Below are positions 1-42,387 of a stretch of 42,387 bases of DNA, in pieces. The first letter of the stretch is position 1. Every line of letters begins with the position of its first letter. Below the pieces are notes generated by a model. It worked only from the letters and a program-made list of their open reading frames with translations, was not told the origin of the DNA and searched no databases. Origin of the DNA: Blastococcus mobilis (GTDB lineage: Bacteria; Actinomycetota; Actinomycetes; Mycobacteriales; Geodermatophilaceae); assembly GCF_900188025.1 (NCBI RefSeq), contig NZ_FZNO01000034.1, positions 1-42,387 on the forward strand, read 5' to 3'. The position numbers were made by a program, and so were the translations under genes.

Positions 1-75
1 ACCGATCCGCTCGAGCACCTTCTCCAGACCCACGGCCCAGTCCTCGACCTCGGCCACGGTCACATCTTCGACCAT
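1..75 (-). CDS. N-terminal end of a possible IS701-type transposase (partial, runs off left edge)
   Basis: Reading leftward from ATG at 75 gives an open frame of 25 residues, MVEDVTVAEVEDWAVGLEKV and a few more, continuing past the window edge. The pattern of a Trp followed by a Leu-rich amphipathic helix ending in an ERIG-like turn resembles the start of actinobacterial IS701-family transposases, which usually continue with an RFxRxEPR segment. That diagnostic segment lies outside the window, so the call rests on a short resemblance. A CTAG tetranucleotide at 152-155 fits the YTAR-type target reported for IS701 elements and could mark the element end, but no terminal repeat could be verified. 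It could equally be an unrelated small gene divergent from ettA. Confidence 0.35.
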   Translation of the reverse strand, partial: MVEDVTVAEVEDWAVGLEKVLERIG

Positions 76-257
76 CCCGAGACAGTCGTGACCTCGAAGC
101 CCTCAACCCAGTAGACACACCGCAGCCGACAAGACAGGTGCGGCTGTAGTACTAGTTGCCCCGGGCTGGGAGGATCGGACACGAGAACGCACGGGGTGGG
201 GCCGCCGACCGGCGGCCCTGCCCCCGCTCGCGAGACGACGGAAGGCTCCGAAGCCCA

Positions 258-1928
<1,671 letters not shown>

Positions 1929-1939
1929 CCCGTCGGGTT

Positions 1940-1965
1940 GCCGGGGGGCGTGCGCGCCCCCCGGC
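1940..1965 (+). terminator. Perfect 11-bp stem hairpin after ettA
   Basis: The left arm GCCGGGGGGCG (1940-1950) pairs perfectly with CGCCCCCCGGC (1955-1965) around a TGCG loop, 11 nt after the ettA stop. No U-tract follows, as is usual for GC-rich actinobacterial terminators. It probably ends or attenuates ettA transcription before the thioesterase gene. Confidence 0.7.
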
Positions 1966-1988
1966 AGCCGTGCGGCAGGGTGTCGCCC

Positions 1989-2402
1989 GTGAGACACACG
2001 GTGCACGTCCCCATGCGCTGGTCGGACATGGACGCCTACCAGCACATCAACAACGTGGCCTTCCTCGACTACTTCGAGATGGCCCGCGTCAACCTCTTCT
2101 TCGAGCACCCCACGCACGACGAGCAGACCGGCATGCGCCGCGGCCTCGTCGTCCACTCGCACGAGATCGCCTACAAGCGTTCGGTCCTCTACGACGCCGA
2201 GCCCCTGGAGATCCAGATCTGGGTGTCCGGCATCCGGGCCGCGTCCTTCACGTGCCACTACGAGCTCTTCGACCACGGCCGGCTCGCCGTCACCGGCAGC
2301 ACGGTCCTCGTCCCGTTCGACTTCGCCCTCGAGCGCCCGCGGCGCATCACGCCGGAGGAGAAGGAGTTCCTCGCCCGCTACACCGACGAAGCGGCGGCCT
2401 GA
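1989..2402 (+). CDS. Acyl-CoA thioesterase, 4-hydroxybenzoyl-CoA thioesterase-like hotdog fold
   Basis: A protein of 137 aa expected to hydrolyse acyl-CoA thioesters in the cytoplasm. The N-terminus has the family motif MRWSDMDAYQHINNVAFLDY, whose Asp aligns with the catalytic Asp of the 4HBT family. A central helix and a strand pattern typical of a single hotdog domain follow. GTG at 1989 was chosen because it directly precedes the conserved RHTVHVPMRWSD start and has GGCAGGG upstream; an earlier in-frame start would add an unconserved Pro/Arg-rich segment inside the hairpin region. Substrate chain length cannot be read from sequence. It is followed after 97 nt by an acyl-activating enzyme and a thiolase-like gene, so a link to acyl-CoA turnover is plausible, though the family often simply accompanies ettA. 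Confidence 0.85.
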   Translation: MRHTVHVPMRWSDMDAYQHINNVAFLDYFEMARVNLFFEHPTHDEQTGMRRGLVVHSHEIAYKRSVLYDAEPLEIQIWVSGIRAASFTCHYELFDHGRLAVTGSTVLVPFDFALERPRRITPEEKEFLARYTDEAAA

Positions 2403-2499
2403 CGCGGCCATGCCACGAGCGCACCGGCCAGCGCGTCGTCCGCCCGGACCCCGGAACGAGAGTCCCCTGGCCACCCCCGGACGGAGTGGAGGGCAGGAC

Positions 2500-3537
2500 A
2501 TGCCCCCCGTCCGGGAGATCGCGTCGGCGCCGGACCCCGTGGCGGCGGTCCTGAACGCGCACGAGCACGGCGAGCTCATCTCACTGCCGACGTCCGGGAC
2601 GACGAGCCGACCACGGTCGGTCGTCCGCACCACCGCGTCCTGGGTCGACTCCTTCGCTCACGTCTCGCGCCTGACCGAGATCGACGGGTGCTCACGGGTA
2701 TGGGTGCCCGGGCCGCTGGCGGCGACGATGAACCTCTTCGCCGCCGTCCACGCCCGCATGGTCGGCGCGATCCTGGTGGATACACCGGAGGAGGCCACAC
2801 ATGCACACCTCACCCCGGCGACTCTGCTGACCGCCCTTGGCGGCGGCGCCGACCTGCGGGGTGTCCACGTCGTCGTCGCCGGCGATCGGCTCTCGCGCGA
2901 CACGGCCGCGCGCGCCCGCGCGAGCGGTGCTCGCACCAGCCACTACTACGGGGCAGCGGAGCTGTCCTTCGTCGCCTGGGGAACCCACGAGGAGGACCTG
3001 CAGCCTTTCCCCGGCGTCGAGATCGAGATCCGCACCGACACCATCTGGGTGCGCTCGCCCTATCTCTCCCTGGGATACGACCGTTCCCTGGAATACGACC
3101 ATGGCGCTGACGGCCCGTTCGCCGTGGACGACGCCGGGTTCGCCACCGTGGGCGACCGCGGCAGTCTCGAGCAGGGGCTCCTCACCGTCGCCGGCCGCGG
3201 AACCGCGATGGTCCTGACCGGCGGGGTCACCGTGCTGGTGGCGGACGTGGAGCAGGCGCTGCGGCGCGCCACCGGGAGCGATGTCGTCATCGTCGGCGTA
3301 CCGCATCGCCGTCTCGGCCAGGTGGTCGGCGCAGTCGTGACCGAACCGGCGGCTGCGGCGCGGATCCGGTCGGTGGCGCGGGCCGAACTGGCGTCGGCGC
3401 AGCAGCCCCGGCTGTGGTTCGCCGTGCCATCGTTTCCCGTGACCCCGAGCGGCAAAGTCGACCGCATCGCCCTGTCGGCCATGGCGGCGAACGGGCAGCT
3501 GACAGCTGTCACCTCGTCGAGCCGGAGCAAGTCGTGA
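2500..3537 (+). CDS. Compact AMP-forming acyl-CoA ligase-like protein (ANL superfamily), N-terminally short
   Basis: An adenylate-forming enzyme of 345 aa, versus roughly 480-550 for ordinary acyl-CoA ligases. Recognisable elements are the phosphate-binding loop TSGTTSRPR (residues 31-39), YYGAAE (149-154, A5 motif), GDRG with a following GR (218-221, 232-233, A7/A8) and PSGKVDR with Lys319, the usual catalytic lysine. About 150 residues that normally precede the P-loop are absent, and the loop has Ser and Arg where TGxPK is usual. ATG at 2500 was chosen because GGAGGGCAGG-like sequence precedes it and the upstream extension is low-complexity Pro/Arg. The next gene starts inside its stop (GTGA), so the two are translationally coupled. 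The closest contextual analogue is YhfT of Bacillus, beside bioY. MenE is an alternative family but nothing menaquinone-related is nearby. Confidence 0.75.
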   Translation: MPPVREIASAPDPVAAVLNAHEHGELISLPTSGTTSRPRSVVRTTASWVDSFAHVSRLTEIDGCSRVWVPGPLAATMNLFAAVHARMVGAILVDTPEEATHAHLTPATLLTALGGGADLRGVHVVVAGDRLSRDTAARARASGARTSHYYGAAELSFVAWGTHEEDLQPFPGVEIEIRTDTIWVRSPYLSLGYDRSLEYDHGADGPFAVDDAGFATVGDRGSLEQGLLTVAGRGTAMVLTGGVTVLVADVEQALRRATGSDVVIVGVPHRRLGQVVGAVVTEPAAAARIRSVARAELASAQQPRLWFAVPSFPVTPSGKVDRIALSAMAANGQLTAVTSSSRSKS

Positions 3538-4679
3538 GCCGCTTCGACGACATGCCCGTACTGATAGCGGCCCGGCGGACACCCATCGGGACGGCGGGCC
3601 GCTCCCTGGCGGCGCTCACCGCCGCCGACCTCGCCGCACCGGTCATCAGGGCTCTCGCCGATGAACTCCAGCCCGCTGCGCGGGCCAACCTCCGCGACGT
3701 CGTGCTCGGGAACTGCATGGGACCCGGCGGCGACGTCGCGCGGGTCGCGGCGCTGCAGGCCGGGCTCCCGGTCGGCGTCCCAGGCCTCACGGTCGACCGG
3801 CAGTGCGGCAGCGGTCTGGCCGCCGTCGTGCTCGCCATCTCGATGCTGCGAGCGGAGCCGGGAGTCGTGCTGGCCGGGGGAGTGGAGTCCGCCTCCACCG
3901 CGCCGTGGCGCTCCTGGCCGCCGGTCGACGGCGGTCCGCCGACCCGCTTCCAGCGCGCCCCGTTCGCGCCGGCCGGCTGGGCCGATCCGGACATGGGACC
4001 GGCCGCCGACCTGCTCGCCCGCGAGCACGGCGTCCACCGCCGCGCCCAGGACGAGTACGCCGCGCGCTCGCACGCCCGCGCCGTCGCCACCCAGCAGGCC
4101 GGCGGGTTCGACGCAGAGATCGTGCCTCTCGGCGCCGTCAGCACCGACGACCGGCCCCGCTCGGGCCTGTCGGCGGAGCGGCTCGCCCGCCTGCGCCCGG
4201 CCTTCCTGCCCGACGGCACCGTCACCGCCGGCAACTCCTGCGGTGTGAACGACGGCGCCGCCGTGGTCACCGCTGTCGACGCCGCCACGCATCGCCGCCT
4301 GGGAGTGCCCGGCCTGCGGGTGCTCGCCACCGCGACCGCCGGTGTCGCCCCCGATCGACCCGGCCTGGGCATCGTCCCGGCCACTCGGCTCGCTCTGGAC
4401 CGAGCCGGCCTGACGCTCGACGACATCGACGTGATCGAGTTCAACGAGGCCTTCGCCGGGCAGGTGCTGGCCTGCTGCGCCGCGCTCGGCCTCGACCCCG
4501 CACGCGTGTGTCCCGAGGGCGGAGCCCTGGCGCTCGGTCATCCGTGGGGTGCCTCCGGCGCGGTCCTCGCTGTCCGGCTCTTCGCGCAACTGGCCGGCCG
4601 TCCCGGCGGCTACGGCCTCGCCGCGATCGCCGTCGGCGGAGGCCAGGGCGTCGCGATGGTGGTGCAGCGCTGCGGTTGA
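3534..4679 (+). CDS. Thiolase-family protein lacking the second catalytic cysteine
   Basis: A thiolase-fold protein of 381 aa. Nucleophile loop DRQCGSG places Cys91, NEAFAG and ALGHPWGASG carry the conserved Asn and His, but the fourth loop reads AIAVGGGQG where thiolases have CxGGGQG: the acid/base cysteine is Ala (codon GCC). In characterised thiolases that cysteine activates the attacking thiol or enolate, so normal Claisen condensation or thiolysis should be impaired. The protein may act as an acyl-transferase-like or thiolase-like enzyme with altered chemistry. GTG at 3534 overlaps the ligase stop by 4 nt, with GGAG 7 nt upstream. It converges with the MOSC-bioNMY genes, leaving only 25 nt between stops. 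YhfS, beside bioY in Bacillus, is the contextual analogue. Confidence 0.8.
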   Translation: MSRFDDMPVLIAARRTPIGTAGRSLAALTAADLAAPVIRALADELQPAARANLRDVVLGNCMGPGGDVARVAALQAGLPVGVPGLTVDRQCGSGLAAVVLAISMLRAEPGVVLAGGVESASTAPWRSWPPVDGGPPTRFQRAPFAPAGWADPDMGPAADLLAREHGVHRRAQDEYAARSHARAVATQQAGGFDAEIVPLGAVSTDDRPRSGLSAERLARLRPAFLPDGTVTAGNSCGVNDGAAVVTAVDAATHRRLGVPGLRVLATATAGVAPDRPGLGIVPATRLALDRAGLTLDDIDVIEFNEAFAGQVLACCAALGLDPARVCPEGGALALGHPWGASGAVLAVRLFAQLAGRPGGYGLAAIAVGGGQGVAMVVQRCG

Positions 4680-4704
4680 GCGTTCGTTCGGAGCCGCGGT
4701 GCGG

Positions 4705-5235
4705 TCAGACCCGCCGGGGAACGGGGGCGTCGGCTCCGACCGGCGCCCCGCGCCGGGCCGCCTCGCCGTCGGAGAGCGGCCGGATGACGGCCCCCTCGGC
4801 GATCTCCGCGCCGGCGAACACGGCTGCGTTGATCCCGCCGCGATGCAGCATCGCTTTCACCAGCCGCGCGCCGATCAGCCGTTCGAGGTGAGTGCACGGC
4901 GGACAGCGCTTCATCCCGAACAGCAGCGCATCCCCGACGGCGAACCACCGTCCCACCAGCGCGGGCAGGTCCACACCCACGGTCACGAGGTTGCGCCGGG
5001 TGTCGCCGGGCAGCAGATCCACCCCCACGTCCGCGGCGACGGCGGCCACGTCGTCCCGGTCGATCAGCGTCAGCTGCTTCTCCAGGTCCGGGTACTGGGC
5101 CCAGGTGCCCCCGCCGAGCGCGTAACGGTCGCCGTCCAGTCCCGCGCCGGCCACCAACTGCCCGGTGGGCACGCGGCGCATCGGCGCGGCCGCGGTCCCG
5201 GTCAGCCAGATCTCCGTGAGGACGCCCCCGGTCAC
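4705..5235 (-). CDS. MOSC-domain protein, last gene of the bioYMN operon
   Basis: A protein of 176 aa, essentially a lone MOSC domain (YiiM-like). The N-terminal IWLTGTAAAPMRRV leads to GLDGDRYA, then the MOSC core RRNLVTVGVDL, KRCPPCTHL and HRGGINAAVF. The conserved cysteine sits in RCPPC, the usual sulfur- or molybdopterin-ligating position. MOSC proteins act in molybdenum-cofactor sulfuration or as small Moco-dependent reductases of N- or S-oxidised compounds. GTG at 5235 overlaps the bioN stop (GTGA), so it is coupled to the biotin transporter. A role in reducing an oxidised biotin vitamer or in a sulfur step is an inference from operon position only. The RCPPC pair of cysteines is worth noting. 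Confidence 0.8.
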   Translation of the reverse strand: MTGGVLTEIWLTGTAAAPMRRVPTGQLVAGAGLDGDRYALGGGTWAQYPDLEKQLTLIDRDDVAAVAADVGVDLLPGDTRRNLVTVGVDLPALVGRWFAVGDALLFGMKRCPPCTHLERLIGARLVKAMLHRGGINAAVFAGAEIAEGAVIRPLSDGEAARRGAPVGADAPVPRRV

Positions 5236-5885
5236 GTCGTCCGCACGCTGTCGACCGCCGCGCGCCGACCGGGTCGGCGGGCGGTGACGTCGCCCGCTCC
5301 CCGGGCGTCGAGCGCCTCGCCGACCGTGGTCGCCATCCGCAGCACCTGCACGAGCAGCGGCACGACCATGGCCGGCCGCACCCGGTCGGCGCCCCGTGCC
5401 GCCTGGGCCTCCCTGATGCGGGCCGCCCGGTCCGCGACCAGCGGGATGAACCGCAGTGTCATCGCGATGACCAGCCCGATCCGCCCGGGGCGCACCCCGA
5501 ACACCCGCAGCGGCGACGTCAGCCACTCGATGACCGCCACCAGCGCCGTCACCCGCGTCGTCGCGGTCACCACGGCGGCGGCGATCACCAAGGTCAACAG
5601 TCGGAGCACGGCGACCGCGCCGACGAGCGGGCCGGTCACCAGCAGGTGGAAGCCGAACAGTGCGACCAGCCAGATCCACACCGGTCGCACCTGCGAGAGC
5701 AGTGCCCGGCGCGGCAGCCGCGCCCAGAGGAGCCCGGCAGCGAGCACGAGCACGAACGCGGCGGCCACCACCACGAGGCGCGCGGTCGCGAACAGCGCCA
5801 GCCCGAGCAACGCCAGCACGGCGAGCTTCACCCCCGCGGGCGCCCGGTGCACGTGGGTGGTCCCCGGCACGTACAGCGACTGCAT
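5232..5885 (-). CDS. bioN: Biotin ECF transporter transmembrane subunit BioN (EcfT)
   Basis: An integral membrane EcfT-type coupling protein of 217 aa. Several hydrophobic segments occupy residues about 20-115, followed by a cytoplasmic coupling region with the two EcfT motifs, EAQAARGAD and ALDARGAGD (the A-x-x-A-R-G pattern that docks on the ATPase). Its length and order behind bioY and bioM match the bioYMN arrangement known from Corynebacterium. The ATG overlaps the bioM stop by one base (TGATG), and the downstream MOSC gene overlaps its own stop, indicating a single polycistronic message. Confidence 0.88.
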   Translation of the reverse strand: MQSLYVPGTTHVHRAPAGVKLAVLALLGLALFATARLVVVAAAFVLVLAAGLLWARLPRRALLSQVRPVWIWLVALFGFHLLVTGPLVGAVAVLRLLTLVIAAAVVTATTRVTALVAVIEWLTSPLRVFGVRPGRIGLVIAMTLRFIPLVADRAARIREAQAARGADRVRPAMVVPLLVQVLRMATTVGEALDARGAGDVTARRPGRRAAVDSVRTT

Positions 5886-6622
5886 CAGCTCATCCTCGCC
5901 GCGTACCAGGGCACCGTCTCGGCCGGCGGGCCGTCCGCGACCACGCGGCCGTCCTCGAACACCAGGACGCGGTCGAACCCGTCCAGCAGGTCGAGGTGGT
6001 GGGTGACCACGACGGCGTCCTGTTCCAGCGCGTCGATGACCCGGGACACCCGCCGGGTGTTGGCCAGGTCCAGCAGCGTCGTCGGCTCGTCGAACACGAT
6101 CCGCTGGGGCTGCATGACCAGGACGCCGGCGATCGCCAGCAACTGCTTCTGCCCGCCGCTGAGCAGGTGCGCGGGGTGGTCCCGGTGCCCCGCCAGGCCG
6201 TAGCGAACGAGCATCTCGTCGACCCGCCGCGCGGTCTCCTCGGCAGGCAGGCCCTGGTTGTGCGGCCCGAACGCCAGGTCCTCCTCGACCGTCGGGTGCA
6301 CGATCTGCGCGTCCGGGTCCTGGAAGACGAAGCCGACCCTGCGGCGCACCTCCCGGCCCTGCGTGCGGGTGTTCAGGCCGTCGACCAGCACGGTGCCCGT
6401 GGAGGGCACCACCAGCCCGTTGAGCAGACGGGCGAACGTGCTCTTGCCCGACCCGTTCCCACCGATGACGCCGATCCGGCGCTCGGTCAGGGTCAGCGAG
6501 ACATCCGTGAGAACGGGGCGGTCGCCATAGAAGTGGGCGACGTCGCGCAGTTCGATCGCCGTCCGCGGGAGGGTGGCCGCCGAGGCCGCGGTCGCGGCCT
6601 CAGCACGCCGTCCCCACCGCAC
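5885..6622 (-). CDS. bioM: Biotin ECF transporter ATPase BioM (EcfA)
   Basis: A cytoplasmic ABC ATPase of 245 aa that energises biotin uptake. It has Walker [11 protein letters not shown]-loop [10 protein letters not shown], signature [13 protein letters not shown], Walker [14 protein letters not shown] and switch His in VVVTHH. The FQDPDAQ loop is typical of ECF-family ATPases. GTG at 6622 is used; GAGG lies 6-7 nt upstream, just after the bioY stop. The roughly 20 residues before the conserved [11 protein letters not shown] start are Ala-rich and unconserved, so an alternative start a little further in cannot be excluded. A single ATPase gene implies a homodimeric module. Confidence 0.9.
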
Positions 6623-6639
6623 CGAGAACCTCAGGGTCG

Positions 6640-7206
6640 TCAGCCGGCCGTCGCGCGCCGGGTAGGCAGATCGATGACCGGATAGGCCTTGTGGACGGCC
6701 ACGGCGACCAGGGACGCCGCCACCGCCTTGACCACGTCACCCGGGATGAAGGCGAACGCTCCGGTGAACGACGTCCAGAGTGGGATGTCCGCGTAGAGGC
6801 TGGTGAACGGGATGCCGATCGCGTAGATGACCAGCAGGCCGCCGATCAGATTGGCCACCAGGGCCCAGGCGAGGTTGTACCGCCGCCAGAACAGCTGGGT
6901 GAGCAGGCCGATGACGAAGGCCGCGATCGGCCAGCTGTACAGGTATCCGGCGGACGGCCCGACGAAGACGCCGAGCCCTCCACGGCCGCCGGAGAGAACC
7001 GGCAGCCCGACCGCGACCACCGCGAGGAACGCCAGCAGCGCCAATCCGCCCCGGCGCGCACCGAGCACCGAGCCGGCCAGCATCACGCCCAGGGTCTGCG
7101 CGGTGATCGGCACCGGGATCCCTGGCACGGGCACGGGCGGCAGCAGCCCCAGCACCGCCACGATCGCGGCGAAGAGTGCGATGTAGGCGAGGTCCTTGGT
7201 CTTCAC
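6640..7206 (-). CDS. bioY: Biotin-specific S component BioY
   Basis: A membrane substrate-binding S component of 188 aa with about six hydrophobic helices. BioY hallmarks are present: [20 protein letters not shown] near the N-terminus, then [25 protein letters not shown] and [15 protein letters not shown], and a C-terminal [14 protein letters not shown]. It captures extracellular biotin and passes it to BioMN. GTG at 7206 follows AGGAGA at 7213-7218. A TAGTTT hexamer on the minus strand at 7262-7267 may be the -10 element of the operon, giving a leader of about 50 nt. No clear BirA- or BioQ-type operator could be recognised in the 108 nt upstream. Confidence 0.92.
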
Positions 7207-7277
7207 GGCAGATCTCCTGGTGGCAGGCCCGCGTCAGCGTCCGGGCGTCGTCGTCGCCCGGAAACTACCGGAGCCCC

Positions 7278-7302
7278 CGGGATCGGATTCGGCGTGATCC
7301 CG
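7278..7302 (-). terminator. Hairpin downstream of the GH13 gene
   Basis: CGGGATC and GATCCCG form a 7-bp perfect stem around an 11-nt loop, 12 nt after the GH13 stop codon and upstream of bioY. It probably terminates the GH13 message. It also lies where the bioY promoter -35 region would be, so a regulatory role is possible. Confidence 0.4.
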
Positions 7303-7314
7303 TGATCGACCGTT

Positions 7315-8901
7315 TCAGGCCTGCAGCCACACCGCCGTGTCGTCCGGGAGGGTCCCGCCGCCGACGGCGGAGCTGGCCAGCAGCACCCGGCCCTCCGGCA
7401 GTGGCACCGCGGTTCCGGAGAGGTTGACCAGGCACACCAGCCCGCTGGGACGGCGGAACGCGAGGCAGCCCTCGGGCGCCGGCAGCCACTCCAGCTCCTC
7501 GCCCCCGAAGGCCGCGGACGACCGCCGCAACGCCAGGGCACTCCGGTACAGCGACTGTATCGACGAGGGATCCGCCGCCTGGGCCTCCGCGGTGAGCCCG
7601 CCCCAGCCCTCCGGCATCGGCAGCCAGGTGTCGGGTCGCGACGAGAACCCGTACGCGGGTTCGGTGCCCGACCACGGCAGCGGGATGCGGCAGGCGTCGC
7701 GGCCCCGTTCGGCGTGGCCCGACCGCTCCCACATCGGGTCCTGCAGCGCCTCGTCGGGCAGGTCGACGTCGGGCATCCCGAGCTCGTCCCCGTTGTAGAG
7801 GTAGGCGGCTCCGGGCAGGGCCAGCTGCAGCAGGGCGGCCGCCCGGGCGCGCCGCAGGCCGAGCTCACCACCGCCGTACCGGGTCACGTGCCGGGGCCGG
7901 TCGTGGTTGGAGAGCACCCAGCACGCCGGTGCCGGCGTCCCGGCCACCGTGGCCAGGGAGTGGCTGACCGCCTGGCGCAGCGCGTCGGCGGTCCAGTCCG
8001 CGGTGAGCAGCTTGAAGTTGAACGCGAGCTGGAGCTCGTCCTCGCGGAGGTACTGGGCGAGCCGGTCGTCGTCGGAGACCCAGACCTCGCCGACCGCCAT
8101 GGTCCCCGGGTACTGGTCGAGCACCGCGCGGATGCGGCGGTGCACGACGTGCACGCCGTCCTGGTCGAAGCGCAGGTCACCGGGGCCGTGGTCGTCGAGC
8201 AGCCCGGTGTCCTCCATCGGCACCATGTCCGGCAGGCCGTCCGGCTTCGCCATGCCGTGGGCGACGTCGATGCGGAAGCCGTCGACGCCGCGGTCCAGCC
8301 AGAACCGCATCGTCTTCTCGAGGTCGGCGACCACCTCCGGGTCGGCGAAGTTCAGGTCGGGTTGCTCCGGAGCGAAGATGTGCAGGTACCACTGGCCGTC
8401 GGGCACCCGGGTCCACGCCGGGCCGCCGAAGACCGAGGGCCAGTTGTTCGGCGGCTCGCTGCCGTCGGGGCCCCGGCCCGCCCGGAACAGGTAGCGGGCG
8501 CGCTCCGGCGATCCCGGCGCCGCCGCCAGTGCCGCCCGGAACCACTCGTGGTCGTGCGAGCTGTGGTTGGGGACCAGGTCGATGGTCACTCGCAAGCCCA
8601 GCCCGTGGGCGTCGGCCAGCAGGGCGTCGAACTCGTCGAGGTCGCCGAACACCGGCTCGACGTCCCGCGGGTCGGCGACGTCGTAGCCGTGGTCGGCCAT
8701 GGGCGACGGGTAGAACGGCGTCATCCAGAGGGCGTCGACGCCGAGGTCGGCGAGGTACGGCAGCCGGCTACGGATGCCGGCGAGGTCGCCGACGCCGTCA
8801 CCGTTCCCGTCGGCGAAGCTGCGGACGTAGATCTGGTAGAAGACCGCGTCCCGCCACCAGTCGGCGGACTCTGGCAGGACGGCGTTCGGGCGCGCGTGCA
8901 C
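7315..8901 (-). CDS. GH13 alpha-glucosidase (oligo-1,6-glucosidase/AglA-like)
   Basis: A cytoplasmic retaining alpha-glucosidase of 528 aa, with no signal peptide. The (beta/alpha)8 barrel starts at WWRDAVFYQIYVRSFADG. GH13 motifs follow: DLVPNHSS (region I), GFRIDVAH with nucleophile Asp212 (II), VGEVWV with acid/base Glu272 (III) and LSNHDRPR with Asp334 (IV). A small C-terminal beta domain ends the protein. The QPDLNF segment before region II is characteristic of alpha-glucosidases rather than endo-amylases; linkage preference is not readable. GTG at 8901 has GAGGAG 5 nt upstream. It lies behind the mscS-MFS-glbO chain, separated by a palindromic repeat, and ends before a hairpin. Confidence 0.9.
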   Translation of the reverse strand: MHARPNAVLPESADWWRDAVFYQIYVRSFADGNGDGVGDLAGIRSRLPYLADLGVDALWMTPFYPSPMADHGYDVADPRDVEPVFGDLDEFDALLADAHGLGLRVTIDLVPNHSSHDHEWFRAALAAAPGSPERARYLFRAGRGPDGSEPPNNWPSVFGGPAWTRVPDGQWYLHIFAPEQPDLNFADPEVVADLEKTMRFWLDRGVDGFRIDVAHGMAKPDGLPDMVPMEDTGLLDDHGPGDLRFDQDGVHVVHRRIRAVLDQYPGTMAVGEVWVSDDDRLAQYLREDELQLAFNFKLLTADWTADALRQAVSHSLATVAGTPAPACWVLSNHDRPRHVTRYGGGELGLRRARAAALLQLALPGAAYLYNGDELGMPDVDLPDEALQDPMWERSGHAERGRDACRIPLPWSGTEPAYGFSSRPDTWLPMPEGWGGLTAEAQAADPSSIQSLYRSALALRRSSAAFGGEELEWLPAPEGCLAFRRPSGLVCLVNLSGTAVPLPEGRVLLASSAVGGGTLPDDTAVWLQA

Positions 8902-8933
8902 CGGGCTCCTCAGCGTGTCGTGTGGTCATGCGC

Positions 8934-8990
8934 GGGCCCCCTGCAGGGTCCCGCCGCGAGCCTGCGAGCGGTGGGGGGCAGGGGGTGTTT
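8934..8990 (-). repeat. Dispersed palindromic repeat, copy A (type 1)
   Basis: This palindrome-rich element begins 3 nt after the glbO stop, on the same strand. Positions 8941-8981 match copy C (18092-18132) at 39 of 41 positions. The outer arms CCCCCTGC and GCAGGGGG pair around a Ser/Leu-free, non-coding core rich in GCTCGC palindromes. It ends shortly before the Shine-Dalgarno sequence of the GH13 gene. Confidence 0.8.
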
Positions 8991-8992
8991 TC

Positions 8993-9427
8993 TCAGGCGG
9001 GGGAGAGGTCGCCGCCGGCGTCGTCCGGAAAGCGGTTCTGCATGCTGCGAGCAGCCATCTCCAGGTAACCCCAGAGCGTCGCGTCTTGCTCGGCGGTGAG
9101 GCCGAGGGAGTCCACCGCCGCCCGCATGTGGGTCAGCCAGGCGTCGCGCTCGACCGGGCCGATCGCGAACGGCGCGTGCCGCATCCGCAGCCGCGGGTGG
9201 CCGCGCTGCTGGGAATAGGTGGTGGGCCCGCCCCAGTACTGCTCGAGGAAGGACCGCAGCCGGACCTCCGCGCCCTGCCAGTCGTCCTGCGGGTACAGCG
9301 GGCCGATCACCGGATCGGTGCGGACCGCGGCGTAGAAGTGCGCGATCAGCCGGGTGAAGGTCGGGGCGCCGCCGACCTCGTCGTAGAAGGTGCGCGCCGA
9401 GGGCAGGGATCGACTCGACTCGCTCAT
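8993..9427 (-). CDS. glbO: Group II truncated haemoglobin (trHbO)
   Basis: A haem protein of 144 aa binding O2 or [21 protein letters not shown] forms the A/B helices, [20 protein letters not shown] carries the E/F region with the proximal His in RMRHAPF, and RDAWL supplies the group II G8 tryptophan. The size and motifs match the GlbO family of actinobacteria. Its ATG overlaps the stop of the upstream MFS gene (ATGA), so it is translationally coupled to it. A 57-bp palindromic repeat follows directly. In mycobacteria GlbO is linked to respiration and oxidative stress; here the partners are a transporter and a mechanosensitive channel, with no obvious pathway link. Confidence 0.92.
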
Positions 9428-10737
9428 GACTCCGATGGTCCCTCACCGGGCGCGGCTGCCGCCACGGAACCCCGGGTCCGGTGGAAGGCGACCAGCATCG
9501 GGACGACCGCGACCAGCCCCAGGGCACCGGACAGGGCGACGGCGCCGCTGGGCGAGACGCCCTCGGCGGCGAGCCCGGCGCCGAGGGCCCCGAGGCCCTG
9601 GACGCCGTAGAGGCCGGTCACTGCCACCCCGAACGCGCGGCCACGGAAGGCGCTCGGCACCGCCTGCACGAACGAGACGTTCAGCGGGATGAGCCAGGCC
9701 GCGCCGATCCCGGACAGGAACAGCAAGCCCACGACGAGCCCGAACGGCAGGCTGCCCGGGCCGAGGACGAGCCCGACCGCCCCCGCGAGGAGGACCGGCA
9801 CCAGCGAGAGCACGACGAGGGGGACCACGAGCGGCTCCCGCCGGGCCGGGGGAACCAACCGGGCGATCACCAGCCCGCCGAGCGTCACCCCGAGCGGGTT
9901 GGCCGCCAGCAGCACCCCGAGCGCCGTCGCACCCTTACCCAGCTCGTCCACCCACGGTGCGGCCACGCCTTCGGCCGCGTAGGTGAAGAGCGTGGCGGTC
10001 CAGAGGAGACCCACGATGGCCAGCAGCCGCGTCGACCGGCGGATGAGCCGCAACCCGTCGGCGGTGTCCTGCAACAGGGTCCGGCGTTCCTCGCCGGACT
10101 CGCTCGCCGGAGCCGGGCGAGGCTGGAGGCCCTTCCACAGCCACAGCGCCGACACCGCGAACGTCGCGGCGTCGATGAGCAGGGCGGCCGAGGGGTTCAG
10201 GGCGGCGACGAGCGCTCCGGCCAGGACGAAGCCCACCACCTGCGCCAGTTGCAGGGTGATGTTGGTCAGGGAGCTGGCGACGGCGTAGCGGTCGCCGTCC
10301 AGCACGTCGGCCATGAGCGCGGAGCGGGCGGACTCGAACGGCGGCGAGCCCAGCGAGACCAGGAACAGCAGCGCCAGCATCACCGGCAGCGGAATCCCGG
10401 GGATCGCCATGCCGGCCAGGAGCACCGCACGCCCGGCGTCGGTGGCGATGAGCACCCGATGGCGGGGGAGGCGGTCGGCGAGGGCCGCCAGCAGGGGGCC
10501 GCCCAGCAGCCACGGCAGGTAACCGATCGCGAAGGTCAGCGCCGACAGCAGGGGTGAGGAGGTGCGCTGGTAGACCAGCACCGTGAGGGCCACCCGGGCC
10601 AGCTCGTCGCCGGCGGTGGACAGCAGGAACGTCCCGAACAGCGGCCGGAACTCACGGACCGCGAAGACCTCGCGGAAGGTCGCCTGCCGCAGCGGGTCGC
10701 CGGGGGCCGGCGTCCCCTCCGGCGCGGACGCGGTCAG
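9424..10737 (-). CDS. MFS transporter, apparently initiated at CTG
   Basis: A 12-helix major facilitator of 437 aa. The N-terminal helices start at [22 protein letters not shown], the helix 2-3 loop reads [11 protein letters not shown] (MFS signature), and the second half starts near [15 protein letters not shown]. The profile is that of enterobactin-exporter/DHA3-type drug transporters; the substrate is unknown. No ATG, GTG or TTG is available in frame between the mscS stop and the first conserved residues. CTG at 10737 overlaps the mscS TGA as CTGA, mimicking the ATGA coupling used elsewhere in the window, with GGGGA a few bases upstream. An alternative GTG/ATG at 10851 would overlap mscS by 118 nt with junk-like sequence. 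The stop overlaps the glbO start. Confidence 0.85.
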
Positions 10738-11741
10738 CGGATCCCCGCCGAGACGCCGGTGGTCCCGGCCAGCAGCGGCAGCGGCGTGCGGATGCCCTCG
10801 GCGACGAAGCGCTCCTTGAGCCGCATCCGGAGCTCGCGGCCGACCCGCCACTGATCGGCGTTCGTGGCGCGGACCACCAGCCGCAGGAAGACGCCCTCCG
10901 CGGTGATCTGCTCCACGCCGAGGGACTCCGGCTCGGCCAGCAGGACGGCGGCCCAGTCCTCCTCGCGGTACATCGCGTCCGCGACCTCCTGCATGATCGC
11001 GCGGGCCTTCTCCAGGTCGGTGTCGTGGGCCACCGGCATGTCGATGACGACCTGGGCGAATCCCTGGCTCTTGTTCCCCACCCGCAGCACCTCGCCGTTC
11101 CGGACGTACCAGACGACCCCGTTGACGTCCCGCAGTCGGGTGATCCGCAGGCCGACCGCCTCCACCGTGCCGCTGGCCTCACCGAGGTCCACGACGTCAC
11201 CGACCCCGTACTGGTCCTCGAGGATGATGCCGATCCCGGCGACGAAGTCCTTGATGAGGTTCTGCGCGCCGAAGCCGAGGGCCACGCCGACCACGCCGGC
11301 ACTGGCCACGATCGGCGCGAGGTTGATGCCCAGCTCGCCGAGTACCAGGACCACGGCGATGCCCAGCACCACGATGGAGGCGAAGCTGCGCAGGACCGAG
11401 CCGATGGCCTCCGCCCGCTGGGTGCGGCGTTCGGTGATCTGGTCGCCGGCGTCGCTCTGCGCCACCCGGTTGCGCAGCGGCCGCAGGATCGTGGGCACCG
11501 CTCCGGTGGAGGTGCGGTCGGTCAGCCGGCGGATGCCCCGGTGGGCCAGCGCCCGGACCACGACGGCCAGGACGACGACCAGCACGATGCGTGCGGGCGT
11601 GGCGACGAGCACCTGGGCGTTCTCCGCCAGCCAGTCCAGGCCGAACCAGTCGTAGAGCTGCTGGCAGAGCCAGTACTCCGCGCAGTCGGGCACGCCCGGG
11701 GACCCGTCGTCCGCGGCAAGCACTGTTAGTGATCGACTCAT
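10734..11741 (-). CDS. mscS: MscS-family small-conductance mechanosensitive channel
   Basis: An inner-membrane channel of 335 aa that opens on osmotic downshock. Hydrophobic segments lie around residues 45-65, 115-135 and 140-170. The pore helix and beta domain are clear: GVVGVALGFGAQNLIKDFVA, then IILEDQYGVGDVVDLG and GTVEAVGLRITRLRD. A cytoplasmic alpha/beta domain follows. ATG at 11741 is preceded by GTG at 11744; GGAAGGA upstream serves either. A downstream MFS gene starts inside its stop. The N-terminus has two closely spaced Cys (DCAEYWLCQQL), predicted outside the membrane. Confidence 0.9.
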   Translation of the reverse strand: MSRSLTVLAADDGSPGVPDCAEYWLCQQLYDWFGLDWLAENAQVLVATPARIVLVVVLAVVVRALAHRGIRRLTDRTSTGAVPTILRPLRNRVAQSDAGDQITERRTQRAEAIGSVLRSFASIVVLGIAVVLVLGELGINLAPIVASAGVVGVALGFGAQNLIKDFVAGIGIILEDQYGVGDVVDLGEASGTVEAVGLRITRLRDVNGVVWYVRNGEVLRVGNKSQGFAQVVIDMPVAHDTDLEKARAIMQEVADAMYREEDWAAVLLAEPESLGVEQITAEGVFLRLVVRATNADQWRVGRELRMRLKERFVAEGIRTPLPLLAGTTGVSAGIR

Positions 11742-11839
11742 CACCGGAAATCCTTCCAGGTGAACGGTCCCCTGTCATGGATTCGAGGTCGCGTTCGACC
11801 GAAAGGCGTCCCGCCGAAGGGCTTCTCGCCGAAGAATCC

Positions 11840-13912
11840 CTACCGAACGGCGAGGCCCGTGTGCTCGGCCAGGAAGGCGAGCTGGTCGGCGGCGAGCCCG
11901 ACCGTGCGACTGACCGCCCGCGCCCCGTGCCCCACGGACGTCTCCCGGCGCAGCACGATGGGCGCCTCCGACGTCGTGGCGTGCTGGAGGGCGGCAGTCA
12001 GCTTGCGGCCGTGCAGCGGGTGCACGCGGGTGTCGGACTCGAAGGTGGTGAACAGCACCGCCGGGTACGCCGTCCCCTCCCGGACCGCGTGGTACGGCGA
12101 GTAGCCCAGCAGCCAGCCCAGCTCGGTCGGGTCCTCGGCGCTGCCGTACTCGTCGTTCCAGGTGCGGCCCAGGCCGAACAGCTCGTAGCGGACCATGTCC
12201 AGCAGCGGCGCACTGCAGACCACCGCGGCGGCGAGGTCGGGGCGCTGGGTCAGCGTCGCGCCCACCAGCAGCCCGCCGTTGGAGCCGCCCATGACGCCCA
12301 GTTGCCCGTGCGTCGTCCAGCCCTCGGCCACCAGCTGCTCGGCAGCGGCGGCGAAGTCGTCGAACACGTTCTGCTTGCGCTCGCGCATCCCCGCCCGGTG
12401 CCACTCCTCGCCGTGCTCGGAGCCACCCCGCAGGTTCGCCACCGCCCACACCCCGCCGGCGGCCACCCAGGCGAGGGCCTGCGCGCTGTAGGCGGGGCTG
12501 ACCGAGACGTTGAAGCCGCCGTAGCCGTACAGCACGGCCGGGCGGGGCGTGTCCGGGCTGCCCGAGCCCGACAGCACGAACAGGTGCACCGGTGTCCCGT
12601 CGGCGGAGGTCGCGTGCGTCTCGACGACCGTCAGCGCCGGCACGTCCCCGGCCACGGGCGCCTGCTCCCAGCTCGCCAGGGCGGTGGGGGAACCGGCGTC
12701 CCAGCGCAGGACCGACGGCGGCGTCGCGTAGTCGGTGTAGCCGACCCAGGCCGTGCTGCCCCCTTCGGGTGGTGAGCTGACGCCGGAGATGCTGCCCGCA
12801 CCCAGACCCTCGACATCGGCCAGCCGGCCGGACCCGTCCCCGGCCCAGACCGAGAGGCGGTCGGTGGCGTCCACGGCATGGACCGCCAGCACCTGCAGCG
12901 AGCCGTCCGGGGCGTCGACGAGGGCGACGTCGGACAGCACGGCGTCCGGCAGCTCGGGGACCACGTCCCGCCAGGCCGAGGGCGCCCAGGTGGCCCGGTC
13001 CGCCGGATCGGCGACGGCCAGCCGCCAGCGCGGGGCGTCCCGGTCGGACATGAGCCACAGCCGGCCGTCGCGGGCGACCCAGGCGGCGGTCTGCGCGTCG
13101 ACGCCCACCTGGAACTCGCCGAGTTCTCCGTCGCCGGCCAGGTCGGCGATCCACACGTCGTCCCGGGGCGCGGTGCCGGCCGCACCCGAGACGACCAGCC
13201 AGCGGCCGTCGGGGCTGGTGTGCACGCCGAAGTAGGTGGTGGGGTCGCTGCCCTCGCCGTGCACCAGCACGTCGGAGTCGGCGGGGGCCCCGACCCGGTG
13301 GCGCCAGACCCGCCGGTGGAACTGCTCCTCGCCCGCTGGGACGAGGTCCGGCGGGAGGCGGCGCACGTAGAACAGCTCCTCCCCGCCGGGCAGCCAGGCG
13401 ATGGGGGAGTAGCGGCACCGGTCGATCGGACCGTCCACGACCTCGCCGGTGGTCACGTCGAGGACGTAGAGCCGGGACTCCTCGTCGCCGCCCGTGGAGA
13501 GCTGGTAGGCCAGCCGGTCGCCCTCCCACGAGGGGGACCAGGCGTCCAGCGTCGTCGTCCCCTCGGGGTCGAGGGCGGTCGGGTCGACCAGCACCCGGAC
13601 GGTGCCGTCGGCCTCGCGCACCCGGAGCACCGCGTGCTCCTGGCCGGGGTCGCGGCGGGTCGAGAAGGCCCGCCCGCCGCGCCAGACCGGGACGCCGACG
13701 GCGCCGGCGTGCACCAGCTCCTCCAGGCGGGCGGCGAAGCCCAGGCGCATCGGGAGGGCGGTGAGCAGCTCTCCGGCGAGCGCGTCCTGCGCCTCGCTCC
13801 ACTCCCTCGTGCGCGGGTCGGCGTCGTCCTCGAGCCAGCGGTAGGGGTCGGCGACGTGGTGTCCGTGCAGGTCCTCGACGAGGTCGAGCCGGGGGGCATC
13901 GGGGTAGCGCAT
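11840..13912 (-). CDS. Prolyl oligopeptidase family serine peptidase (S9A)
   Basis: A soluble peptidase of 690 aa that cleaves short proline-containing peptides. The N-terminus DLHGHHVADPYRWLEDDADP is the S9A hallmark, a seven-bladed propeller occupies about residues 60-400, and the alpha/beta hydrolase domain is C-terminal. The catalytic triad is Ser544 (GGSNGG), Asp627 (ESDTRVHP) and His662 (SVGHGAR). ATG at 13912 is supported by a TACCGT hexamer at 13920-13925 on the same strand, 7 nt upstream, suggesting a leaderless mRNA. There is no signal peptide. Confidence 0.93.
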   Translation of the reverse strand: MRYPDAPRLDLVEDLHGHHVADPYRWLEDDADPRTREWSEAQDALAGELLTALPMRLGFAARLEELVHAGAVGVPVWRGGRAFSTRRDPGQEHAVLRVREADGTVRVLVDPTALDPEGTTTLDAWSPSWEGDRLAYQLSTGGDEESRLYVLDVTTGEVVDGPIDRCRYSPIAWLPGGEELFYVRRLPPDLVPAGEEQFHRRVWRHRVGAPADSDVLVHGEGSDPTTYFGVHTSPDGRWLVVSGAAGTAPRDDVWIADLAGDGELGEFQVGVDAQTAAWVARDGRLWLMSDRDAPRWRLAVADPADRATWAPSAWRDVVPELPDAVLSDVALVDAPDGSLQVLAVHAVDATDRLSVWAGDGSGRLADVEGLGAGSISGVSSPPEGGSTAWVGYTDYATPPSVLRWDAGSPTALASWEQAPVAGDVPALTVVETHATSADGTPVHLFVLSGSGSPDTPRPAVLYGYGGFNVSVSPAYSAQALAWVAAGGVWAVANLRGGSEHGEEWHRAGMRERKQNVFDDFAAAAEQLVAEGWTTHGQLGVMGGSNGGLLVGATLTQRPDLAAAVVCSAPLLDMVRYELFGLGRTWNDEYGSAEDPTELGWLLGYSPYHAVREGTAYPAVLFTTFESDTRVHPLHGRKLTAALQHATTSEAPIVLRRETSVGHGARAVSRTVGLAADQLAFLAEHTGLAVR

Positions 13913-13919
13913 CGCACCC

Positions 13920-13925
13920 ACGGTA
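13920..13925 (-). promoter_or_regulatory. Probable -10 element (TACCGT) of a leaderless prolyl oligopeptidase mRNA
   Basis: TACCGT fits the TANNNT actinobacterial -10 consensus and ends 7 nt before the ATG, so transcription would begin at or next to the start codon. No Shine-Dalgarno sequence is present between them. Confidence 0.5.
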
Positions 13926-14042
13926 GTTCGCCCGGCGAAGCGGGGAGTTGCTTGACTGCGCCGATCGCCGTCGCGCGGGTCAGAATGGGGCAGCCCGCGG
14001 GTCTCGGAGCCACCGGCGGTCCGGGGCATCCGGAGGTGATCC

Positions 14043-14651
14043 GTGCCGCGTCCCGCGTCCGGGTCGTCGTCGGCGGGTCACCCAGGCCCGCGCCGCGACC
14101 CGCGCCATCCATCGTTCCTACCTGTGCCGTCGCCGGGTACGACGAGCGCCACGTTGCTGCTGAACGCCACGTACGAACCCTTGTGCGTGGTGTCCAGCCG
14201 GCGAGCGATCGTCCTCGTGCTGGCGCAGAAGGCAGAGCCGGTCGACTCCGCGGCGGACGTCGTGCACGCGGAGACGGTGAGTCTCCCGGTGCCGATCGTG
14301 GTCCGCCTGACCCGTTTCGTGCGCGTGCCCTATCCGGCGTCGGTGCCGCTGTCCCGGCGCGCCGTCTTCACCCGGGACGGGCAGACCTGCGTCTACTGCG
14401 GCGGGTCGGCGACGAGCATCGACCACGTCGTTCCGCGGAGCCGCGGGGGGACCCACACCTGGGACAACGTCGTCGCCGCCTGCCGACGGTGCAACCACGC
14501 CAAGGCCGACCGCTCGCTGGCCGAGATGGGCTGGGTGCTGCCCCACCCCCCGCGCACGCCCAGCGGCGCCGCGTGGCGCCTGCTGGGCACCAGGACGGTC
14601 GATCCGCGCTGGCGGGACTGGCTCGGCATGCCCGATAGCGTGAGCGCATGA
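14043..14651 (+). CDS. HNH endonuclease domain protein (RRXRR/McrA-like actinobacterial family)
   Basis: A putative nuclease of 202 aa. The conserved N-terminal block ATLLLNATYEPLCVVSSRRA is typical of a widespread actinobacterial HNH family. The HNH core contains CVYCG and CRRCN zinc knuckles flanking SIDHVVPRSRGG, with catalytic His and Asn in HTWDNVVAAC. The GTG start is fixed by a near-perfect Shine-Dalgarno GGAGGTGAT at 14032-14040, 6 nt away after GGAGG; the first about 35 residues are Pro/Ser-rich and poorly conserved. The biological role is unknown. It is not next to a methylase or phage genes, so it is likely housekeeping or domesticated rather than a restriction enzyme. Confidence 0.88.
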   Translation: MPRPASGSSSAGHPGPRRDPRHPSFLPVPSPGTTSATLLLNATYEPLCVVSSRRAIVLVLAQKAEPVDSAADVVHAETVSLPVPIVVRLTRFVRVPYPASVPLSRRAVFTRDGQTCVYCGGSATSIDHVVPRSRGGTHTWDNVVAACRRCNHAKADRSLAEMGWVLPHPPRTPSGAAWRLLGTRTVDPRWRDWLGMPDSVSA

Positions 14652-14653
14652 AA

Positions 14654-14722
14654 GAGGACCCCTGGAAGGACCCCGTCCTCCTCACCGCTCGCTCGCTCGC
14701 GGTGAGCCTCTGGACGGGGCCG
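14654..14722 (+). repeat. Dispersed palindromic repeat, copy B (type 2)
   Basis: The element starts 2 nt after the HNH stop in the same orientation. CCCCGTCC (14671-14678) pairs with GGACGGGG (14712-14719), and CTCACCGC (14681-14688) pairs with GCGGTGAG (14699-14706) inside it, giving a long hairpin. It ends 5 nt before the ATG of the next gene, so it also forms that gene's leader. Its GGACCCCGTCCTCCTCAC block is shared with copy D. Confidence 0.75.
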
Positions 14723-14727
14723 AACCG

Positions 14728-15591
14728 ATGACTTCTGCGGGGACGGCCCGCCGTCTGTGGGCTCTTGCCGAACCGTTCCACGCGCTCACGTACTTCGCGC
14801 AGGAGAGCCGCGACGCCGCCGAGGGAACCGGGCTCCGCGGCTTTTGGAACGGCTACTTCGCGCTCCGCGCCGCGCCGCTGGGCGCCGTCGGGCCGGAGGT
14901 GGTGACGGCGGTCTTCTACAACTTCGCGCCGTCCTTCGTGGCCCGCCGGGTCCCGGGGGTGTGGGACCAGGTCACCCCTGCCGCGGCGCTCGAGGCCCGC
15001 CTCGCCGGGATCGATGCAGCGGTGCGGCGGGTGCTCGGGCCGGACTGGCCGGCATCGCCCGAGGTGGCCGAGGCGGCGGACCTGACCACGACGGCGGCGG
15101 CCGCGGTGGATGCACCCGGCCGGCCACTGGCGGCCGCGAACTCGGGCGTCGCAGTCCCCGACGAGCCGCACCTGCGCCTGTGGCAGTCGCTCACCACCCT
15201 GCGCGAGCACCGCGGAGACGGACACTCGGTCGCCCTCGTGCAGCGCGAGGTGGACGGCGTCACCGCCCACGTGCTCGCGGCCGCCGCCGGCCGCTCGGAC
15301 CGGGAATGGCTCATGCGCGCCCGCGGCTGGGACGACGCCGCCTGGGACGACGCGGTCGCCCGGCTGGTCGAGCGGCGCTGGCTGGACGAGGGCGAGCTGA
15401 CCGCCGAGGGCCTGGCGATGGTCGCCGCGATCGAGGCCGACACCGACCGCCTGGCGTTGGGGCCGTGGCAGGCACTCGGCGACGCCGCGTGCGACCGGCT
15501 GGCCGAGCTGCTGACGCCGGTCCGGCGGGCCGTCATCGCGGCGGGGGACTGGCCCGCGGGCAACCCGATCGGTGTCCCGGACCCGGACTGA
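14728..15591 (+). CDS. SCO6745-family protein (winged-helix-like, function unknown)
   Basis: A protein of 287 aa belonging to the actinobacterial SCO6745 family, recognised by the start RRLWALAEPFHALTYFAQES and FWNGYFALRAAPLGAV, then VVTAVFYNFAPSFVARRVP. The C-terminal half (REWLMRARGWDDAAWDDAV ... EGELTAEGLAMVAAIEADTD) resembles a MarR-like winged helix. The biochemical role is not established. It starts immediately after repeat copy B, so its ribosome-binding region lies in the repeat's GGACGGGGCC arm. The following amidase has its own leaderless promoter and is probably a separate unit. Confidence 0.8.
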   Translation: MTSAGTARRLWALAEPFHALTYFAQESRDAAEGTGLRGFWNGYFALRAAPLGAVGPEVVTAVFYNFAPSFVARRVPGVWDQVTPAAALEARLAGIDAAVRRVLGPDWPASPEVAEAADLTTTAAAAVDAPGRPLAAANSGVAVPDEPHLRLWQSLTTLREHRGDGHSVALVQREVDGVTAHVLAAAAGRSDREWLMRARGWDDAAWDDAVARLVERRWLDEGELTAEGLAMVAAIEADTDRLALGPWQALGDAACDRLAELLTPVRRAVIAAGDWPAGNPIGVPDPD

Positions 15592-15604
15592 CACCGGGGC
15601 GGGT

Positions 15605-15610
15605 TAGCGT
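15605..15610 (+). promoter_or_regulatory. Probable -10 element (TAGCGT) of leaderless amidase mRNA
   Basis: TAGCGT ends 7 nt before the amidase GTG at 15618, with no Shine-Dalgarno sequence in between. This is the geometry of leaderless actinobacterial promoters. Confidence 0.55.
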
Positions 15611-15617
15611 CCCGCCC

Positions 15618-17051
15618 GTGACCCGGTTGCACGACCTCACCGCCCTGGAGCAGGCCGCCGCCGTACGGGCGGGGGAGGTGAGCCCGACCGAACTGGTCGA
15701 GCACTCGCTGGCGCGCATCGACGCCCTCGATGCCCGGCTCGGCGCCTTCATCACCGTCACCCCCGACCGGGCCCTCGCCGCTGCCGCCCGGGCGGAGGCG
15801 CTGCTCCGGACCGGCGGCCGGTTGCCCCCCCTGCTCGGCGTCCCGACCGCCATCAAGGACCTCAACAACACCGCGGGAGTCCGGACGACGTTCGGATCGC
15901 GGGTGCTGGCCGACTTCGTCCCCGAGGTGGACGACGCCGTGGTCACCAGGCTCGCCGCCGCCGGCACCATCAGCCTCGGCAAGACCAACACCCCCGAGTT
16001 CGGCTATCCCTGCTACACCGACAACGACCTCGCCGGGCCGGCCCGTTGCCCGTGGGACCCCTCGCTGCTGGCCGGCGGCTCCAGCGGCGGGGCTGCCGTC
16101 GCCGTGGCGGCCGGGATGGTCCCGTTCGCCCAGGGCAGTGACGGGGGCGGGTCGATCCGCATCCCGGCGAGCATCAACGGGATCGTCGGCCTCAAGCCCA
16201 GCCGGGGCCGGATCAGCAACGCGCCCCTGGGTGCCGACATCACCGGCCTGGGCACCAACGGGCCGCTGGCGCGGACCGTCCGGGACGCCGCCGCCATGCT
16301 CGACGCCATGGCCGGGCCGGTCCTGGGCGACCACGCGTGGGCACCGCCGCTCCCGGCCGGGCAGAGCTTCCTCGGCGCGGTGGAGCGCCCTCCGGGGCGG
16401 CTGAGGGTCGGCCGGTGGCTGGCCACGCCGATTCCCGACGTCCAGCTGGAGCCCGAGGTCGCCGACGCCTTCGAGGACGCGTCGGCGCTGCTTGAGAGCC
16501 TCGGTCACCAGGTCGAGGACGTGCCCACCGGTCTGCTCGGGCCGGAGGTGCTCCCGTCCTTCGAGCGCGTGTGGGCGCTGTCGGGCGCCACGCTGCCGGT
16601 ACCGCCCTCGAGGGCGGGGGAGCTGCGGCCCCTGACCCGGGAGCTGCGGGCACGCGGCCTGGCGATGTCGGCCCAGGTGGCCATGGAGTCGATGATGGCG
16701 CTGCGCCTGTTCACCCGACGGTTCCTGCAGGCCACCGCCGCCTACGACGTCCTGCTGGCCCCGGTCTGCACGATGACCCCGCGGCCGCTGGGCTGGTTCG
16801 ACGCCGACGGGGACGGCGCCGAGGACTTCGAGCGGAACAAGCGGTACGCGGCGTTCACCGCGGTCTTCAACGTGACCGGCCAGCCGGCGGTGAGCCTGCC
16901 GCTGTACTGGACCCAGGCCATGCTGCCGATCGGCAGCATGCTCGTGGGCCGGCCGGCCGACGAGGCGACGCTGCTCGCCCTGTCCGCGCAGGTGGAGGAG
17001 GCACGCCCGTGGCGACACCGGCACCCCGAGCCGTGGGAGCGGACCGGCTGA
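15618..17051 (+). CDS. Amidase signature family hydrolase
   Basis: A cytoplasmic amidase of 477 aa using the Ser-cisSer-Lys triad: Lys80 (TAIKDLNN), cis-Ser155 in LAGGSSGGAA and nucleophile Ser179 in GSDGGGSIRIPAS. The C-terminal region with FNVTGQPAVSLPLYW is the usual substrate-pocket element. The length is normal for AS enzymes (450-500). GatA is unlikely because no gatB or gatC is adjacent and the C-terminal segment differs; an aliphatic or aryl amide hydrolase is more probable. GTG at 15618 is supported by the -10 hexamer 7 nt upstream and by the canonical start of this family. Confidence 0.9.
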   Translation: MTRLHDLTALEQAAAVRAGEVSPTELVEHSLARIDALDARLGAFITVTPDRALAAAARAEALLRTGGRLPPLLGVPTAIKDLNNTAGVRTTFGSRVLADFVPEVDDAVVTRLAAAGTISLGKTNTPEFGYPCYTDNDLAGPARCPWDPSLLAGGSSGGAAVAVAAGMVPFAQGSDGGGSIRIPASINGIVGLKPSRGRISNAPLGADITGLGTNGPLARTVRDAAAMLDAMAGPVLGDHAWAPPLPAGQSFLGAVERPPGRLRVGRWLATPIPDVQLEPEVADAFEDASALLESLGHQVEDVPTGLLGPEVLPSFERVWALSGATLPVPPSRAGELRPLTRELRARGLAMSAQVAMESMMALRLFTRRFLQATAAYDVLLAPVCTMTPRPLGWFDADGDGAEDFERNKRYAAFTAVFNVTGQPAVSLPLYWTQAMLPIGSMLVGRPADEATLLALSAQVEEARPWRHRHPEPWERTG

Positions 17052-17067
17052 ACCAGAGGCCTGCCGG

Positions 17068-17073
17068 TAAGTT
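17068..17073 (+). promoter_or_regulatory. Probable -10 element (TAAGTT) of leaderless ctaJ-like mRNA
   Basis: TAAGTT ends 7 nt before GTG at 17081, and the amidase stop lies 17 nt upstream of it. No Shine-Dalgarno sequence is present, so the small membrane gene probably has its own leaderless transcript. Confidence 0.5.
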
Positions 17074-17080
17074 GTCGAGC

Positions 17081-17464
17081 GTGACCGTCGCCGAGACCAT
17101 CCTCGTCTTCGTCGGCATCCCGCTGGCCGTCTACGTGCTGCTGGCGCTGCTGATCTTCCTGCCGGGTGGGCGCAAGCGCACCCGGTACAAGCCCGGTCAG
17201 CCGTGGGACCACGCGCCGATCTGGTACGAGCCGCATCCCGAGAACGTCGGCGCCGGCGGGCACGAACCCGCGCCCGGCGCGGCCGCGGTCCCCGGCAGCT
17301 CGTCGGCGGCTCTGGGCTCGTCGATGTATCCGGAGCAGCCCGAGGAGAGGAACACCGACACGTCCCGGGCCTCTGACGCGCACGGTGCCGGCGGTCACGG
17401 GGCGCACGTGGCCCCCCGGCCGGTGAACGCGGGACCGCTCGGCGGCGCCCGCGGGACCTGGTGA
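17081..17464 (+). CDS. Small membrane protein resembling aa3-type cytochrome oxidase subunit CtaJ
   Basis: A protein of 127 aa: one transmembrane helix near residues 5-28 (ETILVFVGIPLAVYVLLALL), then GRKRTRYKPGQPWDHAPIWYEPHP, and a disordered His/Gly/Ala-rich tail. The helix followed by RYKPGQPW and a W-Y/W-x-P motif is the pattern of CtaJ, a small accessory subunit found in the mycobacterial III-IV supercomplex. Adjacency to a DUF5130 gene, 55 nt downstream, is a pairing I recall from other actinobacteria. Whether it associates with cytochrome oxidase here is inference from family resemblance. Confidence 0.65.
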   Translation: MTVAETILVFVGIPLAVYVLLALLIFLPGGRKRTRYKPGQPWDHAPIWYEPHPENVGAGGHEPAPGAAAVPGSSSAALGSSMYPEQPEERNTDTSRASDAHGAGGHGAHVAPRPVNAGPLGGARGTW

Positions 17465-17519
17465 CGGGAACCGGCGCAGCCATGACCCACTCCATGACCA
17501 CCGCTCCGGGAGGACGGCG

Positions 17520-17990
17520 ATGACCCGCGCGTTGGAAGCCGAGTCCCACGACACGGCCACGACCCACACCGCGCCCGCGCGGACCGACGAGATCGAGGGT
17601 TCGCCGCTCGACGAGATCTTCAGCTTCCAGGAGCTCGCGCGGCTGGACGAGGCGCTGACCATGTCCTCCCGGGAGACGGGTCTGCGCTTCACCCTCTACA
17701 TCGGCGACCTCGGTGCGCGCACGCGTGCCCAGGCCGAGGAACTGCACGCCCGCTCCGGGGGCAACCCCACGGATTCGGTGCTGATCGCGGTCTCGCCCGG
17801 CCAGAAGGTGGTCGAGGTCGTCACCGGGGCCGGCGCCTCACGCCGGCTGCCCGACCGCGCCTGCGCGCTGGCGGTCCTGTCGATGACGACGTCATTCGCC
17901 GCGGGGGACCTGGTCGGCGGCATCGTCAACGGGCTCCGGCAGCTGTCGGACCAGGCCGGTCACCCGGCTGCGCTCCGCCATCCGCACTGA
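17520..17990 (+). CDS. DUF5130/TPM-domain-like protein
   Basis: A protein of 156 aa. The core FSFQELARLDEALTMSSRETGLRFTLYIGDLG and NPTDSVLIAVSPGQKVVEVVTG resembles the TPM (YgcG-type) fold that binds acidic phospholipid or assists membrane-complex assembly. No signal peptide or membrane segment is visible. ATG at 17520 follows GGGAGGA with good spacing. It is downstream of the CtaJ-like gene in the same direction, so a shared role in respiratory-complex maintenance is possible but not shown. It converges on pepN across repeat copy C. Confidence 0.75.
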   Translation: MTRALEAESHDTATTHTAPARTDEIEGSPLDEIFSFQELARLDEALTMSSRETGLRFTLYIGDLGARTRAQAEELHARSGGNPTDSVLIAVSPGQKVVEVVTGAGASRRLPDRACALAVLSMTTSFAAGDLVGGIVNGLRQLSDQAGHPAALRHPH

Positions 17991-18083
17991 GCACCCGCTG
18001 AGCGCGGCACGCCCCGCGAGGCGGCCCGACGCGTGGGGGCCGGAGGTCTTCGCGCAGAGGAGCGGGTAGCGCTCAGCGTCGGC

Positions 18084-18143
18084 CGGCCCTGCTGCAGGGT
18101 CCCGCCGCGGGCTTGCGAGCGGTGGGGGGCAGCGGGGTCCTTG
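18084..18143 (-). repeat. Dispersed palindromic repeat, copy C (type 1)
   Basis: It lies 34 nt after the pepN stop in pepN orientation. On that strand it begins AAGGACCCCGCTGCCCCCC, the same start as copy D, and its 41-bp core differs from copy A at 2 positions. Confidence 0.8.
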
Positions 18144-18176
18144 TACTGGCCGCGGTGTCGGCCGGAGGTCGACGGA

Positions 18177-20720
18177 TCACATGGCGTCCCGTTCCCGGGC
18201 TCGCAGCGCCCGGGCGATCCCGTCGCGGCCTTCGGAGACCAGCCGGCGGAGCGGTGCCGGCTGCTCGGTGTCGGCCAGCCAGGCGTCGGCGGCCGCGATC
18301 GTCCGCGGCTCGACGATCTGCGGGAACAGGTACTGCACCGCGTTCTTGGCGATCTCCCCTGGCCGGCGATCCCACAGCGGGCGGATCTCGTCGAAGTACC
18401 GCTCGACGTAGCCGGACGTGAGCTCCTGCTGAGCCGGGTGCCAGAAGCCGAGCAAGGTCGCCTCGTGCACGGCGTTGGGGATCTCGTCGTCGTGGAAGAC
18501 CTTCTGCCAGGTCTCCTCCTTCGACTCCTTCGTCGGGCGCAGGGCCCGGGCCGTGGCGGCCTTGCGGACGCCGGTCGCGGTCGCGTCGCGCTCGGCCTCG
18601 GCGTCGATCTCGGCGTCACCGGCGGCCCCGATGGCCACGAGTCCGGAGAGGAAGGCCCAGCGGGCGTCGGTGTCCACCTCCAGGCCCTCCACCGTCCGCG
18701 AGCCGTCGAGGAGACCACGCAGCACGGCCGCGTGCTCCTCGGTCCGGGCGGCGCTGGCCAGGGTCCGCGACCACTGCAGCTGCATGTCGCTGCCGGCCGG
18801 GGCCGCCTCCAGGGCGCTCATGGCGTGGTCGGCGAGAGCGGCCCACCCCGTCGGCGCCCACGACGGGTCGGCGTAGGACCGGAGCGCGGTCTGGACCCGG
18901 GCCAGCAGCGCCTGGACGACGCTGATCTCGCTCTCCGCGTCGACCCCGGCCAGCACCAGTTGCACCCACTCGCGGGCCGGCAGCTCGGCGTCCCGGGTCA
19001 TGTCCCAGGCCGCCGACCAGCACAGCGCGCGGGCCAGCGGGTCCGGCATGGCTCCGATGCGAGTGCGCAGTGTGCCCAGTGACCGCTGGTCCAGCCGCAG
19101 CTTGGTGTAGGTGAGGTCGTCGTCGTTGACCAGCACCAGGTCGGCGACCGGGTGCCCGACGAGCTCGGTGACCTCGGTCTGGGCACCGGCGACGTCCAGC
19201 TCCACGCGGGCGGTGCGGGTCAGCCCGTCCGGGCCCTCGCTGTAGAGGCCGACGGCCAGCCGGTGGTTGCGCAGCACCGGGTGCTCCTCGACCGCCGTCT
19301 GCTCGATCGCGAAGCTCTTGTACCGGCCGTCGTTGGTCAGCTCGAAGACCGGGCGCAGGGTGTTCACCTGGCTGGTCTTCAGCCACTGTTCGACCCATTC
19401 ACCGAGGTCGCGGCCCGAGCTCTCCTCGAGCGGCGCGAGCAGGTCGGCCAGGGTGGTGTTGCCGAACTCGTGCTTGCGGAAGTAGCGGCGCACCCCGGCG
19501 AGGAACTCGTCGCGGCCGACGTAGGCCACCAGCTGCTTGAGCACCGAGGCGCCCTTGGCGTAGGTGATGCCGTCGAAGTTGACCTCGACCGCGGCGACGT
19601 CGGGGATGTCCGCGGCGATCGGGTGGGTGGAGGGCAGCTGGTCCTGCGCGTAGGCCCAGGCCTTCTCGGTGTTGGCGAAGGTGGTCCACGCCGTCGTGTA
19701 CTCGGTGGCCTCGGCCTGGCAGAGCGTGCTGATGTAGGTCGCGAAGGACTCGTTGAGCCAGAGGTCGTCCCACCACCGCATCGTCACCAGGTCGCCGAAC
19801 CACATGTGGCCGAGCTCGTGGAGGATCGTCTCCGCGCGGCGCTCGTAGGTGGCGCGGCTGACCTTCGACCGGAAGACGTAGTCCTCCAGGAAGGTCACCG
19901 CGCCGGCGTTCTCCATGGCCCCCGCGTTGAACTCGGGCACGAAGAGCTGGTCGTACTTGTCGAACGGGTACGGGTAGTCGAAGACCCGGTGGTAGAAGTC
20001 GAAGCCTTGCTTGGTGACGCGGAAGAGCTCGTCGGCGTCGAGGTGCTGGGCCAGCGAGGCGCGGCAGTACAGCCCGAGCGGGATGCCCTCGTGGAGATCG
20101 GTGACCTTGGCGTACGGCCCGGCGATCAACGCCACCAGGTAGGTGGAGATGCGCTTCGTGGGCTCGAAGTGCGCCAGCTGCGAGCCGGCGGGCCCCGCCT
20201 CGATCGTGCGGCCACCGCTGTTGGAGATGACCTGCCAGTCGAACGGCGCTACGACGTGCAGCGTGAACGTGGCCTTGAGGTCGGGCTGGTCGAAGCAGGC
20301 GAACATGCGCTTGGCGTCGGCCGGCTCGAACTGCGTGTAGAGGTAGACCTGCCCGTCGACCGGGTCGGCGAAGCGGTGCAGCCCCTCCCCGGAGTTGGAG
20401 TACTGGCAGTCGGCCGTGACCACCAGGGTGTTCTGCTCGGCCAGCCCGGGCAGAGGCAGTCCGCCCTCCTCGGTGTAGCTGCTCACGTCCAGCTCGACGC
20501 CGTTGAGCGTGGCGGAGTGCACGGTCTCCGCGACCAGGTCGATGAACGTCTCGGCCCCGGCCTGCCGGGAGGCGAACTCGACGGTCGTGACCGAGCGGAA
20601 GGTGCGCTCGCCGGGGTGCCCGTCGCCGTCGGTGACGTCGAGCTGGAGGTCGTAGCTCTGCACGGCGAGGAGTTCGGCGCGGGCAGCGGCATCGGTGCGG
20701 GTCAGGTTGGGTACGGCCAC
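18177..20720 (-). CDS. pepN: Aminopeptidase N (M1 family)
   Basis: A zinc aminopeptidase of 847 aa releasing N-terminal residues from peptides in the cytoplasm. GAMEN (residues 267-271) recognises the substrate N-terminus, and [12 protein letters not shown] (from 301) with NESFATY supplies the HExxH-x18-E zinc site. The C-terminal ERAP1-like helical domain runs to [13 protein letters not shown] at 20720 was chosen because it begins the conserved [15 protein letters not shown] segment typical of actinobacterial PepN; frames further upstream run into the divergent gene. There is no clear Shine-Dalgarno sequence. A GAAGCT hexamer 7 nt upstream may be a leaderless -10. Confidence 0.95.
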
Positions 20721-20830
20721 ACCTGGCAGCTTCCCATGTGCGGGCGACACCTTTTCTCCCGCTCTGCAGCGGATCGGTCCCACCCCCGGGAACAAGACGA
20801 CAGCGATCCGGATTGGCAGTGGAGCAGCAC

Positions 20831-20850
20831 GCCCGGCCGATCGGCCGGGC
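20831..20850. promoter_or_regulatory. Perfect 20-bp palindrome between divergent pepN and DsbA-family genes
   Basis: GCCCGGCCGA is followed directly by its reverse complement TCGGCCGGGC. It lies 23 nt before the ATG of the Rv2466c-like gene and 110 nt from the pepN start. It could be an operator for a dimeric regulator or a cruciform/hairpin in the 5' leader; the high GC content makes chance occurrence less negligible. Confidence 0.45.
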
Positions 20851-20873
20851 AACGGACCGTGAGGAGCCGGACG

Positions 20874-21536
20874 ATGACCGACGCAGTGCAGAGCGCCCCC
20901 ACGAAGGCCCGGGTCGACTTCTGGTTCGACCCGCTGTGCCCCTGGGCCTGGCTGACCAGCCGGTGGGTGCTCGAGGCCACCAAGGTGCGCGACATCGACC
21001 TGCACTGGCACGTCATGTCCCTCGCCGTGCTCAACCGGGGCCGCGACCTCCCGGAGGACTACCAGGACACGATGAAGAAGGCGATCGGCCCCGTCCGGGT
21101 CGCGATCGCCGCCGCCCAGCAGCACGGGGACGGCGTCCTGGGTGACCTCTACACCGCGATGGGGACGCTGCGGCACCACGAGGGGCTCGAGCTCGACGAG
21201 ATCATCGCCCCCGCGCTCGAGCGGGTCGGGCTCCCGGCCGAGCTCGCTGCCGCCGCCGACTCCACCGAGTACGACGAGTCGCTGGAGAAGAGCCACCACG
21301 AGGGCATGGACCCGGTCGGCGACGACGTCGGCACGCCGGTCATGCACATCGACGGCGTCGCATTCTTCGGCCCGGTGATCAGCAAGGTCCCCACCGGCGA
21401 GGACGCCGGCAAGGCGTTCGACGGCGCCGTCCTCCTGGCCAACCTCCCCGACTTCTGGGAGCTCAAGCGCACCCGGCTCTCCGGCCCCGACATGGACTCC
21501 GTCCCCGCCGACGCCCTCGAGCTCACCCGCCGCTGA
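20874..21536 (+). CDS. DsbA-family protein related to mycothiol-dependent nitroreductase Rv2466c, CPWA active site
   Basis: A thioredoxin-fold protein of 220 aa close to M. tuberculosis Rv2466c across its length: [66 protein letters not shown]. Rv2466c has a CPWC centre and uses mycothiol. Here it reads Cys22-Pro-Trp-Ala25, so the resolving cysteine is missing and a monothiol mechanism through a mixed disulfide with mycothiol is likely. ATG at 20874 follows GAGGAG. A perfect palindrome sits just upstream and repeat copy D begins at the next base after its stop. Confidence 0.88.
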
Positions 21537-21645
21537 AGAAGGACCCCGCTGCCCCCCGCCATGGGAGGACCCCGTCCTCCTCACGCCGCGCAAGTTCGGC
21601 GCGAGCCTCGGGACGGGGCCGGCGGCGGGCCCCTGCAGGGCCCGT
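21537..21645 (+). repeat. Dispersed palindromic repeat, copy D (composite of types 1 and 2)
   Basis: The element starts at the base after the stop codon in the same orientation. Its ends, AAGGACCCCGCTGCCCCCC and GGCGGG.CCCTGCAGGG, match the ends of copies A and C, while its middle GGACCCCGTCCTCCTCAC ... GAGCCTC.GGACGGGGCC matches copy B. CCCCGTCC (21570-21577) pairs with GGACGGGG (21611-21618). It looks like a type 2 element inserted into or replacing the core of a type 1 element. Confidence 0.8.
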
Positions 21646-21657
21646 GACGGGGTTGGG

Positions 21658-21663
21658 CATGCT
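21658..21663 (+). promoter_or_regulatory. Probable -10 element (CATGCT) of leaderless SDR mRNA
   Basis: CATGCT, a one-base variant of TANNNT, ends 6 nt before GTG at 21670. It lies immediately downstream of repeat copy D, and no Shine-Dalgarno sequence is present. Confidence 0.4.
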
Positions 21664-21669
21664 GTCGCG

Positions 21670-22425
21670 GTGCCGCACCCCACTCGCCAGCGCATCCTCA
21701 TCACCGGTGCCAGCTCCGGACTCGGCGAGGGCATGGCCCGCCGCTTCGCCGCCATGGGTCGCGATCTGGCGCTCGTCGCCCGGCGCGCCGAGCTGCTCGA
21801 TGCGCTGGAGAAGGACCTGCTGGCGGGCCACCCCGGCATCCGGGTGACGACGGCGGCGCTCGACGTCGACGACCCGGAGGCCGTGGCCCGGGTCGTTCCC
21901 GCGCTGGCCGACGAGCTCGGCGGCCTCGATCGCGTCGTCGTCAACGCCGGGATCGGCAAGGGCGCCTCGATCGGCACCGGCAAGGCGTGGGCGAACCGGG
22001 CGACGCTGCTCACCAACGTCCTGGGCTCGCACGCCCAGTGCGAGGCGGCGATGGAGCTGTTCCGCGCGCAGGGCGCCGGCCATCTGGTGCTGATCTCCTC
22101 GGTCGCTTCCATCCGCGGCATGCGCGGCACCCGCACGGCGTACGGGGCGAGCAAGGCGGCGCTGAATGCGCTGGCCGAGGGCATGCGGTCGGACGTGTAC
22201 GGCTCGCAGATCAGGATCTCGACCATCCTGCCCGGCTACATCGAGACCGACATCAACGTCGGCCGCCGCGGCCCCTTCACGGTGGGCCTCGACAAGGGCG
22301 TGCAGGCGCTCACCGAGGTCATCGAGCGGGAGCCGGTGCGCGGTTACGTGCCGGAGTGGCCGTGGCGTGCCGTGGCCGGGCTGCTCCGCGTGCTTCCCCT
22401 CCCGGTCGTCCGCCGCCTCACCTGA
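21670..22425 (+). CDS. Short-chain dehydrogenase/reductase
   Basis: A classical SDR of 251 aa. The NAD(P)-binding motif TGASSGLGEG lies near the N-terminus, VVVNAGI is the NAG motif, ISSVAS supplies the catalytic Ser and YGASK the Tyr and Lys. Basic residues after beta-2 (ARRAELL) suggest NADP preference. A C-terminal hydrophobic stretch with PEWPWRAVAGLLRVLPLPVVRRL suggests membrane association, as in SDRs acting on lipids. The substrate is unknown. GTG at 21670 fits the conserved QRILITGASSG start. The gene converges on a decayed MBL-fold gene. Confidence 0.9.
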   Translation: MPHPTRQRILITGASSGLGEGMARRFAAMGRDLALVARRAELLDALEKDLLAGHPGIRVTTAALDVDDPEAVARVVPALADELGGLDRVVVNAGIGKGASIGTGKAWANRATLLTNVLGSHAQCEAAMELFRAQGAGHLVLISSVASIRGMRGTRTAYGASKAALNALAEGMRSDVYGSQIRISTILPGYIETDINVGRRGPFTVGLDKGVQALTEVIEREPVRGYVPEWPWRAVAGLLRVLPLPVVRRLT

Positions 22426-22459
22426 AGGGCGTCGGGTGGGTCCACCGGCGCGGTCCGCA

Positions 22460-22816
22460 TCAACTCCGCTCCGGCTCGTCCCCGTCCGCGCGGAGTTCGG
22501 CCAGGACGGCGGCGTGCTGGTCCTCCGCCGTCGCCACCAGTGCTGAGGCGCAGCCCCCCGAGCCCCGGACCGTCGCGGGACGGAAGGCGGCGTTGCCGAA
22601 GCAGTGGTCGTAGTGCGCGGAGGTGTTGACCACGGTCCACGGGTGCGGGGTGACCGGCCGGACCGCGGCGATCAGGTCGGCCGACTCGCCCAGCTGGGGT
22701 CGGGTGTCGACGACCAGGCAGGCGCCGTCGCCCGCGACCAGCCCGCAGTTGACATCCAGCTCGGGGTGGCGCCGCACGAGAACGCCCTGCGCCACCTCCT
22801 GCCAGACGGCGCTCAC
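22460..22816 (-). pseudogene. Truncated, zinc-site-damaged MBL-fold hydrolase
   Basis: A reading frame of 118 aa begins with GTG at 22816, inside the DUF429 stop (GTGA). VWQEVAQGVLVRRHPELDVN and LVAGDGACLVVDTRP are the first strands of an MBL-fold hydrolase, leading to NTSAHYDHCFGNAAFR. In active members this is NTHAHYDH; the first zinc His is Ser here (codon TCC). The frame stops about 45 residues later, whereas the family is normally 240-300 aa, and the SDR gene occupies the following sequence. Loss of the metal ligand together with loss of the C-terminal half points to a decaying gene. Confidence 0.75.
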
Positions 22817-23490
22817 CAGCAGATCCGCATCGGACGTCCGCGGCGGTCGGTCGTGCCGTCCCCGACGCACTCGCCCCGCCCCTGCGCCAGCCGCTGGGCC
22901 GACCATGCCGCGGCGCAGGCATCCAGGGCGTCGATGAGGGGGATGCCCACCGGCGCCCGGGCCAAGGCCTCCTCGACGTCCATCACGGCGCGGAGGGCGC
23001 GCAGCCGCTGGACGGTCCCGCGCGCGCTGCCCTTCCGTTCCCTGACGCCCGCGTCCAGCGCTCGGAACGCCAGCTCCGGGTGCACCTCGACCACCCGGTC
23101 GGTCGGCGGCTCGCCCAGTGCGTCGTCGAGCTCCCGGATGGCCTTCACGAGCTGGAAGGCCTGTGCCGACGGGGCACGTGGGGGATCGGTCGCCGCCCGG
23201 GAGAGGGCCCGGGCCTCGGCGTAGTCGTCAGTACCGAGCACGGTCCGCACGGGCGCGGGGAAGACCGAGCCGGCGGCACCGAGCCCGCGGAGGCGTCGCG
23301 CCGCCGCCACGTCGCAGGCCCGGACGCCGGTCTCGGACAGCCCGATGGGCATGTCGATCGCGACGAGCTCGACGGCCGGCACCGCGAGGACGGCGGCCAC
23401 GTCCGGCAGGTCCAGGAGGGTGACGGTCCCCTCGTCGAGCAGGGCCCCGGCCCACCGCCCGCGCCAGCCGTCGACCCCGAGCACCGCCAT
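22813..23490 (-). CDS. DUF429 protein, predicted RNase H-fold nuclease
   Basis: A protein of 225 aa. The N-terminal VLGVDGWRGRWAGALL with Asp7, the AIDMPIGL motif and EVHPELAF are the acidic signature blocks of DUF429, a family with a predicted RNase H-like fold and no established substrate. The spacing of these blocks is normal and the protein looks intact. Its ATG is only 26 nt from the divergent rpiB start, and a CAGGCT hexamer 6 nt upstream suggests a leaderless start. Its stop overlaps the start of the decayed MBL gene. Confidence 0.82.
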   Translation of the reverse strand: MAVLGVDGWRGRWAGALLDEGTVTLLDLPDVAAVLAVPAVELVAIDMPIGLSETGVRACDVAAARRLRGLGAAGSVFPAPVRTVLGTDDYAEARALSRAATDPPRAPSAQAFQLVKAIRELDDALGEPPTDRVVEVHPELAFRALDAGVRERKGSARGTVQRLRALRAVMDVEEALARAPVGIPLIDALDACAAAWSAQRLAQGRGECVGDGTTDRRGRPMRICW

Positions 23491-23496
23491 GCCGGG

Positions 23497-23509
23497 AGCC
23501 TGACAGACT
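23497..23509. promoter_or_regulatory. Back-to-back -10 hexamers of divergent DUF429 and rpiB genes
   Basis: On the minus strand CAGGCT (23497-23502) lies 6 nt before the DUF429 ATG. On the plus strand CAGACT (23504-23509) lies 7 nt before the rpiB GTG. One base separates them, so each -35 region must lie inside the other gene and the two promoters probably exclude each other. Both are one-base deviations from TANNNT. Confidence 0.4.
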
Positions 23510-23516
23510 CGCGGCC

Positions 23517-24008
23517 GTGCGCGTCTTCATCGGTACCGACCACGCAGGCCTCGAGTTCAAGGAGCACCTGAAGCAGGCGCTCGCCGACGCCGGCCACGAG
23601 CCGGTCGACTGCGGCGCGTTCGAGTACGACGCCCAGGACGACTACCCGCCCTTCTGCTTCGAGGTGGGGGAGCGCACGGTGACCGAGCCCGGCTCGCTCG
23701 GCGTCGTCATCGGGGGCTCGGGCAACGGCGAGCAGATGGCGGCCAACAAGGTGCCCGGCGTGCGTGCCGCGCTCGTCTGGAACGTCGCCACCGCGCAGCT
23801 GGCCCGCCAGCACAACGACGCGAACGTCGTCTCCATCGGCGCCCGGCAGCACAGCCCGGAGGAGGCGACGGAGCTCGTCCTCGAGTTCCTCCGGACGCCG
23901 TTCAGCGAGGACGAGCGGCACGTCCGCCGGATCGGCCTGATCAGCGACTACGAGCGCGACCGCCACCGCCCGTCCGGAGGGTTGCCCACGCGCCCCGAGC
24001 ACCCGTGA
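23517..24008 (+). CDS. rpiB: Ribose-5-phosphate isomerase B
   Basis: A cytoplasmic enzyme of 163 aa interconverting ribose 5-phosphate and ribulose 5-phosphate in the pentose phosphate pathway. FIGTDHAGLEFKEHL, VVIGGSGNGEQMAANKVPGV and NDANVVSIGAR are the family motifs. As in M. tuberculosis RpiB, the catalytic Cys of E. coli is absent and Glu72 in GNGEQ serves as base. GTG at 23517 begins the conserved RVFIGTDHAG; there is no Shine-Dalgarno sequence. The C-terminal about 20 residues are a Pro/Arg-rich extension. Confidence 0.95.
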   Translation: MRVFIGTDHAGLEFKEHLKQALADAGHEPVDCGAFEYDAQDDYPPFCFEVGERTVTEPGSLGVVIGGSGNGEQMAANKVPGVRAALVWNVATAQLARQHNDANVVSIGARQHSPEEATELVLEFLRTPFSEDERHVRRIGLISDYERDRHRPSGGLPTRPEHP

Positions 24009-24247
24009 CGCCCGTGGGCGGCGGCGCCCTCCTGGCCCCGGTGGACCGCTCCGCGGAGGCCCGGTTCCCGGAGGGGTAGCGCGCGCCGACGGGAGAACCC
24101 GACGGGCGCGGAACGCCGACCGGCGGGCACTACTTCTCATTCGCGCGTCACCCGTCGGTCACCGGGAGCACGCGCTCCGGTCACCTCCCTGGACAGGATC
24201 GGTGGAGGGCCGGACGTCGGCCCGCCGACGTCCCAGAGGAGCGCCTC

Positions 24248-25930
24248 TTGTCCGGTCGCCACGACCACCCGCACGGCCATCACCACCACGACCACGGTCA
24301 CGACGACCACGGGGGCGCCGACTACAGCGACCTGACGATCCCCGACACCGAACTGCGACCGGCCGACGTGTCCCGCCGCCGGTTCCTCCAGGCGGCCGGC
24401 GTCGTCGGCGCCGGCCTGGCCATCGGCGGTTTCGCCGGGCCCAGGCCCGCCACCGCGGCGCCCGGTGGCGGGCGGGGGCGGCTGGAGGGCCTCGTCTGGC
24501 TCAACGGTGATCACCACATCCACACCCAGTACAGCTCGGACGGGCTCTACACCGTGCGCACGCAGGTCGAGGAGGCCCGTCGCCACGGTGTGAACTGGCT
24601 GGTCATCACCGACCACGGCTCGAACGCCCACGCCCGCATCGGCGTGGACAAGGTCAACCCCGACATCGTCGCGGCCCGGTCGGAGCTCCGCGACATGCTC
24701 GTCTTCCAGGGCCTGGAGTGGAACATCCCCGCCGCCGAGCACGGCACGGTGTTCGTGGCGCCGAACAGCAACGAGCTCACGGTGCTCAAGGAGTTCGAGC
24801 AGCAGTTCGACGGAACCGTGAACGGGTGGGGTGCCGGTACGCCCGCCAACGAGCAGCACGCCGTCGATGCCATCCGGTGGCTGGGGCAGCAGATGCTCTC
24901 CGGGCGTACCCCCAGCGCGCTGTTCCTCGCCAACCACCCTGCCCGCCGCGGCATCGACTCCCCGCACGAGATCCGGCAGTGGCAGGAGGCCGATCCGCGC
25001 GTGGCCATCGGCATGGAGGGGGCCCCGGGGCACCAGGCCGCGTCCATCCCCACCCCGAACGGCCCCGGCTCGGGCCGCGGTTTCTACACCGGCTCGCCGA
25101 GCGCCGCCAGCTTCCCCGGCTACCCGCTGGAGTCCTATCGCACGTTCGGGGGCTTCGACTGGATGACGGCGAAGGTCGGGGGACTGTGGGACTCCCTGCT
25201 GGCCGAGGGCCGCCCCTGGTTCATCACCGCCAACTCCGACGCCCACTCCGTCTGGGCCGACGACCGCATCCGCCCGCCCGGGCAGGACAACTCCGCGTAC
25301 TTCAACGCCAACGGCAGGTACGGCGACCCGGTGTCCACCGGCACACCCCGGTACGACCGGGGCGACTTCTGGCCCGGCTACTACTCCCGGACCTGGGTCG
25401 GGGCGGCCGACCGTTCCTACATGGGCGTGATGGACGCGCTCCGCGCCGGCCGGGTCTGGGTGGGGCACGGCGACCTCATCGACGGCCTCGTGGTGACCGT
25501 CCGCGGCAGCGGCGGGAGCAACCCGCCCGGGACCCTGGGCGAGAAGGTGACCGTGGGCAGGGGTGAGGACGTGCACCTGCAGGTGCGCATCACCCCACGC
25601 CGCACTCCGAACGCCCACGGCGACGTCCCCCGGCTGGCCAGGGTGGACCTCATCTCCGGCCCCGTCACCGGTCCCACGGGCGACCGCGACGCCATGAGCG
25701 CGCCCGCCACCGGGGTGACGAAGTCCTTCGAGGTCCGGGGCGGCGGCGAGATGGTGATCAACCACGTCTTCCGCGCGGTCGACCGGTCGTTCTACCTGCG
25801 TCTGCGGGGAACCGACGGGAACGTCAGTGCCCCGGGGAGCATCGAGCCCCGGCAGGACCCCGTCGGCAACAGCGACCCGTGGCAGGACCTCTGGTTCTAC
25901 GCCAACCCCGTCTTCGTCGACGTGGTCTGA
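24248..25930 (+). CDS. Tat-exported PHP-domain metallophosphoesterase with His-rich N-terminus
   Basis: A protein of 560 aa. Residues 42-48 read SRRRFLQ followed by a hydrophobic segment and an Ala-rich cleavage region: a twin-arginine signal. Before it lies an unusual run with ten His and several Asp between residues 5 and 21. The mature part has PHP motifs: GDHHIHTQYSSDG, VITDHGSN, FLANHPARRG and a C-terminal TANSDAHSVW, so it should bind two or three metals and hydrolyse a phosphoester outside the cell. TTG at 24248 is preceded by AGAGGAGCG; if translation began after the His run the Tat n-region would still be intact. The 240 nt before it show only short weak dyads. Confidence 0.82.
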   Translation: MSGRHDHPHGHHHHDHGHDDHGGADYSDLTIPDTELRPADVSRRRFLQAAGVVGAGLAIGGFAGPRPATAAPGGGRGRLEGLVWLNGDHHIHTQYSSDGLYTVRTQVEEARRHGVNWLVITDHGSNAHARIGVDKVNPDIVAARSELRDMLVFQGLEWNIPAAEHGTVFVAPNSNELTVLKEFEQQFDGTVNGWGAGTPANEQHAVDAIRWLGQQMLSGRTPSALFLANHPARRGIDSPHEIRQWQEADPRVAIGMEGAPGHQAASIPTPNGPGSGRGFYTGSPSAASFPGYPLESYRTFGGFDWMTAKVGGLWDSLLAEGRPWFITANSDAHSVWADDRIRPPGQDNSAYFNANGRYGDPVSTGTPRYDRGDFWPGYYSRTWVGAADRSYMGVMDALRAGRVWVGHGDLIDGLVVTVRGSGGSNPPGTLGEKVTVGRGEDVHLQVRITPRRTPNAHGDVPRLARVDLISGPVTGPTGDRDAMSAPATGVTKSFEVRGGGEMVINHVFRAVDRSFYLRLRGTDGNVSAPGSIEPRQDPVGNSDPWQDLWFYANPVFVDVV

Positions 25931-25936
25931 GCCCGC

Positions 25937-26527
25937 ATGGACTGCTGGATCGCCATGTGCGTTCCCGGCGGTGCCTCACTGGCCGCACTCGCCGAGGTCG
26001 AGCACCGGGTGCTCGGCCTCGGCGAGGCGCTGGGCGGGGCCCCGTGGGTGGTCACGCACCAGGTTCGCGCGGCCGAGGGAGGTCACTACGCGGGTTCCCT
26101 CCAGACGCAGCGCGGGGAGCAGGCCGTCGTGCAGTTCGCCGAACTGGCCGATGCGTCGGGGGGTGGCTGGGGGCTGGTGGACGGGACCGGGCTGGTGCGT
26201 GGTGGCGGTGAGGAGACGCACATGGCGCACGCGCTGGCCTCGGCCATCGCTCACCGCGACCGCACCGAGGGCCGGGTCGTCCGGTTCCCGGGGCAGGCCG
26301 ACCTGCCGGAGCAGCTGTCCCTGGAGGAGCTGGTCGAGCGAACCGTCGTGGAGGACGTGGTCCGGGTCGGGGTGGCCGAGGACGCGTCGCCGCTGCTCCG
26401 CACCAACGGGTACGTGCGCCTGGAGCTGGCCGACGGGCGGGTACGGCTCCCGGTGATCCCCTGGGACGACGGCGAAGTGTGCCCGTTCGAGCAGCGGGAT
26501 CAGCATCCGTGCTGCGACGGCCATTGA
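25937..26527 (+). CDS. Hypothetical protein with Cys/His-rich C-terminus
   Basis: A protein of 196 aa that I do not recognise. It starts 6 nt after the PHP gene stop in the same direction, so it is probably co-transcribed. There is no signal peptide or membrane helix. The middle contains GGGWGLVDGTGLVRGGGEE and LSLEELVERTVVEDVVRVGVAE, suggesting a compact alpha/beta protein. The tail CPFEQRDQHPCCDGH has three Cys and two His and could bind a metal. The N-terminal MDCWIAMCV also has two Cys. It converges on eis with a 21-nt gap. Confidence 0.65.
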   Translation: MDCWIAMCVPGGASLAALAEVEHRVLGLGEALGGAPWVVTHQVRAAEGGHYAGSLQTQRGEQAVVQFAELADASGGGWGLVDGTGLVRGGGEETHMAHALASAIAHRDRTEGRVVRFPGQADLPEQLSLEELVERTVVEDVVRVGVAEDASPLLRTNGYVRLELADGRVRLPVIPWDDGEVCPFEQRDQHPCCDGH

Positions 26528-26548
26528 CGGCCGCGGAGACGGCTGGGC

Positions 26549-27793
26549 TCAGAACTCGTCCGGGCACCAGGGGGTGACCGGCCAGCCGAACGCCGTGGCC
26601 GCCAGCGTCACCGCACCCGGGCTCACCTCCGTCACGCGCCCGGCCCCCTGCAGAGCGGCCAGGGAGGTCCCGCCGAGGTAGGCGGCGGAGAGCTCCTCGA
26701 CGCCGAGCACCAGGTCGGGATCGAGGTCGGTGCGCCCGCAGTAGCCACCGGCGGGATGTCCCGCCAGCCGCCAGCGGCCGGCGTTCCACGGACAGAACTC
26801 GTCCCTGACCTCGATGACCAGATCGATCGGCGCCGGGTAGCGGCGGGCCGCCAGGGCGCGGTCCACGTCGACCAGCCGCACCCACAGCGCGTCCAGCGGA
26901 ACACCGGTCAGGGCCCGGCCGTCGGTGACCAGATGGCGGAGCGGGTCGTCGGGGGAGGCCCGGAGCACCCGCACGGTGCGGACCAGATCGATCGAGAGCA
27001 GGACCTGCCACAGCGAGGCGTACGCCGCGGTGCTGGTGGCGCGCACCTCCTCGACGGTCAGCGTGGCATCCGGTTCGCCGGTCTCGGCCCATCGCGGCGT
27101 CACCCGGTAGGAGGCGTAGCCGGTCACCGTCCCGTCGGTCTCGGTGTGCAGCAGGTACCGGCGCGCCGTCGCCCCGTGACGGTCCTCGGGTTCGTCGCGC
27201 ATGAGGCGGTCCCACCAGCGGTCGTCGCGGGCCAGGTTGCCGGGCACGGACCGGCGCACCGACTCGTGCAGGGCGGCCGCCGCCGGGCGGTAGGCGTCCT
27301 CCTCGACGACATCGACCCGGCCGGAGCCGAGGTCGACGTCCGGCCGGAGGTGCAGCCGTTCCGTTCGCCCGGTCAGCTCGGCGCGTGCGGTCGCCGGCGC
27401 ATAGCCGAACCGCCCGTAGATGGGGAACTCCGAGGCCCAGAGCGCCGCGACCGGCTCACGTTGCTGCTCGTGGAGTTCGGTGAGCTGGCGGCGCATGATC
27501 GACGTCAGGACGCCCCGGCGGCGGTGGGTGGGGGCGACGCTGACCCACGTGACGCCGGCACAGGGAACGACGCCTCCGGGAACGGTCAGCGAGCGGCTGT
27601 AGATGCCGGAGGTGGCCACGATGCGGTCGCCGTCCCAGAGGCCCAGCGATCGGTCCAGCTCGGCCACCGGCGGCGGCGTGTCCTGGTAGGGCCCCGTCGG
27701 GGTCATGCCCAGGGCCGCGGCCATGTGCTGCCGGAACGCGGGCCACTCCGCGGGAGTCGCCGGGCGCAGTCGGGAATCGAGATCGTCGGCCAC
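26549..27793 (-). CDS. eis: Eis-family N-acetyltransferase
   Basis: A protein of 414 aa, the usual Eis length, with two GNAT-like regions and a C-terminal sterol-carrier-like domain. The acetyl-CoA loop VAPTHRRRGVL lies at residues 87-96, IYGRFGYAP (Tyr126, Tyr131) follows, and the protein ends in Phe. In M. tuberculosis Eis, Tyr126 and the C-terminal Phe carboxylate are catalytic, so both elements appear retained. Eis enzymes acetylate amines of aminoglycosides and some protein lysines. GTG at 27793 is the first start before the conserved RLRPATPAEWPAF. It is divergent from a MarR-like regulator, 65 nt away, which is a natural candidate for its control. Confidence 0.88.
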   Translation of the reverse strand: MADDLDSRLRPATPAEWPAFRQHMAAALGMTPTGPYQDTPPPVAELDRSLGLWDGDRIVATSGIYSRSLTVPGGVVPCAGVTWVSVAPTHRRRGVLTSIMRRQLTELHEQQREPVAALWASEFPIYGRFGYAPATARAELTGRTERLHLRPDVDLGSGRVDVVEEDAYRPAAAALHESVRRSVPGNLARDDRWWDRLMRDEPEDRHGATARRYLLHTETDGTVTGYASYRVTPRWAETGEPDATLTVEEVRATSTAAYASLWQVLLSIDLVRTVRVLRASPDDPLRHLVTDGRALTGVPLDALWVRLVDVDRALAARRYPAPIDLVIEVRDEFCPWNAGRWRLAGHPAGGYCGRTDLDPDLVLGVEELSAAYLGGTSLAALQGAGRVTEVSPGAVTLAATAFGWPVTPWCPDEF

Positions 27794-27858
27794 GGGAGGT
27801 GTCTACCGGGCCGGTCCGACGCGGCGCCATCGAGTTCCCTGCCGAGGACGCTGCCAGG

Positions 27859-28284
27859 ATGCCCGACATGGAGGCGCAGCGGCCGATCGGCTGGTGGGTG
27901 AGGCGTCTGGACGCCCTGCTGGAGCAGGCCGTCGACTCCGCTGTCGCCGGTGAGGAGCTGACCCGCCGGCACTGGCAGGTCCTGCACTCGCTGGCGGAGG
28001 GAGCGAGCGGCGACCTGCGGGCCACGCTCGCCGACTTCCCCGGGGACGTCGGCGCCGTGGTCACCGACCTCGTCGAGCGCGGCTGGGTGGAGCGCTCGAC
28101 CGACGACGGCCTCACCCTCACTGCGGAGGGGCGGGCCGGTCACGACCGGGTCGCCGCGGCGGTCGGCCGGGTCCGGAAGCACGTCGCGGACGGACTGTCC
28201 GCCCAGGAGTACGAGCACGCGATCCTCGTGCTCGGCCGGATGGTCGAGAACGTGCAGCGCGCTCTCGAGCGCCCCGAGGACTGA
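27859..28284 (+). CDS. MarR-like winged-helix regulator
   Basis: A protein of 141 aa. IGWWVRRLDALLEQAVDSAV is the dimerisation helix, LTRRHWQVLHSLAEG begins the winged helix, and VVTDLVERGWVERSTDDGLTLTAEG is the typical MarR recognition helix and wing, followed by a C-terminal helix. No ligand-sensing cysteine is present. ATG at 27859 is preceded by GAGGA; ATG at 27868 is an alternative. The divergent arrangement with eis suggests control of that gene and autoregulation, but no operator dyad was identified in the 65-nt gap. Confidence 0.82.
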   Translation: MPDMEAQRPIGWWVRRLDALLEQAVDSAVAGEELTRRHWQVLHSLAEGASGDLRATLADFPGDVGAVVTDLVERGWVERSTDDGLTLTAEGRAGHDRVAAAVGRVRKHVADGLSAQEYEHAILVLGRMVENVQRALERPED

Positions 28285-28323
28285 GCGCGGCCCCCGACGC
28301 ACGCTCGTGGGGTGGCAGCCGGC

Positions 28324-28353
28324 CGCCGGCCCAGGTTCGCTGCCGGGCCGGCG
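28324..28353 (+). terminator. GC-rich hairpin after the MarR-like gene
   Basis: CGCCGGCCC (28324-28332) pairs perfectly with GGGCCGGCG (28345-28353) around a 12-nt loop, 39 nt after the MarR stop. A TAAGGT hexamer at 28381-28386 further down may be the -10 of the following lipoprotein gene. Confidence 0.5.
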
Positions 28354-28452
28354 CCGGGCCTCACGTGCGATATCGGCCCGTAAGGTCTCGGCACGGCCGC
28401 GCCGTCATCGTCCAGCCCGTGCCACCGGCGTGCCGAGGAGGGGGAGGTACCC

Positions 28453-30138
28453 GTGCGCGTCCGCGTGCTCCTGATCGCCCTGGTTCTGGCGCTCTGCGCC
28501 GGCGGTTGCACCGCCTTCTCCGACGAGGCCGAACCCGAGCGTAGGGAGCCGCGTCGTGCGGTGTCGGCGTCCGCCCCGGACCACCGCCTCACCATGATCG
28601 CGGACGCCGATCCGGTGGCCGCGGCGGCGACCATGAGCCGGACGCTCTTCGACCGCTCGCCGGTCGTCGTGGTGGCCCGCGACGGCGACCGCGCCGGTCT
28701 GCTCCTGGCCGCCTCGGCGGCGGTCGGCCTGGGCGTGCCGTTGCTCCTCGAGCCGAAGGGCGACGGGGCGCACGACGTCCTGGCAGAGGAGATCGGCCGG
28801 CTGGGCAGCGGAACGGTGCTCGCCGTGGGAGAGGCCGACGGCCGGGCAGCCGACCGTGCCACCGGGGCGAGCGACGGGCGGGCCGGCCACGACGTCCTCG
28901 CCGTTCCGGCCGACGCCGGGGCGGTGGCGGCCGCGACCGGGCTCGACTTCCAGCCGGCGGAGCCGGTGACCTCCCGCAACGACCCGGCCAGTGTGGCCGC
29001 GCTGGATCCCGCCGCCCCCGTGGCCCTGCGGCTCCCGGAGGCGCCGGCCTCGTCCTCCGCAGATGCGGACGCCGCGAGGCTGCCCGGAGTGGACCGGGCC
29101 GAACCACTGACCGGGACGGTGGTCCTGGCCACCGGCGAGTCCGCATCGACGGCGGCTCTGGCCACCGCGCGCGCCGCCGGGGCGACCGTGTCGCTGACCA
29201 GCGGCGAGGCCGACCCGCGGAGGTCCGAGGACGCACTGGACGCCCTGGCGGAGGCGGCGCCCGAGGCCGTCGTGGCCATCGGCGCCGGCTTCGCCGCGGA
29301 GGACGGCCTGGACTGGAAGGTCGAGACGGCGGTGAAAGGCATGCAGCTCCCCGGTGGTGGCCAGGTGCTGTTCCCGGGGCGGCTGCTGGTCGCGCTGTAC
29401 GGCCATCCCGGTACCGGAGCGCTGGGTGTGCTGGGTGAGCAGGACCTGGAGGGCAGCATCGAGCGGGCGCGCGCCCACGCCGCACCGTACGAAACTCTCG
29501 TGGAGGGCCCCGTCGTCCCGGCGTTCGAGATCATCGCGACGGTCGCGTCCACGGCGCCCGGCGCGGACGGCGACTACTCCACCGAGGCCGATGTGGAGCA
29601 GTTGCGGCCGTGGGTCGAGGCGGCGGGGGAGGCGGGCGTGTACGTCGTCCTGGACCTGCAGCCCGGCCGAACCGACTTCCTCACCCAGGCCCAGCGCTAT
29701 CAAGCGCTGCTGGAGTTGCCACACGTCGGCCTGGCCCTGGACCCGGAGTGGCGGCTGAGCCCGAACGGGGTCCACCTGAGGGAGGTCGGCTCCGTGGGCG
29801 TGGACGAGGTCAACCGGCTGATCGGCTGGCTGGCCGACCTGACGCGGGAGCACGTGCTGCCGCAGAAACTGCTGGTCCTGCACCAGTTCCAGCTGCGGAT
29901 GATCGACGGCCGCGAGCGACTGGACACCTCCCGCGACGAGCTGGCGGTCATGGTGCACGCCGACGGGCAGGGCTCCCAGGGCGACAAGCAGGCCACGTGG
30001 CGCGCGCTGCACGCGAACCCGCCGGCCGGGCTGTTCTGGGGCTGGAAGAACTTCTACGACGAGGACAAGCCGATGCTCACGCCCGAGCAGACGATGGCCG
30101 ACGTGAGCCCCCGGCCGGACCTGATCAGCTACCAGTGA
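28453..30138 (+). CDS. Secreted lipoprotein with cell-wall-binding-repeat-2-like region
   Basis: A protein of 561 aa. The N-terminus has basic residues, a hydrophobic stretch and AGGC, with Cys19 the likely lipid anchor, although AGGC is a weak lipobox. Residues about 60-300 show the alternating strand-helix pattern of CWB2-like domains (VVVARDGDRAGLLLAASAA; LGVPLLLEPKG; TVLAVGEA). The C-terminal half (AFEIIATVAS; VYVVLDLQPGR; VGLALDPEWRL; WGWKNFYDEDKPML) is a conserved actinobacterial region with a TIM-barrel-like appearance, possibly a glycosidase relative. The function is unknown. GAGGAGGGGGAGG precedes the GTG start. Confidence 0.75.
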   Translation: MRVRVLLIALVLALCAGGCTAFSDEAEPERREPRRAVSASAPDHRLTMIADADPVAAAATMSRTLFDRSPVVVVARDGDRAGLLLAASAAVGLGVPLLLEPKGDGAHDVLAEEIGRLGSGTVLAVGEADGRAADRATGASDGRAGHDVLAVPADAGAVAAATGLDFQPAEPVTSRNDPASVAALDPAAPVALRLPEAPASSSADADAARLPGVDRAEPLTGTVVLATGESASTAALATARAAGATVSLTSGEADPRRSEDALDALAEAAPEAVVAIGAGFAAEDGLDWKVETAVKGMQLPGGGQVLFPGRLLVALYGHPGTGALGVLGEQDLEGSIERARAHAAPYETLVEGPVVPAFEIIATVASTAPGADGDYSTEADVEQLRPWVEAAGEAGVYVVLDLQPGRTDFLTQAQRYQALLELPHVGLALDPEWRLSPNGVHLREVGSVGVDEVNRLIGWLADLTREHVLPQKLLVLHQFQLRMIDGRERLDTSRDELAVMVHADGQGSQGDKQATWRALHANPPAGLFWGWKNFYDEDKPMLTPEQTMADVSPRPDLISYQ

Positions 30139-30254
30139 GCTCCCGCGCGCTGCGCCGTCGGTGTGTGACAGGTGAGGCGGGGCACCGGAACTTCGCGTGT
30201 ACTTCATCCGGGGACACCGACGTCGTCGTTGCTGTCGGTTAGCTTCCAGCGACC

Positions 30255-32069
30255 GTGCAGCGACATGTCAGGAGGAACGCCCGGAGGAGAAGGCGTGGAA
30301 CGTGGGCGGTGGGCGCGGTGGCGCTCGCCATGACCGTGGGGACGGCGGCACCGGCGTCGGCGGCGCCGAAGGGCGGCGACACCCTCCGGCTGACGATGCT
30401 GGCGACGACCGACCTCCATGGCCGGGCGCAGAACTGGGACTACTTCGCGAACCGCACCTACTCGGAGCGGTCCGGGGACACCACGGGACTGGCCAAGGTC
30501 GCCTCCGTGGTGGACTCGGTGCGCCAGGCGAGGGGCGAGGACAGCGTCTTCGTCGTCGACAACGGCGACTTCCTGCAGGGCACGCCGCTGGCCTACTACT
30601 ACGCCCGGCAGGAGCCGATCACCGAGACCGGCGTCGAGCACCCGATGGCGGCCGCCTACGACGCCATCGGCTACGACGCCCAGGTCGTCGGCAACCACGA
30701 GTTCAACTACGGGCTGGACCTGCTGGACGCCTACACCGAGGACGTCGACCACCCGGTGCTCGGCGCCAACGTGGTCGACGAGGCCACCGGCCGGCCGTAC
30801 CAGCAGCCCTACACGCTGCACCGGATGCAGGTCCCCGGGCACAAGCCGGTGACCGTCGGCATCCTGGGTCTGACGACTCCGGGCTCGGCCATCTGGGACA
30901 AGGGCAACGTCGAGGGCCGCGTGCGGTTCGAGGACATGGTCGAGTCGGCGGAGAAGTGGGTCCCGGTCGTCGACGCCCAGGCCGACGTCGTCGTCGTGCT
31001 GTCGCACGCCGGTGTGGGGTCGACGTCGTCCTACGGCCCGGACGTGCCGACCGAGAACCCGAGCGACGTCATCGCCCGCACGGTGCCCGGCATCGACGCC
31101 ATGGTCGTGGGACACACCCACCGCGACGCGCCCTCGCAGGTCGTCCGCAACGAGGTGACCGGCCAGGACGTGCTGCTCACCCAGCCCTACCGCTGGGGCG
31201 CGACGGTCTCCCAGGTCGACTTCGACCTGCGGAAGGTCCGCGGGCAGTGGGACGTCGTCGGCACGGCGGCGACCGCGCTGCGCACCAAGGCGGCCCCCGA
31301 GTCGCCCGAGGTGCTGGCGGCCACCGCCGAGGCACACGCGCGCACGGTGGAGTACGTCAACCAGGTCGTGGCCACGTCGGCGCAGGAGCTCTCGGCGCGC
31401 ACCAGCCGGTACGAGGACACGGCGATCCTCGACTTCATCCAGGACGTGCAGACCGACACGGTGGATGCCGCCCTGGCGGGCACCGACCGCGCCGACCTGC
31501 CGGTGCTCTCGATCGCCGCTCCGTTCAGCCGGGACGCCGTCTTCCCGAGGGGCGACGTCACGGTGCGGGACATCGCGGGGCTCTACATCTACGACAACAC
31601 GCTCGAGGCCGTCGAGCTCACCGGCGCCCAGGTCAGGACCTACCTCGAGCACTCGGCCCGGTACTTCGAGCAGGTGCCGGCCACCGGGGACGTCGACCCC
31701 GAGACCATCACCAACGCCGTGGTGCCCGAGGCTCCCAACGGGATCCCGGACTACAACTACGACGTCCTCTCCGGCGTCGACTACGACGTCGACGTCTCGC
31801 AGCCGATCGGCCAGCGGATCGTCGGGCTGTCGCACGCCGGCGCGCCCGTGGCCGACGACGACCGGTTCGTCGTGGCCGTGAACAACTACCGGCGCAGCGG
31901 CGGTGGTGGCTTCCCGGGCATCTCCACCGCGCCGGTCGTCTACAACGAGCAGCAGGAGATCCGCCAGCTGCTCATCGACCGCGCGCAGGCCGACGGCGTC
32001 ATCGACCCGGCGGACTTCTTCCGCGCCAACTGGCGGCTGGTCCGGAACGGCGTGCCGCTCATCGGCTGA
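30255..32069 (+). CDS. Secreted 5'-nucleotidase / 2',3'-cyclic phosphodiesterase family metallophosphatase
   Basis: A protein of 604 aa with an Arg-rich n-region, a hydrophobic helix and an APASAAP cleavage region: an exported enzyme. The metal-binding motifs of the N-terminal calcineurin-like domain are TTDLHGRAQ, VDNGDFLQGTP, GNHEFNYG and GHTHRD. The C-terminal nucleotide-binding domain ends with VVAVNNYRRSGGGGFPG, the substrate-stacking region. It releases phosphate and nucleosides from extracellular nucleotides. GTG at 30255 keeps the signal peptide n-region intact; GGAGGAGAAGG inside the frame at about 30286-30296 could serve a shorter GTG start at 30309, which would leave a weaker signal. 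The stop is followed by a strong hairpin. Confidence 0.9.
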   Translation: MQRHVRRNARRRRRGTWAVGAVALAMTVGTAAPASAAPKGGDTLRLTMLATTDLHGRAQNWDYFANRTYSERSGDTTGLAKVASVVDSVRQARGEDSVFVVDNGDFLQGTPLAYYYARQEPITETGVEHPMAAAYDAIGYDAQVVGNHEFNYGLDLLDAYTEDVDHPVLGANVVDEATGRPYQQPYTLHRMQVPGHKPVTVGILGLTTPGSAIWDKGNVEGRVRFEDMVESAEKWVPVVDAQADVVVVLSHAGVGSTSSYGPDVPTENPSDVIARTVPGIDAMVVGHTHRDAPSQVVRNEVTGQDVLLTQPYRWGATVSQVDFDLRKVRGQWDVVGTAATALRTKAAPESPEVLAATAEAHARTVEYVNQVVATSAQELSARTSRYEDTAILDFIQDVQTDTVDAALAGTDRADLPVLSIAAPFSRDAVFPRGDVTVRDIAGLYIYDNTLEAVELTGAQVRTYLEHSARYFEQVPATGDVDPETITNAVVPEAPNGIPDYNYDVLSGVDYDVDVSQPIGQRIVGLSHAGAPVADDDRFVVAVNNYRRSGGGGFPGISTAPVVYNEQQEIRQLLIDRAQADGVIDPADFFRANWRLVRNGVPLIG

Positions 32070-32085
32070 CCTCCCTCATCGCACA

Positions 32086-32123
32086 CACCGCCCCCGCGGG
32101 ACCTCCGTCCGGCCGGGGCGGTG
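32086..32123 (+). terminator. Nested hairpin after the 5'-nucleotidase gene
   Basis: CACCGCCCC (32086-32094) pairs with GGGGCGGTG (32115-32123), and GGAC/GTCC forms an inner stem around CTCC. It lies 17 nt after the stop and before the sigma factor gene. Confidence 0.6.
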
Positions 32124-32205
32124 GTGCGTGGAGGAGCGAGGCACCCGCGATGTCGGTCCCCTGTGCTGTGCTGACGCGCACATCGATCCGGAGGGGTGGT
32201 CTCCA

Positions 32206-33189
32206 GTGACCAGCGTGGCACTCGGTCCTACCGACCAGCTCGACCCCCGGCTGCTCGAGCACCGGCGCGAGCTGACCGGCTACTGCTACCGCATGCTCGG
32301 CTCCGCCTTCGACGCCGACGACGCGGTGCAGGAGACCCTCGTGCGGGCCTGGCGAGGGCTCGCCGACTTCGAGGGCCGCTCCGCGCTGCGGTCCTGGCTG
32401 TACCGGATCGCCACCAACGTCTGCCTGGACCAGCTGTCCGGCCGGCAGCGTCGGGCCCTTCCGATGGATCTGTCGGGGTCGCCGTGGCAGCCGGTCGAGG
32501 CGTCGCTCGCCGCCCGCCGACCCGGGACGGCATGGGTCGAGCCCGTGCTCGACCGTCAGGTGCTCCCGGAGGATGCCGACCCGGCGGAACGGGCGGTCAT
32601 CAGGGAGTCGATCCGGCTGGCCTTCATCGCCGCGCTGCAGCACCTGCCGCCACGTCAGCGCGCCGTCCTCATCCTCCGCGAGGTGCTGCGGTGGAAGGCC
32701 GACGAGGTGGCCCAGCTGCTCGACAGCACGGTGGCCTCGGTGAACAGCGCGCTGCAGCGGGCCCGCGCCACGCTGGCCGCCGCCGGGGGTGTCCTGGACC
32801 CCCGTCCCCTGGACCCCGACGACCAGGACCTGCTGGACCGGTACGTCGAAGCCTTCGAGCGGTACGACATCGACGCGTTCGTCCGGCTGCTGCACGAGGA
32901 CGCGACCCAGCACATGCCGCCGTTCGAGATGTGGCTGCGGGGCGCCTCCGACATCGGCGCGTGGATGGTCGGGCCCGGCAGCGCCTGCCGCGATTCGGTG
33001 CTGATCCGCGTCGACGCCAACGGATCGCCGGCCTTCGCCCAGTACAAGCCCAGCCAGGACGGCGGCCGCCTGCCGTGGGCGCTGCACGAGCTCGAGGTGT
33101 CGGGCGGGCGGATCGCGCACATCACCAGCTTCCTGGACCTCGACAACGGCCTGTTCCGTCAGCTCGGCCTGCCGGCCCGCGTGGACTGA
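32206..33189 (+). CDS. sigG: SigG-type ECF sigma factor with C-terminal SnoaL-like domain
   Basis: A protein of 327 aa. Region 2 is clear ([50 protein letters not shown]), as is region 4 ([40 protein letters not shown]). A further about 120 residues ([32 protein letters not shown]) form an NTF2/SnoaL-like domain that, in related ECF groups, regulates the sigma factor from within. No anti-sigma gene is adjacent, which fits such intramolecular control. GTG at 32206 has GGAGGGG at 32190-32196. The next gene, a VOC protein, lies 76 nt downstream and is a likely target or partner. Confidence 0.9.
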
Positions 33190-33265
33190 CCCCGCGACCT
33201 CGACGCCGATGAGTTGGTCGCCGCCGGCCGGTCCAACCTCCAGGCCCGAACGAAAGGGGACGACC

Positions 33266-33646
33266 GTGCTCACCGACAGCCCGGCCTTCAGCGGTTTCTC
33301 CGTGGACGATCTGGAGAAGGCTCGCCGCTTCTACGAGGAGACGCTCGGACTCCGGGTGTCCGACGTGCCGGAGATGGGCGGGCTGCTGCGCCTGCACCTC
33401 GGGAGCGGCGCCGACGTGCTCGTCTACGCCAAGTCAGGGCACACGCCGGCCACCTTCACCGTGCTCAACTTTCCGGTGCCCGACGTCGAGAAGGCCGTCG
33501 ACGAACTGGTCGCGCGCGGCGTCGCCTTCGAGCACTACGACGACCCGCCCACCGACGAGGGGGGCATCATGCGGGCCGGCGGCCCGCTGATCGCATGGTT
33601 CACCGATCCGGCCGGCAACGTCCTCTCGGTGCTGCAGCAGGACTGA
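33266..33646 (+). CDS. VOC-family (glyoxalase/extradiol dioxygenase fold) protein
   Basis: A protein of 126 aa with two beta-alpha-beta-beta-beta modules: [22 protein letters not shown], then [21 protein letters not shown] and [15 protein letters not shown]. The metal-ligand pattern is incomplete, as in many small VOC proteins that bind or modify small molecules or act in antibiotic sequestration. The substrate is unknown. AAAGGGGA precedes the GTG. Position directly after the SigG-type sigma factor suggests co-regulation. Confidence 0.85.
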
Positions 33647-33717
33647 GGGGGCCTGCGGGCCGTCGTCTCCGAGGACGCCTCTTCCCGGCTGATCGCAGCC
33701 AGCACGGGTACCGGCGG

Positions 33718-34848
33718 TCACGACTCCGTGGCAGGGGCTGCGGTCGATCCCGGCGGCGGTGGGGGAGCGGCCGACGGAGACGATCGCGTGCCCCTGCTCC
33801 GGTGGTAGGTCGTGGCGGCGGCCACGATCGCGCCGACCACGGGAACGGCCAGGAACAGCCCCGCGATGCCGAAGGCGAGCCCCGCTGTGGTGGTCAGCAG
33901 CAGCGTCACCAGGGGCGGGAAGTCGACCGCCCGGGACATCAGCAGGGGGGACAACACGTTGCCCTCGAGCTGTTGGACGGCGAGGACGATGACCAGCGCC
34001 CAGATCGCGGTCCCCCATCCTCCGGCGACGAAGGCGACGCCCACCGCGGCGACGCCCGCGAGCGTGGCACCGACCAGCGGGATGTAACCCAGGACGAAGG
34101 TCAGGGCTGCGATCGGAACGGCCAGGGGCACCCCCAGTACGAGCAGTCCGGCCCCGATGAGGACGCCGTCGATCAAGCCGGTGAGCGTGGAGGCGTAGAA
34201 CCACCCGCCGGTCGTGGTCATGACGGCTCGAAAGGAATCGGTGGCCGGCTTCCGGGTGTCCTCGGGGAGCAGCCCGCAGAACTGCCGCCACAGCTTGTCC
34301 CCGCCGGTGAGCGCGAAGATGGCGAAGAAGATGGCCACGCCGAGCACCGTGGCGAAATCGCCGAGAGCGCCCAGGCCGGCGAAGAGACCCGAACCCAGCC
34401 CGCTGAGGACAGCGCCGACCGTGGCCTCCAGCTGGGCGAGGGCCTCCCGGGCCAGCGGAGAGTCATCGGTCAGCGGCAGGTCCGCCGCCCAGGTGGTGAA
34501 CGAGTCCACCAGTGAAGCGCCGGCGTCCACGAGCGCGGGGATGTTGGCGACTATCTGGGAGACCACGAAGTAGCAGAGGACGGCGAAGGCGCCGAGCAGG
34601 AGCAGCACACAGACGATGGCGGCCAGCACGGGCGGTACCCGGAGGTTGCGCAGCCACCGAACCATCGGCCACAGCATCGAGACCACCGCGAACCCCAGCA
34701 CCGCAGCGGTGACGACGAGCGTGACCTGGAGTGCCATCCACACCACCGCGCCGACCGCGATGAGGATCACCAGGAAGCGGACCGCGACGCCCGCACCGAA
34801 TTCCAGCCAGCGCGGATAGGGACGGCGGTCGCGTGCCGGCGTCGTCAC
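33718..34848 (-). CDS. AI-2E family transporter (permease)
   Basis: An integral membrane protein of 376 aa with about eight hydrophobic segments arranged as in the AI-2E exporter family (PF01594): two helical pairs near the N-terminus, a long amphipathic segment (ALVDAGASLVDSFTTWAADL), then GGWFYASTLTGLIDGVLIGAGL and LGYIPLVGATLAGV, and QQLEGNVLSPLLMSRAVDFPPL near the end. Family members export diverse small molecules or ions; autoinducer transport is not implied. A Pro/Ala/Ser-rich cytoplasmic tail ends the protein. It follows SulP in the same direction after 138 nt. Confidence 0.88.
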   Translation of the reverse strand: MTTPARDRRPYPRWLEFGAGVAVRFLVILIAVGAVVWMALQVTLVVTAAVLGFAVVSMLWPMVRWLRNLRVPPVLAAIVCVLLLLGAFAVLCYFVVSQIVANIPALVDAGASLVDSFTTWAADLPLTDDSPLAREALAQLEATVGAVLSGLGSGLFAGLGALGDFATVLGVAIFFAIFALTGGDKLWRQFCGLLPEDTRKPATDSFRAVMTTTGGWFYASTLTGLIDGVLIGAGLLVLGVPLAVPIAALTFVLGYIPLVGATLAGVAAVGVAFVAGGWGTAIWALVIVLAVQQLEGNVLSPLLMSRAVDFPPLVTLLLTTTAGLAFGIAGLFLAVPVVGAIVAAATTYHRSRGTRSSPSAAPPPPPGSTAAPATES

Positions 34849-34986
34849 CCGGTCAACCTAGGACCGTCGCGCACCAGGTGCCCCGGCAAGGACGACTGTC
34901 GTGGCAACTCCGACATCGACGGGATCACGACCGGTGCGGAGTCCTTGATCCATGCGCCGGCCTCGTGGCGGTTCTGGAGTCAGGTC

Positions 34987-36687
34987 TCACCTGTCGTCGT
35001 CGGTGTCGGGACCGTCGAGCCAGGTCCGGGCGTCCCGTACCGCCTCGCGCAGCGAGGATCCGAGCACGTTCGTGCCCGGCACGAGGACGACCTCGTCACC
35101 GAGCGCGAACCGGTCGGCTCGGCGCATCGTGTCGGCGAGGTCGTCGGTCATGCCGCACAGGTACAGCCGTCCGCCGCGTTTCCCCAGCTCCTGCGCGTAG
35201 TCGTTCATCTCCTCGATGAACGTGGCACCGATCTGGCTGTTGCCACGGATGCGGAGCACGACAGCGGACCGGTCGGCCGACCCCGCGGCCGGCAGGCGCT
35301 CGCGCAGGGTGCGGGAGGCCGCGAAGTACAGCGGCCCGTAGACGTCGAGCACGGTGACGTCACGCGGCGGGAGCGTCTCAGGCGCGTCACCGATGTGGAT
35401 CTCCCCGTCGTCGGTCAGGGTGAGCTGGTGGACCTCGACCGTCTGCCCCGCCCGGTAGATGAACAGCAGCATGGTCATGACCACGCCGACGGCGATGGCG
35501 GCGGGGATCGACAGCAGCAGCGTGGCGAAGAAGGTGACGCCCAGCGCCCAGCGCGCCGTGCCGCCGACGGACCAGGTGGAACGTATGGCGGAGTACCGGA
35601 TCGCGGAGAACCCGGCGACGATCGCGATCGCGGCGAGCACGGGCATCGGTACCTGGCCGACCAGTTGGGCCGCCACCAGGATGACGAGCAGCATGGCCAG
35701 GCCGTGGAAGACCATCGCGAACCGGCTCCGGGCGCCCGCCTGGTGGTTGAGCGCGGTCTGGCTCACCGAGGCGCCGGTGGGTATGCCGGAGAAGAAGCTG
35801 GCCGCGGTGTTGCCCGCCCCCTCGGCGAGCATGTCCCGGGAGACGTCGGCGCGGGAACCGTCCGGGTTGCGCGCGCTCTGGCTGACCCCGGCGCCCTGCA
35901 CCGCGATGACCACGGCCACGGCGAAGGCGGAGAGCACCAGGTCGACGCTGAGCAGGCTCAGGTCGGGCAGGGCGAAGGGAGGCAGTCCCGACGGGATTGC
36001 GCTCACGTCGTCGACGATCCGCACGTTCGCCGGCTGCCAGAGGTAGACGACGACGCTGGGCACCACGAGGGCCACCAGGGAGGAGATGTTCGACAGCTTC
36101 GTCCTGCCCAGCGCGATCATGATCGCCAGGGCGATGCTGCCGACCAGGACCGATCGCCAGCTCCACTCGCCGACGTGCAGCAGCAGCTGCACGAAGGAGC
36201 CCAGGCTCGTGCTGCGGTCGGTCTGGTAACCCGCGAACTGGGCGGCCTGGTCCATGACGAGCACCGCGGCGACGCCGGAGAGGAACGCGGTCGTCACCGG
36301 ATAGGAGATGTACCGCACCAGCCTGCCTGCGCGCAGGAGGCCGAACGCCAGCAGCAAGACCCCCGCGATGAGCACGAGCAGGAACAGCGCCGGGCCGCGC
36401 TCCTCGGCCGGGTACGCGGAGATGGCCTGCCCCGCCGCCAGCGCCGAGGCACTCGTGGTGGCGATCTGCATCAGCTGGGAACTGGCGAACAGGCCGCCTA
36501 CCGGAGGTGAGACCACGGTGGCGTAGAGGCCGTACACCGGGTTGACACCCGCGATGGTCGCCGTCGCCATGGCCGAGGGAACGCTCATGACCGCGTTGAC
36601 CACCCCGGCGAGGGCATCGCGCGGTAGGTCCTTGAGCCGCCGGCGGATTGTGTCCTTCCGCGCCGTCCCCGTCTTCTCCTCGCCCAT
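34987..36687 (-). CDS. SulP (SLC26) family anion transporter with STAS domain
   Basis: A protein of 566 aa. The membrane domain opens with LPRDALAGVVNAVMSVPSAMATATIAGVNPVYGLYA, the SulP signature region, and has 10-14 hydrophobic segments. A cytoplasmic STAS domain follows (VTVLDVYGPLYFAASRTL; VVLRIRGNSQIGATFIEEMNDYAQEL). SulP proteins carry sulfate, bicarbonate or other anions; no carbonic anhydrase is nearby, whereas a sulfatase module is divergent from it, which favours sulfate. ATG at 36687 precedes the conserved start. The STAS position where phosphorylatable Ser/Thr are sometimes found reads NSQIG. Confidence 0.88.
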   Translation of the reverse strand: MGEEKTGTARKDTIRRRLKDLPRDALAGVVNAVMSVPSAMATATIAGVNPVYGLYATVVSPPVGGLFASSQLMQIATTSASALAAGQAISAYPAEERGPALFLLVLIAGVLLLAFGLLRAGRLVRYISYPVTTAFLSGVAAVLVMDQAAQFAGYQTDRSTSLGSFVQLLLHVGEWSWRSVLVGSIALAIMIALGRTKLSNISSLVALVVPSVVVYLWQPANVRIVDDVSAIPSGLPPFALPDLSLLSVDLVLSAFAVAVVIAVQGAGVSQSARNPDGSRADVSRDMLAEGAGNTAASFFSGIPTGASVSQTALNHQAGARSRFAMVFHGLAMLLVILVAAQLVGQVPMPVLAAIAIVAGFSAIRYSAIRSTWSVGGTARWALGVTFFATLLLSIPAAIAVGVVMTMLLFIYRAGQTVEVHQLTLTDDGEIHIGDAPETLPPRDVTVLDVYGPLYFAASRTLRERLPAAGSADRSAVVLRIRGNSQIGATFIEEMNDYAQELGKRGGRLYLCGMTDDLADTMRRADRFALGDEVVLVPGTNVLGSSLREAVRDARTWLDGPDTDDDR

Positions 36688-37031
36688 CCCCGCGCTCCTA
36701 GCCCAGCTCGGCAGCCCGCGTCCTCAGCTCGGACCCACGTCGTCCACGTCTCTCATGCACGCCGGCCCGGCTGGACGTCGGAGCGCCGCGCGGTGTGGCA
36801 CCACCCCGGCGAGTACCCGGCGCCGAGGCCCCACGCCGAGGACGTACCGGGCACCTCGCCACGAGCCGGTGTGGTCGGTGCCAGCCATCGACCACCGTAG
36901 TTCCGCGTCAGGAAGCCCGTTCGTCCGCCTGGGGCGCCGGCTGCCCGCCGCGGAATTGCCGACCTGCGGACCCCTCCTTAGGTTGAGGGCACCCCTGAGA
37001 CAGAGGGTCAGCGAGTGGAGCGGGGTGCCGC
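36688..37031. promoter_or_regulatory. Divergent intergenic region between SulP and the BASS-sulfatase-FGE genes
   Basis: This is 344 nt without a convincing gene; frames on both strands are short and Pro/Arg-rich. It must hold promoters for both directions. TAGGTT at 36979-36984 fits a -10 for the BASS operon, giving a leader of about 40 nt. It overlaps an imperfect dyad, CTTAGG ... CCTGAG (36977-36999), which could be an operator. No other feature was recognised. Confidence 0.5.
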
Positions 37032-37937
37032 TTGTTCGAGACCTTCCAGACCGTCGGCTCGTGGGGCGTCACCGTCTTCGTCGTCAGCTCGATGCTGAAC
37101 ATGGGCCTGACGCAGAACCCGTCGCGGCTCCTGGAGCACCTGGACAACCGCGCGTTCCTGCTCCGCATGCTGGTGATCAACCTGGTGGTCGTCCCCGCGC
37201 TGATGATCGCGGCCACCGACGTCGTCTCGCTGGAGCCGGTCTACGCCGCGGGCCTCCTGCTGTTCTCCCTGACCGCCGGGGCGCCGTTCCTGATCAAGCT
37301 GGCGAACGTCTCGGACGCCGACATGGCCTTGGCGGCGACCGTGCTGCTGGTGCTCATGGTGGCCACGGTGGTGGTGCTGCCGGTCGCGCTGCCGCTGGTC
37401 GTCGAGGGTCTGACGGTGGACACCGGGACGGTGGTCGGCAGCCTCCTGCAGCAGATGATCCTGCCGCTGGTCATCGGCATGATCGCCCGGCAGTTCGCCG
37501 AGGACCTCGTGGCCGCCGTCCAGCCCTGGGTCGCCATGATCTCCAACGTCGCCCTGTACGTGCTGATCATCGCGATCACCGTCGGCTACCTGCCCAGCAT
37601 GACCGACCCCGAGCTGTGGAAGGCCATCGCCGTGGGCACGGTGGTGCTGGCGCTCGCGCTGTTCCTGGGCTGGATGATGGGCGACGGCCACGACCACCTG
37701 CAGGACGTCGTCGGACTGGCCACGGCCCAGCGGGGCACCGCCGCCGCCCTGATCGTCGCCAAGAGCAACTTCGACGACCCGCGCGTCCTGGTGGTCATCA
37801 CGCTGGTCAATACGCTCGGTGTCGTGCTGCTCATCGCCGCCGCCAAGGTCATGAACGACGAGAACGACTTCTCCGTCCTGATCCCCGCCGCCGTCGCCGA
37901 CCCACCCCACCGCCGATCCGAGAGGCAGAGCGCATGA
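37032..37937 (+). CDS. Bile acid:sodium symporter (BASS/SBF) family transporter
   Basis: An integral membrane protein of 301 aa with about nine hydrophobic helices. The pattern SSMLNMGLTQNPSRLLEHL, VINLVVVPALMIAAT, LFSLTAGAPFLIKLANVSDADMALAAT and GLATAQRGTAAALIVAKSNF is that of the SBF/BASS family, with the Gly/Ala/Pro-rich crossing region around TAGAPF. Characterised relatives import organic anions, including steroid sulfates, with sodium. TTG at 37032 is the first available start of the frame and has GGAG about 13 nt upstream, so initiation is weakly supported. The stop overlaps the sulfatase ATG (ATGA), tying transport to desulfation. Confidence 0.82.
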   Translation: MFETFQTVGSWGVTVFVVSSMLNMGLTQNPSRLLEHLDNRAFLLRMLVINLVVVPALMIAATDVVSLEPVYAAGLLLFSLTAGAPFLIKLANVSDADMALAATVLLVLMVATVVVLPVALPLVVEGLTVDTGTVVGSLLQQMILPLVIGMIARQFAEDLVAAVQPWVAMISNVALYVLIIAITVGYLPSMTDPELWKAIAVGTVVLALALFLGWMMGDGHDHLQDVVGLATAQRGTAAALIVAKSNFDDPRVLVVITLVNTLGVVLLIAAAKVMNDENDFSVLIPAAVADPPHRRSERQSA

Positions 37938-39700
37938 CCGAGGACACTGCGAGAGCCGGCCAGCGACGCCCCAACATCCTGGTGCTCTGCATGGACCAGT
38001 GGGACGTGCACATGGATCTGCCCCCCGGTGTGGACCTGCCGGCCATCCAGCGACTCGTGGGGGCGGGGGTGAGCCTCGGCAACCAGTACTGCACGGTGCC
38101 GCAGTGCACCCCGTCCCGCGCCACGATGTGGACCGGCCAGCACGCCAAGAAGGTGGGTCTCTGGGACAACACCAACTTCGCGTGGATCGACGTGCTCGAC
38201 GAGGCGATCCCCACGGTCGGCACGATGCTGCGGGAGCAGGGGTACTACACCGCATTCAAGGGGAAGTGGCACCTGTCCCACCCCGAGCGCTCGTCGGAGG
38301 CGCTGGAGGGCTACGGCTTCTCCGACTACCAGGCCTGGGGCGACAACTGGGGCGCGCCGTTGCACGGCGCGCAACTCGACGGCACCGTCGCCTTCGAGAC
38401 CGTCGACTGGTTGCGCCACAAGCGCCCGAAGGACCGGCCCTGGTTCCTCGTCTCGTCGATGGTCAACCCCCACGACGTCATGTTCCTGCGGGCCGGCGAG
38501 GACGAACGCGCCCACCCCAACGGCACGATGGCCCCGCTGACCCATCCGCCGCAGGACCTCGGGTTCTTCCGGGACTTCGACGTCGAACTGCCCGACAACT
38601 TCTCCGACGACCTGGAGGGGCAGCCCTACGGGGTGCACTCCTACAAGCGCAACACCGAGTGGAACTACGGCCGCATCCCCGACGGCCGCGAGGACCTGTG
38701 GAAGGTCCGGCGGAACTACCTGATCAACTGCCTCCGGCTGGTCGACCAGGCGTTCAAGGAGATCCTCGACGAGCTCGACGCCCAGGACCTGTGGCGCGAC
38801 ACCGTCGTGGTCTTCACCTCCGACCACGGCGAGATGAACGGCGCCCACCGCATGACCCAGAAGGGAGCCATCCCCTTCCAGGAGGCCTCGGTCGTCAACA
38901 TGACGGTGGTCACCCCGGACGGGCCCAGTGGTGTGCAGTCCGACGCCGTGGGCTCGCACCTGGATCTCGCCACGACCTTCCTGTCCTGGGCCGGGCTCGA
39001 CGAGGCCGCGATCCGCGAGCGCTACCCGGCGCTGAAGGGGCGGGACCTGCGACCCGTCTTCGAAGCCCCCGAGCGGGTGGTCCCGCCGCGCGGTTCCACC
39101 TCCGATCCGGGTGACGGCGCGCTGGTGAGCTGGGACGGCATCAACTCCCTCGACCCCGAGTGGGCCATCCAGGGCGCCCTGGGTGAGCTGGCCCAGCTCG
39201 GTCACGGTCCGGACAGGACGCTCGAGGACTGCCGGAGGGTCGGGGAGACGTACGGCGCGCCGGACATGGACAAGCGCACCTTCTTCCGCGCGGTGTCCGA
39301 CGGGCGGTACAAGCTCGTCCGCTGGTTCTCGCCCACCCAGTACGACACCCCGCGGACGGTCGAGGAGCTGCACGCCACCTCCGACGTGGCTCTCTACGAC
39401 CTGGTCGACGACCCCGGCGAGATGCGCAACATCGGGGACCCGTCCCACCCCGACTACGACGAGAAGCTGGTCGCGTCGATGCTCGAGAAACTCGTCGCCC
39501 TCATCGACACCGAGCTGGGGGAGGACGAGCCCCCCTTCGACCTGGACCTCTTCGGCACCCGGAACGTGCGCTACCGGCAGGAGGACGTCGCAGCCGACGA
39601 CTCGGCCGGCGGGCAGCAGGCCGAGCCCGGCCCCCCGACCGCGGAGAATTCGGAGGACTCGGCCCCCGGCACCACGGAGCGTCCGGAGGACGAGTTCTGA
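37934..39700 (+). CDS. Formylglycine-dependent type I sulfatase
   Basis: A protein of 588 aa. The active-site motif PQCTPSRATMWTG has Cys58 as the residue converted to formylglycine (CxPxR). PNILVLCMDQ supplies an N-terminal metal ligand, FKGKWHL the Lys and His, and TSDHGEMNGAH the Asp and His of the calcium site. There is no signal peptide, so it should act in the cytoplasm on imported sulfate esters. The C-terminal about 40 residues are acidic and low-complexity. ATG at 37934 overlaps the BASS stop by 4 nt, and the maturation enzyme gene follows 35 nt after its stop. The substrate cannot be read; it could be an aryl, alkyl or steroid sulfate. Confidence 0.92.
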   Translation: MTEDTARAGQRRPNILVLCMDQWDVHMDLPPGVDLPAIQRLVGAGVSLGNQYCTVPQCTPSRATMWTGQHAKKVGLWDNTNFAWIDVLDEAIPTVGTMLREQGYYTAFKGKWHLSHPERSSEALEGYGFSDYQAWGDNWGAPLHGAQLDGTVAFETVDWLRHKRPKDRPWFLVSSMVNPHDVMFLRAGEDERAHPNGTMAPLTHPPQDLGFFRDFDVELPDNFSDDLEGQPYGVHSYKRNTEWNYGRIPDGREDLWKVRRNYLINCLRLVDQAFKEILDELDAQDLWRDTVVVFTSDHGEMNGAHRMTQKGAIPFQEASVVNMTVVTPDGPSGVQSDAVGSHLDLATTFLSWAGLDEAAIRERYPALKGRDLRPVFEAPERVVPPRGSTSDPGDGALVSWDGINSLDPEWAIQGALGELAQLGHGPDRTLEDCRRVGETYGAPDMDKRTFFRAVSDGRYKLVRWFSPTQYDTPRTVEELHATSDVALYDLVDDPGEMRNIGDPSHPDYDEKLVASMLEKLVALIDTELGEDEPPFDLDLFGTRNVRYRQEDVAADDSAGGQQAEPGPPTAENSEDSAPGTTERPEDEF

Positions 39701-39735
39701 GCCGGGCGGCACCCGGGACGGAGATCCCAGCCGGG

Positions 39736-40632
39736 ATGATCCTGGTCCCGGGCGGGACCTTCACCATGGGCTCGGACGACTTCTACCCGGAGGAGCGGCC
39801 TGCCCACCGGGTGCGGGTGTCGGCGTTCCTGCTGGACCGCGCGCCGGTGACCGTGGCGGCCTTCGCGCGCTTCGTCGAGGCCACCGGCTACGTCACGGTG
39901 GCCGAGCGCACGCCCGACCCGCGCGACTACCCGGGCGTGGATCCGCGGGCACTCGTGCCGGGTGGGCTCGTGTTCACCGGCTCCGCCGGTCCGGTCCCGC
40001 TGCGGGACCCGTCGCGGTGGTGGTCCTGGGTGCCGGGGGCCTCGTGGCGATCTCCCGAGGGGCCCGGCGGACAGGTGCTCGACGACCGCTCCGACCACCC
40101 GGTCACCCAGGTGTCGTGGGAGGACGCGCAGGCCTACGCGGACTGGGCTGGACGGCGGTTGCCGACGGAGGCCGAGCACGAGTTCGCGTCCCGTGGGGGC
40201 GTGGGGGAGACGGTCTACGCCTGGGGCGACGAGCGGTGCCCGGAGGGCCGCCACCTGGCGAACACGTGGCAGGGGCCGTTCCCCTACTGGAACACCGGAG
40301 ACGACGGGTGGCCGACCACCTCTCCAGTGGGCGCCTATCCGCCCAATCCCTACGGTGCGGTGGACCTGATCGGCAACGTCTGGGAGTGGACGGCCGATCG
40401 GTGGACCTCCTCCCACCCCGAGGCGGCCGGCTCTGCGTGCTGCGTTCCCGTCGACCCTCGGAGCCTCCACACGGGCCCCGAGCACCCGCGCGATGCCTTC
40501 GTGGTCAAGGGCGGATCCCACCTCTGCGCTCCCGAGTACTGCCTGCGCTACCGACCCGCCGCACGGCAACCCCAGGATCGTGACTCCGCGACGAGCCACA
40601 TCGGCTTCCGGTGCGCGCTGGACGTCGGGTAG
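39736..40632 (+). CDS. Formylglycine-generating enzyme (sulfatase maturase)
   Basis: A protein of 298 aa of the FGE-sulfatase fold that oxidises the active-site Cys of sulfatases to formylglycine using O2 and copper. MILVPGGTFTMGSDDFYPEERPAHRV opens the family domain. RLPTEAEHEFASRGG, GNVWEWTADRW and GGSHLCAPEYCLRYRPAARQ follow, with Cys264 and Cys269 aligning with the copper-binding catalytic pair of Streptomyces and human FGE, and SHIGFRC at the end. ATG at 39736 is the only start in frame after the sulfatase stop. Because it follows the sulfatase directly, that sulfatase is its obvious client. It is cytoplasmic, as expected if the client is also cytoplasmic. Confidence 0.92.
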   Translation: MILVPGGTFTMGSDDFYPEERPAHRVRVSAFLLDRAPVTVAAFARFVEATGYVTVAERTPDPRDYPGVDPRALVPGGLVFTGSAGPVPLRDPSRWWSWVPGASWRSPEGPGGQVLDDRSDHPVTQVSWEDAQAYADWAGRRLPTEAEHEFASRGGVGETVYAWGDERCPEGRHLANTWQGPFPYWNTGDDGWPTTSPVGAYPPNPYGAVDLIGNVWEWTADRWTSSHPEAAGSACCVPVDPRSLHTGPEHPRDAFVVKGGSHLCAPEYCLRYRPAARQPQDRDSATSHIGFRCALDVG

Positions 40633-40800
40633 GACGGCTCCGGGACGATCTCGACGATTTCCTCGGGGCCGACGTCTGACGTTGGCCGAGGGCGTGACGT
40701 CCACATGTGCTGCTCGGTGCGTGGGCGGTGACCGGGAGCGAATCGGCATCCAGCTTGGAAAACGGGACGTTGTCGACGTGTCTGTGCTGGTCAGCGGCTC

Positions 40801-41004
40801 GTTGTGGCGTCCGACAGGGCTCGCGTGACCGCCGACCACCCACCGCCCGCCGACGCGCCGGACCGAGCGCTCGACGCGCAGCCGGCCGCCGGGCAGGACG
40901 TCGGACCGGCGCAGCGCAGTGGCTTCACCGAACCGGAGTCTGAGCACGTCGGCCGACTGCCAGCGACCGGCGAGCGCGGCGAGACACTGGTCGGTGAGCA
41001 GCTG
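40801..41004 (-). pseudogene. Remnant of a phage-type tyrosine integrase
   Basis: A minus-strand frame reads LRFGEATALRRSDV, RLRVERSVRRVGGRWVVG and, before these, LLTDQCLAALAGRWQS. This is the arm around the first catalytic Arg of actinobacterial tyrosine recombinases (usually GLRWGEL.ALR). Nothing corresponding to the HxxR or Tyr motifs follows, and no start is apparent. The 502 nt from 40633 to 41134 contain no intact gene; the sequence from 40633 to 40800 holds nothing I recognise, and no tRNA or clear att repeat was seen. Confidence 0.55.
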
Positions 41005-41122
41005 GCACTGAAGCCCGACGGCCTCGCGCTGGGTCGGGGACCGTTGGTCTGCTCGCGCCTGGCCAGGATGATCACGTCCCTCGACTCGGGTGGCCGACCT
41101 TCTCCGGGTGGTCGGCGGGCAA

Positions 41123-41128
41123 TACCGT
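41123..41128 (+). promoter_or_regulatory. Probable -10 element (TACCGT) of leaderless dehalogenase mRNA
   Basis: TACCGT fits TANNNT and ends 6 nt before ATG at 41135, and no Shine-Dalgarno sequence lies between. The same hexamer precedes the prolyl oligopeptidase gene. Confidence 0.5.
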
Positions 41129-41134
41129 CGGGCC

Positions 41135-42061
41135 ATGGAGACGCTGCGTACGCCCGACGAGCGGTTCGCCGATCTGCCCGACTTTCCGTACGCGCCGCGG
41201 TACGTCGAGGTCGACGACCTCGATGGCGGCCGGCTGCGCGTCGCCTATGTCGAGGAGGGGCCCGACGATGGCGAGACGGTGCTGTTGCTGCACGGCGAGC
41301 CGTCCTGGTCCTTCCTCTACCGGCGGATGATCCCGGTGCTGGTCGCCGCGGGCCTGCGCGTCGTCGTCCCGGACCTGGTCGGTTTCGGCCGGTCGGACAA
41401 GCCGGCGCAGCAGGGGGATCACAGCTACGCCCGCCACGTCGAGTGGCTGCGGCAAGCTCTGTTCGACCGCCTGGACCTGCGCGAGGTCACCCTCGTGTGC
41501 CAGGACTGGGGCGGCCTCCTGGGCCTGCGCCTGGTGGGCGAGCACCCCGACCGGTTCGTCCGCGTGGTAGCAGCCAACACCGGCCTGCCGACCGGCGACC
41601 ACCCCATGAGCGAGGCGTTTCTGGCCTGGCAGCGCTTTGCCGCGACCGCCGAGCGGTTCGACGTCGGCCGGGTGGTCCAGAACGGCACGGTCACCGAGCT
41701 GCCCGTCGACGTCGTCGCTGCCTACGACGCGCCGTTTCCCGACGACTCTTACAAGGCGGCCGCCCGGGTCTTCCCCAGCCTGGTGCCCACGCGGCCGGAC
41801 GACCCGGCCTCGGCGGCCAACCGCGCTGCCTGGGAGGAGCTGACCCGCTTCGGCAAGCCGTTCCTCACCGCGTTCTCCGATGGCGACCCGATCACCGGCG
41901 GCGGCGACCGGGTGTTCCAGAAGCTGGTTCCGGGCGCGCACGGGATGCCGCACACCACGCTCGCCGGGGGAGGGCACTTCCTGCAGGAGGACGTCGGCCC
42001 GGAGCTCGCCCGGGTTGTCGTCGACCTGATCGCCGCAACCCCCTCGAAGCCTGTCGCATGA
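41135..42061 (+). CDS. Haloalkane dehalogenase, HLD-I subfamily (alpha/beta hydrolase)
   Basis: A protein of 308 aa, the usual haloalkane dehalogenase length. HGEPSW (53-58) is the oxyanion and halide region typical of the family, CQDWGG gives nucleophile Asp124 with halide-binding Trp125, FSDGDPIT carries the catalytic Asp in the HLD-I position and GGGHFLQED the His. A cap domain lies between, with a second Trp in AFLAWQRF. It should convert a terminally halogenated alkane to the alcohol plus halide. HLD-I members also include poorly active relatives, so the natural substrate is uncertain. It lies directly beside integrase debris, which hints at acquisition by transfer. Confidence 0.87.
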   Translation: METLRTPDERFADLPDFPYAPRYVEVDDLDGGRLRVAYVEEGPDDGETVLLLHGEPSWSFLYRRMIPVLVAAGLRVVVPDLVGFGRSDKPAQQGDHSYARHVEWLRQALFDRLDLREVTLVCQDWGGLLGLRLVGEHPDRFVRVVAANTGLPTGDHPMSEAFLAWQRFAATAERFDVGRVVQNGTVTELPVDVVAAYDAPFPDDSYKAAARVFPSLVPTRPDDPASAANRAAWEELTRFGKPFLTAFSDGDPITGGGDRVFQKLVPGAHGMPHTTLAGGGHFLQEDVGPELARVVVDLIAATPSKPVA

Positions 42062-42387
42062 GCGCTGTTCTGTCTTGCGGCTCGCACTCTGGGCCTGACT
42101 CCGGCCGGAGGTGCCCACTACCAGGACATCGGGCACGACCGACTGACCGTCGTCGTCACCCCTGGCCGTCCCTGGGCATGGTCGGGTCGCCCCGTGACCG
42201 CTCGTCATCTGGCAGTGCCGCGCTGGTCACAGGTCCCCGATCCGGCACCCGGCGCGCGCTCGACACGGCCCTGCGGAAGGTGCTCGGTCCGGGGACGCCG
42301 GCGAGCGTCACGTCACGATGGGTCATGGCCCACGTGACCTCGGACCTGTTCAGCGCGCTGCTGGATTCGCGGGCGGGTGGGACGGCG
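42058..42387 (+). CDS. Unrecognised open frame running off the right edge (partial)
   Basis: ATG at 42058 overlaps the dehalogenase stop as ATGA and the frame stays open for 110 residues to the window end. The first 40 residues are Arg/Pro/Ser-rich and look non-coding; from ATG at 42178 the frame becomes more protein-like (RRALDTALRKVLG; SRWVMAHVTSDLFSALL). A competing frame, GLTPAGGAHYQDIGHDRLTV and onward, also looks protein-like but has no ATG, GTG or TTG start and stops before the end. Either may be a broken gene. I do not recognise a family for either. Confidence 0.25.
   Translation, partial: MSAVLSCGSHSGPDSGRRCPLPGHRARPTDRRRHPWPSLGMVGSPRDRSSSGSAALVTGPRSGTRRALDTALRKVLGPGTPASVTSRWVMAHVTSDLFSALLDSRAGGTA

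Follow-up and report, generated by a model that had tools for sequence, protein, structure and literature searches.

Possible role and genomic context of a ligase and thiolase facing a biotin-type transporter

The window analyzed here, a 42,387-nt stretch of Blastococcus mobilis DNA (assembly GCF_900188025.1, contig NZ_FZNO01000034.1), contains at positions 2500 to 7206 genes for an acyl-CoA ligase and a thiolase-fold enzyme that converge on a set encoding BioY, its transporter partners, and a MOSC-domain protein (Table 1). A sequence-only reading had named these genes and described the first two as translationally coupled and separated by 25 nt from the facing operon; all of these features were present. 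The ligase and thiolase genes share 4 nt (GTGA), exactly 25 nt lies between the thiolase stop and the convergent MOSC stop (4705), and the Pfam domains of all six products scored over cut-off. The genes for BioY, the ATPase, and the CbiQ-type subunit are adjacent and run in the same direction, the arrangement of a BioMNY (ECF) transporter.

Table 1. Genes and catalytic or presumed substrate-site codons of the locus, in window coordinates
Feature	Position	Strand	Details
YhfT-type acyl-CoA ligase (ANL family), short form	2500..3537	+	ATG start, 345 aa; Pfam AMP-binding and AMP-binding_C
YhfS-type thiolase-fold enzyme without second catalytic cysteine	3534..4679	+	GTG start, 381 aa; Pfam Thiolase_N and Thiolase_C; 80-row C378-less clade
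Thiolase Cys91 codon (nucleophile, equivalent of Z. ramigera thiolase Cys89)	3804..3806	+	alignment
Thiolase Asn304 codon (Asn316 equivalent)	4443..4445	+	alignment
Thiolase His336 codon (His348 equivalent)	4539..4541	+	alignment
Thiolase Ala366 codon (catalytic base Cys378 expected)	4629..4631	+	alignment; pairwise with two solved thiolases
MOSC-domain protein	4705..5235	-	Pfam MOSC; start overlaps bioN end
bioN, transmembrane coupling (EcfT-type) subunit	5232..5885	-	Pfam CbiQ
bioM, ATPase subunit	5885..6622	-	Pfam ABC_tran; best NCBIfam ECF_ATPase_1, below cut-off
bioY, substrate-binding (S) subunit	6640..7206	-	Pfam BioY over cut-off; aligns to solved BioY 4dve
BioY Arg75 codon, at the place of 4dve Asn79	6982..6984	-	alignment to 4dve

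Two neighbors were considered as further members of the module and rejected. The MOSC gene was excluded because it also adjoins bioN in a genome without the ligase and thiolase (L185). A thioesterase gene at 1938-2402 was set aside because its pairing with EttA is independent of the ligase: the two genes lie within 1.4 kb of each other in 10/10 same-family loci showing no ligase alongside (L146-L151, L153, and L155-L157; L154, which has a ligase match, was left out of the count).

The neighborhood is conserved across three phyla

The family thiolase was found in 29 of 150 genomes of the order to which the window belongs. All 29 carriers also encode BioY, and in 28 the two genes lie within 10 kb, more than expected by chance; one genome with a 375-bit match 700 kb from BioY (G144) was excluded from the carriers, and counting it gives 28/30. 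A further genome (G122) has a ligase-like gene and no family thiolase. Clusters of bioY, ligase, and thiolase also occur in Bacillota and Alphaproteobacteria, and in other loci of the module the ligase and BioY share one operon. The proposal that these three families are recurrently linked in distant phyla was therefore borne out for Actinomycetota, Bacillota, and Alphaproteobacteria, and the case that would have spoken against it, conservation limited to close relatives, is excluded.

Additional genes accompany the module in some lineages. HadA-, HadB-, and FabG-like genes follow the thiolase in many Bacillota (Pfam on representatives), and the set is complete by profile in 10 loci, the profiles having been built from such loci and the HadA-like one being weakened by 1 of its 15 sequences (L048), which is in the wrong frame. 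The HadB-like rows contain Asp..His in 15/15 cases, and 12 of 13 reductases carry TGxxxGIG and S..YSAAK. The set is partial or absent in several BioY-linked Bacillota loci (e.g., L039 and L104, with >1.4 kb of downstream sequence), and in the actinobacterial clusters, the window's among them, HadAB-like genes are missing, as is an adjacent FabG-like gene. Of six annotated alphaproteobacterial regions, four additionally encode a thioesterase and an MDR reductase. Staphylococcal VraC-like ORFs, compared in a 10-sequence file, were rejected as HadA candidates: the five ORFs in first place matched weakly (E 3e-5 to 0.11), whereas those in second place were better as HadB-like proteins (E 5e-7 to 6e-5).

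The ligase is short and the thiolases form a clade lacking Cys378

The best NCBIfam model for the ligase was PRK07638, which we take to be the YhfT model (113 bits; curated cut-off, 518). For the thiolase, the best specific family, behind the general TIGR01930, was PRK06690, presumably the YhfS model (313 bits; curated cut-off, 498). The suggested likeness to Bacillus subtilis yhfUTS thus holds at the level of the best specific models, both of which fell below their cut-offs. The AF2 model of the ligase (pLDDT 84.7) has MenE and MatB as its nearest solved folds. Its P-loop lies at residue 31 of 345, with the N-terminal subdomain missing and the N-terminal domain incomplete; the P-loop of Bacillota ligases is roughly 115-175 residues from the open-frame start, and other actinobacterial ligases are also short. 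The window ligase retains the P-loop, adenylation Glu, TGD-type Asp, hinge Arg, and catalytic Lys of ANL acyl-CoA ligases, and an alignment of 22 sequences revealed TSG 31-33, E154, D219, R233, and K319 as invariant.

The AF2 model of the thiolase (pLDDT 95.7) adopts the thiolase fold and is nearest to classical CoA thiolases among solved structures. It keeps equivalents of the nucleophile Cys89 and of His348 and has alanine in place of Cys378. Among 100 compared thiolases (matches of at least 250 aa; the tree leaves out seven duplicate or incomplete loci), 79 lack Cys378, and they belong to one clade (SH-aLRT 99). This clade comprises 80 rows, including the window enzyme and staphylococcal and other Bacillota members; its 79 scored members have Gly, Ala, or Ser at position 378, and every BioY-linked thiolase scored falls within it. 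The sequence-only reading had called both enzymes aberrant and the locus possibly a distinct variant. The first description needs correcting, since the truncated ligase keeps its catalytic residues and the missing Cys378 characterizes the whole BioY-linked clade. The second was not supported: neither this loss nor a short ligase, a form shared with other actinobacteria, sets the locus apart. Rhodococcus-like members additionally have Thr or Val for Asn316.

BioY is present at 23/50 C378-less named loci and at 0/10 C378-bearing loci fetched, three of which have <2 kb of upstream sequence. Of the 27 C378-less loci without BioY, 14 have <2 kb upstream; the 13 with more are from Staphylococcus (nine), Rhizobium (one), the Paenibacillus polymyxa type (two), and a metagenome bin (one), the first three being groups in which the ligase-thiolase pair occurs without bioY alongside. 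Two C378-bearing relatives checked (L053 and L072) adjoin acyl-CoA dehydrogenases, a degradative mark, and no acyl-CoA dehydrogenase was present among the Pfam-identified operon genes of the BioY branch in the part of the flanks scanned.

Module-associated BioY proteins carry an arginine at a presumed biotin-contact position

The positions corresponding to N79, R93, D160, and K163 of 4dve, presumably the biotin-contact residues, were compared. The window BioY keeps D160 and K163 and has Arg for N79 and Leu for R93. Arginine occupies the Asn79 position in 58/58 module BioY rows versus 4/38 non-module rows (from 40 regions of 58 BioY-bearing non-carrier genomes, two of which were fetched twice), an association that carries no independent weight on the tree (sign test on three supported pairs, median p 0.5). 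R93 is kept in neither group.

Biotin regulation and biotin synthesis genes

Evidence for co-regulation with biotin, anticipated by the sequence-only reading, came from Bacillota. BirA-type boxes matching at least 14 of 18 positions were found in 19 of 29 upstream regions hand-chosen from 75 loci (shuffles, 7.8%). A dyad search returned TGAAC-N3-GTTCA in 4/25 regions, a count that the best of 10 shuffles also reached (5-base arms). In the search for a BioQ-like site, 4/24 regions matched at 10 of 10 positions, with 0.2% of shuffles reaching at least 9; the two promoter regions of the window matched at only 6 of 10, and no BioQ-like operator was found there.

In the window genome, which is 99.99% complete, neither BioB nor BioA scores over cut-off, and BioD has no match. 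BioB is missing from 21/29 carriers in the order and from 10 of 33 further carriers tested, a mostly Bacillota set hand-chosen from 75 loci and partly composed of drafts of untold completeness; the other 23 have BioB. Across all 150 genomes, BioB was lacking in 21/29 carriers versus 36/121 others (p=3.5e-5), but within BioY-bearing genomes its absence was not significantly commoner in carriers (21/29 versus 34/58, p=0.24), so enrichment in biotin auxotrophs was rejected as proof. BioF was dropped as an auxotrophy marker, since 0/150 genomes reached the curated cut-off.

A possible route from a shortened biotin vitamer to biotin

Bisnorbiotin is a common β-oxidation remnant of biotin. The conserved neighborhood, the Cys378 loss in one clade, the additional genes, the BirA-type boxes of Bacillota, the BioY arginine, and the presence of the module in BioB-free genomes form the basis for our preferred, still tentative, reading: under biotin control, the module may lengthen an imported biotin vitamer with a short chain by two carbons, most likely turning bisnorbiotin into biotin. 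Weighing against it are the loci where the HadAB/FabG-like set is partial or missing, the ligase-thiolase pairs that have no bioY beside them, the BioB comparison within BioY-bearing genomes, and the few independent contrasts for the BioY arginine. For the direction of the reaction, its use of malonyl-CoA, its substrate, and its product, we infer the following course. BioY with BioMN would take up an acid that resembles biotin but has a shorter side chain, bisnorbiotin being the likeliest candidate, and the ligase would convert this acid to the CoA thioester. The thiolase-fold enzyme would accept the acyl group on Cys91 and condense it with a two-carbon unit. In the absence of the base Cys378, the enolate would probably be generated by decarboxylating malonyl-CoA, in the manner of ketoacyl synthases, rather than from acetyl-CoA, and this would pull the reaction toward synthesis; the Thr or Val replacing Asn316 in Rhodococcus-like members may not be tolerated by such a mechanism. 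One cycle would then run to biotin through a FabG-like ketoreductase, a HadAB-like (3R)-dehydratase, an enoyl reductase, and a thioesterase; genes for the first two lie in the operon in many Bacillota, whereas actinobacteria would presumably draw on genes at other places in the genome.

Other functions were weighed against the same evidence. The ligase could trap the imported acid in the cell as biotinyl-CoA or a similar thioester, and the C378-less enzyme could act as a transacylase that moves the acyl group from Cys91 to another thiol or an amine; an acyl-enzyme can still form without the base, and BioY and the ligase share one operon, but this unlikely alternative leaves the ketoreductase and dehydratase genes of Bacillota unexplained. 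Those genes, through their resemblance to fatty acid elongation, and the BirA-type boxes would suit a module that, when acetyl-CoA carboxylase fails at low biotin, builds or remodels fatty acyl chains by an alternative route, co-regulated with biotin uptake but without acting on biotin. This is improbable to a similar degree: it predicts neither an arginine in all module BioY proteins nor so strict a link to the transporter, acetyl-CoA would not be expected as a substrate of a C378-less enzyme, and biotin shortage would be expected to remove malonyl-CoA.

The sequence-only reading had offered a pimelate-like precursor, a biotin breakdown product, or a related acyl chain as substrate. One elongation cycle could turn glutarate or another diacid of lower chain length into pimeloyl-CoA, and BioB is present in most of the 33 further carriers, but pimelate synthesis is unlikely in a genome without BioB and BioD (and with no BioA over cut-off) and is hard to hold for the BioB-free majority of carriers in the order; as an account of the module it is very unlikely, and of the substrates offered the best fit is a breakdown product whose side chain has been shortened. 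A catabolic role, in which the module would shorten the side chain of biotin or of a biotin analogue, draws on the use of ligase, thiolase, hydratase, and dehydrogenase families in β-oxidation as well and on the place of the two C378-bearing relatives in β-oxidation-type clusters. The thiolytic base is missing from the module enzyme, and BirA-type control predicts expression under biotin shortage, which together make catabolism highly improbable.

Elongation of a shortened vitamer in its fullest form would be a new kind of salvage pathway, in which imported bisnorbiotin is rebuilt by one fatty-acid-synthesis-like cycle, loss of Cys378 turned a thiolase into a malonyl-CoA-using condensing enzyme, and the change of BioY Asn79 to Arg matches the shorter acid. 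That all of these parts hold together is doubtful; no such vitamin-salvage pathway was described, and no assay of any module enzyme was found, in the literature searched. Were salvage true, breakdown products of biotin could sustain many biotin auxotrophs, and the enzyme would exemplify how the loss of a single residue can convert a thiolase in nature. The single C378-less clade, the frequent reductase and dehydratase genes, and the marked BioY allow a concrete and cheap test of the role of the module, which for Staphylococcus aureus during colonization is unresolved in the available part of one report (PMC11730646).

Comparison with known systems

The window ligase resembles in length the short MenE-type ligase PRK07824 (362 aa), its second-best NCBIfam match, but scores far below that cut-off (87 of 345 bits). 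The thiolase shares its fold and the Cys89, Asn316, and His348 equivalents with the Zoogloea ramigera biosynthetic thiolase, which has the base Cys378 where the window enzyme has Ala366. Ketoacyl synthases of the Cys-His-Asn type likewise lack a second cysteine, and the reaction would be similar under the proposed mechanism; the window enzyme nonetheless folds closest to classical CoA thiolases, and its decarboxylation of malonyl-CoA is a prediction.

The closest counterpart is yhfT-yhfS of B. subtilis and S. aureus, the former found together with yhfU, which we take to be bioY. By best specific model the ligase and thiolase families are the same, and so, in the available parts of the sources, is the association with biotin control. 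Staphylococcal clade members also lack Cys378; B. subtilis YhfS itself lies outside the compared set. The window pair differs in its short ligase, in converging on bioYMN as a unit separate from the bioY operon, and, relative to yhfT-yhfS-type Bacillota loci, in having neither HadAB/FabG-like genes nor a detected operator. The bioYB2 operon of Paracoccus denitrificans similarly places BioY beside an enzyme for an imported vitamer, which the authors, in the available part of the report, suggest is converted to biotin (PMC4554459). There the enzyme is BioB acting on desthiobiotin, whereas the window combines BioY with acyl-activating and condensing enzymes.

A conserved module links a ligase and a thiolase to BioY

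The AMP-forming ligase and the thiolase-fold gene form a conserved module with BioY. The sequence-only reading placed the pair opposite bioYMN-MOSC; its coordinates, the GTGA overlap of the ligase stop with the thiolase start, and the 25-nt gap between the convergent stops were all verified. A GGAGG motif precedes the ligase start. The convergent order of the window recurs in two genomes of the same family, G113 and G071.

Genes around the module in the window
Feature	Position	Strand	Remark
ettA	leftmost, upstream of 4HBT thioesterase	+	named from its own sequence, without a family search
4HBT thioesterase	between ettA and ligase	+	
AMP-forming ligase	2500-3537	+	
thiolase-fold gene	3534-4679	+	GTG start
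MOSC	4705-5235	-	
bioN	right of MOSC	-	
bioM	right of bioN	-	
bioY	right of bioM, up to 7206	-	

The ligase was found in 30 of 150 genomes of the order (E ≤1e-20) and the thiolase family in 29 (HMM built from 13 sequences, threshold ≥417 bits; a 30th match, G144 at 375 bits, was left out of the carriers). BioY occurs in 87 genomes of the order, including 29/29 thiolase carriers versus 58/121 others (Fisher p=1.8e-8), and lies within 10 kb of the thiolase on one contig in all carriers except G031. In 15 of 20 wider stretches that were fetched, bioY-ligase-thiolase-bioM-bioN runs in a single direction. Outside the phylum, Azospirillum plasmids show the order bioM-bioN-bioY-ligase-thiolase-MFS, and a Sinorhizobium meliloti record combines bioMNY, ligase, thiolase, thioesterase, and an MDR reductase, with the ligase absent from the annotation and located by blast. 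One degenerate DNA pattern, applied to named genomes, also recovered bioY-ligase-thiolase in Bacillota; since this pattern was deliberately AT-biased, its 75 loci are no census. The recurrent neighborhood that had been proposed is thus real (28/29 carriers within 10 kb, plus Bacillota, Azospirillum, and S. meliloti).

The MFS gene directly 3' of the thiolase in the Azospirillum plasmid loci L033 and L159 is annotated as two pieces in L159, and a Paenibacillus record (L057:528-3739) has split frames in bioY and the thiolase. Three Rhizobium plasmid loci (L032, L160, and L161) carry thioesterase-ligase-thiolase plus a LysR gene and a divergently oriented MDR reductase; no bioY lies within the stretches shown. 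The MOSC gene also adjoins bioN in a genome without ligase or thiolase (L185:4418-4918), and MOSC could possibly have its own link with biotin transport. Three related genomes without the module (L182, L186, and L187) were compared with window positions 1-8901. Their interval between ettA-thioesterase and the glycosidase gene holds a lone, different BioY (34-36% identity) that has no adjacent bioMN match, which looks like an exchange of the transporter.

The thiolase has lost its catalytic base

According to PMC3406046, the nucleophile of thiolase (Zoogloea ramigera numbering) is Cys89, Asn316 and His348 belong to the oxyanion hole, and Cys378 acts as the base that deprotonates the substrate. 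Across 107 aligned thiolases, the window equivalents are Cys91, Asn304, His336, and Ala366, so the Cys378 equivalent is lost. AF2 predicts a thiolase fold for the protein with high confidence (pLDDT 95.7). In a tree of 100 of the aligned thiolases, the position is Gly, Ala, or Ser in 79, Cys in 20 (nine paralogues from the window genome and 11 sequences from fetched loci), and incomplete in one. The loss is explained by one change (SH-aLRT 99), and the resulting clade contains every scorable BioY-linked thiolase. BioY was found in 0/10 fetched loci with Cys378 (three with <2 kb upstream) versus 23/50 named loci without it. Rhodococcus-like thiolases have Thr or Val for Asn316, and in many of them a Cys immediately precedes the position of the lost Cys378.

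The window ligase is short, retains all catalytic motifs examined, and is predicted from them not to be dead. Its model (pLDDT 84.7) resembles MenE and MatB, with TM-scores up to about 0.6.

Module BioY proteins share an arginine

The window BioY, the sole BioY match in its genome, is alignable to the solved BioY 4dve, in which Asn79 is presumably a biotin contact. This position is Arg in 58/58 module rows from three phyla and in 4/38 non-module rows, which come from the window's order only and count two genomes twice; the remainder have A, S, G, T, I, K, or M. Asp160 and Lys163 are conserved in nearly all rows of both kinds, and Arg93 in neither. Because the BioY tree holds only three supported independent contrasts for the trait, the shared Arg may also reflect common descent.

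Reductase and dehydratase genes accompany the module in many Bacillota

Many loci of this phylum carry, 3' of the thiolase, genes for a ~126-aa FAS1_DH/HadA-like hotdog protein, a ~114-aa MaoC/HadB-like protein, and a ~270-aa FabG-like reductase (assigned with Pfam and NCBIfam in ten representatives); in several Paenibacillaceae and in Lysinibacillus, ECF transporter genes come after the FabG-like gene. The Asp..His pair is retained in 15/15 HadB-like proteins, and the TGxxxGIG and S..YSAAK motifs in 12/13 reductases. All three genes were present by profile in 10 loci, a count that is a description and no test because the profiles come from such loci; in other BioY-linked Bacillota loci the set is partial or absent. 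In Staphylococcus, two small ORFs lie 3' of ligase-thiolase, matching the HadB-like profile at 5e-7 to 6e-5 and the HadA-like profile weakly. These pairs (L100, L059, L054, L086, and L109) look like degenerate HadA/HadB-type subunits; that of L100, the only pair tested, had no Pfam or NCBIfam match.

The two relatives with Cys378 that were checked, L053 and L072, lie beside acyl-CoA dehydrogenase and SDRs. The L072 cluster (Halobacillus massiliensis) comprises the thiolase, acyl-CoA dehydrogenase, HadA/HadB-like proteins, SDR-profile matches, thioesterase, and ligase, contains no BioY, and looks like a degradative sister of the module. The BioY branch can then be read as having shed the dehydrogenase and the thiolytic base, both of them signs of a degradative role. 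We infer that it works in the direction of synthesis, for which its retained (R)-type dehydratase and reductase are suited.

Two loci from Paenibacillus of the polymyxa type have a thiolase lacking Cys378, a ligase, and a FabG-like gene. In L097 these lie near an adenine-deaminase-like amidohydrolase, a glycosyltransferase, and an MFS protein (Pfam); L103 has neighbors similar by size alone and a BioN-profile match upstream. Both loci may be natural-product derivatives of the module.

Biotin supply, regulation, and a proposed function

The sequence-only reading offered a pimelate-like biotin precursor as one possible substrate. BioB exceeded the cut-off in 93/150 genomes of the order; the window genome had no BioB or BioA over cut-off and no BioD match. 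BioB is missing in 21/29 carriers versus 36/121 other genomes (p=3.5e-5), and among BioY-bearing genomes in 21/29 carriers versus 34/58 (p=0.24). It is present in 23/33 further carriers, mostly Bacillota. Carriers thus occur both with and without BioB, and synthesis of the pimeloyl part is therefore excluded as the general function of the module.

A BirA-type box matched at least 14/18 positions in 19 of a chosen set of 29 Bacillota operon upstream regions versus 7.8% of shuffles, and was perfect in five Paenibacillaceae. The palindrome TGAAC-N3-GTTCA, which we take to be BioQ-like, was perfect in 4/24 actinobacterial regions; no perfect copy occurred in the two window regions searched, so biotin control of the window genes is putative.

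For an enzyme set that lies beside a biotin S-component, is expected to be expressed when biotin is scarce, and is retained in genomes without BioB, elongation of an imported vitamer is the simplest account. BioY would import bisnorbiotin, a vitamer of biotin whose side chain is shortened, and one two-carbon elongation by the ligase, a Cys-His-Asn condensing enzyme, a ketoreductase, and a dehydratase would turn it into biotin; the substrate and the chemistry of this scheme are hypotheses. Actinobacteria would draw the missing steps from other loci; in the window genome seven MaoC-type matches exceeded the cut-off, none of them tied to the module. Searches of open-licence PMC papers turned up no description of a pathway of this kind.

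The best specific NCBIfam models for the window ligase and thiolase are PRK07638 and PRK06690, which we take to be the YhfT and YhfS families; both scores are below cut-off. PRK06690 is likewise the best, sub-cut-off model for five other family thiolases, and PRK07638 for 3/4 other ligases, the fourth (L035) scoring marginally higher with PRK06187. Passages of PMC7235819, PMC11089781, and PMC6391492 place yhfT-yhfS under BirA control in Staphylococcus aureus and Bacillus subtilis and give their functions there as putative only.
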